This document shows positions 1 through 64,000 of a DNA stretch of 64,000 nt, piece by piece. Location of the stretch: positions 124,001 to 188,000 of the forward strand of contig NZ_JAOVZB010000003.1 in the NCBI RefSeq assembly GCF_025716875.1, read 5' to 3'. The DNA comes from Marinomonas sargassi (lineage in GTDB: Bacteria; Pseudomonadota; Gammaproteobacteria; Pseudomonadales; Marinomonadaceae). Under the pieces are notes generated by a model. The model had not been told where the DNA came from, made no database searches, and worked only from the letters and a program-made list of their open reading frames with translations. The translations under genes were made by a program, and so were the position numbers. The stretch's first letter is position 1; each line of letters opens with the position of its first letter.

Positions 1-246
1 GTGGAAGATTTACCAAGAATACGCCGTTTTTTAAATGATCTTCCAAGTGATAAAAGAGTTGTGGCGTTTGTTACTAGTAATGGCGATAGTGGAAAAACAG
101 CTATTCAGAACGGTGACGCTTTAATATCTACGGTTGTGACTGGTTTGGGGCGTAATTTGGCTGGTAAGGTTCGTTTCATTAACCTAGCAGATATGGGGCG
201 AGAGTCTCTAGGTGAAAACCAAATATCTTTTGTTTATATTGAGTAA
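1..246 (+). CDS. C-terminal end of an unidentified protein (partial)
   Basis: An open frame runs in from the left edge and stops at 244-246, so only the last 81 residues or so are visible. The GTG at position 1 is probably an internal valine. The fragment has mixed alpha/beta character and ends in a beta-like segment, ENQISFVYIE. This vaguely recalls the tail of OmpA-like periplasmic domains, but the diagnostic Asp and Arg residues of that family are not visible. I do not recognise the protein. It converges on yceF, whose stop lies 22 nt away. Confidence 0.55.
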   Translation: MEDLPRIRRFLNDLPSDKRVVAFVTSNGDSGKTAIQNGDALISTVVTGLGRNLAGKVRFINLADMGRESLGENQISFVYIE

Positions 247-268
247 TATAACTCATTAAGGCTGACAC

Positions 269-871
269 TTATCCAATCGGATTGATGTTATATAACCTTA
301 GAAGACGACATAAAGAAATAAGTGGAAGGCCTATAAGGCTGTTCGGGTCTTGACCTTCCATTTTCTCGAACAGGCTCACTCCCAAACCCTCACACATAAA
401 ACTACCTGCACAATGTAATGGCTGCTCTATTCGGACGTAGTTTTTGATCTCTTCAATTGTAAGTTGTCTAAAATAGACGTGATATTCACTGGTCTCATAC
501 TGATAACTTTCATCTTCTTGATTGAAAAGGCATAAGCCAGTTAAAAAACTTACCTTTTGACCGCTGAACTCTTTTAGCTGATTTATTGCATTTTCCTCAG
601 AAAGCGGTTTACCTAATATCTTGTCGTTTAAGATGGCAACTTGATCCGACGCAATAATAAGAGCGTCTAGTTGAGTGCAAGTTTGATTGTATTCCTGATG
701 AACAGCGATCGCTTTCTCAATACTTAATCGCTTGACTAGTTGGTGCGCCGATTCATGCTCTTTTTGGCTTTCGTCAATGTTTGGAGAGAGGCATTCAAAA
801 GGAAGATTTAACCGAGTTAAAAGGCTTTTTCTATAAGGAGAGGATGAACCGAGAATAAGCTTTTTTTGCAT
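269..871 (-). CDS. yceF: Maf family nucleotide pyrophosphatase, YceF type (7-methyl-GTP pyrophosphatase)
   Basis: A 200-residue Maf/HAM1-fold protein, the usual length. Maf enzymes hydrolyse non-canonical nucleoside triphosphates to monophosphates in the cytoplasm; the YceF branch prefers 7-methyl-GTP. The N-terminal nucleotide-binding motif SSSPYR (residues 9-14) and the catalytic ASDQVA segment (D76) are both present. The N-terminus resembles E. coli YceF rather than YhdE. The gene is transcribed away from yceD-rpmF, the same neighbourhood as in E. coli and Pseudomonas, which supports the subfamily call. The exact substrate is inferred from family membership. Confidence 0.9.
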   Translation of the reverse strand: MQKKLILGSSSPYRKSLLTRLNLPFECLSPNIDESQKEHESAHQLVKRLSIEKAIAVHQEYNQTCTQLDALIIASDQVAILNDKILGKPLSEENAINQLKEFSGQKVSFLTGLCLFNQEDESYQYETSEYHVYFRQLTIEEIKNYVRIEQPLHCAGSFMCEGLGVSLFEKMEGQDPNSLIGLPLISLCRLLRLYNINPIG

Positions 872-971
872 GTCTAGTGTGCCATTTCATTGAAGGATTT
901 CAGTATTTTACGTTTTTTTTGCCTTTGTGGGCGAATAAGGTGAAAAAAAAGCCTGAAAACGCACATAGACT

Positions 972-1000
972 TTGACAATTCCAGCCCTTAACAATAGAAT
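972..1000 (+). promoter_or_regulatory. Sigma-70 promoter of the yceD-rpmF-fab operon
   Basis: A perfect -35 box TTGACA (972-977) is separated by exactly 17 nt from a -10 box TAGAAT (995-1000, one mismatch to TATAAT). The predicted transcription start is near 1006-1009, and the yceD ATG is at 1009. The message would therefore have almost no leader. Only the sequence match is seen; the start site is inferred from standard promoter geometry. Confidence 0.75.
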
Positions 1001-1008
1001 TTGCCGCC

Positions 1009-1536
1009 ATGTTGAATGACGCATTACCTAAATATTTTGACCCTCGTAAATACGCTAGCCAAGAGCTAACGCTTGAAGGAGGGGTGCCCCTTAAAAACTT
1101 TAAGGAGCTATCTGCTATTTTAGCCTCTGATGAGGGTAATGTACTTATTCATCTGAACTTTAGAGTTGATGAGGATAGGCGATATATTGCTACCGGATCA
1201 ATTACAGCTCAAGTACAAGTTGTATGTCAGCGCTGTATGGGGCCTGTTCCCCACGATTTGGCGGTGGATTTATCTTTGGCTTTTGTCTATGACGAAGACC
1301 ATGCGAAAAATCTTCCAGAAATTTATGATCCTGTTGTCATGACCGACGGTGAAGTAATTTTGGCAGATATGGTAGAGCAAGAAATTATACTTGCGTTACC
1401 TATTGTCGCTTATCACGAAGAAAGTGGTTGCAACCCAACAGCTGTAAAGTATGCATCGTCTACCGATGACGCACCGGATGACGAAAAACCGAATCCATTT
1501 AGTATATTGGCCCAATTAAAGGCCAAGAAAAGTTAG
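1009..1536 (+). CDS. yceD: YceD (DUF177) family 23S rRNA accumulation protein
   Basis: This 175-residue DUF177 protein matches E. coli YceD in length and in its N-terminal pattern ([11 protein letters not shown]) and C-terminal KPNPF motif. A CxxC pair (C73, C76) is typical of the family. YceD is linked to 23S rRNA accumulation and is nearly always encoded just before rpmF, as here (11 nt gap). The ATG at 1009 is chosen because it aligns with the homologue. No Shine-Dalgarno sequence precedes it, and a strong promoter ends only 8 nt upstream, so the gene may be translated from a leaderless message. Confidence 0.92.
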
Positions 1537-1547
1537 GAGCTCCAAAA

Positions 1548-1727
1548 ATGGCAGTACAAAAAAGCAAAGTAACACGTTCACGTCGCGGTCAGCGCCGTTC
1601 ACATGACGCTTTGACAGGCGCAACACTTTCTGTAGAAAAGACTACTGGTGAACTTCACCGTCGTCACCATATTTCTGCAGACGGTTTTTACCGTGGTCGT
1701 CAAGTTGTTGCACCTAAAGGTGAGTAA
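1548..1727 (+). CDS. rpmF: 50S ribosomal protein L32
   Basis: A 59-residue basic protein starting [19 protein letters not shown], the conserved start of bacterial L32, and containing the HRRHHIS segment. L32 is a small structural protein of the large ribosomal subunit near the peptidyl transferase region. The zinc-binding cysteines found in some L32 proteins are absent, as is usual in gammaproteobacteria. A Shine-Dalgarno AGGAG precedes the ATG. It sits between yceD and plsX, the classic order that couples ribosome and membrane lipid synthesis. Confidence 0.97.
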
Positions 1728-1738
1728 CTAAGAGGCCC

Positions 1739-2686
1739 ATGATCAGGGTAGCTTTAGACGCTATGGGCGGGGACTTAGGTCCCCGCATTGCATTTGATGG
1801 TGCAATAGAAGTTCTTTCTCGCCATAGCGATGTTTCCATTACTATTTACTATTCCCCAGTTTCTGGTGTAGATACGCCAGCGCCAAACGAACGCCTATCT
1901 CTAATTCCTTGTTCTGATGTGATTGATGGTGATGATGATATTGTTTTGTCATTGTTTCGTCGCAAAGACAGTACTCTATATCGATCTTTAGAAGCTCTAT
2001 CTAATGGCACCTCTGATGTTGCTGTCACCCTAGGTAATACTGGTGCTATGGTTGCTTTGGCTAGATATGTTTTGGGGCTTTTAAGGCCTAAACTTTACCC
2101 AGCTTTGATTCGAGAACTTAGATCCAATCCATTGCGCTGTTTAGTAGACTTAGGTGCTAATGTGCACTGTGCTCCTTCTATGTTGTATGGCTTTGCTGAG
2201 TTGGGCGCCGCTTATGTGGAAGCGATAGCAGATGAAGAGGCCAAAGTGGGCTTACTAAATGTTGGAGTGGAAAGTACCAAAGGTAGTTCTGTTATTAAAA
2301 AAACCGATGATTTGTTATCGGATTGTAGTTGGCCTAAGTATTTGGGTTACGCAGAAGGTACAGAATTGTTTGATGGTGACAAAAATGTCATTGTTTGTGA
2401 TGGTATGGTGGGGAATGCTGTATTAAAGGCTTCCGAAGGACTTTTGTCTTTTATTATGGAGAAGTTTAAAGCGGAGCAGGGTGCTGCGTCTTTATTGAAG
2501 AGTTTTTACCAAATTGAGCGTCGGCATGGTGCTTGTCTTGTCGGTGTACGTGGCAATTTGGTAAAAGGTCATGGTTGTTCTGATGTTCCTGCGACAGTTG
2601 GGGCAATAGAGTATGGGATTGATATTGCGCGAGCAGACCTCTGTACTGCTATGCAAACGCGCTTGTGTAATGAGGAAATAAAATGA
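1739..2686 (+). CDS. plsX: Phosphate acyltransferase PlsX
   Basis: PlsX makes acyl-phosphate from acyl-ACP and phosphate, the first step of the PlsX/PlsY route to lysophosphatidic acid at the membrane. The N-terminal ALDAMGGD motif, the LGNTGAMVALA segment and VDLGANV are family hallmarks. The protein is 315 residues, shorter than E. coli PlsX (about 356), with the missing length mainly in the C-terminal region and extreme end. The stop overlaps the fabD start (ATGA, 2683-2686), so the two are translationally coupled. The fabH gene that follows plsX in E. coli is not here, as in Pseudomonas. Confidence 0.95.
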   Translation: MIRVALDAMGGDLGPRIAFDGAIEVLSRHSDVSITIYYSPVSGVDTPAPNERLSLIPCSDVIDGDDDIVLSLFRRKDSTLYRSLEALSNGTSDVAVTLGNTGAMVALARYVLGLLRPKLYPALIRELRSNPLRCLVDLGANVHCAPSMLYGFAELGAAYVEAIADEEAKVGLLNVGVESTKGSSVIKKTDDLLSDCSWPKYLGYAEGTELFDGDKNVIVCDGMVGNAVLKASEGLLSFIMEKFKAEQGAASLLKSFYQIERRHGACLVGVRGNLVKGHGCSDVPATVGAIEYGIDIARADLCTAMQTRLCNEEIK

Positions 2687-3606
2687 GTACTAAATTAGCT
2701 TTTGTTTTTCCTGGTCAAGGTTCTCAGCAGCTGGGTATGCTTGCTGACCTAGCAGAGAAGCATGATGTGATAAAGCAGACATTTTCAGAGGCTTCTGATG
2801 TGTTAGGTTATGACTTATGGGATCTTGTGCAAAACGATGCTGAGCAGCTTAGTCAGACAGATAAGACACAGCCAGCTTTATTAACGGCGAGTGTGGCTTT
2901 GTGGCGTTTATGGGAGCAACAAGGTGGCGCTAAGCCGGATTACGTTGCAGGCCATAGTTTAGGGGAATACTCAGCTTTAGTTTGTGCGAACGTTATGAGC
3001 TTTGCAGATGCTGTTGCGCTGGTTAAGCTGCGTGGTGAATATATGCAACAAGCAGTACCTGCAGGTGAGGGAGCAATGGCAGCTATCATCGGCTTAGATG
3101 ACGATAAAGTTGTTGCTGCTTGCGACGCCGTTGAAGGTGTAGTGAGTGCGGTAAACTTTAATTCACCTGGTCAGGTGGTTATCGCTGGCCATGTTGCTGC
3201 TGTCGAAGAAGCGATGGCTAACGCTAAAGAAGCGGGCGCAAAACGTGCTTTGCCTTTGCCTGTTAGTGTTCCATCCCATTGTGAACTGATGATTCCTGCT
3301 GGTGAGAAACTTGCAGAAAAATTAGCTTCAATTGAGTTCAATACCCCATCATGTGTATTAGTTCAGAATGTAACGGCTGAAGCGGTTTCTGATCCTGCTG
3401 TTATTAAGGCTAATTTGGTTTCTCAATTGAGTGAGCCAGTGCTTTGGACTCAATCTGTTGCTTTGCTTTCTAGCTTAGGTGTTGCCGCAACTATTGAGTG
3501 TGGTCCGGGTAAAGTTTTGAGTGGTTTGAATAAGCGTATTGTGAAAGGTTTGTCGGCATCTGCTATTGGTGATGTGGCAGGTTTTGAAGCAGCAATATCT
3601 GCATAA
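2683..3606 (+). CDS. fabD: Malonyl-CoA:ACP transacylase
   Basis: FabD transfers malonyl from CoA to ACP, supplying the extender unit for type II fatty acid synthesis. The protein is 307 residues, the normal size. FPGQGSQ lies at residues 9-15, the nucleophilic serine is in GHSLGE (S92), and the catalytic histidine is in VPSHCE (H199). The start overlaps the plsX stop by 4 nt. It sits directly before fabG and acpP, its ACP partner. Confidence 0.97.
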   Translation: MSTKLAFVFPGQGSQQLGMLADLAEKHDVIKQTFSEASDVLGYDLWDLVQNDAEQLSQTDKTQPALLTASVALWRLWEQQGGAKPDYVAGHSLGEYSALVCANVMSFADAVALVKLRGEYMQQAVPAGEGAMAAIIGLDDDKVVAACDAVEGVVSAVNFNSPGQVVIAGHVAAVEEAMANAKEAGAKRALPLPVSVPSHCELMIPAGEKLAEKLASIEFNTPSCVLVQNVTAEAVSDPAVIKANLVSQLSEPVLWTQSVALLSSLGVAATIECGPGKVLSGLNKRIVKGLSASAIGDVAGFEAAISA

Positions 3607-3645
3607 GTTTGGTTATTTATTTTAATTGGTTTTGTGGAGACGAAT

Positions 3646-4380
3646 ATGAGTCTTGAAGGGAAAATTGCTCTGGTAACAGGGGCAACTCGTGGAATTGGTA
3701 AAGCCATTGCAAAAGCATTGGTTGCTCAGGGCGCTACTGTTATTGGTACAGCAACAAGTGAGTCCGGTGCGCAAAGTATTAGCGAATACCTTGGTGAAAA
3801 TGGTAAAGGTTGGGTCCTAGACGTGTCATCGAGCGAATCTGTTGATTCTGTAGTTAAAGAAATTACCGCTGAATTTGGTGCGCCTACCGTTTTGGTAAAT
3901 AATGCCGGTATTACTCGCGACAACTTAATGATGCGTATGAAAGAAGATGAGTGGGAGCAAGTGGTGAACACTAACCTAACTTCTGTTTTCCGTGTTACTA
4001 AAGCATGTCTTCGTGGTATGACAAAAGCGAAGTTTGGTCGTGTTATTAGCATCAGCTCTGTTGTTGGCTCTATGGGCAATGGTGGGCAAACAAATTATTC
4101 AGCAGCTAAAGCTGGCTTAGAAGGTTTTAGTCGTTCTCTAGCGGCTGAGATTGCATCCCGCGGTATTACCGTGAACTGTGTTGCACCAGGCTTTATTGAA
4201 ACAGATATGACTAAGGTTCTTCCAGAAGAACACAAGGCGAAATTGGTAGAGAAAGTACCTTCGGCTCGTCTTGGTCAACCAGAAGAAATTGCGGCTTCAG
4301 TCGCATTTTTAGCGTCAGAAGGCGCGGCTTATATCACCGGAGAGACATTACATGTGAATGGCGGCATGTATATGTCGTAA
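3646..4380 (+). CDS. fabG: 3-oxoacyl-ACP reductase
   Basis: FabG reduces 3-ketoacyl-ACP with NADPH in the elongation cycle. As a 244-residue short-chain dehydrogenase, it has exactly the E. coli length. The cofactor motif TGATRGIG is at residues 11-18, followed by NNAG, and the YSAAK catalytic pair lies near 151-155. The ATG at 3646 is preferred over the in-frame GTG at 3634, because the GTGGAG covering that GTG is the Shine-Dalgarno sequence for the ATG. It belongs to the fab operon, 39 nt after fabD. Confidence 0.96.
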   Translation: MSLEGKIALVTGATRGIGKAIAKALVAQGATVIGTATSESGAQSISEYLGENGKGWVLDVSSSESVDSVVKEITAEFGAPTVLVNNAGITRDNLMMRMKEDEWEQVVNTNLTSVFRVTKACLRGMTKAKFGRVISISSVVGSMGNGGQTNYSAAKAGLEGFSRSLAAEIASRGITVNCVAPGFIETDMTKVLPEEHKAKLVEKVPSARLGQPEEIAASVAFLASEGAAYITGETLHVNGGMYMS

Positions 4381-4507
4381 TTTGAGTTGAATTTTATTTT
4401 GAATTCGACGAAAATACGTTTTCGGTTCATGTCGAGAATCATGTAAATAGTTATCGAATAATAATATGCTCACACTGAGCTGTTAATGAGTAGAATAGGA
4501 ACTTCTA

Positions 4508-4741
4508 ATGAGTAGCATTGAAGAACGCGTAAAAAAAATTGTTTGTGAACAACTAGGTGTTAAAGAAGAGGAAGTTGTAATGACTGCTTCTTTCGTAGAT
4601 GACCTTGGTGCAGACTCTCTAGACACTGTAGAGCTAGTTATGGCTCTTGAAGAGGAATTTGATACTGAAATTCCTGATGAAGAAGCTGAAAAAATTACAA
4701 CTGTACAAGCGGCGAATGACTACATCAACGCTAACTTGTAA
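4508..4741 (+). CDS. acpP: Acyl carrier protein
   Basis: A 77-residue, very acidic four-helix protein that carries growing acyl chains on 4-phosphopantetheine. The attachment serine is S37 in the GADSLD motif, followed by the conserved helix [15 protein letters not shown] good Shine-Dalgarno AGGAA precedes the ATG. The 127-nt gap after fabG probably holds a separate promoter, consistent with the high ACP level cells need. A strong intrinsic terminator follows. Confidence 0.98.
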
Positions 4742-4764
4742 GACTTTGATTTACTGAGTTTCCC

Positions 4765-4803
4765 GAAAAGCCGCTTGTATGTAATACAGCGGCTTTTCTT
4801 ATT
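4765..4803 (+). terminator. Rho-independent terminator after acpP
   Basis: A perfect 10-bp stem GAAAAGCCGC / GCGGCTTTTC (4765-4774 and 4789-4798), extended by TGTAT/ATACA, is followed by TTATTATT. It lies between acpP and fabF, so it probably limits read-through and keeps acpP message in excess over fabF. Confidence 0.85.
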
Positions 4804-4844
4804 ATTAGTCGTTCAATAAAAACAATAAATTCTGGAGGAATTGT

Positions 4845-6086
4845 ATGTCTCGTCGTCGGGTTGTAGTCACGGGAATTGGAATGGTGACCCCCCTTGGCAA
4901 TAACGTGAAAGATACGTGGGATAATATCTTGGAAGGTAAAAGCGGTGTGTCTGATATCACATCTTTTGATGTGAGCCAGTTCTCAACTCGTTTTGCCGCG
5001 CAAGTGAGTGACTTTGATGCGACTCAATATATGAGCAACAAAGAAGCTCGGAAGATGGATCTTTTCATTCAGTATGGCATTGCCGCCTCAGTACAGGCAC
5101 TAGATGATGCCAACCTTAATGAAGAAACTGCTGATTTGTCTAGAGTAGGGTGTGCGATAGGCTCAGGTATTGGTGGTTTGCCAATGATTGAGAAAAACCT
5201 TGAATTATTGAATGCATCTGGCCCAAAACGTATTTCTCCATTTTTTGTTCCTGGCGCGATTATTAATATGATTTCTGGTCATGTGGCGATTCGATTTGGC
5301 TTTAAAGGGCCTAATATCTCCATAGTGACAGCTTGTACAACAGGTACGCATAACATAGGTATGGCTGGGCGCATGATTGCATATGGCGATGCTGACGTAA
5401 TGGTAGCCGGTGGCGCTGAAATGGCAATTACACCTCTAGGTATTGGTGGTTTTGGCGCAGCTAGAGCTTTATCTACACGTAATGATGACCCTAAAACGGC
5501 AAGCCGCCCTTGGGATAAAGACCGCGATGGTTTTGTAATGGGGGATGGTGCAGGGGTGCTCGTGCTTGAAGAATACGAACATGCTGTTGCCCGTGGCGCG
5601 CAAATATATGCAGAATTAGTGGGCTTTGGCATGAGTGATGATGCCCATCACATGACGGCTCCTCCTGAGGGCGGTGCAGGTGCTGTTTCAGCAATGAGCG
5701 CGGCCTTGAAAGATGCCAAATTACAGCCAGAAGACGTGGACTATATTAATGCCCATGGTACATCTACATTAGCAGGTGACTTAGCTGAAACACAGGCTGT
5801 TAAAACTCTTATGGCTGGAGCCGCGACTGATGTCGCTATAAGTTCAACTAAGTCTATGATTGGACACCTGTTAGGCGCTTCTGGTGCCGTTGAGTCAATA
5901 TTTTCTGTTCTTGCTATTAGAGATCAGATAGCGCCGCCAACCATTAACCTAAATGAAGCAGGTGAAGGCTGTGATTTAAACTATGTACCAAGCACACCGC
6001 AGAAACGCAAAATCAATGTGGTTTTGAATAATTCATTTGGCTTTGGCGGAACAAATGGAACCTTAGTGTTTAAGGGTATGAAGTAG
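4845..6086 (+). CDS. fabF: 3-oxoacyl-ACP synthase II (KAS II)
   Basis: FabF condenses malonyl-ACP with acyl-ACP and drives the palmitoleate to cis-vaccenate elongation important for membrane fluidity. The protein is 413 residues, as expected. The Cys-His-His triad is visible: cysteine in TACTTGTHN, histidine in [11 protein letters not shown], and histidine in [20 protein letters not shown] before the ATG is a strong ribosome-binding site. The pabC-mltG-tmk run that follows fabF in Pseudomonas is not present here. Confidence 0.97.
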
Positions 6087-6092
6087 AACTAT

Positions 6093-6118
6093 TTAGGGTG
6101 GAGATAGCTCCACCCTAA
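6093..6118. terminator. Hairpin between convergent fabF and a hypothetical gene
   Basis: A perfect 11-bp stem TTAGGGTGGAG / CTCCACCCTAA with a 4-nt loop sits between two convergent stops. The T-tracts on either side are short, so its strength as an intrinsic terminator is uncertain. The position fits a bidirectional terminator. Confidence 0.55.
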
Positions 6119-6121
6119 TAT

Positions 6122-6532
6122 TTAGTGAATCTGACCTGTCGGGAGTTCACGTAAAGCCTGTATTTCCTCAGCAATATTATAATCTTGTTGTTTGCTGTCT
6201 AGCTCATACAATCGATCTTCTAAATTTTGGTATAACGCAATTTCCTCGTCACCTAAAAAGTGAAGGCATTCTCCGCCTGTGAACCATAATAACTCGCGTT
6301 TTATTAGAGGGACGAGGTTTGCATAGCAGCGAATGAAGCGGGAGAGGACATCCTGAGCAATAAAAGTGTAATCCGGGCTGTTTTGTTTGATGGTTGTGCT
6401 TAACTGATCCCATTTATCTAAAAAGTCCTGCTCCTCTTCTGCTAGATCGGTTTGGTTAAAAGGGGCGTGTTCAGAAATACGGTGACGTAAGTCTTCAAAG
6501 GCGTTGAGTATATATAGAGTGCGATTTTCCAC
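6122..6532 (-). CDS. Conserved hypothetical protein
   Basis: A 136-residue soluble, acidic, helix-rich protein without signal peptide or membrane segment. The segment LLWFTGGECLHFLGDEEI looks like a conserved core and recalls short uncharacterised proteins of pseudomonads, but I cannot name the family. The start is GTG at 6530-6532, with AAGG seven or eight bases upstream. It is divergent from yadG across a 57-nt gap, so the two may share a control region. No function can be assigned. Confidence 0.7.
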   Translation of the reverse strand: MENRTLYILNAFEDLRHRISEHAPFNQTDLAEEEQDFLDKWDQLSTTIKQNSPDYTFIAQDVLSRFIRCYANLVPLIKRELLWFTGGECLHFLGDEEIALYQNLEDRLYELDSKQQDYNIAEEIQALRELPTGQIH

Positions 6533-6589
6533 GTAAAAACCTTGTTAGCGAATTATTTAGATGGCGTCTGCCATACGAGAGTTGTAATT

Positions 6590-7507
6590 ATGACATATGC
6601 AATTGAAATAAGAGACCTTAAAAAGCAATACGAAAATGGTTTTGAGGCGTTAAAAGGTATTAATCTGAAGGTGAAAAAGGGTGACTTTTTTGCCTTGCTT
6701 GGTCCAAATGGTGCCGGTAAATCTACGGCTATTGGAATCCTAAGTTCCTTGGTTAATAAATCTTCTGGTTCAGTTTCGATATTTGGTGTGGATATTGATC
6801 AGGATTTCGCTAAAGCAAAAAAATACCTAGGTGTGGTACCGCAAGAATTCAATTTTAATGTTTTTGAAACTGTCTTTAACGTGGTGGTCACGCAGGCGGG
6901 CTTTTATGGCATCAAACGCCCTTTGGCCATGGAAAGAGCTGAGAAGTATTTAAAGCTGCTTGATCTGTGGGATAAAAAAGACACTCAATCGAGAATGTTA
7001 TCGGGTGGTATGAAACGTCGCCTAATGATAGCTAGGGCACTAATTCATGAGCCCGAAGTGCTCATTTTAGATGAGCCTACCGCTGGTGTGGATATTGAGT
7101 TACGTCGCTCTATGTGGGAGTTCATTAAGAAGCTGAACGAGCAGGGGACGACCATTATACTAACGACACATTACTTAGAAGAAGCAGAACAATTGTGTCG
7201 AAATATTGCCATCATCAACTCTGGAGAAATTGTCGAGAATACCAGTGTGAGTGCTTTATTAAAAACCTTGAATCAAGAAACGTTTATTTTGGATTTAGAT
7301 AATCCTTTGCCAAATGGGTGGGGGGTAGCAGGTTTTTCCGTAGCATTTGATGAGACTTCTTGCTCCGCTGAAGTGGAAGTGGTCAAGGGGCAGTCGTTGA
7401 ATGCAATATTTAGTGCTTTAAGTGAGCAATCAATCAATGTGTTGAGTATGCGCAACAAGTCAAATCGACTTGAAGAGCTATTTGTGAAATTGGTTAAAGG
7501 AAAGTGA
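6590..7507 (+). CDS. yadG: ABC transporter ATP-binding protein, YadG type
   Basis: ATPase subunit of an ABC-2 type exporter, 305 residues from the ATG at 6590. Walker A GPNGAGKST, signature LSGGMKRR and Walker B LILDEPTAGVD are intact. Sequence and length follow E. coli YadG closely, including the NKSNRLEELFVKLV tail. An upstream in-frame TTG at 6542 is rejected because homologues begin with MTYAIEI-like residues at 6590. It pairs with yadH, which starts 1 nt after its stop. The exported substrate is unknown in the family. Confidence 0.93.
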   Translation: MTYAIEIRDLKKQYENGFEALKGINLKVKKGDFFALLGPNGAGKSTAIGILSSLVNKSSGSVSIFGVDIDQDFAKAKKYLGVVPQEFNFNVFETVFNVVVTQAGFYGIKRPLAMERAEKYLKLLDLWDKKDTQSRMLSGGMKRRLMIARALIHEPEVLILDEPTAGVDIELRRSMWEFIKKLNEQGTTIILTTHYLEEAEQLCRNIAIINSGEIVENTSVSALLKTLNQETFILDLDNPLPNGWGVAGFSVAFDETSCSAEVEVVKGQSLNAIFSALSEQSINVLSMRNKSNRLEELFVKLVKGK

Positions 7508-7508
7508 T

Positions 7509-8282
7509 ATGAAAAACTCTGAAATCTGGGTTGCGTTCTTTACAATTTTAACAAGAGAGATTCGTCGATTTACTCGTATTTGGCCACAAACCCTGTTGCC
7601 ACCTGCCATTACGATGACATTATATTTTGCTATCTTTGGTAATTTAATCGGTAGTCGTATTGGTCAAATGGGGGGCTTTTCTTACATGGAGTATATTGTC
7701 CCTGGTTTAATTATGATGTCGGTGATTACCAACTCATACTCCAATGTGTCTTCCTCGTTCTTTTCTGCGAAATTTCAGCATAGCATCCAAGAGTTGCTAG
7801 TATCCCCTACACCTAATTGGGTGATTTTATTAGGGTATGTTTTGGGTGGTGTTGCGCGTGGTTTATTGGTTGGCTTAGTTGTCACAATACTGTCATTGTT
7901 TTTTACTAATTTGTTAGTAGAAAACTTGTTACTTACCGTATTAGTGGTATTTCTAACGGCAATTATGTTTTCGCTTGGGGGCTTTGTGAACGCGCTTTAC
8001 GCTCAAAGCTTTGATGATGTGTCCATTATCCCGACCTTTGTTTTAACGCCTTTGACATATTTAGGCGGTGTTTTTTATTCGATTGATTTATTGCCTGATT
8101 TTTGGCAATCTCTGTCGCTCTTAAATCCGGTGCTTTATATGGTGAATGCTTTTAGATTTGGCATTCTTGGTGTATCTGACATTGATGCATATTGGGCATT
8201 AGTAATGATATCTGTGTTTATACTTGTTCTTTTTTCTTATAGCTTACATTTGCTTGAGAAGGGCAAGGGAATTAGAAATTGA
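7509..8282 (+). CDS. yadH: ABC-2 type permease, YadH type
   Basis: A 257-residue inner-membrane permease with about six hydrophobic segments. It matches E. coli YadH across its length: RIWPQTLLPPAITMTLYF near the N-terminus, then SYMEYIVPGLIMMSVITN, and FVLTPLTYLGGVFYS before the last segments. It forms the transmembrane half of the YadG-YadH exporter and is translationally close-coupled with yadG. A Shine-Dalgarno AAGGAAAG lies inside the end of yadG. The substrate is not known. Confidence 0.93.
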   Translation: MKNSEIWVAFFTILTREIRRFTRIWPQTLLPPAITMTLYFAIFGNLIGSRIGQMGGFSYMEYIVPGLIMMSVITNSYSNVSSSFFSAKFQHSIQELLVSPTPNWVILLGYVLGGVARGLLVGLVVTILSLFFTNLLVENLLLTVLVVFLTAIMFSLGGFVNALYAQSFDDVSIIPTFVLTPLTYLGGVFYSIDLLPDFWQSLSLLNPVLYMVNAFRFGILGVSDIDAYWALVMISVFILVLFSYSLHLLEKGKGIRN

Positions 8283-8294
8283 GGTAAGTGTTAT

Positions 8295-9110
8295 ATGGGC
8301 TTTTTACCCTTAGGTCAGCAAACGGAATATGTTTCTGAGTACGATGCAGGGTTGCTTTACCCCATTCCGAGAGTGGATAAATGGACCGAGATGGGAATTG
8401 AGTCCGAACGCCTTCCATTTTATGGAGAAGATATATGGAACGCGTATGAGGTGTCATGGCTAAATTTAAAAGGCAAACCAATAGCAGCCATTGCTGAATT
8501 TCGCTTGCCTTGTAATTCGCCAAATATTGTTGAGTCAAAATCATTCAAGTTGTATTTGAATTCTTTAAATCAAATGCGCTATGAATCGATGGAAGAAGTG
8601 CAGGCTATTTTAGAGCGTGATTTGTCTAATGTAGTCAAAGGGAATGTTTCTGTTGTTTTAAGAGATGTTGATAGCATGTCTTCTTTGGTGGTATTAACGC
8701 CAGATTACTGCATTGATGAATTGGATGTGGAAATAACAGACTACCACCCGAACGCGGACCTTTTATCAGTAGCTCAAGAAGAAAGTTTTGTAGAAGAGCG
8801 CTTGGTGAGTCACTTATTAAAATCCAATTGTCCTGTGACGAATCAGCCTGATTGGGGTTCAGTCTTTATTGACTATAAAGGGCCTCAAATTAACCATGAA
8901 AGCCTATTGAAATATATTGTCTCATTCCGTGAGCATACGGATTTTCATGAGCAATGTGTGGAACGTATTTTTATCGATATTATGCGTCAATGTAAGCCTG
9001 AATCTCTCACGGTATATGCCCGTTATGTAAGGCGAGGTGGGTTGGATATTAATCCTTACCGTTCATCTGTCCCTTTGATTTTAGGTAACGATAGACTCAC
9101 TAGGCAGTAA
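8295..9110 (+). CDS. queF: NADPH-dependent 7-cyano-7-deazaguanine reductase QueF (long form)
   Basis: QueF reduces preQ0 to preQ1 using two NADPH in queuosine tRNA modification. At 271 residues this is the long, tandem T-fold form found in E. coli (282). The N-terminal half carries ESKSFKLYLNS (residues 80-90), and the C-terminal half carries the nucleophilic cysteine C179 in LKSNCPVTNQPDWG. It follows yadH by 12 nt and could share its transcript; no functional link to the exporter is evident. A strong bidirectional terminator follows. Confidence 0.95.
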   Translation: MGFLPLGQQTEYVSEYDAGLLYPIPRVDKWTEMGIESERLPFYGEDIWNAYEVSWLNLKGKPIAAIAEFRLPCNSPNIVESKSFKLYLNSLNQMRYESMEEVQAILERDLSNVVKGNVSVVLRDVDSMSSLVVLTPDYCIDELDVEITDYHPNADLLSVAQEESFVEERLVSHLLKSNCPVTNQPDWGSVFIDYKGPQINHESLLKYIVSFREHTDFHEQCVERIFIDIMRQCKPESLTVYARYVRRGGLDINPYRSSVPLILGNDRLTRQ

Positions 9111-9115
9111 TTGCT

Positions 9116-9161
9116 TTCAAATAAAAAAGGCGCGATATTTATCGCGCCTTTTTTATTTGAA
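9116..9161. terminator. Bidirectional terminator between queF and bcp
   Basis: A perfect 22-bp inverted repeat (9116-9137 and 9140-9161) contains the GC core AAGGCGCGAT and runs of A on the left and T on the right. It would terminate queF on the plus strand and bcp on the minus strand. Confidence 0.9.
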
Positions 9162-9168
9162 ATGTGCT

Positions 9169-9618
9169 CTATTTGAGTATTTGAGCTGCATGTTCTTTGG
9201 TTTTGACCTTGCTGATTATGTCTGAGATTTTGCCTTCCTCATCGATAATGAAGGTTGTTCTTACCGTACCCATAGACTCTCTGCCCATGAATTTCTTCAG
9301 CTGCCAAGTTCCATAAAGCTCATGGACAGCTTTGTCTACGTCCGCTATGAGTGGGAAAGGGAGGTCATATTTTGCGATGAAGTTTTGGTGCTTCTTTTCT
9401 GTATCCGTGCTAATTCCTAGAATCACAAAGTCTTGAGCTAGCAGGGCGTTGTAATTGTCTCTTAAGTCACAAGCTTGCGCTGTACAGCCAGGGGTGTTAT
9501 CACGTGGGTAAAAGTATAAGGCAACTTTTTTTCCACGGAATTGACTTAGTGTGATGGTTTCACCGTTTTGATCTTTAGCACTAAAATCTGGTGCAATTTG
9601 TCCTATCTCGATCGTCAT
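9169..9618 (-). CDS. bcp: Thiol peroxidase / bacterioferritin comigratory protein (peroxiredoxin)
   Basis: A 149-residue peroxiredoxin of the Bcp/PrxQ type that reduces hydrogen and alkyl peroxides at the expense of thioredoxin. The peroxidatic cysteine is C45 in FYPRDNTPGCT, and the resolving cysteine is C50, the atypical two-cysteine arrangement with five-residue spacing. It has no signal peptide, so it is cytoplasmic. It is divergent from dapA across 192 nt, the same pairing as in Pseudomonas and E. coli. Confidence 0.95.
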   Translation of the reverse strand: MTIEIGQIAPDFSAKDQNGETITLSQFRGKKVALYFYPRDNTPGCTAQACDLRDNYNALLAQDFVILGISTDTEKKHQNFIAKYDLPFPLIADVDKAVHELYGTWQLKKFMGRESMGTVRTTFIIDEEGKISDIISKVKTKEHAAQILK

Positions 9619-9749
9619 ATTAAAAGTCTCTCAATGCAATGTCAGTGGGTAACAAAATAAGTCTATTAAATAGCTTAACAAGTCAGGCAAAAAAAATCTC
9701 TGGTTTTAAAATTCTTGTTAATTTACATGGGCTTTACGACAGTCAATTA

Positions 9750-9778
9750 TTGTTAAACTTCCATCTGAGCGTTACTAT
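9750..9778 (+). promoter_or_regulatory. Probable sigma-70 promoter of dapA-bamC-purC
   Basis: TTGTTA (9750-9755) and TACTAT (9773-9778) are separated by 17 nt and lie 33 nt before the dapA ATG. Each box has four or five matches to consensus. The assignment rests on spacing and position only. Confidence 0.5.
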
Positions 9779-9810
9779 AGGCGCGCTTATAATTTTATCG
9801 GAGACTTGAA

Positions 9811-10692
9811 ATGATCACAGGTAGTTTAGTTGCGCTTATCACCCCTATGTCAGCAGATGGCGCTGTAGACACTAACAAATTAGATGATCTAATTGAGTTT
9901 CATATTAATGAAGGTACTCACGGTATTGTCGCGGTTGGTACAACGGGTGAATCTTCTACTTTAACCCATGAAGAGCATGCCAATGTTATTCGCCAAGTCG
10001 TGAAGACTGTTAATGGCAGAGTTCCGGTTATTGCTGGCACGGGTGCGAACGCAACCCATGAAGCCATTGATTTAACCAGAAGAGCTAAAGAAGCAGGAGC
10101 TGACGCCTGTTTATTGGTGACACCTTACTACAACAAACCCACACAAGAAGGTTTGTTTCAGCACTTTACTGCTGTAGCGGATGCTGTAGATATTCCTCAA
10201 ATTCTGTATAACGTACCGGGCAGAACCATGTGCGATATGCAAAATGAGACGGTAGTGCGTTTATCTTCCCATAAAAATATTGTTGGTATTAAAGATGCTA
10301 CCGGTGACCTTGAAAGAGGCGAAGCTCTTATTAAAGCTTTACCAGATTCTTGTCTAGTTTATTCAGGTGATGACCCTACTGCCGTTTCTTTAATGTTGTT
10401 AGGTGGTAAAGGAAATATTTCTGTTACAGCGAATGTTGCCCCTAAATCTGTTGCTCAAGCGGCAGAATACGCAATAAATGGTGACGCAGAACAAGCAAAA
10501 GCAGTTGATGCTAAAATTGCAACACTTCATGAGAACCTATTTTTAGAATCAAACCCTATTCCAGTAAAATGGGCTTGTACTCAACTTGGTTTATGTGGTG
10601 ATGGTATTCGTCTACCGCTGACGCCATTAGCTAAGGAATATCAGTCTTTAGTTCGTGAAGCCTTAGTGAAATCAGGAGTTTTATCAGAATGA
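9811..10692 (+). CDS. dapA: 4-hydroxy-tetrahydrodipicolinate synthase
   Basis: DapA condenses pyruvate with aspartate semialdehyde, the committed step to diaminopimelate and lysine. This 293-residue TIM-barrel protein has GTTGESSTL near residues 43-51, the active-site tyrosine in LYNVPGRT, and the Schiff-base lysine in GIKDATGD. GGAGA lies 7 nt before the ATG. The stop overlaps the bamC start by 4 nt, the conserved dapA-bamC (nlpB) arrangement. Confidence 0.97.
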   Translation: MITGSLVALITPMSADGAVDTNKLDDLIEFHINEGTHGIVAVGTTGESSTLTHEEHANVIRQVVKTVNGRVPVIAGTGANATHEAIDLTRRAKEAGADACLLVTPYYNKPTQEGLFQHFTAVADAVDIPQILYNVPGRTMCDMQNETVVRLSSHKNIVGIKDATGDLERGEALIKALPDSCLVYSGDDPTAVSLMLLGGKGNISVTANVAPKSVAQAAEYAINGDAEQAKAVDAKIATLHENLFLESNPIPVKWACTQLGLCGDGIRLPLTPLAKEYQSLVREALVKSGVLSE

Positions 10693-11762
10693 ATAAAGCT
10701 CTAGCAAATGTAGCAGCTTTTAGTGTGCTGACAGTGTCCCTTTCTGGCTGTAGTTTGTTTTACACGGATCATTCTAGTGATTATCAAAATACGAAAGCGA
10801 CTTCGAATAAACTAGAGTTGCCACAAGGTGCCCTTGAACAAAAAGATATAATGGTGATCCCAAATGAAGAGGTAATTGCTGACGTAACAGAGGTCACGCC
10901 TTTTACTATTCCTCGATCCCCATTTGTATTTTACCCAATGGCAGCCGTGTCTTATGTAGAAACAGAGAATTCAGTTGAATTCTCCATTCCAGCTAACGCA
11001 CAACAATCTAAACGTATCATTTCAGATTACCTTTCTTCTGTTCACGGTGAGGGAGAAGTGATTGCTTCGCAGACTGAAACGACACTTGTCACAACTCAAC
11101 TTAGTCTAAAGAAGCAAGGTAAGCTTGCTGCTATTTGGAGCAGTATTACTCGGTTATACCCAGAAAAAACGGTGCTTTCCCTTGAGTTTTCTGAAGGCGA
11201 GCAAAGCACTAAAGTGGCGATCCAATTCCGTCATGAAAAAAGAGGCGAAGAGCCAACAGATTGGATGAGTCCAGCAAGTAATACAGAGGTGCATTCGATT
11301 ATTGCGCGTCTTTGGGGAAATATTGGTCGCAAAGTCGATGAATCTTCGGCTTATCTATCAACATTAGATAAAACAACTGATTTTCCTATCTGGATTAATC
11401 ATAACGGTGAATACGGTATTCGTTTAGGAAATGATGTTACAGATGATGTTGTTGAGTCTAAAATATTATCTGCTGGACTCTACTTAATGGCTAATTCTGA
11501 AAGTACATTATCACCAGTACCTGAAGAAAAAGTAGCACGCGTTGGTGACGTTATTGATTTTGTTGTTCCAGTAGGCAATGGAGAGACAAAAAAATTATTT
11601 AACGTTTATCGTCGAGACTTAGATGATGTTGAATGGCAAGAGCGAGAATACACTTATCAAGTCCAACGTCAAAAAAAGGGTGACTTCTTAGTTATTGATG
11701 TTTCTGCTGCGAAATATCCTGAGATCGTATCCTTTATACTTGCGCAACGCTTTATAAATTAA
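10689..11762 (+). CDS. bamC: Outer membrane assembly lipoprotein BamC (NlpB)
   Basis: A 357-residue lipoprotein with a signal peptide and the lipobox LSGC (C21). It is the BamC accessory of the beta-barrel assembly machine. Sequence conservation to E. coli is low, as is normal for BamC. The assignment rests on the lipobox, the length, two mixed alpha/beta helix-grip-like halves, and the fixed position between dapA and purC. The mature protein is anchored in the outer membrane. Translation is coupled to dapA through a 4-nt overlap. Confidence 0.88.
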   Translation: MNKALANVAAFSVLTVSLSGCSLFYTDHSSDYQNTKATSNKLELPQGALEQKDIMVIPNEEVIADVTEVTPFTIPRSPFVFYPMAAVSYVETENSVEFSIPANAQQSKRIISDYLSSVHGEGEVIASQTETTLVTTQLSLKKQGKLAAIWSSITRLYPEKTVLSLEFSEGEQSTKVAIQFRHEKRGEEPTDWMSPASNTEVHSIIARLWGNIGRKVDESSAYLSTLDKTTDFPIWINHNGEYGIRLGNDVTDDVVESKILSAGLYLMANSESTLSPVPEEKVARVGDVIDFVVPVGNGETKKLFNVYRRDLDDVEWQEREYTYQVQRQKKGDFLVIDVSAAKYPEIVSFILAQRFIN

Positions 11763-11792
11763 TAAGACTAACCCCTCAATTGGAGACACCCA

Positions 11793-12509
11793 ATGGAAAA
11801 ACGAGAAGAGCTGTATGCAGGTAAGGCAAAATCTGTATTTCGTACAGATGATCCTGACAAGATGGTTCTAGTATTTCGCAATGACACTTCAGCATTTGAT
11901 GGTAAAAGAATTGAACAGCTAGACCGCAAAGGCATGGTAAACAATAAGTTCAATGCATTTATCATGACCAAATTACAAGAAGCTGGCATTCCTACTCACT
12001 TTGAAAAATTATTGAGTGATACTGAGTCTTTAGTGAAATGTCTCGATATGATGCCTGTAGAGTGCGTCGTACGTAACTTTGCCGCTGGTAGCTTGTGTCG
12101 TCGTTTAGGAGTAGAAGAGGGTATTACTTTAACACCTCCTACTTTTGAATTGTTCTTGAAGAACGATGAACTAGGCGATCCAATGATTAACGAGTCACAC
12201 GTTGAATCTTTTGGTTGGGCGAAAGCCGCTGATCTAGCAAAAGCAAAAGAGCTTACTTACAAAGTGAACGATGTATTGAAAGCTTTGTTTGCTGAAGGTG
12301 GTATGATCTTAGTGGATTATAAACTTGAGTTTGGAATCTTTAATGGCGAAGTGGTTCTTGGTGATGAATTCTCACCTGACGGTTGCCGTTTATGGGATGC
12401 TGAAACTAAAGAAAAGCTAGATAAAGACCGTTTCCGCCAAGGTTTAGGTGGTGTTATCGAAGCATATGAAGAAGTAGGCCGCCGAATCGGTATGGACTTC
12501 GATGCATAA
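11793..12509 (+). CDS. purC: Phosphoribosylaminoimidazole-succinocarboxamide synthase
   Basis: PurC joins aspartate to CAIR with ATP, giving SAICAR in purine synthesis. The 238-residue length matches the E. coli enzyme. The start [12 protein letters not shown], the [11 protein letters not shown] segment and the SPDGCRLWD segment are conserved. TTGGAGA precedes the ATG. It is the last gene of the dapA-bamC-purC run and is followed by an intrinsic terminator. Confidence 0.97.
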
Positions 12510-12548
12510 ATAAGTCGATCGCGGTTTCGGATAATAAGTGCAATCCCT

Positions 12549-12578
12549 AATGGAGGAGTCTTGTCTCCTCCATTTTTT
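12549..12578 (+). terminator. Rho-independent terminator after purC
   Basis: A 10-bp stem AATGGAGGAG / CTCCTCCATT (12549-12558 and 12565-12574) with a 6-nt loop runs into a T6 tract. It ends only 15 nt before the chosen lolC start, which constrains where lolC can begin. Confidence 0.85.
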
Positions 12579-12593
12579 ATGCAAGGATACACA

Positions 12594-13838
12594 TTGATTA
12601 ACTTTCTCCCCGTCACTATTGGTTTACGTTACGCTCGAGCTAAGCGTGCCAATCATTTCATTTCTTTTATTAGTTTCTCTTCAATAGCAGGCCTTGCACT
12701 AGGTGTCATGGTATTAATTACTGTCTTGTCCGTCATGAATGGTTTTGATCGAGAGTTGCGTCAGCGTATTTTGGGCATGGTACCCCATGCCACTTTATGG
12801 GGTAACCCTGAGTTAGATGATTGGCAGGCGAGCGCGTCAATAGTGGAAAGAATGCCTAACGTGATTGCAGTTGCACCGAATACTCAGGCACAAGTTATGT
12901 TTCAGTCTGGGTCCAGTGTCCATGGTGCCATATTAAATGGTATTAACCCTGAGCTAGAGAAGAAGGTCTCTATCATTGACGAGCATATCGTCACAGGTTC
13001 TTTGGAAGCCCTCAATGATACTCGATTTGGTATTGTTCTTGGCGGGCAGTTAGCAAGGCGGCTTGGGGTAAGTATTGGTGATAAAGTAACGGCCATCCTT
13101 CCTAAAGCGAATGTTTCTATTGTGGGTGTTTCCCCTGTATTAAAGCGTTTTACTTTGGTGGGAACATTTGAAGTGGGTGCTGAGTTAGACAGTAGTCTGG
13201 CTTATATCAACATAAATGATGCAGCGAAGTTGAAGCGTTATCCTGAGGGATCCGTAGAAGCCTTAAGAATTGCTTTTGATGATTTGTTCGTGGCATCCAG
13301 TCGAATTTGGGATATTGCCCATGCTGTACCCGGACAAAATAGGGTGAGTGATTGGACTCGAACTCACGGTAATTTGTTTCAAGCCATTCAAATGGAAAAG
13401 ACCATGATTGGCCTGCTGCTCTTGTTAATTGTTGCTGTGGCGGCGTTTAACATAGTATCGACCTTGGTCATGGTGGTTACCGATAAGCGTAACGACATCG
13501 CCATCTTGAGAACCATGGGACTTACTTCTGGGCAAGTAATGTGTGTCTTCATAGTGCAAGGTATTTTTATTGGTATGTTAGGTACCTTAATCGGCGTGAT
13601 TTTGGGTGTGACTTTAGCTCTTAATGTGAGCGATATCATCGCTGGAGTGCAGTCTTTATTAGATGTCCAATTTCTAAATGCAGATGTCTACTTTATTAAT
13701 TATTTACCATCTCAATTGGAGTGGTCTGACGTCAGAGTCATTGTGACATCAGCTTTTATTATGACTGTCTTAGCCACCATTTATCCTGCTTGGCGAGCAT
13801 CTAAAGTAGAACCTGCAGAGGCATTGCGTTATGAATAA
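12594..13838 (+). CDS. lolC: Lipoprotein-releasing ABC transporter permease, LolC/E family
   Basis: Inner-membrane subunit of the Lol system, which extracts lipoproteins and hands them to LolA. The protein is 414 residues, with one N-terminal membrane segment, a large periplasmic domain and three C-terminal segments (FtsX fold). A hook-like loop, LPKANVSIVGVSPVLKR, is present. The TTG at 12594 has AAGGA six bases upstream. The in-frame ATG at 12579 has no ribosome site and lies against the purC terminator. The gene overlaps lolD by 8 nt. No lolE follows, so whether this works as a LolC or as a single LolF-type homodimer is open. Confidence 0.9.
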   Translation: MINFLPVTIGLRYARAKRANHFISFISFSSIAGLALGVMVLITVLSVMNGFDRELRQRILGMVPHATLWGNPELDDWQASASIVERMPNVIAVAPNTQAQVMFQSGSSVHGAILNGINPELEKKVSIIDEHIVTGSLEALNDTRFGIVLGGQLARRLGVSIGDKVTAILPKANVSIVGVSPVLKRFTLVGTFEVGAELDSSLAYININDAAKLKRYPEGSVEALRIAFDDLFVASSRIWDIAHAVPGQNRVSDWTRTHGNLFQAIQMEKTMIGLLLLLIVAVAAFNIVSTLVMVVTDKRNDIAILRTMGLTSGQVMCVFIVQGIFIGMLGTLIGVILGVTLALNVSDIIAGVQSLLDVQFLNADVYFINYLPSQLEWSDVRVIVTSAFIMTVLATIYPAWRASKVEPAEALRYE

Positions 13839-14517
13839 TAGTCCTGTGCTTGAGTGCAATCAGCTTTCTAAACAATATCAAGACGGCAAACAGGTCGTAG
13901 ATGTGTTTAGTGATATTAGCTTTTCTCTTGAAAAAGGAAAAACCTGTGCCATTGTTGGGGCATCAGGGTCGGGTAAAACAACCTTACTCAATCTATTAGC
14001 TGGACTTGACCTAGCAACAACAGGAGAGGTTAAGCTTGCAGGTCATGCTTGGTCAAGTATGAAAGATAAGCAGCGCTCAAAGATGCGAAACCGAGAGATG
14101 GGGTTTGTTTATCAATTTCATCACCTGCTGCCAGAATTTACAGCATTAGAAAATGTGGTTATGCCCATGTGGATTGCTGGCGTGAGCAAAGAGGCTGCTA
14201 GCAAACGTGGCTCTGAATTACTTGCTCAGGTTGGCTTAAAAGATCGAATGAAGCATAAGCCATCACAGTTATCGGGCGGCGAAAGGCAGCGCGTTGCCAT
14301 CGCCCGTGCTCTTGCGAACCAGCCAGCTTGTGTTTTGATGGATGAGCCGACAGGGAACTTAGATGAGACCACATCAATGGAAATACAAGCTTTAATAAAT
14401 GAGCTTAAAGAAACTTGTGATATGGCCTTTTTGATTGTTACCCATGATGAAAAAATGCTTAACTGGATGGACTCAGCCTACCGACTTTCACAAGGGAAGT
14501 TAGCAAGGTTAAAGTAA
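13831..14517 (+). CDS. lolD: Lipoprotein-releasing ABC transporter ATPase LolD
   Basis: A 228-residue ABC ATPase of the MacB/LolD class that powers lipoprotein release. Walker A GASGSGKTT, signature LSGGERQR and Walker B LMDEPTGNLD are intact. FVYQFHHLLPEF is the LolD-characteristic Q-loop region. The start overlaps the lolC stop by 8 nt. A bidirectional terminator follows where most relatives carry lolE. Confidence 0.95.
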   Translation: MNNSPVLECNQLSKQYQDGKQVVDVFSDISFSLEKGKTCAIVGASGSGKTTLLNLLAGLDLATTGEVKLAGHAWSSMKDKQRSKMRNREMGFVYQFHHLLPEFTALENVVMPMWIAGVSKEAASKRGSELLAQVGLKDRMKHKPSQLSGGERQRVAIARALANQPACVLMDEPTGNLDETTSMEIQALINELKETCDMAFLIVTHDEKMLNWMDSAYRLSQGKLARLK

Positions 14518-14549
14518 GCTTTATTTGTAAATGAGTAAGCGTTAAATGT

Positions 14550-14592
14550 AAAAAAAAAAGCGCCGTTAAGTTATTTAGCGGCGCTTTTTTTT
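14550..14592. terminator. Bidirectional terminator between lolD and a DUF2062 gene
   Basis: A stem GCGCCG / CGGCGC (14560-14565 and 14579-14584), extended inward by A-T and G-T pairs, is flanked by a run of nine or more A on the left and T8 on the right. It serves both convergent genes. Confidence 0.9.
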
Positions 14593-14599
14593 GAGGCTT

Positions 14600-15106
14600 T
14601 TATCTGTGCTTGCGTTGCTGCCAGCGCTTAATTACATGGAAGCGCCATAAGAAAATAATCAGGCCGTAGCCTATTGCGCCAGCAATTAAACCTGCCACCA
14701 CGGATCCTGTGAAAAGCGGTAACCAGATGTACTCCATCTTATCCCATATCCACTCAATAGAGAGCTTGAAGTCTCTAGTGTCCTTATTCCCTAAAATGAA
14801 AGTGCCGAGTTTATAGTTGAAATAAAATACAAACGGCATGGTGAAAGGGTTAGTAATCCAGACTAAAGTCAAAGAGACGGCAATGTTTGCTCTTAGGGGG
14901 ATGGCAAGTAAAGCAGATGCAAGCATTTGAAATGGCATAGGGATAAACGCCCAAAATAGGCCATTTAAAAATCCACGAGCAACTGATTTTCTATTTAAAT
15001 GCCACAAATTAGCCTCGTAAATTTGAGACCCTAAAACGCCTAAAGCTTTATTTTTTTTCAGCTTTTCAGGGTTAGGAATAAATTTGCGTAAATAGTTTCT
15101 TGGCAT
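14600..15106 (-). CDS. DUF2062 domain membrane protein
   Basis: A 168-residue DUF2062 protein with a basic cytoplasmic N-terminus and about three to four hydrophobic segments. The family core is visible in FLNGLFWAFIPMPFQM and in LVWITNPFTM. The function of the family is not established. In Pseudomonas a DUF2062 gene lies between lolE and comEC, so the position is conserved. It is divergent from comEC across 44 nt. Confidence 0.88.
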   Translation of the reverse strand: MPRNYLRKFIPNPEKLKKNKALGVLGSQIYEANLWHLNRKSVARGFLNGLFWAFIPMPFQMLASALLAIPLRANIAVSLTLVWITNPFTMPFVFYFNYKLGTFILGNKDTRDFKLSIEWIWDKMEYIWLPLFTGSVVAGLIAGAIGYGLIIFLWRFHVIKRWQQRKHR

Positions 15107-15150
15107 AGTAAGGTAAAAAAACCAAAGGCAACTTAAGACATGGAGGTCTT

Positions 15151-17076
15151 ATGTTACTAACGAGTTTGTCCATTTTAATTGGCGCCGTCTTGGTGCCGTT
15201 AGATTATGTCGGGCTGTATTCTACGCATATCGTTCTGGTGTGTCTCTACCTAATCGTCGTAAAACGTTGGATAGTGCTTTCTTTCATTTTTATTTCAATA
15301 ATTTCAGCAGTTAATAGTGAATTCTTTGTTACCAAAACATTACCAATTGAAGAAGGTCAGAGGATATTAGTCAATTTTGATTCGAGAGAAATGTATCTGA
15401 CAAGGGATGAACCATATCAAACAAGATTTTTTCTAAGAAAAGACAAGGTAATTATTCGTTTGCCTTCCAATGCTTATTTGGAGCAGGGCGTAGAGTTCTC
15501 TTTAAGGTACCTAGGTTTAGAGCAAGCAATTAATACGTCACGAAACAATGAAGTCTATTGGGTTAAAAAAGTAACCCTGTCAGATAAAAGTGGGGGATGG
15601 AAGCAACGGCAGCTTTACCAAAAACGATTGTCGGCTGAAATCGAGTTAGAGCCTCTAATTAAACCATTCTTAGTGCAATTAAATGATGAATCTATTAGAC
15701 ACAGCTGGCTGGGCGTATTGGATGAAAAGTTTGCTCACGCTTCATCATGGCGGTTTTCTAAAGCGCTACTTTTTGGCGATGCCAGCTTATGGGGTGAAAA
15801 AGATACTTGGGTAATACGAACCTTAGGCTTAGCGCATTTATTTGTTGTATCTGGTTTGCATACAGGCTTTATGTTTGTACTTGGTATGCAAATTTGTCGC
15901 GTTATTTGGTGGCTTATGCCACATCGAATACTTCTGCGTGGATTTACCCGTTGGCAGTTAGAAGCTATCGCGATTCCACCCTTATTACTTTTTTATGGCT
16001 ACTTGACGAGTTGGGGGGAGCCCGTAGTACGAGCCATGATAATGCTAAGCCTTTATTTGGGGGCGCGTATTCTGTTGATACGAGTGTCTGCATTGCAGGT
16101 TGTTACTTTCACTTTATGGCTCGTTCTCTTAATTGAGCCAAGAGCTATTCTCAATGCAGGCCTATGGCTATCATTTAGTATGGTGTATTTGTTAATTAGT
16201 TTTTTTACCGTGAAACACAAATTTGGCCGTATAGTTTTTATTCAATTGATGTTGAGTACGGCTTCGATGGTCTTAATTCTAGGCTGGCAAGAGGCCATAT
16301 CTAGTGTGTCTATATTGATGAATCTCGTTCTGATTCCTTTTGCGGCCTTTATCTGGTTCCCATGGGGTTGGCTTTCTTGTCTTGAGACTCTGCTTTTATC
16401 AACAGACCATGCTTATCGCGTATTAGATAGTCTACTTAGCTATGTACTAAGTTGGATGGAATGGGGGGCTTTCAATACACCGTTACTAGATTTTGAATTA
16501 AATTCCCCGTCTATACATCGTTGGCTGCTGCTATTTTTAGTTGTCTATTGGGTCTTTCATAGCCCTTTAAAAAGGGGCTGGTTAGCTTTCATTTTTATTG
16601 TAATTGTCCTGTTTTTTCCTGCTTCAAATTATTTTCAGCAAGCCGATTTTGTCGTGGAAAATAGCTATGGGAGTTTGTTGCTTTCTAATAGAGAAAAGCT
16701 GCTACTGTCCAATGATTGGTATATTGGCTCTTTAGGAGAGTTGAATGTGACCCGTAGCTTTCCTTCCTATTCTGAGATGAACCTTTTTCTATCCCCTTCC
16801 AGGGTTGTCGAGTTGTCATCAGAGACTTTGATTAATTCGAATGTCGACTGGATTGTCCTTGAGCAAGTAGGTCCCATAAGTTTAGTTACTAAGCTTGATG
16901 CCTTACAGGTTGGCTGGTTAGAAGTCTTGCCTAATGAGTCATTGCATATTTACTTTGTAGGTGAACAAATTCGCTTGAAACACTCTGCCTGCATTTATTC
17001 TATTTTTCTTTTGAGATCGGACACTTGTAAACGTGTAGAAAAACTAGAGAGTGTGGTAAATTATCGTCAAAATTGA
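15151..17076 (+). CDS. comEC: ComEC/Rec2-like DNA uptake channel lacking a recognisable beta-lactamase domain
   Basis: A 641-residue polytopic membrane protein. The Competence-domain motif HLFVVSGLHTG (near residue 230) identifies ComEC/Rec2, the inner-membrane channel for transforming single-stranded DNA. An N-terminal membrane and soluble region (DUF4131-like) precedes it. ComEC proteins of gammaproteobacteria are usually about 750 residues and end in a metallo-beta-lactamase domain with HxHxDH. Here the last ~135 residues contain no such motif. GGAGG precedes the ATG. The position between DUF2062 and exbB is conserved. Whether the cell is transformable cannot be judged from this window. 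Confidence 0.85.
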   Translation: MLLTSLSILIGAVLVPLDYVGLYSTHIVLVCLYLIVVKRWIVLSFIFISIISAVNSEFFVTKTLPIEEGQRILVNFDSREMYLTRDEPYQTRFFLRKDKVIIRLPSNAYLEQGVEFSLRYLGLEQAINTSRNNEVYWVKKVTLSDKSGGWKQRQLYQKRLSAEIELEPLIKPFLVQLNDESIRHSWLGVLDEKFAHASSWRFSKALLFGDASLWGEKDTWVIRTLGLAHLFVVSGLHTGFMFVLGMQICRVIWWLMPHRILLRGFTRWQLEAIAIPPLLLFYGYLTSWGEPVVRAMIMLSLYLGARILLIRVSALQVVTFTLWLVLLIEPRAILNAGLWLSFSMVYLLISFFTVKHKFGRIVFIQLMLSTASMVLILGWQEAISSVSILMNLVLIPFAAFIWFPWGWLSCLETLLLSTDHAYRVLDSLLSYVLSWMEWGAFNTPLLDFELNSPSIHRWLLLFLVVYWVFHSPLKRGWLAFIFIVIVLFFPASNYFQQADFVVENSYGSLLLSNREKLLLSNDWYIGSLGELNVTRSFPSYSEMNLFLSPSRVVELSSETLINSNVDWIVLEQVGPISLVTKLDALQVGWLEVLPNESLHIYFVGEQIRLKHSACIYSIFLLRSDTCKRVEKLESVVNYRQN

Positions 17077-17105
17077 TTATCTGCAAAATCGAAATGGAGA
17101 GCCAA

Positions 17106-17729
17106 GTGTTAGCTTTTATTCAAACTGGTGGTTATTTTATGTGGCCATTAATTGCCTGTTCTATTTTAACGTTGGCTATTATTTTGGAACGCTTCTGGAC
17201 TCTTAGGGAGTCTGACGTTGTGCCTAAGGGCTTGTTGAATGACGTAATGACACGCTTAAGAGACGATAGAATGTCGATCGATTATATTCGCTCTATGCAA
17301 TCTAAAGCCGGTTTATCATCTATTTTTGCCGCTGGCTTATTGAATTCTAAGCACGGACGTAGTGCGATGAAAGAAAGCGTTCAGGAAGCAGCAAGTCATG
17401 TTATCCATGATCTAGAACGATTTATGAATACACTCGGTACAATAGCCGCCATTTCCCCTCTGCTTGGTCTATTGGGAACCGTAGTCGGTATGATTAAGGT
17501 CTTTTCAGTATTAATGGAAAGCGGCGCTGGTAATACTGCATTATTAGCAGGCGGTATTTCAGAAGCTTTGTTGACTACGGCAGCAGGCCTCGGTGTTGCC
17601 ATACCTGCACTTATTTTCCACCGTTTCTTTAGCCGTAAAATTGATGTACTTGTGGTCACTATGGAACAGCAAACAACAAAATTAGTTGATGTCTTACATG
17701 GCGATAAAAGCAAGTCAGGAGCGGCGTAG
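17106..17729 (+). CDS. exbB: MotA/TolQ/ExbB family proton channel
   Basis: An inner-membrane proton channel subunit of about 207 residues with three hydrophobic segments. The TM2-TM3 region contains LGTIAAISPLLGLLGTVVGMI, the family signature. It works with the ExbD-like protein encoded next to it. GTG at 17106 is chosen because a GGAGAG lies just upstream and the homologous N-terminus (LAFIQTGGYFMWPL) begins there. In-frame TTG at 17073 and ATG at 17094 are alternatives. Without a tonB gene nearby, the energised partner is not known; in Pseudomonas this pair sits in the same envelope cluster. Confidence 0.9.
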   Translation: MLAFIQTGGYFMWPLIACSILTLAIILERFWTLRESDVVPKGLLNDVMTRLRDDRMSIDYIRSMQSKAGLSSIFAAGLLNSKHGRSAMKESVQEAASHVIHDLERFMNTLGTIAAISPLLGLLGTVVGMIKVFSVLMESGAGNTALLAGGISEALLTTAAGLGVAIPALIFHRFFSRKIDVLVVTMEQQTTKLVDVLHGDKSKSGAA

Positions 17730-18151
17730 TGAAGTTTCGTCGTCAAAAGATAGATGACGTACAAATTAACTTAACACCGTTAATTGACGTTGTTTTTCTA
17801 TTACTCATTTTCTTCATGGTCAGTACCACCTTTAATAAAAGCACTGAGCTAACCATCGACTTACCAACAGCGACTACAGATGCTCCACGATCTGATAGGG
17901 AGCTGAATGTTGAACTGGTGATTACTGCAGACGGGCAATACGTTATTAATGGTCAAACCTTAGTGAATGAACAAGTAGCTACTCTGATACAGGGTATTAC
18001 TGAAATTACCGAAGGTGATGTATCTCGTCCTCTTATTATTACCGCAGATGCAAAAGCCTCGTACGATATGGTATTGAAAGCTTATGATGCCGCCGCAGCA
18101 CTTGGCATCACTAAACTTGCCCACACTGCGAAACAAGAGCAGTCACAATGA
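17729..18151 (+). CDS. exbD: ExbD/TolR family protein
   Basis: A 140-residue protein with a short basic cytoplasmic start, one transmembrane helix, and a periplasmic domain. The helix carries the conserved proton-carrying aspartate in LTPLIDVVFLLLIFF. It pairs with the ExbB-like channel and overlaps its stop by 1 nt (TAGTG). The start is GTG with AGGAG upstream. The stop overlaps lpxK by 4 nt, so the pair is co-translated with lipid A synthesis. Confidence 0.92.
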   Translation: MKFRRQKIDDVQINLTPLIDVVFLLLIFFMVSTTFNKSTELTIDLPTATTDAPRSDRELNVELVITADGQYVINGQTLVNEQVATLIQGITEITEGDVSRPLIITADAKASYDMVLKAYDAAAALGITKLAHTAKQEQSQ

Positions 18152-19185
18152 GTTTGGAGTCATTTCTAACTCGTTCTTGGTACGGTAAACATGGCTGGAC
18201 AAATGTATTTCGCCCACTTCAGCCAATAGTAAAACATTGTGTCGAAAATAAGAGGAAAGCATTTTTAGCTTTCCCTGAACGGTCTTACAAAGCACCAGTG
18301 CCTGTGATTGTAGTGGGCAACATTAGTGTTGGAGGTACTGGCAAGTCCCCCATGGTAGATGCCCTCTGTAAACTCCTTATCAATAATGGTTATCGCCCTG
18401 GTATTGTCTCAAGAGGGCACGGAGTTAAGGTCACTTCACCTATTTTACTGCAAGAAGGCAGCAAAGCCTCAGAAGTCGGCGATGAGCCATTAATGCTGGC
18501 TCGTAAGACATCTCGCCCTGTGGTTGTTTACCCTAAGCGGGATTTGGCTGTTCAGCACCTTTTAAAACATACCAACATCAATATCGTTATTTCTGATGAT
18601 GGCATGCAGCATTATCAATTAGATCGAGATATTGAAATCGCCATGCTAGATGCGAAAAGGGGTGTGGGTAATGGTCAGTTACTACCCGTTGGACCTTTGA
18701 GAGAGCCGATCGAACGTTTATCGACAGTAGACTTTGTTATAAGTGTTAGTCGAAAAATAACTCCTCAGTTATCAGATATTGATACGCCTGTTACCCTAAT
18801 GCCGCTAGTGGCAAATGATTTGATTAATCTACATACAGGTGAGTCTTGGTTGTCATCTCAAGCCTTTGCAGAAAACGACAATTGGCATATCGTTGCTGGT
18901 ATCGGTAATCCAGATCGCTTTTTAGAAACTTTATCTGGGCTCGGTCTAAACGCCCAAAATAGCAGTCATTTTTGGTTTGATGACCATCACGATTACCAAG
19001 TGGAAGATATTCCAAACGACAAGCCTGTTATTATGACGGAAAAAGATGCGGTAAAATGTCAGGCAATTGGCTTAACAAATAAAGATACATGGTATCTGCC
19101 TGTTTCTATCGATTTGCCAGATGGCTTTCAGCAGGCTTTCTTAGACAAACTTAAATCAATAAAGGTGGATACACACCATGAATAA
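18148..19185 (+). CDS. lpxK: Tetraacyldisaccharide 4'-kinase
   Basis: LpxK phosphorylates the 4' position of the lipid A disaccharide at the inner membrane. At 345 residues it is near the usual size. The P-loop [12 protein letters not shown] (near residue 60) is followed by PGIVSRGHG and the [11 protein letters not shown] segment. It starts inside the exbD stop and overlaps ycaR by 8 nt. The msbA gene that precedes lpxK in E. coli is not here. Confidence 0.96.
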
Positions 19186-19375
19186 AGCGTTATTAGATGT
19201 ACTTGTTTGCCCAGTGACTAAATCTCCTTTGACACTGAGTGATGATGGCTCCGAATTGATTAGTAAAGCAGGCGGCATGGCATACCCAATTCGTGATGGC
19301 ATTCCCGTATTGCTAGAAACAGAAGCTCGTACGCTGACAACCGATGAACGCCTGAATTCGAGTGCGGGAAAATGA
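19178..19375 (+). CDS. ycaR: Trm112-like protein YcaR
   Basis: A 65-residue protein of the Trm112/UPF0434 family. The start [14 protein letters not shown] and the middle [14 protein letters not shown] are the family signature. Only one of the usual CxxC cysteines remains (CPVT), as in other gammaproteobacterial copies. Its role is unclear; it is normally cotranscribed with lpxK and kdsB. Here it overlaps both the lpxK end and the following phosphatase start, so kdsB is not present between them. Confidence 0.92.
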
Positions 19376-19839
19376 AATCCTTTAAAGTCCTAACCGTTTG
19401 CTTGGGGAACATTTGTCGTTCTCCTGCGGCACAAGGAATTCTAGAAACGGTTGCTAAAGAAAGTCGTATTTTTTTAGAACTCGATTCTGCAGGAACCGCC
19501 GCCTACCACGTAGGGAACAAGCCGGATTCACGCTCTATTGCCAGCTTAAGGCAAGTGAACATAGATATCAGTAGTCAATCCGCTAGGCAAGTTTGTGAAG
19601 AGGATTTCTACAACTTCGATTGGATTGTCGCAATGGATAAAGCGAATCTAGCTAACCTTGAAAAACTACAGCCAGCCGATAGTCGAGCTTGTGTTGTTAT
19701 GTTTGGCGAATTCTGTGAGCGCGCTCAATTTGGTGAAGTGGATGATCCATATTATGGTGGTGACGAAGGCTTTGTTCATATGAGAGAGCATCTTACGGCG
19801 ATTTCCCAAGCCTTTGTTGCTCACTTAGAAACTCTTTAA
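19372..19839 (+). CDS. Low-molecular-weight protein tyrosine phosphatase
   Basis: This 155-residue cytoplasmic phosphatase has the CX5R active-site loop, C10-LGNIC-R16-S, and the general-acid segment DDPYYGG. Such enzymes dephosphorylate protein tyrosines, often on polysaccharide-export kinases, but no kinase is encoded nearby. It corresponds in position to the ptpA-like gene between kdsB and murB in Pseudomonas. The start overlaps the ycaR stop by 4 nt. Confidence 0.93.
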
Positions 19840-19876
19840 TTTTTAATGATCCTTAACTTCTAATGATATAGCCCCC

Positions 19877-20929
19877 ATGACATCACCTGATTCTATCGAC
19901 CAGCTTATTCAGAAAAGCATATCTCTAAAAGCCTTTAATACATTTCGCTTTGACTATGAAGCCGAATACTTTGCAATAGCAGATAACCTTGACTCATTAA
20001 GAGCATTACTTCTTTGGGGCAAAGAGAATGACCAAATTGTTACTGTAATAGGTAGTGGTAGTAATTTACTGATTTCTGGACATGTTTCTGGCTTGGTGAT
20101 TATTAATCGTCTGATGGGCATTAATGCTGACACTAGCAATAGCGAAAATGTCACGCTGAGAGTGGCTGCCGGGGAAGAATGGCATAAGTTAGTTGAATAC
20201 ACTGTTTATCAAAATTGGTACGGCATTGAAAATCTTGCTCTCATACCGGGAACCGCAGGGGCTGCACCAGTACAAAATATTGGCGCTTACGGTGTTGAAG
20301 TCAAAGATGTTTTATCTAAAGTCCAAGTGATAGATAAACAGACAGCGGATGTGTTTTGGATCCCAGCTGAAGATTGCGGCTTTGCGTATCGTAATAGTCA
20401 TTTTAAAGGTAAATGGAAAGACAATCTGATTATCACAGCGATTGAACTCAAGCTTAAGAAACAAGCAGAGTTAGAGTTAAGTTATGGTGGTCTGCATAGC
20501 CAGCTTAAAGGCGAGGCGACTTTAAAAAGTGTTTTTGAACTCGTATGCGAAGTACGGGAAAGTAAGCTACCTTCGCCAGCAAAAATAGCCAATGCAGGAA
20601 GCTTTTTCAAAAACCCGATTGTCAGCCAAGAGAAACATACATCTTTGAAGGAGCAATTCCCTGAACTTGTGTCTTTTGCCCATGGTGAACAATATAAATT
20701 GGCGGCTGGCTGGTTAATAGACCAAGCTGGCTGGAAGGGCAAAGAATATTTAGGGGTAGGGGTATACCCTAAGCAAGCTTTAGTTTTAGTGAACTATTCG
20801 GAGTCGAGCGCGAATGCTTTATTGGCTCTGGAAGAAAAAGTAAAGCATGCTGTTTTTGAAAAGTATGGCGTTGAACTTGAAAGGGAGCCTGTTGAGTTGC
20901 CGATACCTTCCCTAAGGCAAGGTGATTAA
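19877..20929 (+). CDS. murB: UDP-N-acetylenolpyruvoylglucosamine reductase
   Basis: MurB reduces UDP-GlcNAc-enolpyruvate to UDP-MurNAc using FAD and NADPH. At 350 residues it is the type I form, as in E. coli (342). GSGSNLLIS binds [14 protein letters not shown] follows, and the catalytic serine lies in NAGSFFKNP. The ribosome-binding site before the ATG is weak. It is followed 2 nt later by murI, so two cell wall precursor genes are coupled. Confidence 0.95.
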
Positions 20930-20931
20930 GT

Positions 20932-21738
20932 TTGAAAGTTGGAGTATTAGACTCTGGTGCTGGCGGCTTATCGATACTTAATAGTATTCAGCAGAAGCTA
21001 CCTTATCTCGATCTTGTTTATTTGGCTGATGAAGCCTTTGCCCCTTATGGAGATAAGTCGATTCAGCAACTTCAAAATAGGCTTGTCACATTAGGACGTT
21101 TTTTTCAGCAGGAAGGTGTATCTGCCATTGTTGTAGCTTGTAATACAGCCACTGTTGTCGCTATTGATAAACTAAGGGAGAGCATCAATATCCCTATTAT
21201 TGGCGTTGAGCCTGCGGTAAAGCCCGCTTGTTATTTATCTAAAGAGCGAAGAGTAGCTGTTTTGGCAACACCAGTAACGGCTAATAGTGCAAGGCTAAAA
21301 CAGCTTATTGAAAAATGGCAAAACGATTCTTATGTTACTGTCCAATCTTCTGAATCATTGGCTTATGATATTGATGCATGGCCTGATTCACGGTCTAGGG
21401 TGACTGCTACAATTGAAAAGCTAGCAACAGAGATGCAAGCCAATCATATTGATGCCTTAGTACTTGCTTGCACCCATTATCCTTTAGTGAAAGCAGTGTT
21501 TGAGTCTGTTCTTGGAACAGGCTGTGAGATTATCGAGCCAAGTCTTGGTGTCGCTGCGCAGCTATTGCGTCGTCTGGAGCAGGAACTGCCAGAGCCGTTG
21601 CTGTCACGTATACAATCTGGTGTAGAAGGTCGAGTTGAGCTCTGTAGTACTAAAGGGCTTGTTAATATACCTAGGTTACAAGCTTGGGTCGCTGCAAAAC
21701 ATGCAGTAAGCCAACACAAGTATATTCATATTGTTTGA
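20932..21738 (+). CDS. murI: Glutamate racemase
   Basis: MurI makes D-glutamate for peptidoglycan. The protein is 268 residues, with DSGAGGLS at 7-14 and the two catalytic cysteines in ACNTAT and ACTHYP. The start is TTG at 20932, supported by AAGGTGA upstream and by alignment of the conserved N-terminus MKVGVLDSG. It lies 2 nt after the murB stop. It converges on a patatin-like gene with no obvious terminator between; the spacer holds two direct copies of TGTTCACT. Confidence 0.94.
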
Positions 21739-21788
21739 ATCTTGTTCACTGTTTCCAATTCTCTGTTCACTCTAAACTGATAAACGCA

Positions 21789-22940
21789 TTATTCTTCTAG
21801 CTCATCTTTAAAAAATGCCAATATTCGATCTTTTTCCCACATGGCGTCTTTATAGCCCAATTCAATAAGCGCTTTGCAAAATGGCGGGGTGAATAGTAAA
21901 TAGCTAGCGGCGGAGCTAACTTTTGAAGTAGAAGAGCTACCAGCGGCTTTAAGCAGAACGCGAATGTTTTTTGGTAAGGTGTGTAAGTAATGGTGGGCGA
22001 TTTCATTGAGTGCTTCTGAAGGCGAAACAATCAAGGTGTTCATAGGTAATTTGGCTTGTTTTAACTGTTTTTCTTCTGGCAGCTCACTAATCAAGTTATT
22101 TACCAATTCCAGCTGACTAATGTCCTCTTCGAGATTATCTATGAAGGCACTGTTTAAGAGTTGCCCTAAAATCTGACTCAGGCTAGGAGCCGTTACTTCT
22201 TCAACTGACTCTTCACTGGTCCATTTCTGCGGTGCTCTGTTACCACTCACACCAATGATGAAAAGTTTCTCAGCACCTAATTGAATGGCAGGGGTAATGG
22301 CAGACTTTTGTCTTATCGCACCATCACCATAATAGTGTTTGCCTACCTTCTGAGCGGGAAACAACATAGGAATCGCGCTCGATGCTAGTAGGTGCTTGAC
22401 TGATAGGTCTTGTTTTATACCGTGGCTTCTTGACTTGATCCACTCATCAAAACCATTACGTCCTTTAAAAAAAGTGGTGGATTTTCCCGTTGTATAGCTC
22501 ATGGCGGTTATGGCTAGGGCTGATAAGTTTTGGTTTTCGATGGCTTTGTCTATTTTGGTAAAGTCTAAATTTTGGCTTAGCAGAGCCTTTAAAGGCGAGT
22601 TGTCCATCAGAGCTAATGCCGAAGGGTTATTGTGGGAGTGAAATAGGGACAGTAAGGCTTTGGTTAAAGAACTAACCATAGGCCACCTATCAAGTGAATA
22701 GACCTGATCTGGAGTGAGGTGGCTCCATACATGGGAAAGTCGAGAGGTGGCCTTGGTGAAATTATGGGCATGGCAAGCCAGCATAGTGGCGTTAAGTGCC
22801 CCTGCGGAGGTTCCGCATAATATGGAGAAGGGGAGCTTATTATTCTCTGGGAGAATTTTCCCCATGGCAGATAAAACACCTACTTGATAGGCCGCTCGGG
22901 CGCCACCGCCAGATAGAATTAATGCGTCGTTACTTTTCAT
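21789..22940 (-). CDS. Patatin-like phospholipase
   Basis: A 383-residue patatin-family serine hydrolase. The oxyanion loop GGGARAAYQ (residues 11-19), the nucleophile elbow GTSAG (S45) and the Asp of the catalytic dyad in YYGDGAIRQ are all present, so it should be an active acyl hydrolase. There is no evident signal peptide, suggesting cytoplasmic or peripheral membrane action. The natural lipid substrate is unknown. It is divergent from pgm across about 190 nt. Confidence 0.9.
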   Translation of the reverse strand: MKSNDALILSGGGARAAYQVGVLSAMGKILPENNKLPFSILCGTSAGALNATMLACHAHNFTKATSRLSHVWSHLTPDQVYSLDRWPMVSSLTKALLSLFHSHNNPSALALMDNSPLKALLSQNLDFTKIDKAIENQNLSALAITAMSYTTGKSTTFFKGRNGFDEWIKSRSHGIKQDLSVKHLLASSAIPMLFPAQKVGKHYYGDGAIRQKSAITPAIQLGAEKLFIIGVSGNRAPQKWTSEESVEEVTAPSLSQILGQLLNSAFIDNLEEDISQLELVNNLISELPEEKQLKQAKLPMNTLIVSPSEALNEIAHHYLHTLPKNIRVLLKAAGSSSTSKVSSAASYLLFTPPFCKALIELGYKDAMWEKDRILAFFKDELEE

Positions 22941-23132
22941 ATCAACCCCGCTTAGTCTGTAGAGTTGTACTTATGTTTTATAAGGATTCTTTGTTTTATC
23001 AATTAATTATAGTATCGAGTGTAACTTTTAGAGCGCATGTAAATTTATGTTGCGTGTTCTGTCGTTGAAACTCATCTGAATTTAAGGGAGACTGTAAGAA
23101 ATAATTTCAAAGACTCAATAGGTGTAAATAAT

Positions 23133-24776
23133 ATGGCAATTCACCCTCTAGCTGGACAGCTAGCCCCGCACGATTCTCTTGTAAATTTACCTGAACTATT
23201 AACTTCCTATTACTTAAAGAAGCCCAATGTCGAACATAATGCGGAAGAGCGTGTTAGCTTTGGTACATCTGGACATCGTGGTAGCGCGTTATCTGTCAGC
23301 TTCAATGAAAATCACATCCTTGCTATTTCTCAAGCGATTGCTGAATACCGCTTATCACAAAACATCACAGGCCCATTGTATGTGGGTAAAGATACACATG
23401 CTCTATCAGAAGCGGCTTTCCAAACAGTTCTTAGTGTACTGACTGCCAATGGTGTTCGTGTGAGAGTTCAACTGAATGGTGGCTTTACACCGACACCTGT
23501 TATTTCTCATGCTATTTTGACACATAACCAAACTCAATCAGACACAAGTGATGGCTTAGTGATCACGCCTTCCCATAACCCGCCGGAAGATGGTGGTATC
23601 AAATACAATTCTTCGAAAGGTGGCCCCGCGGACAAAGAGATTACCGATTGGGTTGCAAAAAGAGCCAATGATTTACTGCTTGCAAATCTTGTGGATGTGA
23701 AAACTTTTTCGCAAGAAGAAGTGAATGCTAGTGGTTTAATTGAAGAGTTTGATTATATCTCTCATTATGTCAATGATCTAGAAAACGTAATTGACATGGA
23801 GGTCATCGCTAAGGCAAATATTCGTATTGGTGTTGACCCAATGGGAGGTTCGGGTATTCACTACTGGAAGCCTATCGCGGAACGTTATGGCTTAGATATT
23901 ACGGTTGTTAATACAGAAGTTGATCCTACCTTTAGGTTTGTTCCCGTAGACAAAGACGGTCGTATTCGTATGGACTGTTCTTCACCTTATTCAATGAGTG
24001 GCTTATTAAAGCTAAAAGATGACTTTGATATCGCTGTTGGCAATGACCCAGATTATGACCGTCACGGTATTGTGTGTGCTCAGTCTGGTTTAATGAACCC
24101 TAATGCCTACCTAGGTGTTGCCATTGAATATCTCTCTCAACACAGGTCTTTATGGTCGAAAGATATCCAATTTGGCAAAACACTTGTTTCTAGTGGCATG
24201 ATAGACAGAGTCATCAAGGGTGTGAATGCAACACTTTGTGAAGTGCCTGTAGGTTTTAAGTGGTATGTTGAAGGCATGTATGAAGGTGCTATGGCCTTTG
24301 GTGGGGAAGAGAGCGCAGGCGCATCTTTCCTCAGAAAAGATGGCAAAGTTTGGACAACGGATAAAGACGGTTTCATTCTCGCTCTTTTGGCTGCAGAAAT
24401 ATTGGCAGTAACAGGTAAAGACCCTCATAGCCTTTACATGGAGCAAGTCGAAAAATATGGTAAGCCTTTCTACAAGCGTATTGATGTTGCAGCGACACCA
24501 GCGCAAAAAGCTATTCTTGGTGCATTAGATACTAAGAACGTTACGCAAACTGAGCTAGCAGGGGAGACAATAACAAGTGTGCTTACCCATGCGCCAGGTA
24601 ATGGTGCTGCTATTGGTGGTCTAAAAGTTTCTACAGAAAATGGCTGGTTTGCAGCTCGCCCATCCGGCACTGAAAACGTCTATAAGATCTATTTGGAAAG
24701 CTTTATTTCTGAGCAGCATTTAGCTGAATTAGAAGAGGAAGCTAAGAGCTTAGTAAGCAGTGTCTTAAATGCTTAA
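23133..24776 (+). CDS. pgm: Phosphoglucomutase (alpha-D-glucose)
   Basis: Pgm interconverts glucose 1-phosphate and glucose 6-phosphate, linking glycolysis to UDP-glucose and polysaccharide synthesis. The 547-residue length equals E. coli Pgm. The active-site serine is in [11 protein letters not shown], the metal loop in NDPDYDRHG, the sugar loop in [10 protein letters not shown], and the phosphate loop in [11 protein letters not shown]. It is monocistronic, with a bidirectional terminator after it. Confidence 0.96.
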
Positions 24777-24793
24777 AGCTTAATGTCATAAAT

Positions 24794-24835
24794 AAAAAAA
24801 AACCCAGTCTTCATATGAAGACTGGGGATTTTTTA
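24794..24835. terminator. Bidirectional terminator between pgm and the nptA operon
   Basis: A perfect 12-bp inverted repeat CCCAGTCTTCAT / ATGAAGACTGGG (24803-24826) is flanked by an A-tract on the left and a T-tract on the right. It serves the convergent pgm and nptA units. Confidence 0.88.
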
Positions 24836-24844
24836 TTGAAAAAT

Positions 24845-25072
24845 TTATGACTTGTTTTTCTTTGACTCTTCAACAAGGTAAGCAATAAAGTTTTTAATGC
24901 TTGTTAAGTTAAACTCAGCGCTTGTCATGTGCCTATCTAAGTCGATAATGGCATGCTCCTGTTTAAGGTGCTCACGACGAGTTACTTCTTCTTTTAACTC
25001 TTCTAACGTTTGTTGAGTCTCATTAATGAGCTTATTCAACCTTTCCGTAGTGATAACTTGTAAATTTTCCAT
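24845..25072 (-). CDS. Small coiled-coil protein downstream of nptA
   Basis: A 75-residue charged, helix-forming protein with heptad-like spacing of Leu and Ile and no membrane segment. I do not recognise a family. Size and character recall SlyX-like coiled coils, but the sequence is different. It follows nptA by 15 nt on the same strand and has its own AAGGAG, so it is very likely co-expressed with the transporter. A role as an accessory or regulatory subunit is an inference from position alone. Confidence 0.72.
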   Translation of the reverse strand: MENLQVITTERLNKLINETQQTLEELKEEVTRREHLKQEHAIIDLDRHMTSAEFNLTSIKNFIAYLVEESKKNKS

Positions 25073-25087
25073 ATGATCTTCTCCTTC

Positions 25088-26236
25088 TTAAATTAGGCTA
25101 CTAACACCAAGGCATAAAGCAGGTACAAAGAAAAATACAGCAAGAATATAAGCTAGCGCTGCGAACTTGTTCTCGGCAGCGGTGGCGCCTAAAGCTTCTG
25201 CTGCTCTAACAGGAATATCGCGAAGCATAGGAAGGCCGTAAATCACGATGACACCAATGATGTTATACACAAGGTGAATAAAAGCGATCTGTAATGCGGC
25301 TTCGGCATTACCTGTTGCGGCTGTTGCTGCAAGTACTGCAGTAACACAGGTTCCAATATTGGCACCTAAAGTGAAAGGGTAGATATCCTTCAAGCGGAAA
25401 GCACCAGAGCCAGCCAGAGGTACCATTAAAGAAGTTGTTGTAGAAGAAGATTGAACCAGAATGGTGACCAAGGTGCCGGAAGCAATGCCAGATAAAGGGC
25501 CACGGCCAATAGCCGTATGCATGATGTCCTTCGCTCTGCCAACCATCAATTTCTTCAGCAATTTACCAACAATCGTAATACTGATGAAGATTAAAACGAT
25601 GCCAAGGATAATAAGTGTAATGCCACCAATTTGATCCCCTAGTGAGGAAGTCATGCCTTTAAAAGTATTGACCACAGGTGCCGTAGCCGCTTTTATAAAG
25701 TTAAAACTCTTAATTGAAGCGTCACCAGAGCCGTAAAACAATCCTGACATCCAGCCGCCCAATTTCTCTAAAATGCCGAAGGCAATCTCCAAAGGTAAGA
25801 AAATAGCAACTGAGAGTAAGTTGAAAAAGTCGTGGACAGTAGCAGCAGAAAAAGCACGTTTAAATTCTTCTTTTGCTCTCACGTGACCTAGAGAAACAAT
25901 GGTGTTTGTAATAGATGTGCCAACGTTTGCTCCCATTACCATAGGCACCGCCAGTTCAACGGGAAGACCACCCGCTACTAAACCGACAATGATAGAAGTA
26001 ACGGTAGAGGATGATTGAATTAAGGCTGTTGCCACAATGCCGACAACTAAACCCGCAAATGGGTTACTTGCAAAAGCAAAAAGCTCTTTCGCTTGTCCAC
26101 CTGCAGCCAGTTTAAAACCTCCGCCAATCATGCCTACGGCACATATTAGAAGATAAACTAAAAAGGCCACCATGGCCCACTGGGTATAGCTTTCTATATC
26201 GCTTTTATTTTGCAGCGCTGCTTGATTGTTTTCCAT
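25088..26236 (-). CDS. nptA: Sodium/phosphate cotransporter NptA type
   Basis: A 382-residue inner-membrane protein of the Na/Pi cotransporter family (PF02690). The two inverted QSSS motifs, LIQSSSTVTSIIVGL and LVQSSSTTTSLMVPL, mark the substrate sites in the two repeats. It resembles the Vibrio NptA size class and lacks the C-terminal PhoU-like domain of longer relatives. It would import phosphate with sodium, fitting a marine lifestyle. It is the first gene of a two-gene unit with the small coiled-coil protein. Confidence 0.9.
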   Translation of the reverse strand: MENNQAALQNKSDIESYTQWAMVAFLVYLLICAVGMIGGGFKLAAGGQAKELFAFASNPFAGLVVGIVATALIQSSSTVTSIIVGLVAGGLPVELAVPMVMGANVGTSITNTIVSLGHVRAKEEFKRAFSAATVHDFFNLLSVAIFLPLEIAFGILEKLGGWMSGLFYGSGDASIKSFNFIKAATAPVVNTFKGMTSSLGDQIGGITLIILGIVLIFISITIVGKLLKKLMVGRAKDIMHTAIGRGPLSGIASGTLVTILVQSSSTTTSLMVPLAGSGAFRLKDIYPFTLGANIGTCVTAVLAATAATGNAEAALQIAFIHLVYNIIGVIVIYGLPMLRDIPVRAAEALGATAAENKFAALAYILAVFFFVPALCLGVSSLI

Positions 26237-26346
26237 AATCGTAGATACCTAATAGTTAATTGGTAGCTGCGATTTTAGGCTTCATGCTTTGCAGTTATGT
26301 GACAGATAAATAGTAAAAATGTGACACTCTTTAGCTCAGCTACGAC

Positions 26347-27087
26347 CTAAATATTTGTTAGTCTAGATAGCCATTTGCTTAAAGGAATATCAAGCTTTTG
26401 ACTCAGCTTGTTTGCTTGACTCTTAAGTTCTTTATTGGAAATTGTACTTACTTGTTTCCCAGCTAAAATCACCCAGTTACCCGTGCCTGTGTCTAAGGCT
26501 CTAATATCTGAAAAATGTATTCTTAACAGGTCATGTAAATCATCACTATCATGTCCCCCTGTCCAGCAATTCAGAATGAGCCAGCCATTTTCCTTAATAT
26601 TTCTTGCGCAATTTTCAATGAAAGATGTTTTTAAAACTTGCCTGTCCATGCCTTCTGCGTGGTAAATATCCGTCATCAGAAGATCGACCTTTTTACTTAA
26701 GCCTTTTTCTAAGTATTCTCCAGCATCAGCATGTTCTAAATGGATTCGCTTGCCTTTGGGTATCTTGAAGTACATTTCTGCAACATCTAACACTTCTTGT
26801 CTCAATTCAACGGCGGTAATTTGAACACTTGGAACGGCATGATAAATAGCGTTAACCAGTGTGCCGCCACCTAGTCCTAAAATACAGACTCTTTTAGGCT
26901 GGCAAAATAATAATGAGAGAGCCATAGCCTGAGTGTATTCATGTTGGAGAACATGGGGGGATGAAATGCGCATGCGGCTTTGTTCATCGCCTTCTGCAAA
27001 AGAAAGAATACGAAATTGACCATCGTCGAATACGCGAATCAGGCCAAATTCGTCGGCACTATCGTGTAAGAGAGTATGTTGACTCAT
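26347..27087 (-). CDS. Spermidine synthase-like methyltransferase-fold protein
   Basis: A 246-residue Rossmann-fold protein related to spermidine synthases. The nucleoside-binding motif is ILGLGGGTLVNAI, followed by ITAVELRQEVLDVA with the acidic ribose-binding residue, and LLMTDIYHAEG replaces the usual aspartate box. The polyamine pocket of true SpeE is not clearly conserved, so the substrate is uncertain. The N-terminal tetramerisation segment is short. It is divergent from the desulfhydrase-like gene. Confidence 0.85.
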   Translation of the reverse strand: MSQHTLLHDSADEFGLIRVFDDGQFRILSFAEGDEQSRMRISSPHVLQHEYTQAMALSLLFCQPKRVCILGLGGGTLVNAIYHAVPSVQITAVELRQEVLDVAEMYFKIPKGKRIHLEHADAGEYLEKGLSKKVDLLMTDIYHAEGMDRQVLKTSFIENCARNIKENGWLILNCWTGGHDSDDLHDLLRIHFSDIRALDTGTGNWVILAGKQVSTISNKELKSQANKLSQKLDIPLSKWLSRLTNI

Positions 27088-27259
27088 TAAAGCCCTTAAT
27101 ATGCTTACCCTTTATAGAATAAGCCCTGTTAGAAAGTCAGTCCTGCTAAAAATAAAGTAAAACAGGGTAGTGAGTATTTGTTGGGGGTGAGATGTTATCA
27201 AAGAAGTGTTGTAAGATGTATTTTTTCGCTTATCTCTTCCGTAATGCTTGGAAATGCTC

Positions 27260-28240
27260 ATGCCATTAATACACCCTGTTGATTTGTCTCGTCTATTAAA
27301 AGAAACCAATATTAAAGAGACAAACAGCCAAAACCTCCAGTTGGATATTTTTCGAGGAGACCTTGAGCATGAAGAGGCACCAGGCAATAAGTGGCACAAG
27401 TTACAACACCATTTGAAAGCAGCAAAACAACAAGGCGCCAAAGCGATTGCTACTTTTGGTGGACCTTTCTCAAACCATCTTCATGCCTTTAGTTCGACTC
27501 TAAAAGGGTCAGGTTTAAAAACACTGGCCGTTGTTCGCGGTGAATTACAGCCTCAACTCAACACTACGTTAAACGCTGTGATAGCAAATGGTGTTGAGCT
27601 GTGGCCTAGCTCGCGTCGTGATTATAAGTTGGCTATGGATGCGGAAGTGGTTCGAACCATTAACCGTTTATATGAGAACGTTTACTGGATTCCCGAAGGT
27701 GGGGGAGGTGAGTTAGGAGCGTTAGGGTGCATGGAATGGGCTGAGAATATTCACCGTCTTGATAGCCAATATGATGCATGGGTTGTGTCATCTGGTACAG
27801 GGACAACAGCAGCAGGGTTATTAGCTTACGAAGCGACACCGACATTGCATGTTATAAGTGCACTTAAAGGGGCGGAAGCACAAAAAGTAGAAATACTTAA
27901 ACTTGCGGAAGAGATTGCCCAAAAAAACTATTTTCATCGGGAATCAGTGGAAGGTTCCATAATAAATAAACTCGCTGATAAATTATTTTTTTATTCAGAT
28001 AAACACCATGGTGGATATGCCAAGCACAGTAATGAACTGACTGAGTTTATGAAAGAGTATGCAGAAGATAACTTTTATGCTCCCCTAGACCCAGTTTATA
28101 CCTGCAAAAGTATGTATTTCATCATATCTGCCATGAAACAGGGTGTTTGGCCGTATTCACGTACATTATTTATTCATACTGGGGGAATACAGGGGTGGGG
28201 TGGATATTCAAATGATAAGAATCCATTTCTAAGTGCTTAA
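27260..28240 (+). CDS. PLP-dependent D-cysteine desulfhydrase / ACC deaminase family protein
   Basis: A fold-type II PLP enzyme of about 326 residues. The PLP lysine is in GNKWHKL, the substrate loop is GGPFSNHLHA, and the phosphate-binding loop is SSGTGTTAAG. Family members break down D-cysteine or deaminate 1-aminocyclopropane-1-carboxylate; bacterial copies of this type are more often D-cysteine desulfhydrases. The ATG at 27260 has TGGAA six bases upstream and is preferred over in-frame TTG at 27248 and ATG at 27254. It is monocistronic. Confidence 0.85.
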   Translation: MPLIHPVDLSRLLKETNIKETNSQNLQLDIFRGDLEHEEAPGNKWHKLQHHLKAAKQQGAKAIATFGGPFSNHLHAFSSTLKGSGLKTLAVVRGELQPQLNTTLNAVIANGVELWPSSRRDYKLAMDAEVVRTINRLYENVYWIPEGGGGELGALGCMEWAENIHRLDSQYDAWVVSSGTGTTAAGLLAYEATPTLHVISALKGAEAQKVEILKLAEEIAQKNYFHRESVEGSIINKLADKLFFYSDKHHGGYAKHSNELTEFMKEYAEDNFYAPLDPVYTCKSMYFIISAMKQGVWPYSRTLFIHTGGIQGWGGYSNDKNPFLSA

Positions 28241-28370
28241 CACCGTGGCGATATTCCTGTTCTTCATGTTAAAGTTGCTAAAAATGTTAGAGAGCTAATA
28301 AGCAAAGAGCTTCTTGGTTTATTTCTTCTCGCTAGGCATTCACTGAATACTGTATGGAAGAGAGTGAAGT

Positions 28371-29252
28371 ATGAGTCTTTTTAGGCGCGTTGGTATTATT
28401 GCTCGTTTAGACAAGCCACAAATTCTAGATACCGTTAAAAAGCTGATGGAGTATTTAGAAAGTAAGGATATCTCCCCAGTTCTTGAAAACGAATTGGCAG
28501 CAATGATGCCTGGTATTAAAGTGGACGCCTCTGCTTTAAAAGAACTGGCAGATAATTGTGACATGGTTATGGTAGTTGGCGGTGATGGAAGTTTCCTAGG
28601 TGCAGCAAGAGCCATTTGTAACGACGATATTCCAGTTCTAGGTATTAACCGAGGTACCTTAGGCTTTCTGACAGATATCTCTCCCCATAATTTACAGGAA
28701 GAGTTAGACCCTATTTTTCGAGGCGAATATCACGAAGAGCAACGCTTCATGATAGAAGCCAAGGTAACGAGGCAAAATAAACCGAGTGGTGAAGGAATCG
28801 CCTTAAATGATTTGGTGCTACACCCCGGAAAATCTGCGCGAATGATACGTTTTGATCTATTTATTGATGATCAGTTCGTCATGAATCAGAAGTCAGATGG
28901 TCTGATCGTTGCCACACCAACAGGCTCTACTGCTTATGCATTATCTGCTGGTGGCCCGATTATGCTACCTAAATTAGACGCTTTGGTATTAGTGCCTATG
29001 CACCCACATACTCTAAGTAACCGTCCTATTGTGATCGATGCCAACGCAAAAATCCGTATTGTAGTATGTGAATCTAATCTAACTTATCCTAGTGTGAGTT
29101 GTGATGGTCAAATCAACATTACAGCCGCACCTGGTGATGAGATTCACATAACCAAAAAAGCAGGAAGTATTCGCCTTATCCACCCTAAAAATCACGATTT
29201 CTATAATGTCTGTCGAGATAAGTTAGGCTGGCAATCAAGCTATTTGCCTTAG
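28371..29252 (+). CDS. nadK: NAD kinase
   Basis: NadK phosphorylates NAD to NADP. This 293-residue protein has the GGDGSFLGAAR motif, NRGTLGFLTDI and the TPTGSTAYALSAGGP segment. The length and sequence follow E. coli NadK (292). The 130-nt upstream gap should hold its promoter, but I see no convincing boxes. It lies upstream of glpG and yeaC on the same strand. Confidence 0.97.
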   Translation: MSLFRRVGIIARLDKPQILDTVKKLMEYLESKDISPVLENELAAMMPGIKVDASALKELADNCDMVMVVGGDGSFLGAARAICNDDIPVLGINRGTLGFLTDISPHNLQEELDPIFRGEYHEEQRFMIEAKVTRQNKPSGEGIALNDLVLHPGKSARMIRFDLFIDDQFVMNQKSDGLIVATPTGSTAYALSAGGPIMLPKLDALVLVPMHPHTLSNRPIVIDANAKIRIVVCESNLTYPSVSCDGQINITAAPGDEIHITKKAGSIRLIHPKNHDFYNVCRDKLGWQSSYLP

Positions 29253-29302
29253 GTTTCGCTGTTTAAGGCGTCAATTAACAAAGGTGTTGTTTAAAAAACT
29301 GC

Positions 29303-30181
29303 ATGTATCCAGTTTATCGCTTTTCATCTACAGAAGACCCATCGCACTTAACGAAAGCGTTATGGCGTCATAAAATTGCCCATCAGATAGCTTTTAATGA
29401 TGGGCATAATGAACTTTGGTTAAATGATCCCAATCAGTTAGATAAGGTTGAAGAGATTATAGCGCAATGGAAGCAAGACCCTTTATCCCTTGCTAGTGTA
29501 GAATTTGCTGCATCTACTTCTTCTGCTACTTCAGCTAAAGGCCAGAGTTTTTTTTCTCGCCCATTTCATACTCCCGTAACTCTTATACTGATTTTGTTGT
29601 CTGCATTTGTAGCTATGTTTACCCAGCTAGGTGCGGATTTAACTAAGGTAGGCTATTTCACTATTAGTGCTATAGAAGTACACGCAGGGCAGCTATATGC
29701 GTACAACTTACCAGATATATTTTCTACTGGTGAGTATTGGCGCTTGGTAACGCCTGCTTTTTTACATTTCGGCATTGTGCATTTAGTGTTTAACGCATTA
29801 TGGATTTGGGATATTGGTCGCAGGTTAGAGTCTTTGTTGGGTTCCACCCTATGGCTGGTGGGTGTTTTGGTTATCGCGGTAGCAAGTAATGTTCTGCAAT
29901 ATTTGTTATCTGGATACCCTTTGTTTGGCGGCTTATCCGGTGTGGTTTACGGAATGATAGGTTTTGCCTACTTGTACCCAATATTAAATAAACAGGCCCC
30001 GAATATTATTAGCAAACCCTTATTAGCTTTTTTTGTTATCTGGCTTGGGGTGGGGTATACACCACTTCCTGAGTTGCTAGGTTTAGGTAGTATCGCTAAT
30101 ACCGCCCATGCCATAGGTCTCGCAACCGGCTTGTTACTGGCCTTGGTGTATGGCGTTATACATAAGCTTATATCGCGCTAA
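29303..30181 (+). CDS. glpG: Rhomboid family intramembrane serine protease GlpG
   Basis: A 292-residue rhomboid protease with an N-terminal cytosolic domain and six membrane helices. The catalytic serine is in GGLSGVVYG, the catalytic histidine in NTAHAIGLATG, and the structural segment HFGIVHLVFNALWIWDIG is conserved. It cleaves membrane-spanning substrates at the inner membrane; the natural substrates here are not known. It lies 50 nt after nadK and 35 nt before yeaC. Confidence 0.95.
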   Translation: MYPVYRFSSTEDPSHLTKALWRHKIAHQIAFNDGHNELWLNDPNQLDKVEEIIAQWKQDPLSLASVEFAASTSSATSAKGQSFFSRPFHTPVTLILILLSAFVAMFTQLGADLTKVGYFTISAIEVHAGQLYAYNLPDIFSTGEYWRLVTPAFLHFGIVHLVFNALWIWDIGRRLESLLGSTLWLVGVLVIAVASNVLQYLLSGYPLFGGLSGVVYGMIGFAYLYPILNKQAPNIISKPLLAFFVIWLGVGYTPLPELLGLGSIANTAHAIGLATGLLLALVYGVIHKLISR

Positions 30182-30216
30182 CTAAACTAGCGGATTAAGA
30201 AGTAGAGAGAATAGAA

Positions 30217-30495
30217 ATGAATTTTAAAGATATGATCGATAATATGTCACCCGAAGTCTATGCTAGCCTGAAGCAAGCCGTGGAGTTAGGTAAGTGGCCA
30301 AACGGTATAAAATTAACAGCTGAGCAAAAAGAACTGTGTATGCAGGCTGTGATTACATACGATTACGCTAACAAAGAAGAAACAGATCGTGTTGGTTACA
30401 TCGACACTCAAGTTCATGATGCGTGTGATAGTAAAACAGGTACCAATGAGCATGAAACTATCAAGTGGGTCGATGGGCCAAAGGCGTCTAATTAA
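30217..30495 (+). CDS. yeaC: DUF1315 family protein YeaC
   Basis: A 92-residue soluble protein. Its first 50 residues match E. coli YeaC almost motif for motif (MSPEVYASLKQAVELGKWP, then LTAEQKELCMQAVI). The function of DUF1315 is unknown. The stop overlaps the ATG of the DUF2797 gene (TAATG), so the two are translationally coupled. Confidence 0.93.
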   Translation: MNFKDMIDNMSPEVYASLKQAVELGKWPNGIKLTAEQKELCMQAVITYDYANKEETDRVGYIDTQVHDACDSKTGTNEHETIKWVDGPKASN

Positions 30496-31319
30496 TGCTG
30501 CAAGGTAATCTAAAAAAAATGTCGGCCGATGTGCACGACAACCAAGTTCAGTATTATTTAGAGCTCAATGGTGAGCGCGTTTTCGTCAATGAGTTACTTG
30601 GCGAAAAAGTGACTTTGCAGATAGATGGCACTATACATTGTACTAATTGTGGCAAGGTGACCAAAAAATCTTTTAGCCAAGGATTTTGTTTTAATTGTTT
30701 TCGTAAGTTAGCCGCATGCGACACCTGCATTATGAGCCCTGAAAAATGCCACTTTCATTTGGGCACCTGTCGTGAGCCAGAGTGGGCTGAAAGGTTTTGT
30801 ATGCAAAGTCATTATGTGTACTTATCTAATACGTCTTCTTTAAAAGTGGGCATCACCCGTGGCGATCAATTGCCCACCCGCTGGATTGACCAAGGTGCGA
30901 CGCAGGGTAGAGCACTATTTTCTGTAGAAAACCGCAGAATGTCCGGTCTAGTAGAAACCTTATTTAAAGCTCAGGTAGCAGACAAGACCAATTGGCGTAA
31001 CATGCTAAAAGGCATTGATGTGGTTATGGACCTTGAACAAGAGCAAGAAAGACTAATTGAACAGGTTTATGAAGGATTGGATGCCTTACAGAGTGAGTTC
31101 GGTTTTCAATCCATTGTAGATTTGTCTGATAAGAACGAAACCTTCCAATTTCATTACCCAGTTTTGGAATATCCCACCAAAATTACCAGTTTAAATGCCG
31201 AAAAAACGCCTCGTATCGAAGGCACACTAATGGGTATCAAAGGCCAATACTGGATCCTTGATACTGGCGTGATTAACATTCGTAAATACACGGGCTACCA
31301 AGCAATACTCGAATTTTAG
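30495..31319 (+). CDS. DUF2797 family zinc-cluster protein
   Basis: A 274-residue protein of the uncharacterised DUF2797 family. Eight cysteines between residues 49 and 92 (CTNCG, CFNC, CDTC and two single Cys) form a likely zinc-binding region. It is followed by YVYL (107-110), KVGITR (117-122), RW (129-130) and a glutamate in GLVE (E154). This order resembles the GIY-YIG / T5orf172 nuclease pattern, but that link is my reading of the sequence. It is coupled to yeaC and sits 10 nt before pepN. Confidence 0.85.
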   Translation: MLQGNLKKMSADVHDNQVQYYLELNGERVFVNELLGEKVTLQIDGTIHCTNCGKVTKKSFSQGFCFNCFRKLAACDTCIMSPEKCHFHLGTCREPEWAERFCMQSHYVYLSNTSSLKVGITRGDQLPTRWIDQGATQGRALFSVENRRMSGLVETLFKAQVADKTNWRNMLKGIDVVMDLEQEQERLIEQVYEGLDALQSEFGFQSIVDLSDKNETFQFHYPVLEYPTKITSLNAEKTPRIEGTLMGIKGQYWILDTGVINIRKYTGYQAILEF

Positions 31320-31329
31320 GAGAGAACCA

Positions 31330-33963
31330 GTGAAAGACAGCCAACCTTCAACGATTTACTTGAAAGACTATCAAGTTCCTCCTTACTTAATTGATAAGAC
31401 AGAGCTCACATTTGACCTTGATGAAACAACAACCGTTGTGACTTCTCGATTGCATATGCGCCGTAACCCAGAATTCGGGTTATCGACCACGCCATTAGTG
31501 TTAGACAGCGGTGTCGATGTGAAGTTAATCGCTTTGGCAATTGATGATTACACCTTGCCAGAAGAAGAATATCGTCTAAGTGAAAACCAGCTAATCATAT
31601 CAGCGACACCAGACGTATTTATCCTTACCTGTGAAACCTTGATTGAGCCTCAAAACAACACACGTTTGGAAGGCTTGTATCGCTCATCGTCCATGTTCTG
31701 CACCCAATGTGAAGCAGAAGGCTTCCGCCACATTACTTTCTATCTAGATCGTCCTGATGTGATGTCTATCTTCACAACGACCATTATCGGGGATGAATCT
31801 CGTTACCCTGTGATGCTGTCTAATGGTAACGAAATAGAACGCGGGAAAACGGATGAAGGCAAAACCTTCGTTGTTTGGCACGACCCATTTCCAAAGCCTG
31901 CCTACTTGTTTGCTTTAGTGGCAGGGGATTTAGAAGTTAAAAATGATGTCTTCGTCACGCAAAGCAATAAAGAAGTAAAACTGCAAATTTTCACTGAGTC
32001 TCACAATCTAGATAAAGTCGACTATGCCATGGAAGCACTAAAGCGCTCCATGCGTTGGGATGAAACCGCCTATGGTCGTGAGTACGATTTAGATATTTTC
32101 ATGATAGTCGCTGTTGATGATTTCAATATGGGAGCCATGGAGAATAAGGGCTTAAATATCTTTAACTCTTCATGTCTTCTGGCAAGCCCAAAAACAACAA
32201 CTGATGACAGTTACTTACGAGTAGAGGCCATTGTTGCCCATGAGTACTTCCATAATTGGTCAGGTAACCGAGTCACTTGTCGTGACTGGTTCCAGCTTAG
32301 CTTAAAAGAAGGTTTTACGGTTTTTCGTGATCAAAGCTTTTCAGCGGATATGCATTCAGAAACGGTTAAGCGTGTTGAGGATGTTTCCTTCTTAAGAACG
32401 GCTCAGTTTGCTGAAGACGCAGGTCCAATGGCTCACCCAGTAAGACCTGCATCATTTATTGAAATTTCGAATTTTTACACTCTTACGGTTTATGAAAAAG
32501 GATCAGAAATTGTTCGCATGATCCATACCTTGTTAGGTGCTGAAAAGTTCCGTGCTGGATCAGATTTATACTTCGAAAGACACGATGGACAAGCTGTTAC
32601 CTGTGATGACTTTGTCTCTGCGATGGAAGATGCATCTGGAGTAGACCTTACTCACTTTAAACGTTGGTATTCTCAGTCGGGAACGCCAGTTATAGAAGTG
32701 ACTGATGAGTTTGATGCTGCCTCAGGTGTATATCGCTTGACTATGACACAGCATACACCAGAGACAGCGGCGCAACCTGTAACGCTGCCATTACATATTC
32801 CTGTGAAGATGGGCTTGCTAGATCCAAATGGTCAGGAGATTTCTGCGTACTTTAATGGTCAAGAATCCCAAGAGCATGTTCTTCACTTAACTGCTGAAAG
32901 CCAAGTTTTTGAATTTACAGGTGTGACTACTCAGCCAGTACCGTCTTTGTTTAGAAGCTTCTCAGCACCAATAAAACTTCGTTATGATTATTCATCTGAA
33001 GACTTGTTATTGTTGATGTCTTCTGACTCTGATGGCTTTAATCGCTGGAGTGCAGCACAACAACTTGCAGTAAATGAATTGACTGTACTGATTAATCAAG
33101 CCATTGCCAAGCAAGCCTTGTCTATTGATTCTCAATTAGTAAAAGGTTTTAAAAATCTTTTAGAAAATAAAGAATTAGACCCAGCTATGGTGGCGCTCAT
33201 TTTGGCATTGCCAAGTCAAGCTTACTTATCTGAATTGGCAGAAACTATCTATCCTGCGGCAATTAAAGAGGCAAGAGGCTTCTTCAAAAAACTTATTGCT
33301 AAAGAGTTAGAGGAAGACTTTGGAAGGCTTTATCGAGAACATCATTTAGAAGGAGAGTATTCTCCTCAAGCAAAAGATATAGCCCATAGATCATTAAAAA
33401 ATATGGCTTTATCTTATTGGTTGGAAACAGATAGTGAGCTCGCTCATCAAACCGTAAAAACACAATTTGAAAGCGCGAACAACATGACAGATCAGTTTGC
33501 TGCCTTGTCGTCTGCTGTTCATAGTCAACATGAAGATGCGGAGAATATGTTGGCCTCGTTTTACGAGCAGTGGCAGCATGAGCCTTTGGTTGTTATCAAG
33601 TGGCTTATGTTAAGTGCTAATCAAGAAGCTGCAGACGCTTTATCTAGAGTGAAAGGTTTGATGGAGCATGAAGCGTTTGACTTAAAAAATCCTAACAAGG
33701 TTCGTTCTGTACTTGGTGGGTTTGGGCAAAACGTATCCGGTTTCCATCATGAAGATGGAAGTGGCTATGCCTTTTTGGCAGATCAGATTATTGTTTTAAA
33801 TAAGCTTAATCCTCAAATTGCTTCTCGTTTATGTACGCCTTTGACTCGTTGGAAAAAGCTGCAGCCTGAATTGGGGCAGAAAATGAAAGGGCAACTTGAG
33901 CGTATTTTGAAAGAGGACCTTTCTAAAGATGTATATGAAGTGATTTCTAAGTGTCTAGCTTAG
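31330..33963 (+). CDS. pepN: Aminopeptidase N
   Basis: An 877-residue M1 metallopeptidase that removes N-terminal residues from cytoplasmic peptides. GAMEN is at 268-272, and the zinc site HEYFHNW has H304 and H308, with the third ligand in SLKEG. Length matches E. coli PepN (870). The start is GTG with AGGAGA seven bases upstream. It follows the DUF2797 gene by 10 nt, so yeaC, DUF2797 and pepN probably share a transcript. Confidence 0.96.
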   Translation: MKDSQPSTIYLKDYQVPPYLIDKTELTFDLDETTTVVTSRLHMRRNPEFGLSTTPLVLDSGVDVKLIALAIDDYTLPEEEYRLSENQLIISATPDVFILTCETLIEPQNNTRLEGLYRSSSMFCTQCEAEGFRHITFYLDRPDVMSIFTTTIIGDESRYPVMLSNGNEIERGKTDEGKTFVVWHDPFPKPAYLFALVAGDLEVKNDVFVTQSNKEVKLQIFTESHNLDKVDYAMEALKRSMRWDETAYGREYDLDIFMIVAVDDFNMGAMENKGLNIFNSSCLLASPKTTTDDSYLRVEAIVAHEYFHNWSGNRVTCRDWFQLSLKEGFTVFRDQSFSADMHSETVKRVEDVSFLRTAQFAEDAGPMAHPVRPASFIEISNFYTLTVYEKGSEIVRMIHTLLGAEKFRAGSDLYFERHDGQAVTCDDFVSAMEDASGVDLTHFKRWYSQSGTPVIEVTDEFDAASGVYRLTMTQHTPETAAQPVTLPLHIPVKMGLLDPNGQEISAYFNGQESQEHVLHLTAESQVFEFTGVTTQPVPSLFRSFSAPIKLRYDYSSEDLLLLMSSDSDGFNRWSAAQQLAVNELTVLINQAIAKQALSIDSQLVKGFKNLLENKELDPAMVALILALPSQAYLSELAETIYPAAIKEARGFFKKLIAKELEEDFGRLYREHHLEGEYSPQAKDIAHRSLKNMALSYWLETDSELAHQTVKTQFESANNMTDQFAALSSAVHSQHEDAENMLASFYEQWQHEPLVVIKWLMLSANQEAADALSRVKGLMEHEAFDLKNPNKVRSVLGGFGQNVSGFHHEDGSGYAFLADQIIVLNKLNPQIASRLCTPLTRWKKLQPELGQKMKGQLERILKEDLSKDVYEVISKCLA

Positions 33964-33992
33964 GGCTCACCTTATAATAAGTGGCGTTTTTT

Positions 33993-34046
33993 GATAGAAC
34001 CTCGTATCTTAGTAATGAAAAGTATTAATGGTTTAGAGGTTCTATC
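33993..34046 (+). other. Long-loop hairpin between pepN and the coiled-coil lipoprotein gene
   Basis: Perfect 11-bp arms GATAGAACCTC and GAGGTTCTATC are separated by 32 nt. No T-tract follows on either strand, so it is not a typical intrinsic terminator. It could be an mRNA-processing or stabilising element. Confidence 0.4.
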
Positions 34047-34126
34047 TCCTTTTGCAATCTTATGTAATATCTGGCATAAGTGAGATGGTTTGTTATCAAA
34101 ATTAAAATAATGATTGGAGGTGAGCG

Positions 34127-35788
34127 GTGAACACTTGTAGTAAGGCTTTGATTCCAATTTCTCTAGGTTTATTTATTTCGGCCTGTAGTACGACAAGTAC
34201 TGAAGAAACGAATACTGCGGCTTTGTCCTCCCCTCAAGTTATTACAGATCAAGCTACTAACAATGATACGTTGCAGATATACAAGAACGATATTGCCAGC
34301 TTGAATTCAGAAAACGCCATACTTAGAGCAAAACTAAGTGCCAGAGAAGACGCTATTGCTAAGCTTCAACGTCAGCTAGACAGTAATAATGCCAAGTTAG
34401 ACTCCTTGAGTTTGGCGCTAGATGAAAAAGAAGCATTAATAGCTTCTCTAGAGTCTCAGTCCATTAGTCCTTTACAAAAAGTGCGCTCTCTTCAACAAAC
34501 TAACACACCGAATCAAACTTCCGTAGCGTCTCTTGCTTATGCTGATAACACCAGTACTTCTTCTGATGATGCCTCGAATAGCACAATTGCTTTAGTTAAT
34601 GAGGCAGTTACTGCTTCTAATCTAGAGCAGTTGGCAGCGCTGGAAAAAGAAAAGCAATTAAGAGATGACCTTGAAGCTCAATACAATGCACTGAAGCTCA
34701 ATAATGATGCTCTAATTAAGCGTATTGCAGAGCTAGAGAATGAAAACCTTTTATTGAAACAGCAAATTGAAGAGTTACATAGTCAGTCTTTGGACTCAGT
34801 AACATTGCAAAAAGACTATAACTCATTGCTCACTAAACATAGAGAGCTTCAAGATGAATTTGCCAAGCTCGAAGCTAGCTCAAATGTAACATTAGATGAG
34901 TTGGTATCTTTGCAGACAGCTAACGCGATTCAAGCAAAAGAGTTGGAAGATGCTCGTGATGAAATTGCAGCTCAAAAAGCGTTAAATCAGGCTCAAAAAA
35001 TTAGGGAAGAAGAGCTCAATCAAGCTTACCTATTAAAAGAGCAAGAGTGGAATGATTTACTCGAACAGCAAAGACAAAAGCATCTAGCTGAGCTAGAGAA
35101 AGCTTTAGCTGAGAATCGACTTTATGAACGTAAGCTCAGCGTAATGGATGAGAAGCTTTTAGAGGTTCAAGAGGAAAACCTGCAACTATCTAGCTTACTT
35201 GCAGAAAAAGAAGCTGAATTGCTGGTAAAACAATCTGAAATCGACTCACTAGCGGTTGACTTGAATGAAGTTCGAAAAGAGCTGGATATCAAGGTGAACG
35301 ACACCATTACTATGGCAGCCATAATGGATGCATTAGAAGCTCAAGTAAATGTCAGTCTACAGGGAATTGAATGGCAACTTCCTAATGAAATCGCATTGAA
35401 TGATACGTTTGAGATTCTAGTATCTGCCAATGTTCAGCCTGCTATTGTAGGCCAAGCATTTCAGGCTGAGCTGGTTATAGATAGTGCCATTCAAATGATA
35501 AGTGACCCTATAGTTACAGCCTCTGTACAAAATGGGCGAGTGCAATGGCGCTGGCGTGTATCTGGCTTAAATGAAAGTCCAAACGCGGAACTTAACCTTT
35601 TCGTCAGTCAGCAAATTAATGTCCAAGGTAAAGTGATATCTAGGCAGGTATACAGAGGTGAAGAGACCTTGTCTCTGGTTAATACTGACGTTCTAGATAA
35701 ATACGGTTTTTGGGCAGCGGCAATATTCTTGGGTTTGTTTGGTGGTTTCTTAGTTGGGCGCCTAAATAAATCTAAAAATGAGATTTAA
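34127..35788 (+). CDS. Long coiled-coil lipoprotein with a C-terminal membrane segment
   Basis: A 553-residue protein I do not recognise. It starts with a basic signal peptide ending in a lipobox-like ISAC (C20). A low-complexity Ser/Thr-rich linker interrupts a long Glu/Gln/Leu-rich coiled coil from about residue 45 to 390. A compact beta-rich domain (about 400-520) follows, and then a hydrophobic helix FWAAAIFLGLFGGFLVG with a positively charged end (RLNKSKNEI). The GTG start has a very strong GGAGGTGA. If the lipobox is used, the protein is attached at both ends. It may span or scaffold the periplasm. Confidence 0.78.
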   Translation: MNTCSKALIPISLGLFISACSTTSTEETNTAALSSPQVITDQATNNDTLQIYKNDIASLNSENAILRAKLSAREDAIAKLQRQLDSNNAKLDSLSLALDEKEALIASLESQSISPLQKVRSLQQTNTPNQTSVASLAYADNTSTSSDDASNSTIALVNEAVTASNLEQLAALEKEKQLRDDLEAQYNALKLNNDALIKRIAELENENLLLKQQIEELHSQSLDSVTLQKDYNSLLTKHRELQDEFAKLEASSNVTLDELVSLQTANAIQAKELEDARDEIAAQKALNQAQKIREEELNQAYLLKEQEWNDLLEQQRQKHLAELEKALAENRLYERKLSVMDEKLLEVQEENLQLSSLLAEKEAELLVKQSEIDSLAVDLNEVRKELDIKVNDTITMAAIMDALEAQVNVSLQGIEWQLPNEIALNDTFEILVSANVQPAIVGQAFQAELVIDSAIQMISDPIVTASVQNGRVQWRWRVSGLNESPNAELNLFVSQQINVQGKVISRQVYRGEETLSLVNTDVLDKYGFWAAAIFLGLFGGFLVGRLNKSKNEI

Positions 35789-35811
35789 TCTCGTATTTCT
35801 TCGATAAAAAC

Positions 35812-35829
35812 GGGGGCTAATTAGCCCCC
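35812..35829. other. Perfect 18-bp GC-rich palindrome upstream of metH
   Basis: GGGGGCTAA / TTAGCCCCC forms a perfect palindrome 24 nt after the lipoprotein gene stop. On the minus strand it is followed by GTTTTTAT, like a terminator, but there is no minus-strand gene to end. On the plus strand no T-tract follows. It could be an antisense terminator, a weak plus-strand terminator, or an operator. Confidence 0.5.
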
Positions 35830-35935
35830 ACATCCACTTCTTTCGAATCATTCATTTTCTCATTACTATTTTTCAACCTAACCTAAACGCTTTTCGGTAT
35901 AGTACGGTTGCAGATTATTTTTTGAGGTAGTGAGA

Positions 35936-38900
35936 GTGGTAAAGTCCGATTCGTATTCGATAATTGAAAAACGCTTAGCAGAAAACGTGTTAATCCTTGA
36001 TGGTGCCATGGGTACCATGATCCAAGCCTATAAGCTTGAAGAAGAGGATTATCGAGGCGAGCGTTTCGCTGATTGGAAAAGTGACTTAAAAGGTAACAAT
36101 GACCTCTTATCTCTTACTCAGCCAAAAATCATTAAAGATATCTATTCTAGCTACCTAGCGGCTGGTGCCGATATCATCGAAACCAATACATTTAACGCTA
36201 ACTCGATTTCTATGTTGGACTACCACATGGAATCGCTTAGCTATGAGCTTAACTTTGAATCGGCTCGTTTAGCACGTGAAGCAGCAGATGAATTTACAAA
36301 AAACAATCCGGATAAACCAAGGTTTGTTGCTGGTGCCGTAGGCCCAACGAGTCGAACTTGTACTATCTCTCCAGACGTAAATGATCCGGGCTTTCGAAAT
36401 ATTCATTTTGATGAATTAGTAGAAGCTTACACTACTGCTGTAGATGGCTTAATTAAGGGTGGGGCAGATGTCCTGCTCATTGAGACCATTTTCGATACGT
36501 TAAATGCTAAAGCGGCTATTTATGCGGTTCTAGACTACTTCGAAAAGAACGGTGTTCGTTATCCTATTATGATATCCGGTACCATTACCGATGCATCGGG
36601 ACGTACACTTTCAGGCCAAACGACAGAAGCTTTTTGGAACTCTATTGCCCACGCTAAACCTTTATCTGTTGGTTTAAACTGTGCCTTGGGCCCAAAAGAG
36701 CTTCGTCAATATGTGGAAGAGCTTTCACGCATTGCTGATACCCATGTTTCAGCTCATCCTAATGCAGGTCTTCCAAACGCCTTTGGCGAATACGATGAAA
36801 CGCCAGAAGAAATGCTTGAAGAGATTCAAGGCTGGGTGGATTCAGGCTTCTTAAACATCGTCGGTGGTTGTTGTGGTACCGCTCCGGACCATATCAAGGC
36901 TTTTGCTGAGGCCTTTGAAAATGCAAAGCCACGAGTCATTCCTACTATTGAAAAGGCCTGTCGCTTATCCGGTCTAGAGCCATTTAATATTGATGGCAAC
37001 AGCTTATTTGTGAACGTTGGTGAGCGTACCAATGTGACAGGCTCCGCTATGTTCAAGCGATTAATCAAAGAAGGTGACTTTGATACCGCCCTCGATGTGG
37101 CGCGCCAACAAGTTGAAAATGGTGCACAGATCATAGATATCAACATGGATGAGGGCATGCTGGACTCTCAAGGTGCTATGGAGCGCTTCTTAAAGTTGAT
37201 TGCTTCTGAGCCCGATATTTCCCGTGTGCCAATTATGCTTGATTCCTCTAAGTGGGAAATTCTAGAAGCTGGCCTTAAGTGGATTCAGGGTAAGGGTGTT
37301 GTTAACTCGATCAGCATCAAAGAGGGTGAAGATAAGTTCAGAGAACAAGCTCGCACTCTTATGAAGTACGGCGCTGCCGTTATTGTAATGGCATTTGATG
37401 AAGTCGGTCAGGCCGATACCCGCGAGCGCAAAATAGAAATTTGTCGTCGATCTTATAACATTCTTGTTGATGAGGTGGGTTTTCCACCAGAAGACATTAT
37501 TTTTGACCCAAATATCTTCGCCATTGCGACAGGTATTGAAGAGCATAACCGCTATGCATTGGATTTTATTGAAGCGACGGGAGATATCACTCGCGAGCTT
37601 CCTTATGCCAAAGTGTCAGGTGGTGTCTCTAACGTTTCCTTCTCTTTTAGGGGGAATAACCCAGTACGTGAAGCAATACACGCTGTTTTCCTTTTTCATG
37701 CGATTAAACAAGGCATGACAATGGGTATTGTTAATGCAGGGCAGTTAGCCTTGTATGAAGACATCCCAGTTAAATTACGAGATGCGGTGGAAGATGCGGT
37801 GCTGAACCGCACGCCAGATGCAACCGACAATCTATTGGCTATTGCTGGTGAGTTTGCTGGTAGTGGCGAAGTGGCAGAAAAAGAAACCCAAGAGTGGCGA
37901 AACTTGCCTGTTGCTGAACGCTTAAGTCATGCGTTAGTAAAAGGTATTACTGAATTTATCGATGAAGATACTGAAGAAGCTCGTTTGGCTTACCCTCGCC
38001 CGTTAGAGGTGATTGAAGGACCTCTAATGGATGGCATGAGTATCGTAGGTGACCTTTTCGGCTCCGGTAAAATGTTCTTACCACAAGTGGTTAAGTCTGC
38101 CCGTGTAATGAAAAAAGCCGTGGCTTATTTAATGCCCTTTATCGAAGAAGAAAAGGCGAGAAATATGGATACCGCTTCTTCAAGTAACGGCAAAATCGTT
38201 ATGGCAACAGTAAAAGGCGATGTGCACGATATCGGTAAAAACATTGTTGGTGTTGTTCTGCAATGTAATAACTTTGAAGTGATCGATCTTGGTGTCATGG
38301 TGCCTGCTGAAACTATCCTTCGCACAGCAAAAGAAGAGGGTGCAGATATGATCGGCCTATCAGGTTTGATTACGCCTTCTTTGGACGAAATGGTCCACGT
38401 TGCAAAAGAAATGGAACGTCAGGGCTTTGATTTACCTGTGATGATAGGTGGTGCGACCACATCAAAAGCTCACACGGCAGTGAAAATCGAGCAAAACTAC
38501 ACGCGCAACCAAGTGGTTCATGTCACCAATGCATCCCGTAGTGTGGGTGTAGCGAGTACTTTGCTAAGTAAAGACCAAGAAAAGCGTCAGGCCTTTATCG
38601 ATAAGGTTAAAGATGACTATGAGAAAACCCGTATTCGTTACAAAGATCGCTCAAAAGCGGGTCCTCGTGTTTCAATTGATAAAGCACGTTTAAATAAAAC
38701 ACCGATTGATTTCACTCAAGGTGTTAAACAGCCAAATAAGGTTGGGATGACCATTCTAACGGAAGACGATGTGGATCTGTCCGTAGTAAGAGATTACATA
38801 GATTGGACACCATTCTTCCGTACTTGGGAGCTTGCGGGTGCTTATCCGCGAATTTTAACGGATGAAGTAGTTGGTGAAGAAGCGACCCGAGTATATCAAG

Positions 38901-39670
38901 ATGCACTCGATATGCTTGATGAAGTGATTGCTAGTAAATCTTTACAGGCTCGTGCTGTGATTGGTTTATTCCCAGCGAACCAAGTAAATGATGATGATAT
39001 CGAAATCTATGCCGATGAATCCCGTACCGAAGTCATTGAGAAACTTTCTTTCTTGAGAATTCAAAATCAGCTTGGCGCACCGGGCAAATACAATCGTTGT
39101 TTAGCGGACTTCGTGGCACCAAAAGCGTCTGGTGTTGCCGATTACATGGGGGCATTTGCCTGTGCAGCAGGTTTTGGTATTGACCCATTAGTAGAGAAAT
39201 ATGAAGCAGATCACGATGACTATAACTCCATCATGATCAAAGCCGTTGCCGACCGACTGGCCGAAGCGACCGCAGAATACCTCCATGAAAAAGTACGTAA
39301 AGAGTATTGGGGTTATGCAGCCGATGAGACTTTATCAAATGAGCAGTTGATTAAGGAAAGGTATCAAGGAATACGCCCAGCACCGGGTTATCCTGCGTGT
39401 CCAGACCATACAGAAAAAGCCAAACTTTGGTCACTACTTGATGTTAAAGCCAACATAGATATGGATATCACAGAAAGCTTTGCCATGTTACCCACCGCAG
39501 CAGTTAGTGGCTGGTACTTTGCTCACCCTGATTCTACTTACTTTGGTGTTGGTAAGATTGGTCCTGATCAAGTGGATGATTACGCTGAGCGTAAAGGTAT
39601 GAGTAAAGACGATGCAGAGCGTTGGTTGGCTCCTAACCTTGGTTATGACCCAGAAGACGATCGTATTTAA
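35936..39670 (+). CDS. metH: Cobalamin-dependent methionine synthase
   Basis: MetH transfers methyl from methyltetrahydrofolate to homocysteine through cobalamin. The protein is about 1244 residues, full length. Domains in order: homocysteine domain with zinc cysteines in VGGCCGT, pterin domain ([12 protein letters not shown]), cap plus B12 domain with [10 protein letters not shown], and the SAM-dependent reactivation domain with [18 protein letters not shown] at 35936 has GAGGT seven bases upstream; the in-frame GTG at 35930 is too close to it. I see no cobalamin or SAM/SAH riboswitch in the 147-nt leader region. Confidence 0.97.
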
Positions 39671-39700
39671 TCGTTGTAATTCATGAGTCTCTGTAATCCA

Positions 39701-39749
39701 AATGCCCAGCGAGCTCGTACATAGAGCCATAATAGCTGGGCAATTTTTT
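39701..39749 (+). terminator. Rho-independent terminator after metH
   Basis: GCCCAGC (39704-39710) pairs with GCTGGGC (39735-39741) across a 24-nt loop that can form inner pairs, followed by AATTTTTT. It separates metH from the corrinoid adenosyltransferase gene. Confidence 0.75.
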
Positions 39750-39787
39750 GCCAATATATTCATAAAGTACCCGATAATGAGGAGCAC

Positions 39788-40396
39788 ATGGCTAAAACAA
39801 TTAAAGATCCTGAATTGCACAAAAAACGCATGCAGGCGATTAAAACCCATGTTGATAAACGTATCGCCAAAGCTCAGGAAGATAAAGGCACTTTTGTGCT
39901 CTTGACGGGAAATGGGAAGGGCAAATCTAGCTCAGCGTTAGGTATGGTTGCCCGTGCCTTAGGCCATGGTTTGCGAGTCGGTGTTGTGCAATTTCTAAAA
40001 GGTGAGTGGAATACCGGCGAAATTGATTTTTTCAAAAGTCAGCAAGGTATACGTTGGGAAATAATGCCCGCGGGGTTTACATGGGAAACCCAAAATAGAG
40101 AAGCTGACATAGCTTCTTCCAAGGATGCTTGGCGTCATGCTTCTGAGATGCTATCAAGTACCGATTATGATTTGGTGGTATTAGATGAGTTAACTTACTT
40201 ATTGCATTACGAGTATCTCGAAGAAGATCTAGTATTAGAAGCTCTCATGGCCAGACCAGAAAATCAGCACCTCGTAGTGACTGGTCGCGGCGCATCAGAA
40301 GCCCTCATCGAATTGGCGGACACTGTAAGTGAAATTAAAGAAGTGAAACATGCTTTTAAAAGAGGCATAAAGGCTCAAAAAGGTTTGGAGTTTTAA
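39788..40396 (+). CDS. cobO: Cob(I)yrinic acid a,c-diamide adenosyltransferase
   Basis: A 202-residue CobA/CobO/BtuR family enzyme that attaches the adenosyl group of ATP to corrinoids. The P-loop TGNGKGKSS, the VVQFLKG segment and the Walker-B-like [13 protein letters not shown] are conserved. GAGGAG precedes the ATG. It lies next to metH, and both belong to cobalamin metabolism, although a terminator separates them. It may serve adenosylcobalamin salvage rather than full synthesis; no other cobalamin genes are in the window. Confidence 0.94.
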
Positions 40397-40494
40397 AGAA
40401 ACAAAAAAGTGCTGGAAATCTCTTCCTTTTTTTGTTCTTATTTCTGCTGGTTTTTTTACACAAGTACTTATTTTTCTATCTGATAGAGGGTTAT

Positions 40495-40851
40495 ATGCCA
40501 ACGATTGAACGAATGGATATTGGTCAACGTATGAGTCAAATCGTGAAACATAACGAGACTGTATACCTTTGTGGGCAAGTTGCCGAAGATGCTAATCAGG
40601 ATATAGGCGAACAAACGCAAACTATGCTTGATAAGGTCGATAGCTTGTTAGAAAAATCAGGCTCCGATCGATCTTATATTCTTTCCGCTACAATCTACTT
40701 AAGAGATATGAATGATTTTGACGCTATGAATGCGGTTTGGGATCAGTGGATTCCCGAAGGTCATGCCCCTGCAAGGGCTTGTGTTGAAGCGAAAATGGCA
40801 AGGCCTGAATTATTAGTAGAAATCTCCGTGATAGCGGCTCTTAAGGAATAA
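40495..40851 (+). CDS. RidA/YjgF family protein
   Basis: A 118-residue RidA-superfamily protein. Members hydrolyse reactive enamines and imines, protecting PLP enzymes. The conserved arginine lies in [11 protein letters not shown], and the Glu-containing end of the protein matches the family. The ATG at 40495 (GAGGG upstream) gives the normal length; an upstream in-frame start would add a spurious hydrophobic stretch. This is a divergent RidA subgroup, so the preferred substrate is uncertain. Confidence 0.9.
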
Positions 40852-40862
40852 AGGTTTTAATA

Positions 40863-40891
40863 TGTGAGGTAGCTTCTCTTTCTGCCTCACA
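40863..40891 (+). terminator. Weak hairpin after the RidA gene
   Basis: TGTGAGG (40863-40869) and CCTCACA (40885-40891) can pair across 15 nt, 12 nt after the stop. No clear T-tract follows, so termination is only possible. Confidence 0.35.
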
Positions 40892-41043
40892 ATACTTAAT
40901 CTCACATCTAATTTATCTCCATTTCTTCCTGCAAATAAGACATTTGACTTAAAGGTTAAGTGACTTCTGTGCGATAATGTCCCTCATCGTCTTACTACAA
41001 ACTTTGTAGTGAATAATATTTTTATGTTGAGTGGAATAATACT

Positions 41044-42630
41044 TTGTTAACAACAGCCAATATCACCATGCAATTTGGTGCAAAACCTCTTTTTGAAAAC
41101 GTATCTGTTAAGTTTGGCGAAGGAAAGCGCTACGGCCTGATTGGGGCAAACGGTTGCGGTAAATCTACCTTCATGAAAATACTGGGTGGAGATCTCGAGC
41201 CAAGTTCTGGTAATGTTTCTAAAGACCCAAATGAACGTTTAGGTAAACTGAAACAAGACCAGTTTGCTTATGAAGAGCATTCGGTTATTGATACCGTTAT
41301 CATGGGGCATGAAGAACTTTGGGCGATTAAGTCTGAAAAAGACGCTATTTATGCCAACCCAGAAATGACGGAAGCAGATGGTTTACGTGCTGGCGACTTG
41401 GAAGCTGAATTTGCTGAAATGGACGGCTACACTGCTGACTCAAGAGCTGGTGAGTTACTATTGGGTGTAGGCATACCTACAGAGCAACATTACGGCTTGA
41501 TGAGCGAAGTAGCACCCGGTTTGAAGTTACGAGTATTACTTGCACAAGCCTTGTTTTCTGACCCAGATATATTGTTACTTGATGAGCCTACCAACAACTT
41601 GGATATTAATACGATTCGCTGGTTGGAAGGTGTATTAGTTGAAAGAACATGCACCATGATCATCATTTCCCATGACCGTCACTTCTTGAACTCTGTCTGT
41701 ACTAACATGGCTGACCTAGACTACGGTGAAATACGTCTGTTCTCTGGCAACTATGATGAGTACATGACAGCAGCGACGCAAGTAAGAGAGCGCCTATTAG
41801 CTGATAACGCGAAGAAAAAGGCTCAAATCAATGAGCTTAAATCTTTCGTTAGCCGCTTCTCTGCCAACGCTTCTAAATCTAAACAAGCGACCTCTCGAGC
41901 TAAGCAAATTGATAAAATTCAACTAGAAGACGTTAAGCCTTCTAGTCGTCAAAGTCCATTTATCCGTTTCGAGCAAGAAAAGAAACTCCACCGTCTTGCT
42001 GTACAGGTAGAGAATCTTGCTAAGTCCTATGACGAACAACTATTCAGTGGTCTTAACATGATGGTTGAAGTAGGTGAGCGCATTGCGGTAATCGGTCCAA
42101 ACGGTATAGGTAAAACCACACTGTTGAAATGTTTAGTTGGCGATACTGAGCTAACGAAAGGTCAGGTTAAGTGGTCTGAAAATGCCAATATTGGTTACTA
42201 TGCCCAAGACCATGCCCATGAATTTGAGAAAGATGTCGACCTAATTGAATGGATGGGGCAGTGGGGACAAGAGAGTGATGACGAGCAAGTCATTCGCGGC
42301 ACACTTGGACGTTTATTGTTCTCTCAAAATGATATTAAGAAATCAGTCAAAGTGCTATCTGGTGGTGAGCAAGGTCGTATGCTTTTTGGCAAGATAATGC
42401 TGCAGAAGCCAAACGTATTGGTAATGGATGAGCCAACTAACCACATGGATATGGAATCCATTGAGGCCTTGAACCTAGCGCTTGAACATTACCCAGGTAC
42501 GCTTGTGTTCGTCAGTCATGACCGAGAGTTTGTATCTTCCCTTGCAACACGCATTGTAGAAGTGACAAGCGATGGTATCGTTGATTTCCACGGCACTTAT
42601 GATGAGTACTTAGCTAAGCTTGATGCTTAA
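41044..42630 (+). CDS. ybiT: ABC-F family ATPase YbiT
   Basis: A 528-residue soluble protein with two ABC domains and no membrane segments, closely matching E. coli YbiT, a translation-associated ABC-F protein acting at the ribosomal E site. Walker A motifs are GANGCGKST and GPNGIGKTT. The first signature is the degenerate MSEVAPG and the second is LSGGEQGR, exactly as in YbiT. A linker with [16 protein letters not shown] joins the halves. The TTG start aligns with the homologue's MLxxxNxTMQFG; the ribosome site is weak. Confidence 0.94.
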
Positions 42631-42645
42631 TCTGTATCTAGAATT

Positions 42646-42675
42646 AAAAAAGGAAGGCTATGCCTTCCTTTTTTG
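42646..42675. terminator. Bidirectional terminator between ybiT and the MOSC gene
   Basis: AAAAAAGGAAGGC (42646-42658) and GCCTTCCTTTTTT (42662-42674) form a perfect 13-bp stem with a 3-nt loop and flanking A and T tracts. The two genes converge on it. Confidence 0.9.
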
Positions 42676-42706
42676 CGCCTCATAAAAGTAGTAAGAAATA
42701 TAAATC

Positions 42707-43549
42707 TTATCTACGTCGTCTATCTAAGTATACTTCTGGTTCTTGATATTCCAGTACTTCTACTTGGTCGCCTTGATTAACAACACCAGAGTTTAGAGCA
42801 ATCAGGTTTGACCCAAATGTAATGCCTTTATTCTTCAAAACTCGAAACTTACCAAGGGTTTTTAATGGTTCGCCTCTCTTATATCTTTCACCAGTTGCAG
42901 GATCTACAGTAATAAAAATACAACGTACACAAGGTTTAACGTTTTCAAATTCCACTTCACCGATTCGTATCCGCTTCCAGCTATCTTCCTCAAAAGGCTT
43001 ATTGCCTTTTACCACTAAATTAGGGCGGAACTGCGCCATACTTGACTCGATGGTACAGTTATCATTTAACTCGGCTAGTGATGCTTCGGTAGTTAAGTGA
43101 AATGGGTAACCATCAGCAAAAGCAACAGGGGTATCCGGCTTTCTTTGAGTGAATCGCTCTGATTGTGAGCCGAAGAATACTAGTTGAACTTGTTTCTCTA
43201 CAATATTACTAAACCAATCGTTCACGCCTTGAGCAGCAACTTGGGCTTCAAGTTCATCCTCCCAAATAATGACCTTTTTATAATCAGGCGTTAATTGGTC
43301 TGTATGAAAAATAAAGACATCATTTTTGCTCGGATGACTTAAGTGCCACTCAGTTGCGCTTACTTCATTTACTTGCACTTGTGTGAGGGTTGGTTTGTCT
43401 CGACCTGTAACAAACTCATTATTTTCATCCACCAACATATATTGGCGGTCATTTAATAATCCTGCTGAGGTTACTTGGCAACTATCTAGGGATACACCTT
43501 GAACGGATTTAATTGGGTAAATATTGATTTCACTTAAGGAGTAATCCAT
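42707..43549 (-). CDS. MOSC domain protein, YcbX-like without the ferredoxin domain
   Basis: A 280-residue protein with an N-terminal MOSC_N beta barrel (INIYPIKSVQG) and a MOSC domain whose molybdenum-coordinating cysteine is in VKPCVRCIF. YcbX detoxifies N-hydroxylated bases in E. coli and has a C-terminal 2Fe-2S domain of about 90 residues. That domain is missing here, so an external electron donor would be needed. It is downstream of the ornithine decarboxylase gene, on the same strand, behind that gene's terminator. Confidence 0.9.
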   Translation of the reverse strand: MDYSLSEINIYPIKSVQGVSLDSCQVTSAGLLNDRQYMLVDENNEFVTGRDKPTLTQVQVNEVSATEWHLSHPSKNDVFIFHTDQLTPDYKKVIIWEDELEAQVAAQGVNDWFSNIVEKQVQLVFFGSQSERFTQRKPDTPVAFADGYPFHLTTEASLAELNDNCTIESSMAQFRPNLVVKGNKPFEEDSWKRIRIGEVEFENVKPCVRCIFITVDPATGERYKRGEPLKTLGKFRVLKNKGITFGSNLIALNSGVVNQGDQVEVLEYQEPEVYLDRRRR

Positions 43550-43586
43550 TTCAGTCCTCTTAGTTTTTTGGGGTAGCTATAAAAGT

Positions 43587-43619
43587 AAAAAGCCTTAGAA
43601 AGTGATTCTAAGGCTTTTG
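43587..43619 (-). terminator. Rho-independent terminator after ornithine decarboxylase
   Basis: AAAAGCCTTAGAA (43588-43600) and TTCTAAGGCTTTT (43606-43618) form a perfect 13-bp stem with a 5-nt loop. On the minus strand the stem ends in a run of T, correct for the decarboxylase transcript. Confidence 0.88.
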
Positions 43620-43644
43620 TTGTAAAATGGGTATGGCTTTTAGG

Positions 43645-44811
43645 TCATAAATAATATGATGTTAAAGGAGGAAAGCCGTTGAACTCGACTGCACTGTAGG
43701 TCGTTGTATAAGCGCCAGTGGAAAGCCAGAACATACGATCGCCAATTTCAAGATCAAGAGGTAGGCCGTACTTGTAATGTTCATACATAATATCTGCGCT
43801 ATCACAGGTTGGCCCTGCAATAATAACTTCTTCTAGTTCGCCTTTTTTTTCAACATGAATTGGGTATTTAATAGACTCATCTAATGTTTCAATGAGGCCT
43901 GAAAATTTACCAACATCCGTATAAATCCAGCGATTTAGAGCTGTAGTTGATTTACGAGAAATCAAGACAACCTCGCTGACTAATACACCAGCATTTGAAA
44001 TAAGCGAACGGCCGGGCTCTAAAATAATACGTGGCATTTTATCGCCAAAATCTTCTTCAAGAAATCGAGTGATCTCTTCGGCATAAGTGGCAAGTTCATT
44101 GGTTCTAGCTATGTAGTTAGCAGGAAAACCACCGCCCATATTAATCATCTCTAGCTCTATACCATCTTCTTCCTTTAGACGTTCAAAGATGACTTTAACG
44201 CTTGCGATAGCCGCATCCCATGCGCCTATATCACGTTGTTGAGAACCAACATGAAAAGAGACCCCATAAGGAGTTAGCCCTAATTCTTTTGCAAGAATAA
44301 GCAGATCCATGGCCATATCTGGACGACAGCCAAACTTTCTAGAAAGAGGCCAATCAGCAGTAACCGTACCTTCCGTTAAAATGCGCACATAAACATGTGA
44401 GCCTGGCGCTTGCTCCGCAATATTACGAAGGTCTGCTTCAGAGTCTGTTGCAAACATGCGCACGCCTTTTTCATAGAAATAACGTACATCTTTGGCTTTT
44501 TTGATGGTATTTCCGTAGCTTACTTGCTCTGGAGATACGCCGCCAATAGCCAGTAATTTGTCTAACTCATATCGAGATGCAACATCAAAATTTGAACCTC
44601 GATCTCGTAGTAATGTAAGGATTTCAGGTGCTGGATTAGCCTTGATAGCATAATAAATATCAGCTACTGGGAAGCCTTTCGTTAACTCAGAATAGGCTTC
44701 ATCAATAATCTCAGTATCAATAACAACAAAAGGCGTTTCTTTTGTTTCTGCAAAAGCTTTGAATCGAGAGAAGCGCTCTGTACTATAAAATGAATGGACG
44801 TCAATGGTCAT
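43645..44811 (-). CDS. speC: Ornithine (lysine/ornithine) decarboxylase, alanine racemase-like fold
   Basis: A 388-residue fold-type III PLP decarboxylase, very close to the Pseudomonas ornithine decarboxylase in sequence and length. The PLP lysine is K57 in YAIKANP, the glycine-rich phosphate loop is MGGGFPANY, and the dimer-completing cysteine is in GPTCDSADIMYEHY. It makes putrescine (perhaps also cadaverine) in polyamine synthesis. AAGGGG lies 7 nt before the ATG. The gap of about 265 nt upstream should contain its promoter. Confidence 0.94.
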   Translation of the reverse strand: MTIDVHSFYSTERFSRFKAFAETKETPFVVIDTEIIDEAYSELTKGFPVADIYYAIKANPAPEILTLLRDRGSNFDVASRYELDKLLAIGGVSPEQVSYGNTIKKAKDVRYFYEKGVRMFATDSEADLRNIAEQAPGSHVYVRILTEGTVTADWPLSRKFGCRPDMAMDLLILAKELGLTPYGVSFHVGSQQRDIGAWDAAIASVKVIFERLKEEDGIELEMINMGGGFPANYIARTNELATYAEEITRFLEEDFGDKMPRIILEPGRSLISNAGVLVSEVVLISRKSTTALNRWIYTDVGKFSGLIETLDESIKYPIHVEKKGELEEVIIAGPTCDSADIMYEHYKYGLPLDLEIGDRMFWLSTGAYTTTYSAVEFNGFPPLTSYYL

Positions 44812-45019
44812 TAAGTTACCCCTTAAATGTGCAAAACATAAACCTTATGAAATACGTCCTAGCTTACCCCGTCCTCTTATGGCTGTTACTTATCCGGCAT
44901 TATTAATTTGCGTTAATAAAGAGCCTTAAGCGACTAGCGCGGCAGTTGAATCGGTGCGGATTATGTTCAGCAATGACGCGATTCGCATAATAAACGCATA
45001 GGGGCTTGCGTCAAGTATT

Positions 45020-45060
45020 TTAGAATAAAAAAGAGCCCTATGATGCATCATAGGGCTCTT
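45020..45060 (-). terminator. Terminator of the YedE gene pair
   Basis: A perfect 30-bp palindrome, AAGAGCCCTATGATG / CATCATAGGGCTCTT (45031-45060), is followed on the minus strand by a T6 tract. It ends the minus-strand YedE operon. Confidence 0.88.
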
Positions 45061-45076
45061 CAATATATGGGGGAAT

Positions 45077-45493
45077 TTAATTGGTTACTTTGGTTTGCAC
45101 GAAATGTAAGGCACTGCCAGCAATAAGGGCGGAGACGAAATATATGGCCTCAGCTGAGTTATTTGCTATAGCGGTAAGTCCAGGTCCTGGGCAGTAGCCA
45201 GATAACCCCCAACCAATACCAAATAGGCTGGCACCTAAAATGAGTTTGGAATCAATTTGTTTGAGTTTCGGAATGCTCCAATCATTAAAAAAGAGCGGTT
45301 TAGCGAGTCTTTTTTGAACCCTATAAGCACAGAGACCAACGCTAATAGCCCCCACCATCACAAATATTAATGATGGGTTCCACTCGCCAAAAATATTTAG
45401 AAAACCCAATACGACTGTTGGGTTAGCCATTTCTGAAACAGCTAAGCCTAAACCAAAGATTAGCCCTGATGTAAGAGAAATAAGAGCAAACAT
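45077..45493 (-). CDS. YeeE/YedE family half-transporter (DUF6691-like), second subunit
   Basis: A 138-residue membrane protein with about four helices. The GWGLSGYCPGPGL motif contains the conserved cysteine of YeeE/YedE sulfur-compound permeases. Together with the adjacent 134-residue protein it would rebuild one full-length YedE-type channel. Such pairs are linked to uptake of thiosulfate or other reduced sulfur species. It starts 15 nt after the partner's stop, so the two form an operon. Confidence 0.88.
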   Translation of the reverse strand: MFALISLTSGLIFGLGLAVSEMANPTVVLGFLNIFGEWNPSLIFVMVGAISVGLCAYRVQKRLAKPLFFNDWSIPKLKQIDSKLILGASLFGIGWGLSGYCPGPGLTAIANNSAEAIYFVSALIAGSALHFVQTKVTN

Positions 45494-45508
45494 ATTTTTT
45501 CCTAAAGA

Positions 45509-45913
45509 TTAGATAAAAGAGGATATAAAAACAGTCAAAATGGCAGTGGCCATAAAAGTGACTGTAGCGATAATTGAGCGACCTGAAAGCCTAGATATTC
45601 CACAAACACCATGGCCGCTTGTGCACCCACCTCCTAATCGAGTTCCATAACCGACTAATAGTCCAGAGATGATTAGAAGAATAGGGCTTCTTGTTTCAGG
45701 GAAGGCTACAGTTTGCTCAACTAAAGAACCATAACTTGCACCACCGACAATTAAACCAATAATAAATAGTGCGGGTGCTAGTCGATCGCTTTTAAATAAG
45801 GCATTAGATAATATGCCGCTAACACCAGTAACACGACCCAAACACAATAAATAGATTAATGTGGCTAGCCCAATTAATGCTCCTCCTAGTAAGGGAGAGA
45901 TAAAAAGTTCCAT
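45509..45913 (-). CDS. YeeE/YedE family half-transporter, first subunit
   Basis: A 134-residue membrane protein with about four helices. The [12 protein letters not shown] motif carries two cysteines that in thiosulfate transporter YeeE relatives line the conduction path. It is the promoter-proximal gene of the pair. The ATG is 12 nt from a large two-part palindrome, suggesting repression by a small dimeric regulator. No regulator gene is next to it, unlike many relatives that carry an ArsR-type repressor or a persulfide dioxygenase. Confidence 0.9.
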
Positions 45914-45925
45914 GTACTGCCTCTT

Positions 45926-45969
45926 ATATTAGATATTTCTAATTACTATAAATTAGCAATATCTAATAT
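45926..45969. promoter_or_regulatory. Candidate double operator upstream of the YedE pair
   Basis: A 44-bp near-perfect palindrome with 19-nt arms (one mismatch) and a 6-nt centre. It is made of two smaller dyads, ATTAGATATTTCTAAT (45928-45943) and ATTAGCAATATCTAAT (45952-45967). This is typical of two adjacent dimer sites, as bound by ArsR-type sulfur-sensing repressors. The regulator identity is inferred. Confidence 0.6.
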
Positions 45970-46100
45970 TCAAGTGCTCTGTAATATTCGGGAGCTTTCT
46001 AATTTTCAAGATCTATAATATTTCATTAAATTTACATAGCTTTACTAGGGCAATTAAAGACTATTGATAATAGTCACGGTACCCTAATAGGCGAATATAA

Positions 46101-46592
46101 ATGAGACCTGATATGAACGAGTTATCTCTTGGTGCTTCTGCTGATGATGCTGAGTGCATCTTCCTTTTACCCAATAAACCATTACTTCCCGAAGACGAAG
46201 AAGGGAAGCAATTAACATCAGCCGATGTTGCTCATATTATTGAATTGAACGGAAATCATTGGCGAAAGATTTTTACCATCATGGCAAAACTAGCCTCGCC
46301 ATCTTCTGAAGATTGGCGCCAATTTAGAGACCTACAACTATTAGAAAAGGTAAGGTTGGTATTCTGTATTGAACAACTCGAAGATTTTTCTGGTCTGGTT
46401 TATCTAGTAGGGAATAGCTTTAAAGAGATTTTGCCTGTAAATGATCAGGCTTTAGCAGTTGGTGAAAAGCATACGGCTTATATTTATCAATCTCGTGTAT
46501 GGTGCCCATACTTAGATTACCGACAATTCCCTAACATACTTGTAGAGTCATTACGTGAACACCTTAAGGAGCGACCATGTTTGCATCGTTAA
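46101..46592 (+). CDS. Conserved hypothetical protein
   Basis: A 163-residue soluble protein I cannot assign. It has a proline-rich LLPNKPLLPEDEE stretch, a helical middle, and a C-terminal half with VYLVGNSFKEIL and WCPYLDYRQFPNILVESLREHL that looks like a compact alpha/beta domain. There is no signal peptide. The ATG at 46101 is taken; a second in-frame ATG at 46113 is possible. It overlaps the TerB-like gene by 16 nt, so the two are coupled. Co-function with TerB-like proteins is only inferred. Confidence 0.72.
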   Translation: MRPDMNELSLGASADDAECIFLLPNKPLLPEDEEGKQLTSADVAHIIELNGNHWRKIFTIMAKLASPSSEDWRQFRDLQLLEKVRLVFCIEQLEDFSGLVYLVGNSFKEILPVNDQALAVGEKHTAYIYQSRVWCPYLDYRQFPNILVESLREHLKERPCLHR

Positions 46593-47023
46593 AAAAATTA
46601 TTCGCAGTGCCAGTAGAGTCTAAAGAACAAATATCCTACCAAAAGGCCGTAGCCGCCTTGTTAATGGAAGTCATGTTAGCTGACCATGAAGTGGACCAAA
46701 GTGAAGAAGCAGAAATTAAAAAGTTCTTACTTGAGTCAACAGATCTTGGTGATGAAATCGATGCGCTTTATGAAGAAACCATAGCGGGAGTGGAAGAGGC
46801 TAATGACCTTTATCAATTTACTAGAGTGATTAACTCCGTTGCGTCTATTGAGCAAAAGATGGAGCTATTAAAGGGTCTATGGCGAGTAGCCTTAGCAGAC
46901 GATCATTTGGACTCCTATGAAGACCATAGAATACGACGAATCAGCGAATTACTTTTAATGCCCCATTCTGAATTTATCCAAGCTAAGTTGTTTGTTCAAA
47001 ACGAAGTAGCTCAAGAGAAATAG
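46577..47023 (+). CDS. TerB-like helical domain protein
   Basis: A 148-residue all-helical protein of the TerB/DUF533-like superfamily. Two acidic repeats are visible, LLMEVMLADHEVDQSEEAEI and LWRVALADDHLDSYEDHRI, each with Asp and Glu residues that bind metal in TerB. The rest of a tellurite resistance operon is missing, so this is probably a general member rather than tellurite resistance. It overlaps the upstream hypothetical gene. An imperfect hairpin (47071-47105) lies downstream. Confidence 0.88.
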   Translation: MFASLKKLFAVPVESKEQISYQKAVAALLMEVMLADHEVDQSEEAEIKKFLLESTDLGDEIDALYEETIAGVEEANDLYQFTRVINSVASIEQKMELLKGLWRVALADDHLDSYEDHRIRRISELLLMPHSEFIQAKLFVQNEVAQEK

Positions 47024-47199
47024 TGTTCCGGATCTAATTACATATTTCCAATATTTATTTGCAAGAGCTGCACACGCCTATTTCGTGAAAAATGAGATAG
47101 GTGTGTTAACTAGAAAATTCCTTTCATAAATACCACCTTTTACGAAAAAGGCTTGTTATCAAGCAGTTAATGGTGATTATATGTTGTCATTGCATCCGC

Positions 47200-47217
47200 T
47201 TAAATAATATTATTTAA
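47200..47217. promoter_or_regulatory. AT-rich 18-bp palindrome upstream of the anchored coiled-coil gene
   Basis: TTAAATAAT / ATTATTTAA is perfectly self-complementary and is bracketed by CCG and CGG. It lies 55 nt before the next ATG, a normal place for an operator. No regulator can be named. Confidence 0.4.
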
Positions 47218-47271
47218 CGGCTTACAAGTTAATTCTCCATAAATTTTGTTAATTGTGTATATGAGATTTTC

Positions 47272-48225
47272 ATGCGAAAAGATGATGACGTTGAGATTCC
47301 AAGTCTAACATTAGATCAAGATGAAGTTAGTGAAAGAAGGCCAAATAAAGCAGCACCTCAGCCTAGGGCAACACCTTCTCCTTCTAGGCCTGCTCATGCG
47401 CCCCCGGTAGCGCATAAAAAAACCAGCCTCGCAGGTATCTACATATTATTACTTCTGATTCTAGGAGCTTCAGGTGGTGCTGGCTATTGGCTGTGGGATC
47501 AAAACCAACAGCTGCGTAATGAGCTTTACGGTGCGAAAAGTGAAATTCAAAACCTAGACCATCAATTGCTTGCTGCTGATGTTTCGGCGAATAAGCAGGG
47601 TCAAACCATAGAAGAGACCTTAAAAATACACGATAGTGAAATTCGTAAACTTTGGGGTGTGGCTTATGATAGAAACAGAAAAGCCATTGCTGAGAATAAT
47701 GAAGTACTGGAATCCATTAATAAAAAGTTAGCCACTTTAAGTGATAATGTTTCAACTCAAGGTAAGCGTATCGCTATTCAAGCTGAAGCCTTTAATGAAG
47801 TGGAAGCTAACTATAATAAAATTCTACCAACCGTTAGTGCTATTGACCAAAAAGTCCAAGGAACTGAAATTGTTCTAGGTGAGCAAGCTAAGACCCTTGC
47901 TTCTATGGATGAAAAATTGACCGCACAAACTGGTTTAGTTGAAGTTCAATCTATTGATGCAGCTCGACTACAAAGTGCATTAGATAATATAAAAGGTGAG
48001 TTAACGGCACTGGAGTCTAAGTTGGCTTCTGTTGAAAGCAATGTTGCTAAAGAGGAAACTGCAGTGTTGCCGGCTGAAATGGCTAATATTCAGCAAACTC
48101 TGAGCAACCATGAAGATGCAATTCAATCCAATGACACTTTCAGAACGCAAGTGAATGCAGAGATCATTCGTTTACGTAAGCAAATTAATCAGTTTATTTT
48201 AGAGCAGCAATTAAACGCTGAATAA
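47272..48225 (+). CDS. Membrane-anchored coiled-coil protein
   Basis: A 317-residue single-pass protein. The first 55 residues are charged and proline-rich (cytoplasmic), followed by a membrane helix IYILLLLILGASGGAGYWLW and then an extended periplasmic coiled coil. It has a conserved-looking HDSEIRKLWGVAYDRNR segment near 120-136. No enzymatic motif is present. The topology resembles envelope scaffold or division-associated proteins, but I do not recognise a named family. It is monocistronic, ending in a strong terminator. Confidence 0.8.
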   Translation: MRKDDDVEIPSLTLDQDEVSERRPNKAAPQPRATPSPSRPAHAPPVAHKKTSLAGIYILLLLILGASGGAGYWLWDQNQQLRNELYGAKSEIQNLDHQLLAADVSANKQGQTIEETLKIHDSEIRKLWGVAYDRNRKAIAENNEVLESINKKLATLSDNVSTQGKRIAIQAEAFNEVEANYNKILPTVSAIDQKVQGTEIVLGEQAKTLASMDEKLTAQTGLVEVQSIDAARLQSALDNIKGELTALESKLASVESNVAKEETAVLPAEMANIQQTLSNHEDAIQSNDTFRTQVNAEIIRLRKQINQFILEQQLNAE

Positions 48226-48235
48226 CTCTTCTCTA

Positions 48236-48288
48236 AAAAGCCGCCATACAAATACGTTTGATGTATCTGTATGGCGGTTTTCTATTTT
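48236..48288 (+). terminator. Rho-independent terminator after the coiled-coil gene
   Basis: CCGCCATACA (48241-48250) pairs with TGTATGGCGG (48268-48277), extended by AATAC/GTAT, with A5 before and a TTTTCTATTTTT tract after. Confidence 0.85.
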
Positions 48289-48408
48289 TCTCACACATCA
48301 GTTTTTAATATCGATATACAAGAAAAGTCTATTTGAAAGTGTTTTTATAACTTTTGGATATGATATAGTGTGCCTATTACGAAATCCTTACAACAGAGAT
48401 GAGGAATT

Positions 48409-49314
48409 ATGACTGAGGAAAGATTAACTCACCTAAAACAGCTTGAAGCCGAGAGTATTCACATTATTCGTGAAGTGGCTGCTGAATTTGATAATCCAGT
48501 AATGCTGTACTCCATTGGTAAAGACTCAGCTGTAATGCTGCACCTTGCCATGAAAGCGTTTTACCCTGGTAAGCCGCCATTCCCTTTAATGCACGTTGAT
48601 ACGGGCTGGAAATTTAAGGAAATGATCAAGTTCCGTGATGAACTTGTTTCCAAGCTTGGTCTGGAGCTTATTGTTCATCAGAACCAAGAAGGCCTAGACC
48701 AAGGTGTAGGACCATTTACACATGGTAGCTCCAAGCATACTGATGTCATGAAAACCCAAGCTCTAAAGCAGGCTTTAGATAAATACGGTTTTGATGCAGC
48801 TTTCGGTGGTGCTCGTCGTGACGAAGAGAAATCTCGTGCGAAAGAGCGTGTTTACTCATTCCGTGATAAGCAGCACCGTTGGGATCCAAAAAACCAACGT
48901 CCAGAGCTGTGGAATATTTACAACGGCAAAGTAAATAAAGGTGAAAGCATTCGAGTTTTCCCTCTATCTAACTGGACTGAGCTAGATATCTGGCAATACA
49001 TCTATTTGGAAAGTATTCCAATTGTACCTCTATATTTCTCAGCAGAGCGTCCTGTTGTTGAGCGAGACGGCACGTTAATCATGGTAGATGATGAACGTAT
49101 GCCTCTAAACGGTGAAACGCCTGAAATGAAGTCTGTTCGTTTCAGAACTCTTGGTTGTTACCCATTAACAGGGGCTGTTGAGTCAGAAGCAGCGACCTTA
49201 CCTGAAATCATTCAGGAAATGCTATTAACAACCAGTTCTGAGCGTCAAGGCAGAATGATCGACCATGACTCATCTGGGTCAATGGAAGAAAAGAAAAAAC
49301 AAGGCTATTTCTAA
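48409..49314 (+). CDS. cysD: Sulfate adenylyltransferase subunit 2
   Basis: CysD is the catalytic subunit of ATP sulfurylase, converting sulfate and ATP to APS. At 301 residues it is standard. The PP-loop [14 protein letters not shown] (near 40-53), [15 protein letters not shown] and the [15 protein letters not shown] segment are present. GATGAGGA precedes the ATG. It is followed 14 nt later by cysN, its GTPase partner. Confidence 0.97.
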
Positions 49315-49328
49315 GTTTGGAGTAAAGA

Positions 49329-50942
49329 ATGTCTCATCAGTCAGAATTGATCAGCCAAGACATACTTGGCTACCTGAAACAGCATGAAGAAAAAGATCTG
49401 CTGCGCCTATTAACTTGTGGCAACGTGGATGATGGTAAAAGTACCCTTATTGGTCGTTTATTGCATGACTCTAAATTGATTTATGAAGATCATTTAGATG
49501 CAGTAAAACGTGATAGTAAAAAATCTGGTACGCAAGGTGAAGAAGTCGATCTAGCGCTTTTGGTAGATGGCTTACAAGCTGAGCGTGAGCAGGGTATTAC
49601 AATTGACGTAGCTTACCGTTATTTCTCTACTGAGAAGCGTAAGTTCATCATTGCTGATACACCTGGGCACGAACAATACACACGCAACATGGCAACAGGT
49701 GCTTCCACTTGTGACCTAGCCATTATCTTGATTGATGCCCGTTACGGTGTGCAAACACAAACTCGTCGTCACTCATACATTGCAGCCTTATTGGGTATTA
49801 AGCACGTGGTTGTGGCCGTTAACAAAATGGATTTGGTGGATTTCTCTGAAGAGAAGTTCAACGAGATTCAAGCGGATTACCTTGCCTTTGTTGAGCAGCT
49901 TGGCGACCGTAAACCTGGTGATATCCAGTTTGTTCCTATGTCTGCTTTACGTGGTGACAATGTTGTTAACGCATCAGAAAGTATGGCTTGGTACCAAGGT
50001 CAGCCTTTGATGGCTATCTTGGAAACAGTACAAATTAACCGTGATGTAAAACGCGATTCTTTCCGTTTACCGGTTCAATATGTTAACCGTCCTAACCTCG
50101 ACTTCCGTGGCTTTTCAGGAACCATTGCAGCAGGTGTTGTAAAACCGGGTGACAAGATTGTTGCTTTACCATCAGGTAAAACATCAAAAGTGGCTGAAAT
50201 CGTAACTTACGATGGCAACTTGTCATCTGCGAAAGCAGGACAGGCTGTTACTATCACGCTAGAAGATGAGATTGATATCAGCCGTGGTGACATGTTGTCG
50301 CACACTGATCAAGAACCATTGATCGCTTCAACACTGCGTGCATCTGTTGTTTGGATGGCGGATCAGCCATTAGTATCTGGCAAGCTTTACGACTTTAAAT
50401 TAGGCACTCAAACGGTACCGGGTAAAGTTCATCACTTTAACCACCGTGTTGATGTGAATACTTTAGAGCACAGTGATATTGAATCACTAGAGCTTAACGG
50501 TATTGGTGATTGTGTCATTCAATTTGATGCACCAGTAGCATTTGACGAATACCAAAACAGCCGTCTAACAGGTGCTCTGGTTATCATTGACCGCCTAACT
50601 AACGTAACTGTTGGTGCTGGTATGGTGGAAGAGGCTGTGGCTGATATCGATAGTGATACTGCTGTAACCGCTGAAGATCGTGCCGCTCGCCTTGGTCAGA
50701 AACCTGCTGTTATTGCTCTTTCTGCCGAAGCACTAGAAAAAGCAGAGTCATTAGAGCGTCAGCTTATTCGTCAAGGTATTGTTGCCTTAGTGAAAGCGGA
50801 TGCGACAGCCGAAGAAGCCAGCTTACTTCGTCAAACAGGTGTTGCTGTCTTAGTCTCTAATGCTGACATAGCAGACTCAGCAATTAACGAAACAGCGTTG
50901 AATGATGTTGTTGATTTGGTTATTGAAAACGTACGTTTATAG
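49329..50942 (+). CDS. cysN: Sulfate adenylyltransferase subunit 1 with a degenerate C-terminal extension
   Basis: CysN is the GTPase that drives APS formation by CysD. G motifs are [17 protein letters not shown] and NKMD, all intact, followed by two beta-barrel domains. The protein is 537 residues, longer than CysN of E. coli (475) but shorter than CysNC fusions (about 630). The last ~87 residues start with [12 protein letters not shown] and contain [14 protein letters not shown], which align by eye with the start of APS kinase but lack its P-loop. A separate CysC would be needed for PAPS; none is in this window. Confidence 0.95.
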
Positions 50943-50982
50943 TATTGTTCTATAAAAGCTTTATTTTATAAATAGCCATATT

Positions 50983-51020
50983 AAAAAGGCCATAGCATTT
51001 GTATGTTATGGCCTTTTTTT
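50983..51020 (+). terminator. Rho-independent terminator after cysN
   Basis: AAAAAGGCCATAGCA pairs with TGTTATGGCCTTTTT (one G-T pair) across a short loop, ending in T7. It isolates cysDN from the orphan gene downstream. Confidence 0.88.
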
Positions 51021-51189
51021 ACTTTTGCACTACACATACTAGGATGGTAAAAGCTGCTAAATAATCCTATTTATGCTGTATGCCGTTAACTTTTTGAATA
51101 TGTCCTCTTTAATTACCTATCAACAAGAAGAATGGACGCTAATTATAGAATGTGAAAGACTCTAACCATATAAATTGTGACGCTAAGGT

Positions 51190-51675
51190 ATGGCACTCAC
51201 CATGTTCAATGCAGTTAAATTAGGTTATGAAAAAATATCGATTAGGTTTTTAAAGTTTTTCTTATTTTTTGCTTTAACTAGCTTTACGAATAATTTCGTA
51301 AGCACTCCAGAACAATCAGAGATCAGTAAAAATTACGAGAAATATTATGAAGAGATAAAACGCCAAGAACTATCTCAGCTTGAATTTGAATATTTAATTA
51401 AAAAAAGTGATGAGTATTTGGACTATGAACATAGTAAAAAAGTCACTTCTAGTGAAATAGCTTACTCTGTTCAAGTGAAAATAATATTTTTCCTATCGTG
51501 GTTTGTGTTTTTTACCTATCTTTCAAAGCGTTATAAATATCAAAAAATTGATTTTCTTGTGTCTATAGGTGCTATTTTCTTAGGTGGTATCATTTTCTTA
51601 AGCTTACTGGAAATAGCTTTATATATAATTTTTACAGGGGGATCTATGTTGGTTTTCTGTAGAAAGCGAAATTAA
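51190..51675 (+). CDS. AT-rich hypothetical membrane protein
   Basis: A 161-residue protein with an N-terminal hydrophobic segment, a charged middle (about 40-90) rich in Glu, Lys and Tyr, and two or three hydrophobic helices at the end. No motif is recognised. Codons are far more AT-rich than in neighbours, with many ATA, TTT and AAA. AAGG sits only 1 nt before the ATG, so the ATG at 51202 (13 nt away) or a nearby start may be used. It is isolated between the cysN terminator and convergent truC. It may be a recent acquisition or not expressed. Confidence 0.5.
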   Translation: MALTMFNAVKLGYEKISIRFLKFFLFFALTSFTNNFVSTPEQSEISKNYEKYYEEIKRQELSQLEFEYLIKKSDEYLDYEHSKKVTSSEIAYSVQVKIIFFLSWFVFFTYLSKRYKYQKIDFLVSIGAIFLGGIIFLSLLEIALYIIFTGGSMLVFCRKRN

Positions 51676-51737
51676 AAGTCCCCATAGATAGCGTGAAATA
51701 CGTATAGTATGCGCTCTTTGTTAGGCTGAAGGATATC

Positions 51738-51788
51738 ATGACCCTAACATCTTGGTTTAATAAACCACATGAATACATTTCTTTATAG
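51738..51788 (+). other. Possible 16-codon ORF in a hairpin context
   Basis: ATG at 51738 opens a 16-residue reading frame (MTLTSWFNKPHEYISL) ending at a TAG. GAAGGA lies 5 nt upstream. Arms TGTTAGG (51719-51725) and CCTAACA (51743-51749) would place the ribosome site and start codon in a loop. It could be a small protein, a gene remnant, or chance. Confidence 0.25.
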
Positions 51789-51793
51789 AACGC

Positions 51794-52519
51794 TCACTGG
51801 AGGTAGGGTGCTAGCTTGCCTAAGATAGTGTATATCTTATGATCGAAAGGGGCTTCAACTGTTAAAATTTCATTTGTCTTTGGGTGAGTGAACTGCAATT
51901 CTGAAGCATGCAGCATTAATCTAAAGTCATCTGGCCATAGTTCTTTTACTACCTTGTTGATGTGGCGGCAACCGTAACAAGAATCCCCAACCAAAGGGTT
52001 ATAGGTATGCTTAAAGTGTCGTCGAATCTGATGCTTTCTACCTTGTTTAGGTCGAACTTCTAGCCAACTTAAACGCATACTTGAATATCGACTTACAGCA
52101 ACAGGTAACTCATAACGAGCAAGGCGAGTGAAGTGCGTTTCAGCATCTTTTTCAGTCCCTTCAATTTTGAATCTTGAACGACCTTTCTGCTCGTTGAGTT
52201 TTGCTAGCGGGTAATTTATTACGCCGCTTGGCTCACTAAAGCCTCGTACCAAACAATGGTAGGTTTTGTTAGTTTCCGATTCCATAAATTGCTGTGAAAG
52301 CTGTCTTGCTATATCCGGTGTAAAGGCCATTATCAATACACCAGAGGTTCCTCTATCCAAGCGATGAACAGGAAACACCCATCTTCCTGTTTGGTCCCTC
52401 AAGCGCTGTACAACAGCATCTTCTTCCTCTTTCGCTAGGTGAGTTCTATGAACTAAAAGCCCAGCAGGTTTATTAACAGCCACTAAGTATTCATCTTGAT
52501 ATAAAATTTCTAATGACAT
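51794..52519 (-). CDS. truC: tRNA pseudouridine(65) synthase TruC
   Basis: A 241-residue RluA-family pseudouridine synthase. The catalytic aspartate is in HRLDRGTSGVL, and the start EILYQDEYLVAVNKPAGLLVH matches E. coli TruC. TruC modifies U65 of certain tRNAs. The family member could be confused with RluC/RluD, but the short length and absence of an S4 domain favour TruC. It follows the dehydrogenase gene by 1 nt on the same strand. Confidence 0.92.
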   Translation of the reverse strand: MSLEILYQDEYLVAVNKPAGLLVHRTHLAKEEEDAVVQRLRDQTGRWVFPVHRLDRGTSGVLIMAFTPDIARQLSQQFMESETNKTYHCLVRGFSEPSGVINYPLAKLNEQKGRSRFKIEGTEKDAETHFTRLARYELPVAVSRYSSMRLSWLEVRPKQGRKHQIRRHFKHTYNPLVGDSCYGCRHINKVVKELWPDDFRLMLHASELQFTHPKTNEILTVEAPFDHKIYTILGKLAPYLQ

Positions 52520-52520
52520 G

Positions 52521-53465
52521 TTATTTATTGTTCAAACCATCTATGAAGGTAGTGATCTTCGCGGTGGCAATGTCCACAAGTTTTTGCATAGCTTCATTAC
52601 TGGCCCAAGCAACATGTGGGGTAAGTAAGAAGTTTGGAAGTTGACTCAGCTTCTGCAATGGGTGGTCTAAAGGCATAGGCTCTTGTGTAGCAACATCAAA
52701 CGCTGCACCTGCGATTTGTTTATTCTGAAGTGCCCCTAAGAGAGCTTCCTCATTTACTATTCCACCGCGACTGATATTTAGAAGTATTGAATTCGATTTC
52801 ATGAGGTCAAATTGAGCTTTACCAATCAGGTTTGTCGTCTCTTCAGTCAAAGTGCAGTGCAAGCTAATCACATCGGCTTGCGGCAATGCACTTTCAAAAG
52901 GGACATAACCGTCACGAATCGTTTCCGCACCTTTACGCTCTGCAAAAATGACTTCCATTCCGAATGCTTCTGCAATATTAGCAACCCGTTTTCCTAATGA
53001 ACCACCACCTATAATTACCATGGTGGTACTAGACAAATCTTGTATTGGGTAATCAAGGAAGCAAAAGTGCTCTGATGATGCCCATTTACCGTTTTCCACG
53101 TCCTGCGTGTAGGAAAACAAATTACGGCGTAAGGCCAGTAGCATAGAAAAGGTGTGTTCAGGAACCGTAATAGTGGAATAACCTTCAACGTTTTGTACTT
53201 TGATATTGTTCCGCTCACATGCGGCTTTATCAACATTGTTCGTGCCAGTAGCCATAACTTGCACTAGTTGTAAGTTAGTCGCTTGGTTCAGGGAGCCCTC
53301 ATTTAGTAAAATTTTATTGGATAGGACGATATGAGCGTCTTTAATTCTCTCAGCTACTTCTTCTGGTTGGGTATTTTCATACTCAACGAATTCAGTGACC
53401 TTATTAGATAGTCTAATTTTGATGCTTTCAGGAAAGGATCCTCGATCTAAAAAAACCGCTTTCAT
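52521..53465 (-). CDS. D-isomer-specific 2-hydroxyacid dehydrogenase
   Basis: A 314-residue NAD(P)-dependent dehydrogenase. The cofactor motif GGGSLGKRVANIAEAFG is central; the catalytic Arg is in NISRGGIVNE, Glu in ATQEPMPLDHPL, and His in LTPHVAWAS. The closest function by pattern is glycerate or hydroxypyruvate reductase, but substrate cannot be fixed from sequence alone. Its start overlaps the tesA stop by 1 nt, so tesA, this gene and truC form one minus-strand unit. Confidence 0.9.
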   Translation of the reverse strand: MKAVFLDRGSFPESIKIRLSNKVTEFVEYENTQPEEVAERIKDAHIVLSNKILLNEGSLNQATNLQLVQVMATGTNNVDKAACERNNIKVQNVEGYSTITVPEHTFSMLLALRRNLFSYTQDVENGKWASSEHFCFLDYPIQDLSSTTMVIIGGGSLGKRVANIAEAFGMEVIFAERKGAETIRDGYVPFESALPQADVISLHCTLTEETTNLIGKAQFDLMKSNSILLNISRGGIVNEEALLGALQNKQIAGAAFDVATQEPMPLDHPLQKLSQLPNFLLTPHVAWASNEAMQKLVDIATAKITTFIDGLNNK

Positions 53466-54103
53466 TATTTCTCCTTATTTTTATCTAATAATTTTTCTAC
53501 GTAAGGCTGTATATTCTTAAGCACTACGATTTGTCCATTTTTATTTGGGTGAAGGCCATCGCTAAGCATTAGGGTTTTATCTAAAGCAACATCTTTTAGC
53601 ATGAATGGCATATAGAGTAGCTGATATTTATCAGCAATGGTTTGGTAAAGATTGAAAAACATTTGGGTGTAACGTCTGCCATAGTTTTGCGGTATCTGAT
53701 TACCAACAAGTAATACTGCAGCACCTTGATTATGAGCTGATTCGACCATGTTTTCTAAATTCAAAGTGGTCTGATCAAGTGGGTAACCACGTAAAGCATC
53801 ATTAGCACCAAGCTCAAGAATAACCCAGCGCGGTTGGTGGTTTTCTAGTAAAGCAGTGAAGCGAGAAAGTCCTCCTTGGGTTGTTTCGCCACTTACACTG
53901 GCGTTAATGACCTTCACCTCTGGGTAAGACGTTGTAAGCTGTTTTTCAAGTAAGCTCACCCAGCCATCTTGTTGAGGTAAGTTATAGGCCGCACTTAGAC
54001 TATCGCCCATTACTAATAGTGTGGTGGAAGTGGCATTGGCACTGGCACTGGTGGCAAAGATAAAAAGAGAACATAGAATCAGTAAAGTTTTTTTAATAAA
54101 CAT
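53465..54103 (-). CDS. tesA: Periplasmic acyl-CoA thioesterase / lysophospholipase L1 (SGNH hydrolase)
   Basis: A 212-residue SGNH/GDSL hydrolase with a cleavable signal peptide (about 23 residues, ending in Ala-rich sequence). Block I is GDSLSAAY, block III GAND, and block V DGLHPN, giving a complete Ser-Asp-His triad. TesA hydrolyses thioesters and lysophospholipids in the periplasm. The divergent pairing with ybbA-ybbP is the same as in E. coli. Only 28 nt separate the two start codons, so the promoters must overlap. Confidence 0.95.
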   Translation of the reverse strand: MFIKKTLLILCSLFIFATSASANATSTTLLVMGDSLSAAYNLPQQDGWVSLLEKQLTTSYPEVKVINASVSGETTQGGLSRFTALLENHQPRWVILELGANDALRGYPLDQTTLNLENMVESAHNQGAAVLLVGNQIPQNYGRRYTQMFFNLYQTIADKYQLLYMPFMLKDVALDKTLMLSDGLHPNKNGQIVVLKNIQPYVEKLLDKNKEK

Positions 54104-54131
54104 ATATAACCTTATTTAGAGAAAAGTCAGC

Positions 54132-54815
54132 ATGACAAAAAATACAGCAATTAAAGTATCTAATTTAACTCACACTGTGACATCAAATACAGGGGATTTG
54201 ACCATATTGAAAGGAATAAATATGGAAGTTATGGAAAGTGAGTCTGTGGCTATTGTCGGTTCTTCTGGGTCTGGTAAGTCGACCTTGTTGGGGTTGCTTG
54301 CAGGTTTAGATGTGAATACATCTGGTGACATTACTATCTATGACCTACCTTTCTCCAACCAAAGTGAAGAGCAACGCGCTTTGATGAGAGGAGAATATGT
54401 GGGCTTTGTTTTCCAGTCTTTTCACCTCTTACCTAGCTTACAGGCAATTGAGAACGTCATGCTGCCTGCTGAGCTTAAAGGCGATAAAGAGGCTCGTAAA
54501 AAAGCTGAAGAGCTGTTGGATAAAGTGGGCCTATCCCATCGTTTAACCCATTACCCGAATCAATTGTCTGGAGGCGAGCAGCAACGAGTTGCTATCGCAA
54601 GAGCCTTCGCCTCTCAACCAAAAATTTTGTTTGCTGACGAGCCGACGGGGAATCTTGATGAGGCGAATGGCAAGTTAATTGTCGATTTACTGTTTGATCT
54701 TAATAAGTCCCAAGGAACGACTCTGGTGATGGTGACCCATGATAATGAACTGGCCAAAATGTGTGATCGCCAACTGGTTATGTCTGCAGGTCAACTAACG
54801 GAAAAAACATCATGA
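54132..54815 (+). CDS. ybbA: ABC transporter ATPase YbbA
   Basis: A 227-residue ATPase of the MacB/LolD class. Walker A GSSGSGKST, signature LSGGEQQR and Walker B LFADEPTGNLD are present. It partners the large FtsX-like permease YbbP, whose start overlaps its stop by 4 nt. The substrate of YbbA-YbbP is unknown; lipid or hydrophobic compound extraction has been suggested because of the fixed linkage to tesA. It is distinct from lolD at 13.8 kb. Confidence 0.93.
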   Translation: MTKNTAIKVSNLTHTVTSNTGDLTILKGINMEVMESESVAIVGSSGSGKSTLLGLLAGLDVNTSGDITIYDLPFSNQSEEQRALMRGEYVGFVFQSFHLLPSLQAIENVMLPAELKGDKEARKKAEELLDKVGLSHRLTHYPNQLSGGEQQRVAIARAFASQPKILFADEPTGNLDEANGKLIVDLLFDLNKSQGTTLVMVTHDNELAKMCDRQLVMSAGQLTEKTS

Positions 54816-57271
54816 ATTTCTCATTTCGTTTAATGTTTCGAGATTTACGCAGTGGTGATTTGGTAACACTGCTACTGGCACTGGTTATTTCGGTGAGCAC
54901 AGTCACATCCATAGGCCTCTTTATTGATCGCCTACAACTTTCCTTTGAACAAGAATCCGCTAACCTTTTGGCTGCAGATCGCCTTGTTCGTTCTGATGAG
55001 GTTATTCCTGACTCTTGGAAAGAGAAAGCGGATGACTTGTCATTACAGAAAGCGGAGCGTACTTCCTTCACTACCATGATGTTTGCAAATGACGCTTTGC
55101 AATTGTCACAAATTAGCGCAGTGACTGACAGTTACCCGTTAAAAGGGGCTTTTCTTGTTGAAGACACCCTGTTTGGTACTGGCTATAAAACAGAGTCATC
55201 ACCTAAATCAGGTGAGGTTTGGGTGTCATCACGACTAGCAAGCTTGTTGGACATCAAGATTGGGGATCAAGTTGAAATAGGTGATGCTTTATTCAAGGTA
55301 AGTAAATTCCTCGTAAGAGACCCAGGGTCTAGTACTTCCGCTTTTGCTATATCGCCACGTGCTGTCATCAACCTAGTAGATTTAGAAGCGACCAATGTCA
55401 TCATACCGGGAAGTCGTGTGCGTTATTCAATTTTACTAGCAGGCGAAGCGGAAGCCTTGAGTGAATATGAAAGCTGGGTAAAACCTCAGTTTGATCTCGG
55501 TCATCGTTGGCGTACACCTACACAAAGGGGAGAGCGCATAGGGGATACCATAGGCAGAGCGGAATCCTTTTTATTATTAGCTGGTACCCTTGCTGTTGTT
55601 ATGTCGGGCGTGGCTATGGCGTTGGCATCGGCACGCTTTGTAAAACGCCATTTGATGCAAGTAGCTATTTTAAAAACCTTGGGAGCAACGCCTAATCTAC
55701 TGGTTAAACTGTTCGCGCAACAATTTACCATTCTCTTCTTATGCGGTGCTTTGATTGGTTTAGGCATCGGCTGGGGCATGCAGGAGCTGATCGCCAGTTT
55801 ATTATCTAACTTAATGTCGACGGCATTACCTGAACCTTCGGTTAGTCGATTATGGCTTGGGGCCGCTACGGGCGCCATTTCCATGTTGGTGTTTTGTTTC
55901 CCGTTAATGCTTAGGCTTATACAAATATCTCCGCTTTCCGTATTACAGCCTAGTGCAAAAATAGAGCAAAACACCTTATTGATATATGCCATTGGCTTTG
56001 TTGGTATGTACGGCTTGATGTGCGTTTACACCAAGGGCTTTTTATTACCGAGTATAATGACGATCGCCATATTGGCTATTGGATTGGTAGTAGCGCTGAT
56101 TGGCTGGGCAGTATTTCGCTTAGGGCGCTCCTTAACATCTGGTGCCACAAGCGGTTGGCAAATTGGCTTGGCCTCTTTATACCGACGTCTAGTCCCTAAT
56201 TTGTTCCAGCTTTTAGTATTCACTCTTATTATTATGCTTGGCTTGATCTTGGTTGGCGTCAAATCCAGTTTAATCGCAGACTGGCAGCAACAGTTGCCAG
56301 AGGATGCGCCAAACCATTACCTTTTCAATGTACAAGCGGATCAAATAGAGTCCATTGATGGCAAAACGCAAGAATTGGATGTGGAAAGGTCTAGCTGGTA
56401 TCCCATGGTCCGAGGACGCGTTACCTATGTAAACGATACCTCAATTGAAAGTTTGTACCCAGATGGGCGAGGGGAACCTGAACTTTATGATCGAGAGCTA
56501 AATTTAACTTGGTCGGATGAGATTGGTGAAGGAAATTCACTCATTTCTGGTGATTTTAAAGCTAATGGATTATCCGTTGAGTTAAGTGCTGCGCAAGAAG
56601 CGAATGTTGGGCTCGGCGACGAACTGACCATTAATATTGGTGGTAACCCTATAAGATTACCTATTACGTCAATTCGTAAAGTAGATTGGGGGTCTATGAG
56701 ACCTAATTTTTATCTTATTTTGCCTAAATCCGCTCTAGAAGATTACCCTGCTAACTTCGTGAGTAGCCTGTTTATAAGTGATAACAATGCCCAGTCTTTT
56801 TATAAGACTATGTCGCAATTTCCAACCGTTTCTATATTAAACGTTGGTGATATCCTGAAACAGATACAAACCATAGTTGGACAACTTTCTAATGCTATTC
56901 AATTAGTACTGGTTTGTATTCTCAGTGCAGGGGCGCTTGTTCTCTTAGCTAGCGTACGCTCTACTCTTGAGGAGCGTTTAGAAGAAGGGGCCTTACTACG
57001 AGTTTTGGGAGCCAAAAGTTCTTTGGTGCGTCAGGCATTATTGATTGAGTTTGGTGCGCTAGGTCTCTTTTCTGGACTATTAGCCGCATTAGGTGCCGAA
57101 ACCTGTTTATACGGACTGCAAGTCTTTGTATTTCAAACTCAAGCTAGCTTCCACCCTATGCTCTGGATAATAGGGCCTAGTATTGGCGTTTTAATTATTA
57201 CAGCAATTGGTATATTTGCGAGTAGGACTGTGTTAAAAGTGCCTCCTATGCATTTATTGCGTGATTTATAA
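54812..57271 (+). CDS. ybbP: FtsX-like ABC permease YbbP
   Basis: An 819-residue inner-membrane protein with about ten predicted helices in two FtsX-type blocks, and two large periplasmic domains. The N-terminus MFRDLRSGDLVTLLLALVISV is typical of YbbP, and the first FtsX block begins near ESFLLLAGTLAVVMSGVAMAL. It forms a transporter or mechanotransmission complex with YbbA. No Lol-like hook is evident. It is coupled to ybbA and lies 27 nt before polB. Confidence 0.92.
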   Translation: MNFSFRLMFRDLRSGDLVTLLLALVISVSTVTSIGLFIDRLQLSFEQESANLLAADRLVRSDEVIPDSWKEKADDLSLQKAERTSFTTMMFANDALQLSQISAVTDSYPLKGAFLVEDTLFGTGYKTESSPKSGEVWVSSRLASLLDIKIGDQVEIGDALFKVSKFLVRDPGSSTSAFAISPRAVINLVDLEATNVIIPGSRVRYSILLAGEAEALSEYESWVKPQFDLGHRWRTPTQRGERIGDTIGRAESFLLLAGTLAVVMSGVAMALASARFVKRHLMQVAILKTLGATPNLLVKLFAQQFTILFLCGALIGLGIGWGMQELIASLLSNLMSTALPEPSVSRLWLGAATGAISMLVFCFPLMLRLIQISPLSVLQPSAKIEQNTLLIYAIGFVGMYGLMCVYTKGFLLPSIMTIAILAIGLVVALIGWAVFRLGRSLTSGATSGWQIGLASLYRRLVPNLFQLLVFTLIIMLGLILVGVKSSLIADWQQQLPEDAPNHYLFNVQADQIESIDGKTQELDVERSSWYPMVRGRVTYVNDTSIESLYPDGRGEPELYDRELNLTWSDEIGEGNSLISGDFKANGLSVELSAAQEANVGLGDELTINIGGNPIRLPITSIRKVDWGSMRPNFYLILPKSALEDYPANFVSSLFISDNNAQSFYKTMSQFPTVSILNVGDILKQIQTIVGQLSNAIQLVLVCILSAGALVLLASVRSTLEERLEEGALLRVLGAKSSLVRQALLIEFGALGLFSGLLAALGAETCLYGLQVFVFQTQASFHPMLWIIGPSIGVLIITAIGIFASRTVLKVPPMHLLRDL

Positions 57272-57298
57272 AATGTCGTAACTACCTAGGCTGTTTGA

Positions 57299-59641
57299 AT
57301 GTTTGTTGAAAAAAGTGGCTACATTGTCAGTCGCCACACTAAAGAGGTGAATGGGCGAATTGAAATGAGCCTTTTCATCAAAACTCCTGAAGGGACGGTA
57401 AAAGTCGTTCCAGACAAACAGCATAGTGTCTTTTTTACTGATGCCGCTCCAGATAGTTTTCCTACAGGGCTATCTGGAGTCTCGGTATCTTCTACTCATT
57501 TTAAAAGTTTCGAAAACCATCCTGTTACTTTGATACAGAGTCAAAGCCTAACTATCCACCAACAAATGGTGAAGCTCGCCAAGGCGAATGGTCACTCAGT
57601 TTTTGAAGAAGACGTTAAACCCCATAACCGTTATTTGATGGAAAGGAATATTCGTGGTGCTGTGCGCTTCATTGGTATTCCTGATACATCACAGCAAACC
57701 TTCCAGCAAGCTCGACTTATTGTTGGTGATTATTTGCCCAATTGGCTTATTTGGTCTCTCGATATAGAAACATCGGTTACTCACAATAAGTTGCTTTCTA
57801 TTGGTGTTACATCGAACGACCTACGAGTGTGCCTTATTGTCAGCGAGCAACACATTGAATCCGATGAAATTCACTGTTTCGCGACCGAAAAAGAAATGTT
57901 ATTGGCATTCATTGCTTTTGTAAAAAAGCACTCCCCAGATATTTTTATCGGTTGGAATCTAATTAGTTTTGATTTGCATTTTATCGATAAGCGTTGCCAA
58001 GTATTAGGTATACGACCTGCGTTTGGTCACCATGGTGAAAGCTGGAATATTCGAGCTTCTGAAAATCAAGGTCGTTATTTTATAAGCATCCCCGGGCGAG
58101 TTGCCTTGGATGGGATAACGCTTCTCAAAGTAGGTGGGTATCATTTTGAGTCATACAGCTTAAACAATGTCAGCAAAGAAATATTAGATGACGGTAAACT
58201 TTTGCATGGTGGAGAGCGCTGGCAAGAAATAGAGCGCTTACACCAAGAAGACTTGCAAGCCTTTGTCGCTTACAACCTGCAAGATTGTGATTTGGTTTTA
58301 CGCATTTTCGAAAAGTTACAACTGATAGAGTTACAGCAGACGAGGGTGGATTTAACTGGTATTCCTTTTGAACAGCCCGGTGGCTCTGTTGCATCATTTG
58401 AAAACCTTTACATACCACGGCTTCATAAGGCTGGGTGGGTTGCTCCTGCTTGGCGAGATGAAGAGTTTGTGGCAAGCCCCGGTGGCTTTGTTATGTCTTC
58501 TATCCCAGGGCTTTATAAAAACGTTTTAGTATTTGATTTTAAAAGCTTGTATCCAAGTATTATTCGTACCTTTTACGTTGATCCTCTTGCACGGGTAACT
58601 GCTACTATCAATGAAAGCGGCAATGCTTCTGGTGTTAATCCTATGGTGCCCGGTTTTCTTGGAGCTCAGTTTAATCGTCACATGGCTATTTTGCCTGAAT
58701 TGATTCGAGAGCTAGCAGAGGCAAGGGAAGGCGCAAAAAAAGACGATAACAGTATCCTAAGTTATGCTATTAAAATCATTATGAATTCTTTTTATGGTGT
58801 GCTTGGGTCAAACGTGTGTCGTTTTTACCATGCAGAGTTAGCCAGCTCGATTACTATGCGCGGCCATGAGTTATTAGCAAGAGCAAAAGGTTGGTTAGAA
58901 GAAAGCGGCACTAAAGTCATTTATGGTGATACAGACTCTTTATTTGTCACTTTGGATGACACACATAGTGATCCGTTAAAAACGGGTGAAGAGCTTTGCC
59001 AGAAAATTAATAAATGCCTTGTAGATTGGTGTCGTGACTATGCCAATCTGGAATCTCATTTAGAGCTAGAGTTTGAATGTGTCTATGAGCGTTTCTTCAT
59101 GCCGACCATTCGAGGTCAAGAGGAGGGCAGTAAAAAACGTTATGCTGGCCGCTCTAATGGTCAGTTGGTTTTCAAAGGTTTAGAAGCTGCTAGAAGTGAT
59201 TGGACTCCTTTTGCTCGTCAATTTCAAAGGACACTCTTTGAAAAAGTATTTAATGACGAAAACCCAGTTGCCTTTATTCAAGGAACTATAGATAAATTGC
59301 GTTTAGGTGAATATGACGATCAGTTAATTTATAGCAAGCAACTTAGTAGGCCTTTGGACTCATATACAAAAAATAAACCGCCCCATGTCAGGGCGGCTGC
59401 CCTTGTTGACCAAAAACGAGCAGAAAGCGGCTTGCCTTTAGAATTTAATAAAGGTCGAAAAAGGGTGTATTACCTATATCAGATATCAGGTGTTATTCCC
59501 TATGAAACCGCTGAAGACCTCGTTAATTTAGATTATGAGCACTATATAGAAAAACAGCTCCAGCCCATTGCCGAAAGCATATTGCCGTTTTTTGGGGTGA
59601 GTATGGACAGCCTTCTTTCACAACAGATTTCACTGTTATAA
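57299..59641 (+). CDS. polB: DNA polymerase II
   Basis: A 780-residue family B polymerase, nearly the length of E. coli Pol II (783). The exonuclease motif I is LDIETS, followed by GWNLISFDL. Polymerase motifs DFKSLYPSI, KIIMNSFYGVLGS and YGDTDSLFV are intact, so both activities should be present. Pol II acts in replication restart and translesion synthesis. I see no LexA box upstream; the 27-nt gap after ybbP suggests read-through from that unit instead of SOS control. Confidence 0.96.
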   Translation: MFVEKSGYIVSRHTKEVNGRIEMSLFIKTPEGTVKVVPDKQHSVFFTDAAPDSFPTGLSGVSVSSTHFKSFENHPVTLIQSQSLTIHQQMVKLAKANGHSVFEEDVKPHNRYLMERNIRGAVRFIGIPDTSQQTFQQARLIVGDYLPNWLIWSLDIETSVTHNKLLSIGVTSNDLRVCLIVSEQHIESDEIHCFATEKEMLLAFIAFVKKHSPDIFIGWNLISFDLHFIDKRCQVLGIRPAFGHHGESWNIRASENQGRYFISIPGRVALDGITLLKVGGYHFESYSLNNVSKEILDDGKLLHGGERWQEIERLHQEDLQAFVAYNLQDCDLVLRIFEKLQLIELQQTRVDLTGIPFEQPGGSVASFENLYIPRLHKAGWVAPAWRDEEFVASPGGFVMSSIPGLYKNVLVFDFKSLYPSIIRTFYVDPLARVTATINESGNASGVNPMVPGFLGAQFNRHMAILPELIRELAEAREGAKKDDNSILSYAIKIIMNSFYGVLGSNVCRFYHAELASSITMRGHELLARAKGWLEESGTKVIYGDTDSLFVTLDDTHSDPLKTGEELCQKINKCLVDWCRDYANLESHLELEFECVYERFFMPTIRGQEEGSKKRYAGRSNGQLVFKGLEAARSDWTPFARQFQRTLFEKVFNDENPVAFIQGTIDKLRLGEYDDQLIYSKQLSRPLDSYTKNKPPHVRAAALVDQKRAESGLPLEFNKGRKRVYYLYQISGVIPYETAEDLVNLDYEHYIEKQLQPIAESILPFFGVSMDSLLSQQISLL

Positions 59642-59656
59642 CTGTCATTCAGAGTA

Positions 59657-60439
59657 TTATTTCGCTAACTCTAAGTTAAATAGGTTAACTGTATTTTTAA
59701 GTACCTGCTTGTTTAGCTCTTCTACAGACATTTCTTTTAATCTTGCTACTTCTTCGGCAACCCAAGGTAAGTATTTTGGATGATTTTTCTTAGGCCTTGG
59801 ACGAATACTTCTTGGTAATAAGTATGGGGCGTCTGTCTCGAGTAAGAGTTTATCCAGTGGAATTTTAGGTACTGACGCTTGTAAATCGGCACCACGCCTT
59901 TCATCGCATACCCAACCGGTAACACCGATTGAAAGACCAAGATCTAGGTAGTTACTTAGTTCATCTTCATTGCCAGTAAAACAGTGAATGATTGATTTCT
60001 CTGCAAGAGTAGAGTGCTTGCTTAGAATTTTTATCATACTGTCATGGGCGTCTCGTTCATGCAGATACAGCGGTAAATCAAACTCAGCAGCGAGTTCAAT
60101 TTGTTGCTCAAAGGCATAAATCTGTTCCTCTGGTGTAGAGTAATTTCGGTTAAAATCTAGGCCAGTTTCGCCGATTGCAACTGGGCGTCTTTTAAAAATA
60201 AGTTCAGAGAAGGCTTTTTTGCTGGTTGCGTGAAATGTTTTAGCTTGATGGGGGTGACAACCTATAGTGTTCCACACATTCAAATACTGAAGAGAGGTCT
60301 CCTGAACTAGAATACTTTCTTCTAAGTCCGAAGCGATACAAATCATGCCTTTTACACCTGCTTCACACATTTCTGTTAGATGTATATCTAGATCATCTAG
60401 TAAAAAAGTAGGGTTAACATTTACGCCAATATCTATCAT
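59657..60439 (-). CDS. tatD: TatD family metal-dependent deoxyribonuclease
   Basis: A 260-residue TIM-barrel hydrolase, the exact length of E. coli TatD. The N-terminus MIDIGVNV, GETGLDFNRNYSTPEEQ, LYLHERDAHD, HCFTGNEDEL and TDAPYLLPR carry the metal ligands. TatD proteins are 3'-5' DNA exonucleases linked to DNA repair and oxidative damage. The enzyme is convergent with polB, with only 15 nt between stops. The tatABC genes are not in the window. Confidence 0.93.
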   Translation of the reverse strand: MIDIGVNVNPTFLLDDLDIHLTEMCEAGVKGMICIASDLEESILVQETSLQYLNVWNTIGCHPHQAKTFHATSKKAFSELIFKRRPVAIGETGLDFNRNYSTPEEQIYAFEQQIELAAEFDLPLYLHERDAHDSMIKILSKHSTLAEKSIIHCFTGNEDELSNYLDLGLSIGVTGWVCDERRGADLQASVPKIPLDKLLLETDAPYLLPRSIRPRPKKNHPKYLPWVAEEVARLKEMSVEELNKQVLKNTVNLFNLELAK

Positions 60440-60721
60440 ATAAATACTTAATTATTAATGTGAGAAGCGAACGATTTTACGCACAGAATTGAGTTTTGTC
60501 TGCTGCGCTTATTGTTTAACTATATTTCTCTATTACTCGTTAATAATTTATATATCTCACCAAGATATAAATATTATGAGTATTCATGGCCTTTTACTCT
60601 CTACAGTATTAGAAAAATACAAAAAAATGCTGTAACACTTAACTGAATACCATATGATGAAGTATCCTGTTATGGTTATAATAAATAATTGAATAGATTG
60701 TAGAAAATTTTGGAGTGATAT

Positions 60722-61657
60722 ATGGCGAGCGTGTTAGAAGCTGTAGACCAAAGGACTAACTTGGTTGGCGAAAACCGTTTGGAGCTGCTGATGTTCCATT
60801 TAGGCGGTATGCAAATGTTTGCAATCAATGTGTTCAAAGTTCAAGAAGTTGTTCAGCTGCCAAAGCTTAACCTCATGCCTCATCGCCATCCTTCTGTTGC
60901 TGGTGTGACGCACTTCAGGGGGAAAACAATTCCAGTTATAGATCTTTCTGAATCCATCGGCATGAAGCCAATTGATCGCTCTCAACCTTGTAACCTTATT
61001 GTTACAGAGTACAACAATACTATTCAGGGCTTTATGGTCGGAAAAGTAGATCGCATTATTAATATGTACTGGAGCGAAATATTACCGCCACCTGACGGAG
61101 CAGGACGCCAGCATTATCTAACGGCTATCACGCGTGTAAATGAGCGTATCGTAGAAATCATTGACGTGGAGAAAATACTCGCTGAAATTTCACCCTACGA
61201 TGGCACTATTAGTGATGATGTCATTGATAAAGACCTACTGTCTCTTGCTAAGGGTCTTGAAGTCCTGATTGTTGATGACTCTAAAGTCGCACGGTCTCAG
61301 GTTGAATCAACTCTGAACTTTTTAGGTATCACAGTCCATCAAGCAACCGATGGAAAAAGAGGCCTGCAGATGTTGAAAGATTGGGCAGCTGATGGTGATA
61401 ATGTACCAGAAAAGCTCCTCATGATGATCACTGATGCCGAAATGCCTGAAATGGACGGTTACACCTTAACTCGTGAAATTCGCGATGACCCAAGACTAAA
61501 GGATATATATATTGTTCTACATACATCTCTAAGTGGTAGCTTTAATAAGGCCATGGTTCAAAAAGTAGGTTGTGACGATTTCCTTTCTAAATTCCAACCA
61601 GATAAATTAGCCACTGTCATTCAAGACAGAATGAGACAGGTTATTTATAAAGAATAA
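60722..61657 (+). CDS. cheV: Chemotaxis coupling protein CheV
   Basis: A 311-residue two-domain protein: an N-terminal CheW-like coupling domain (residues about 20-165) and a C-terminal receiver domain. The receiver has the acidic pair in VLIVDDSKVARS, the phospho-acceptor Asp in MITDAEMPEMDG, and the conserved Lys in FLSKFQP. CheV couples chemoreceptors to CheA and adapts the response when phosphorylated. No other chemotaxis gene is adjacent. The AT-rich upstream gap of about 280 nt contains TATAAT at 60677 but no good -35 box. Confidence 0.95.
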   Translation: MASVLEAVDQRTNLVGENRLELLMFHLGGMQMFAINVFKVQEVVQLPKLNLMPHRHPSVAGVTHFRGKTIPVIDLSESIGMKPIDRSQPCNLIVTEYNNTIQGFMVGKVDRIINMYWSEILPPPDGAGRQHYLTAITRVNERIVEIIDVEKILAEISPYDGTISDDVIDKDLLSLAKGLEVLIVDDSKVARSQVESTLNFLGITVHQATDGKRGLQMLKDWAADGDNVPEKLLMMITDAEMPEMDGYTLTREIRDDPRLKDIYIVLHTSLSGSFNKAMVQKVGCDDFLSKFQPDKLATVIQDRMRQVIYKE

Positions 61658-61677
61658 TAGGCTTTTTTGGTGTAAGG

Positions 61678-61702
61678 AAGCAGGCTAGCGCCTGCTTTTT
61701 TG
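61678..61702 (+). terminator. Rho-independent terminator after cheV
   Basis: AGCAGGC / GCCTGCT stem with a 4-nt loop (61679-61696), followed by a T6 tract. Confidence 0.85.
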
Positions 61703-61749
61703 TTTCTATATGAATTTACCAAAACTGTTTTTATATTAAGTTTAAAGTT

Positions 61750-62547
61750 ATGACAATTGAGCTTACGTTATTTTTAATGCTTATTGGCATAGTCGCTGGA
61801 GTGCTAAGTAAAGCAGTAAACTTTTCTCCTGCCTTTATTGCGATTTCAGCTGCCTATTTCTTCTTACCAATTTTTAATACTTCATTAGAGCATGCTCTTC
61901 TGTCTGTCGTTGCAACTAGTATTTTCTCATTTCTACCTATGCATATTTATACTTGGCTAGAGTCGATGAGAAGTAAGTCAATAGATTTTCCTATGCTTGT
62001 GCAGTTTTCACCAGGTATTGCCCTAGGTGCAATCATTGGCGCGCAGGTACTATCTTTTATGAATCCTATTGTCTTTAAAGTATGCTTTTCCTTGTTAGTT
62101 ATTATTTATACTTATAACGCTCTTCTATCGAGTAATCTAATCACTCATAAGGTGCGTAAAACATCAAAAGGCTTCTCACTGCTAGTGGGAATGCTTGTTG
62201 GGGGAGTGTCATTACTAGCGGGGAGTTGTGGTCGAGTTTTAGGTGATTCGCTTTTCTCTTTTTTAAGCAAAGACCTAAATAATAAAGAAGCTACTGTTAG
62301 AGGTTTTGTTGTTTTCACCTCCATTGCAGCTCTTATCGGTTTTGCGTTTCCAGCTCAAGGCTTTGATACACATAATTTGTTTGGATTCACTGGTGCAGTA
62401 CACTTACCTTCAGCGCTTATAATGGGACTCAGCTTCAGTGTTGCTTATTTATTATGCCGTAGACAAATCAATGATTTAGATAAAAATGTTCTGATAATAT
62501 CTTGTGTTCTGTTTTTAGTATTTACTGTATTTAGACTTTGGTTGTGA
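61750..62547 (+). CDS. TSUP (TauE/SafE) family sulfite/organosulfur exporter-like permease
   Basis: A 265-residue integral membrane protein with about eight helices in two repeats, the TSUP architecture (PF01925). Members move sulfite, sulfoacetate or other sulfur-containing anions, but most are uncharacterised. The second repeat has LLVGMLVGGVSLLAGSCGRVLGD, comparable to the family core. It lies 58 nt upstream of hemH; an operon is possible but no functional link is evident. Confidence 0.85.
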   Translation: MTIELTLFLMLIGIVAGVLSKAVNFSPAFIAISAAYFFLPIFNTSLEHALLSVVATSIFSFLPMHIYTWLESMRSKSIDFPMLVQFSPGIALGAIIGAQVLSFMNPIVFKVCFSLLVIIYTYNALLSSNLITHKVRKTSKGFSLLVGMLVGGVSLLAGSCGRVLGDSLFSFLSKDLNNKEATVRGFVVFTSIAALIGFAFPAQGFDTHNLFGFTGAVHLPSALIMGLSFSVAYLLCRRQINDLDKNVLIISCVLFLVFTVFRLWL

Positions 62548-62605
62548 TTACAGCTCAGGTTTTTCTGATTTAAAAAGCCATTTGAATAGGGCTATAAGGT
62601 TTAAA

Positions 62606-63607
62606 ATGAAAGAAAATGTGAAGTATGGTGTTTTATTAATGAATTTAGGGACACCAGACGCTCCCGAAAAGAAAGCTGTTCGCCGCTTCCTTAAAGAGTT
62701 TTTGTCAGACTCTCGAGTAGTGGATCTAAACCCTCTAATTTGGCGCCCTATATTAAACCTTATTATATTAAACCTGCGTCCAAGCAAGGTAGCAAAAGTC
62801 TACCAACAGGTATGGATGGATGAAGGCTCACCCTTATTGGTGCTCAGTAACCGATTAAAAAAAGCACTTTCTGATTCTTTAGCTAGCTCTGACGAACAAG
62901 CGATTCCTGTTGAGCTAGCAATGACATACGGTAATCCAAGTGTAGAAAGTGCGGCAAATCAGCTGAGAAAGCAGAGGGTAGATAAGATTCTTGTGATACC
63001 TATGTACCCTCAATTTTCTGCTACTACCACTGCGGCAGCTTACGATCGTTTAATGAAATCGTTGAAAAAGTGCCCCCATTGGCCATCCCTTAACCTTACT
63101 CAAGATTACGCAGACCATCCTTTATACATAAAAGCGTTAGCAAACTCGATTAGAGCCCAATGGGAAAAACAAGCAGAGCAAAGGCATTTAGTGTTTTCTT
63201 ATCACGGCATACCCAAACGCTATGTTAGCCAAGGGGACCCTTATGCTAGTCGATGTGAATTAACCAGTCAGTTGGTCGCCAAGGAGTTAGGTCTTAAAGA
63301 CTCGGATTGGACGCATGTTTATCAATCACGATTTGGGCGAGAAGAGTGGTTGAAGCCCTATGCCGATGCGACGTTAAAGAGTATGCCAAGCAAAGGTATA
63401 GAAAGAGTTAATGTCATTAGCCCGGCTTTTAGTATGGATTGCATTGAAACTTTAGAAGAAATTCAAATCGAGCTTAAGGAAGAGTTTGAATCTAGTGGCG
63501 GAGAAGCGTTTGATTATGTCCCCGCATTAAACGACTCAGATGATCATGTCGCTTTATATACAAGCCTAGTTATAGAAAACACTCAACAGTGGAAAGCTAA
63601 TGATTAA
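62606..63607 (+). CDS. hemH: Ferrochelatase
   Basis: HemH inserts iron into protoporphyrin IX, the last step of haem synthesis, at the inner face of the membrane. The protein is about 333 residues from the ATG at 62606, which has AAGG six bases upstream; an in-frame TTG at 62582 would only add a poorly matching extension. NLGTPDAPEKKAVRRFL, the metal-binding His in FSYHGIPKRY, and the Glu in SPAFSMDCIETLEEI are conserved. It overlaps the following HAD gene by 8 nt. Confidence 0.95.
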   Translation: MKENVKYGVLLMNLGTPDAPEKKAVRRFLKEFLSDSRVVDLNPLIWRPILNLIILNLRPSKVAKVYQQVWMDEGSPLLVLSNRLKKALSDSLASSDEQAIPVELAMTYGNPSVESAANQLRKQRVDKILVIPMYPQFSATTTAAAYDRLMKSLKKCPHWPSLNLTQDYADHPLYIKALANSIRAQWEKQAEQRHLVFSYHGIPKRYVSQGDPYASRCELTSQLVAKELGLKDSDWTHVYQSRFGREEWLKPYADATLKSMPSKGIERVNVISPAFSMDCIETLEEIQIELKEEFESSGGEAFDYVPALNDSDDHVALYTSLVIENTQQWKAND

Positions 63608-64000
63608 TAAAACGGTATCTACTATTGCTTTTGATGCAGACGACACATTATGGCGTAACGAGGATATTTTTATCCATGCTCAGGATGAATTTATTAAATT
63701 GCTTTTAGCCTACCATGATGAGAATTTTATTCGCTCCCATTTGAATGGAGTACAAGTTAAGAATTTAAAACATTTTGGCTATGGAGTGAAAGGCTTCACA
63801 CTGTCTATGATAGAAACGGCCATAGAATTAACAGAAGGGCGTATTGTTGGCAGTGAAGTACACCAAATAATAGAGCTCGCAAGACGTATGCTGGCAACTC
63901 CAATCGAGCTGTTAGACAATGTTAAAACAACATTAAAAATGCTTAAAAAAGATTACCGTTTAATTGTCATTACCAAGGGTGATTTATTAGACCAAGAGAG
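63600..64000 (+). CDS. HAD superfamily hydrolase (partial, runs off the window)
   Basis: The reading frame opens at the ATG overlapping the hemH stop and continues past the right edge; about 133 residues are visible. HAD motif I is FDADDTLW, with the nucleophilic Asp and the +2 acid Asp. Motif II is ITKGD near the end. The helical cap region lies between them. It is probably a small phosphatase of the YjjG or phosphoglycolate-phosphatase-like type, but the substrate is unknown. Coupling to hemH is by an 8-nt overlap. Confidence 0.88.
   Translation, partial: MINKTVSTIAFDADDTLWRNEDIFIHAQDEFIKLLLAYHDENFIRSHLNGVQVKNLKHFGYGVKGFTLSMIETAIELTEGRIVGSEVHQIIELARRMLATPIELLDNVKTTLKMLKKDYRLIVITKGDLLDQE

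Follow-up and report, generated by a model that had tools for sequence, protein, structure and literature searches.

What controls a transporter gene pair that has no candidate regulator beside it? The yedE1-yedE2 pair of Marinomonas sargassi raises this question in a 64,000-nt stretch of DNA (hereafter the window; C6:124001-188000) from a 3.14-Mb genome of 12 contigs. Both genes are read from the minus strand. yedE1 (45509..45913, with the first base of its ATG at 45913) encodes a half-size YedE/YeeE permease (PF04143, Sulf_transp) and yedE2 (45077..45493) the second half (PF20398, DUF6691); a perfect 14-bp stem with a T-run, read directly from the minus strand, forms a terminator-like end to the unit (45032..45059, palindrome centre 45045). 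Among the best 80 of 567 confirmed matches, the closest named relative of the YedE protein is that of Marinomonas hwangdonensis, at 70% identity. The divergent neighbours of yedE1 (46101-47023) encode a DUF6942 protein and a TerB-family protein, a like order being found by resemblance in genome G043.

Upstream of yedE1 lies a 44-bp inverted repeat (45926-45969) in which 19 of 22 positions pair; the 12 nt between 45926 and the ATG hold a Shine-Dalgarno-like AAGAGG (45920..45925, minus strand, read directly) 6 nt before the start codon. Two exact copies of ATTAG-N6-CTAAT are nested in the repeat, the promoter-upstream dyad 1 (45952..45967) and the promoter-downstream dyad 2 (45928..45943), with their centres 24 bp apart. 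These counts confirm the initial annotation, which had described a 44-bp double palindrome with two dyads ending 12 nt before the start codon. None of 100 Markov-1 resampled windows contained an even-centred palindrome of 19 or more pairs out of 22, and none of 300 had two exact dyads less than or equal to 60 bp apart; the expectation for a single exact dyad is 0.16 per window. The window itself contains a better palindrome, centred at 9138 (9116-9160; 21/22 pairs), so palindromy alone is not unique to 45926-45969. Further palindromes lie at 14571, 24814 and 48258.

A consensus scan of 45880-46100 found one promoter match nearby, on the minus strand, with a -35-like TTGAAT (45968..45973) and a -10-like TATAGT (45945..45950) that together fit 9 of 12 consensus positions across a 17-nt spacer; taken alone the match is not significant (1 found versus 1.2 in shuffles). 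TATAGT falls between the two dyads, and TATA occurs in the same 8-nt inter-dyad gap in 12 of 19 aligned relatives. Dyad 1 lies inside the -35/-10 spacer, while dyad 2 starts one nucleotide past TATAGT, over the expected transcription start. Such placement over the spacer and start would be a repressor layout, with promoter hexamers that are themselves putative and weakly evidenced. The initial annotation had suggested a cooperative operator; by arithmetic, the 24 bp between dyad centres amount to approximately 2.3 helical turns, so two bound dimers would not share one face of the DNA.

The dyads are kept across the genus. We read the region upstream of the yedE1 homologue in all 48 genus genomes, each of which has one, using dyad definitions picked after the alignment had been inspected. 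With W permitted at the middle base of each half, A-T-W-A-G-N6-C-T-W-A-T matched without mismatch in 40 of 48 upstream regions, versus 0.16 expected from dinucleotide shuffles. The aligned dyad 1 is kept in relatives, with dyad 2 kept 24 bp from it: the pair at this spacing, with at most three mismatches, is found in 23 of 48 genomes, and many of the upstream regions beyond those 23 have only one dyad or space the two differently. Searched for across the genus with at most one mismatch, the pair turned up in 19 of 48 genomes, each time before yedE, plus one extra site in G029, versus one match for the reversed control. The conserved alignment columns are the half-sites, and on this alignment the dyads are a phylogenetic footprint. 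In the 19 relatives that have a paired site (at most two mismatches), the overall palindrome scores only 12-18 of 22 pairs, versus 19 here. The nested near-perfect palindrome of the initial annotation is thus present in M. sargassi, but what relatives keep is the dyads and not the overall 44-bp palindrome.

None of the five PF01022 matches in the M. sargassi genome falls within the window, in line with the initial annotation, which had seen no suitable regulator beside the pair and had placed control elsewhere. Three of the five (L018, L019 and L020) are by eye Lrp/AsnC-type or MarR-fusion-like, and a second ArsR gene, at C6:427234, passes the PRK10141 metalloregulator model and was set aside. 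One Cys-pair ArsR-type gene, on another contig (C7:30565-30876), fits the expectation of remote control. Its 104-aa product (start codon chosen by us) scores 44.2 bits against the PF01022 ArsR winged helix (cut-off 22) and carries Cys35 and Cys101, the first ahead of the recognition helix, the second close to the C terminus; it is the only ArsR-type protein of this genome with the persulfide-sensor cysteine pair. The best solved-structure matches are three HlyU-type sequences (97-98 bits), followed by the Biofilm growth-associated repressor. The best NCBIfam model is BigR (NF040642), at 97.2 bits against a cut-off of 155, and for this reason we do not file the regulator as BigR itself. From these matches it probably belongs to the HlyU/BigR/SqrR-class ArsR proteins and would, like them, respond to persulfide. 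By eye, its neighbours are an exonuclease-like and a ligase-like ORF.

A close homologue of this regulator is encoded in 44 of the 48 genus genomes, with both cysteines in 43 of the 44 (the exception is G042); stops flagged inside three of the homologue matches fall past the second cysteine. An exact dyad precedes yedE in 39 of 43 genomes with the Cys-pair regulator, versus none of the four in which the regulator is absent (G035, G043 and G044) or lacks its cysteines (G042) (Fisher p 0.0004, uncorrected for phylogeny and with G041 dropped). On this comparison, the dyad tends to be present where the Cys-pair regulator is. The exceptions that do have the regulator carry the dyad before yedE at one mismatch (G002, G004 and G047) or two (G016). 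In G042 the match has three mismatches, which amounts to no dyad, and G035 has none; in G043 and G044 the best match has one mismatch and sits inside a different palindrome. This other palindrome, AATAGAATAAGCTTATTCTATT-like, lies upstream of yedE1 in both (L276 and L277), and a search with it found one occurrence in each genome and pointed to no regulator. G041, which is 77% complete, has the dyad, and no close regulator was found in it.

Beyond the genus, the dyad core TTAG-N6-CTAA is associated with the recognition helix of the regulator, SQSALSQHL. We compiled 57 regulator loci. An ArsR homologue is encoded at 29 of the YedE-relative loci (best 80 of 567 confirmed matches), one of which, L088, matched in part and scored under the cut-off; 29 further loci are the best-scoring end of 132 matching genomes among 274 searched. 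In the 250 bp preceding the regulator gene, TTAG-N6-CTAA is present at 24 of 34 loci with an SQSALSQHL-like helix (0.15 expected) and at none of the 23 loci whose helix differs (0.03 expected). Part of this between-group contrast (Fisher 3e-8, uncorrected for phylogeny) may stem from descent and base content; the excess over shuffles within the SQSALSQHL-like group is independent of it. The helix classes were set after the first seven such loci had been seen, and the 27 SQSALSQHL-like loci fetched after the idea had formed provide a cleaner test, with the motif in 19. Helix class is a text pattern, which takes in L259 (SQSALSQQL) and leaves out L026 (ISQSVISQHL, no motif). Devosia limi carries ATATTAGAAATTTCTAATAT between a gene for a Cys-pair ArsR protein and, divergent from it, a yedE1-yedE2-PDO-TIGR01244-like-SulP run, the PDO, TIGR01244-like and SulP-like genes being named by resemblance; this locus (L093), with a start codon placed by alignment, is scored as a miss in the 24 of 34 though the dyad is present. 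Tandem dyads 15 bp apart precede the regulator gene at L023, L252 and L257 and share a CTAA(A/T)TTAG junction, which also occurs within the V. cholerae HlyU site.

Among same-helix genomes, the dyad stands before the regulator's own gene in most outside Marinomonas and not within Marinomonas. In the 250 bp ahead of the regulator gene, an exact dyad is found at 0 of 44 Marinomonas loci, with one 1-mismatch match (G005); YgaV-like autoregulation is thus not seen at these 44 loci.

Drawing on the dyads, their conservation and their position, on the Cys-pair regulator gene and on the helix-operator association, all established by computation, we read the 44 bp as the two-site operator of an HlyU/BigR-class repressor that would act in trans and sense persulfide, with a probability of roughly 0.8. 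The initial annotation had proposed an operator for a repressor of the BigR/YgaV/SqrR type; genus conservation, the Cys-pair ArsR gene and the same-helix loci support that proposal.

Dyads with TTAG and CTAA halves are not known to be restricted to ArsR proteins, and a repressor of another family, such as MarR or TetR, might read them here with the ArsR-type gene as a bystander. An extended dyad in G043, which has no regulator, and the dyad before yedE in the incomplete G041 would fit such a protein. We consider it unlikely: the dyad precedes the ArsR-type gene itself at most same-helix loci, in dependence on helix type, it lies between the ArsR-type gene and yedE in Devosia, and the genomes with no exact dyad before yedE named above (G035, G042, G043 and G044) are those in which the regulator or its cysteines are lost. 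A second alternative keeps the regulator and changes the sign of its action, with an HlyU/BigR-class protein reading the site as an activator or anti-silencer, as reported for Vibrio HlyU, and not as a repressor. The closest solved relatives are indeed HlyU, which the excerpts available of PMC4330345 and PMC7551375 describe as an activator or anti-repressor in Vibrio, but here the dyads fall on the putative promoter core, in contrast to the V. cholerae site approximately 173 bp upstream (PMC4330345), and we think activation improbable.

The two-site operator reading predicts further targets. A whole-genome search with the bare dyad at one mismatch was uninformative (195 forward matches versus 131 in the control). 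Eight exact copies exist, three of them intergenic (two at yedE and one before a sulfur transferase gene) and five in ORFs of at least 100 aa. ATTAGA-N4-TCTAAT with at most one mismatch gives 26 forward sites versus 13 in the control; three are the intergenic exact copies, and the remaining 23 comprise 17 inside ORFs, five between genes and one, at position 43870 of the window, in ORF 43645-44811. By eye, no sulfur gene was seen at those five other intergenic sites. The initial annotation had suggested scanning the genome for more dyad copies and for an ArsR-type gene carrying one: a second promoter copy turned up, at C7:165282, and the ArsR-type gene exists, but the regulator gene has no exact dyad. 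The outcome that the initial annotation had named as refuting, an absence both of further copies and of any ArsR-type gene, was therefore not seen. The gene 44 bp downstream of the copy at C7:165282 (C7:165342-165671) encodes a lone TIGR01244 sulfur transferase, which also matches positions 2-103 of the Blh model. In 22 relatives the TIGR01244 domain is within a 530-554-aa frame, of which one was scanned and joins it to an SQR-like oxidoreductase, and a dioxygenase gene is present at all 23 such loci examined (the 22 plus G033). Next to these frames, the lone gene of M. sargassi seems to be either a remnant or a stand-alone form, with the dyad retained.

Across the 48 genomes, the 20-bp dyad ATATTAG-N6-CTAATAT has 14 sites versus none in the control. 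All 14 are intergenic (no ORF of at least 120 aa over the site), and nine stand before sulfur or thiol genes. Their targets are genes for dioxygenase (three), rhodanese-dioxygenase (one), sulfur transferase (one), YedE (one), peroxiredoxin (three), TsoY-family (two) and DUF2202 (three) proteins, of which one representative each was scanned for TsoY-family, DUF2202, peroxiredoxin and dioxygenase, the others being assigned by resemblance and the rhodanese by eye. The five dioxygenase/transferase sites are all in genomes without a FisR match. G043, a genome that has no regulator, carries its extended dyad (C21:78331-78350, L288), with a G+C-rich centre, before a peroxiredoxin gene.

FisR, a sigma-54-dependent persulfide sensor, offers a different reading, in which the dyads would be its activator sites, like those of the dioxygenase-SQR operon. 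Relatives do have a FisR-like gene transcribed divergently from the PDO / TIGR01244-SQR operon, with a dyad between the two in many of them. But a FisR-like N-terminus is found in 22 of 48 genomes and has no match in that of M. sargassi, and yedE dyad pairs occur in 13 of the 22 genomes with it and in 10 of the 26 without it. Moreover, most of 23 PDO upstream regions carry, by eye, a TTGGCAC-N4-TCTGC sigma-54-like motif plus separate TGYCA..TGNCA repeats, and no such sigma-54-like motif was seen by eye before the M. sargassi yedE. With neither a FisR-like match nor, by eye, a sigma-54 promoter, we regard a FisR/sigma-54 enhancer site as highly improbable and rejected it. Upstream of the dioxygenase gene at L195-L216, TGYCATWWNTGTCA-type repeats and a sigma-54-like motif are seen in most, and in many a TTAG-N6-CTAA-type dyad lies beside the repeats; going by these motifs, dual control of this dioxygenase by FisR and the ArsR-type regulator is possible. 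In G043 and G044 (L210 and L198), the dyad upstream of the dioxygenase gene is degenerate too.

An RNA hairpin in the yedE mRNA leader was likewise rejected and has very little chance of being the function of the palindrome: the minus-strand RNA has a predicted fold of -14.7 kcal/mol (z -6.3) and 74.2% of cells are paired versus 29-46% when slid by 1-3 columns, as expected of a fold taken from one row, but across 20 aligned sequences pairing (74.2% versus 73.1%) and covariation (10 double changes versus 8.0) hardly exceed shuffles, 6 of 18 pairs are broken in at least 10 of the 20, and, the putative -10 being the hairpin loop, a transcript from the promoter mapped here would lack the 5' arm. 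Since the half-sites are kept, the long palindrome is not and RNA pairing is close to that of shuffles, the functional unit is putatively two protein-binding dyads.

A two-site operator for an HlyU/BigR-class repressor has several parallels in characterized systems, which we draw from excerpts of the cited articles. In Acinetobacter baumannii, BigR regulates a yeeE-yedE-pdo2 operon (PMC7315123). Both there and, by prediction, here, a Cys-pair persulfide-sensing ArsR-type repressor stands over a YeeE/YedE transporter pair; unlike in A. baumannii, the Marinomonas pair has no dioxygenase and no adjacent regulator, the regulator gene being on another contig. Vibrio cholerae HlyU has a nearly identical recognition helix and a Cys pair and is among the closest solved relatives (PMC4330345, PMC10509353). 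Its footprinted site holds TTAA-N6-CTAA, one mismatch from TTAG-N6-CTAA, a closeness that 28 of 1000 base shuffles equal (PMC4330345). HlyU activates the hemolysin gene from far upstream, whereas the Marinomonas site overlaps a putative sulfur-transporter promoter. Rhodobacter capsulatus SqrR and E. coli YgaV (PMC9774250) are of the same regulator class as the Marinomonas candidate. The SqrR operator ATTC-N8-GAAT spans the same 16 bp as the Marinomonas ATTA-N8-TAAT (PMC9774250), the inner base of the half-sites being C/G in the one and A/T in the other. YgaV binds over its own promoter (PMC9774250), in contrast to the Marinomonas regulator gene, which has no exact dyad of its own. In the bigR-blh systems of Agrobacterium and Xylella (PMC5823870), BigR controls a sulfur transferase/dioxygenase; the second Marinomonas dyad fronts a Blh-like TIGR01244 domain, but this gene lacks the dioxygenase part.

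This kind of sulfide-response switch is known; added here are the assignment of a remote regulator, the genus-wide target set and the helix-linked operator word. Among the matches listed for open-licence PMC literature, as far as their excerpts go, we found no statement of a TTAG-N6-CTAA operator, and among those on persulfide/BigR none with an occurrence of Marinomonas. The Rv2034 motif, as excerpted, differs, with CTAA as its central spacer only, and the ArsR regulators named in the excerpt of PMC5343134 are SahR and SamR only.

In the mechanism that we propose, the dimeric winged-helix repressor encoded at C7:30565-30876 would bind each dyad through its SQSALSQHL helix, one dimer over the -35/-10 spacer and the other over the start region of the yedE1-yedE2 promoter. 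Going by this layout and by the family, RNA polymerase would be kept off while Cys35 and Cys101 are reduced. When persulfides or polysulfides rise, sulfur would bridge the cysteines, the repressor would be released and the YedE pair made, a release switch that we infer because of A. baumannii BigR, YgaV and HlyU. Beyond the YedE pair, this repressor would also act on the lone TIGR01244 sulfur transferase gene (C7:165342-165671) of M. sargassi; its predicted targets in related species are genes for persulfide dioxygenase, peroxiredoxin and TsoY-family proteins.

More broadly, TTAG-N6-CTAA could be the operator code shared by all persulfide-sensing ArsR regulators of the SQSALSQHL subclass, a code different from the ATTC-N8-GAAT of SqrR. 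The Marinomonas sensor would then have been uncoupled from autoregulation to become a trans hub, with sites moving between sulfur genes, and the dyad directly before the dioxygenase/transferase gene in genomes without FisR would mark a swap from sigma-54 activation to repressor control. We hold this wider proposal, taken as a whole, to be evenly balanced. The analysis links a published sulfur-sensor class to a specific DNA word, open to searches of any genome. For a transporter pair without a regulator in its neighbourhood, it names a testable one, together with predicted targets across the genus, and it matches a sensor without sulfur-gene neighbours to its putative sites by sequence alone, in one genome.
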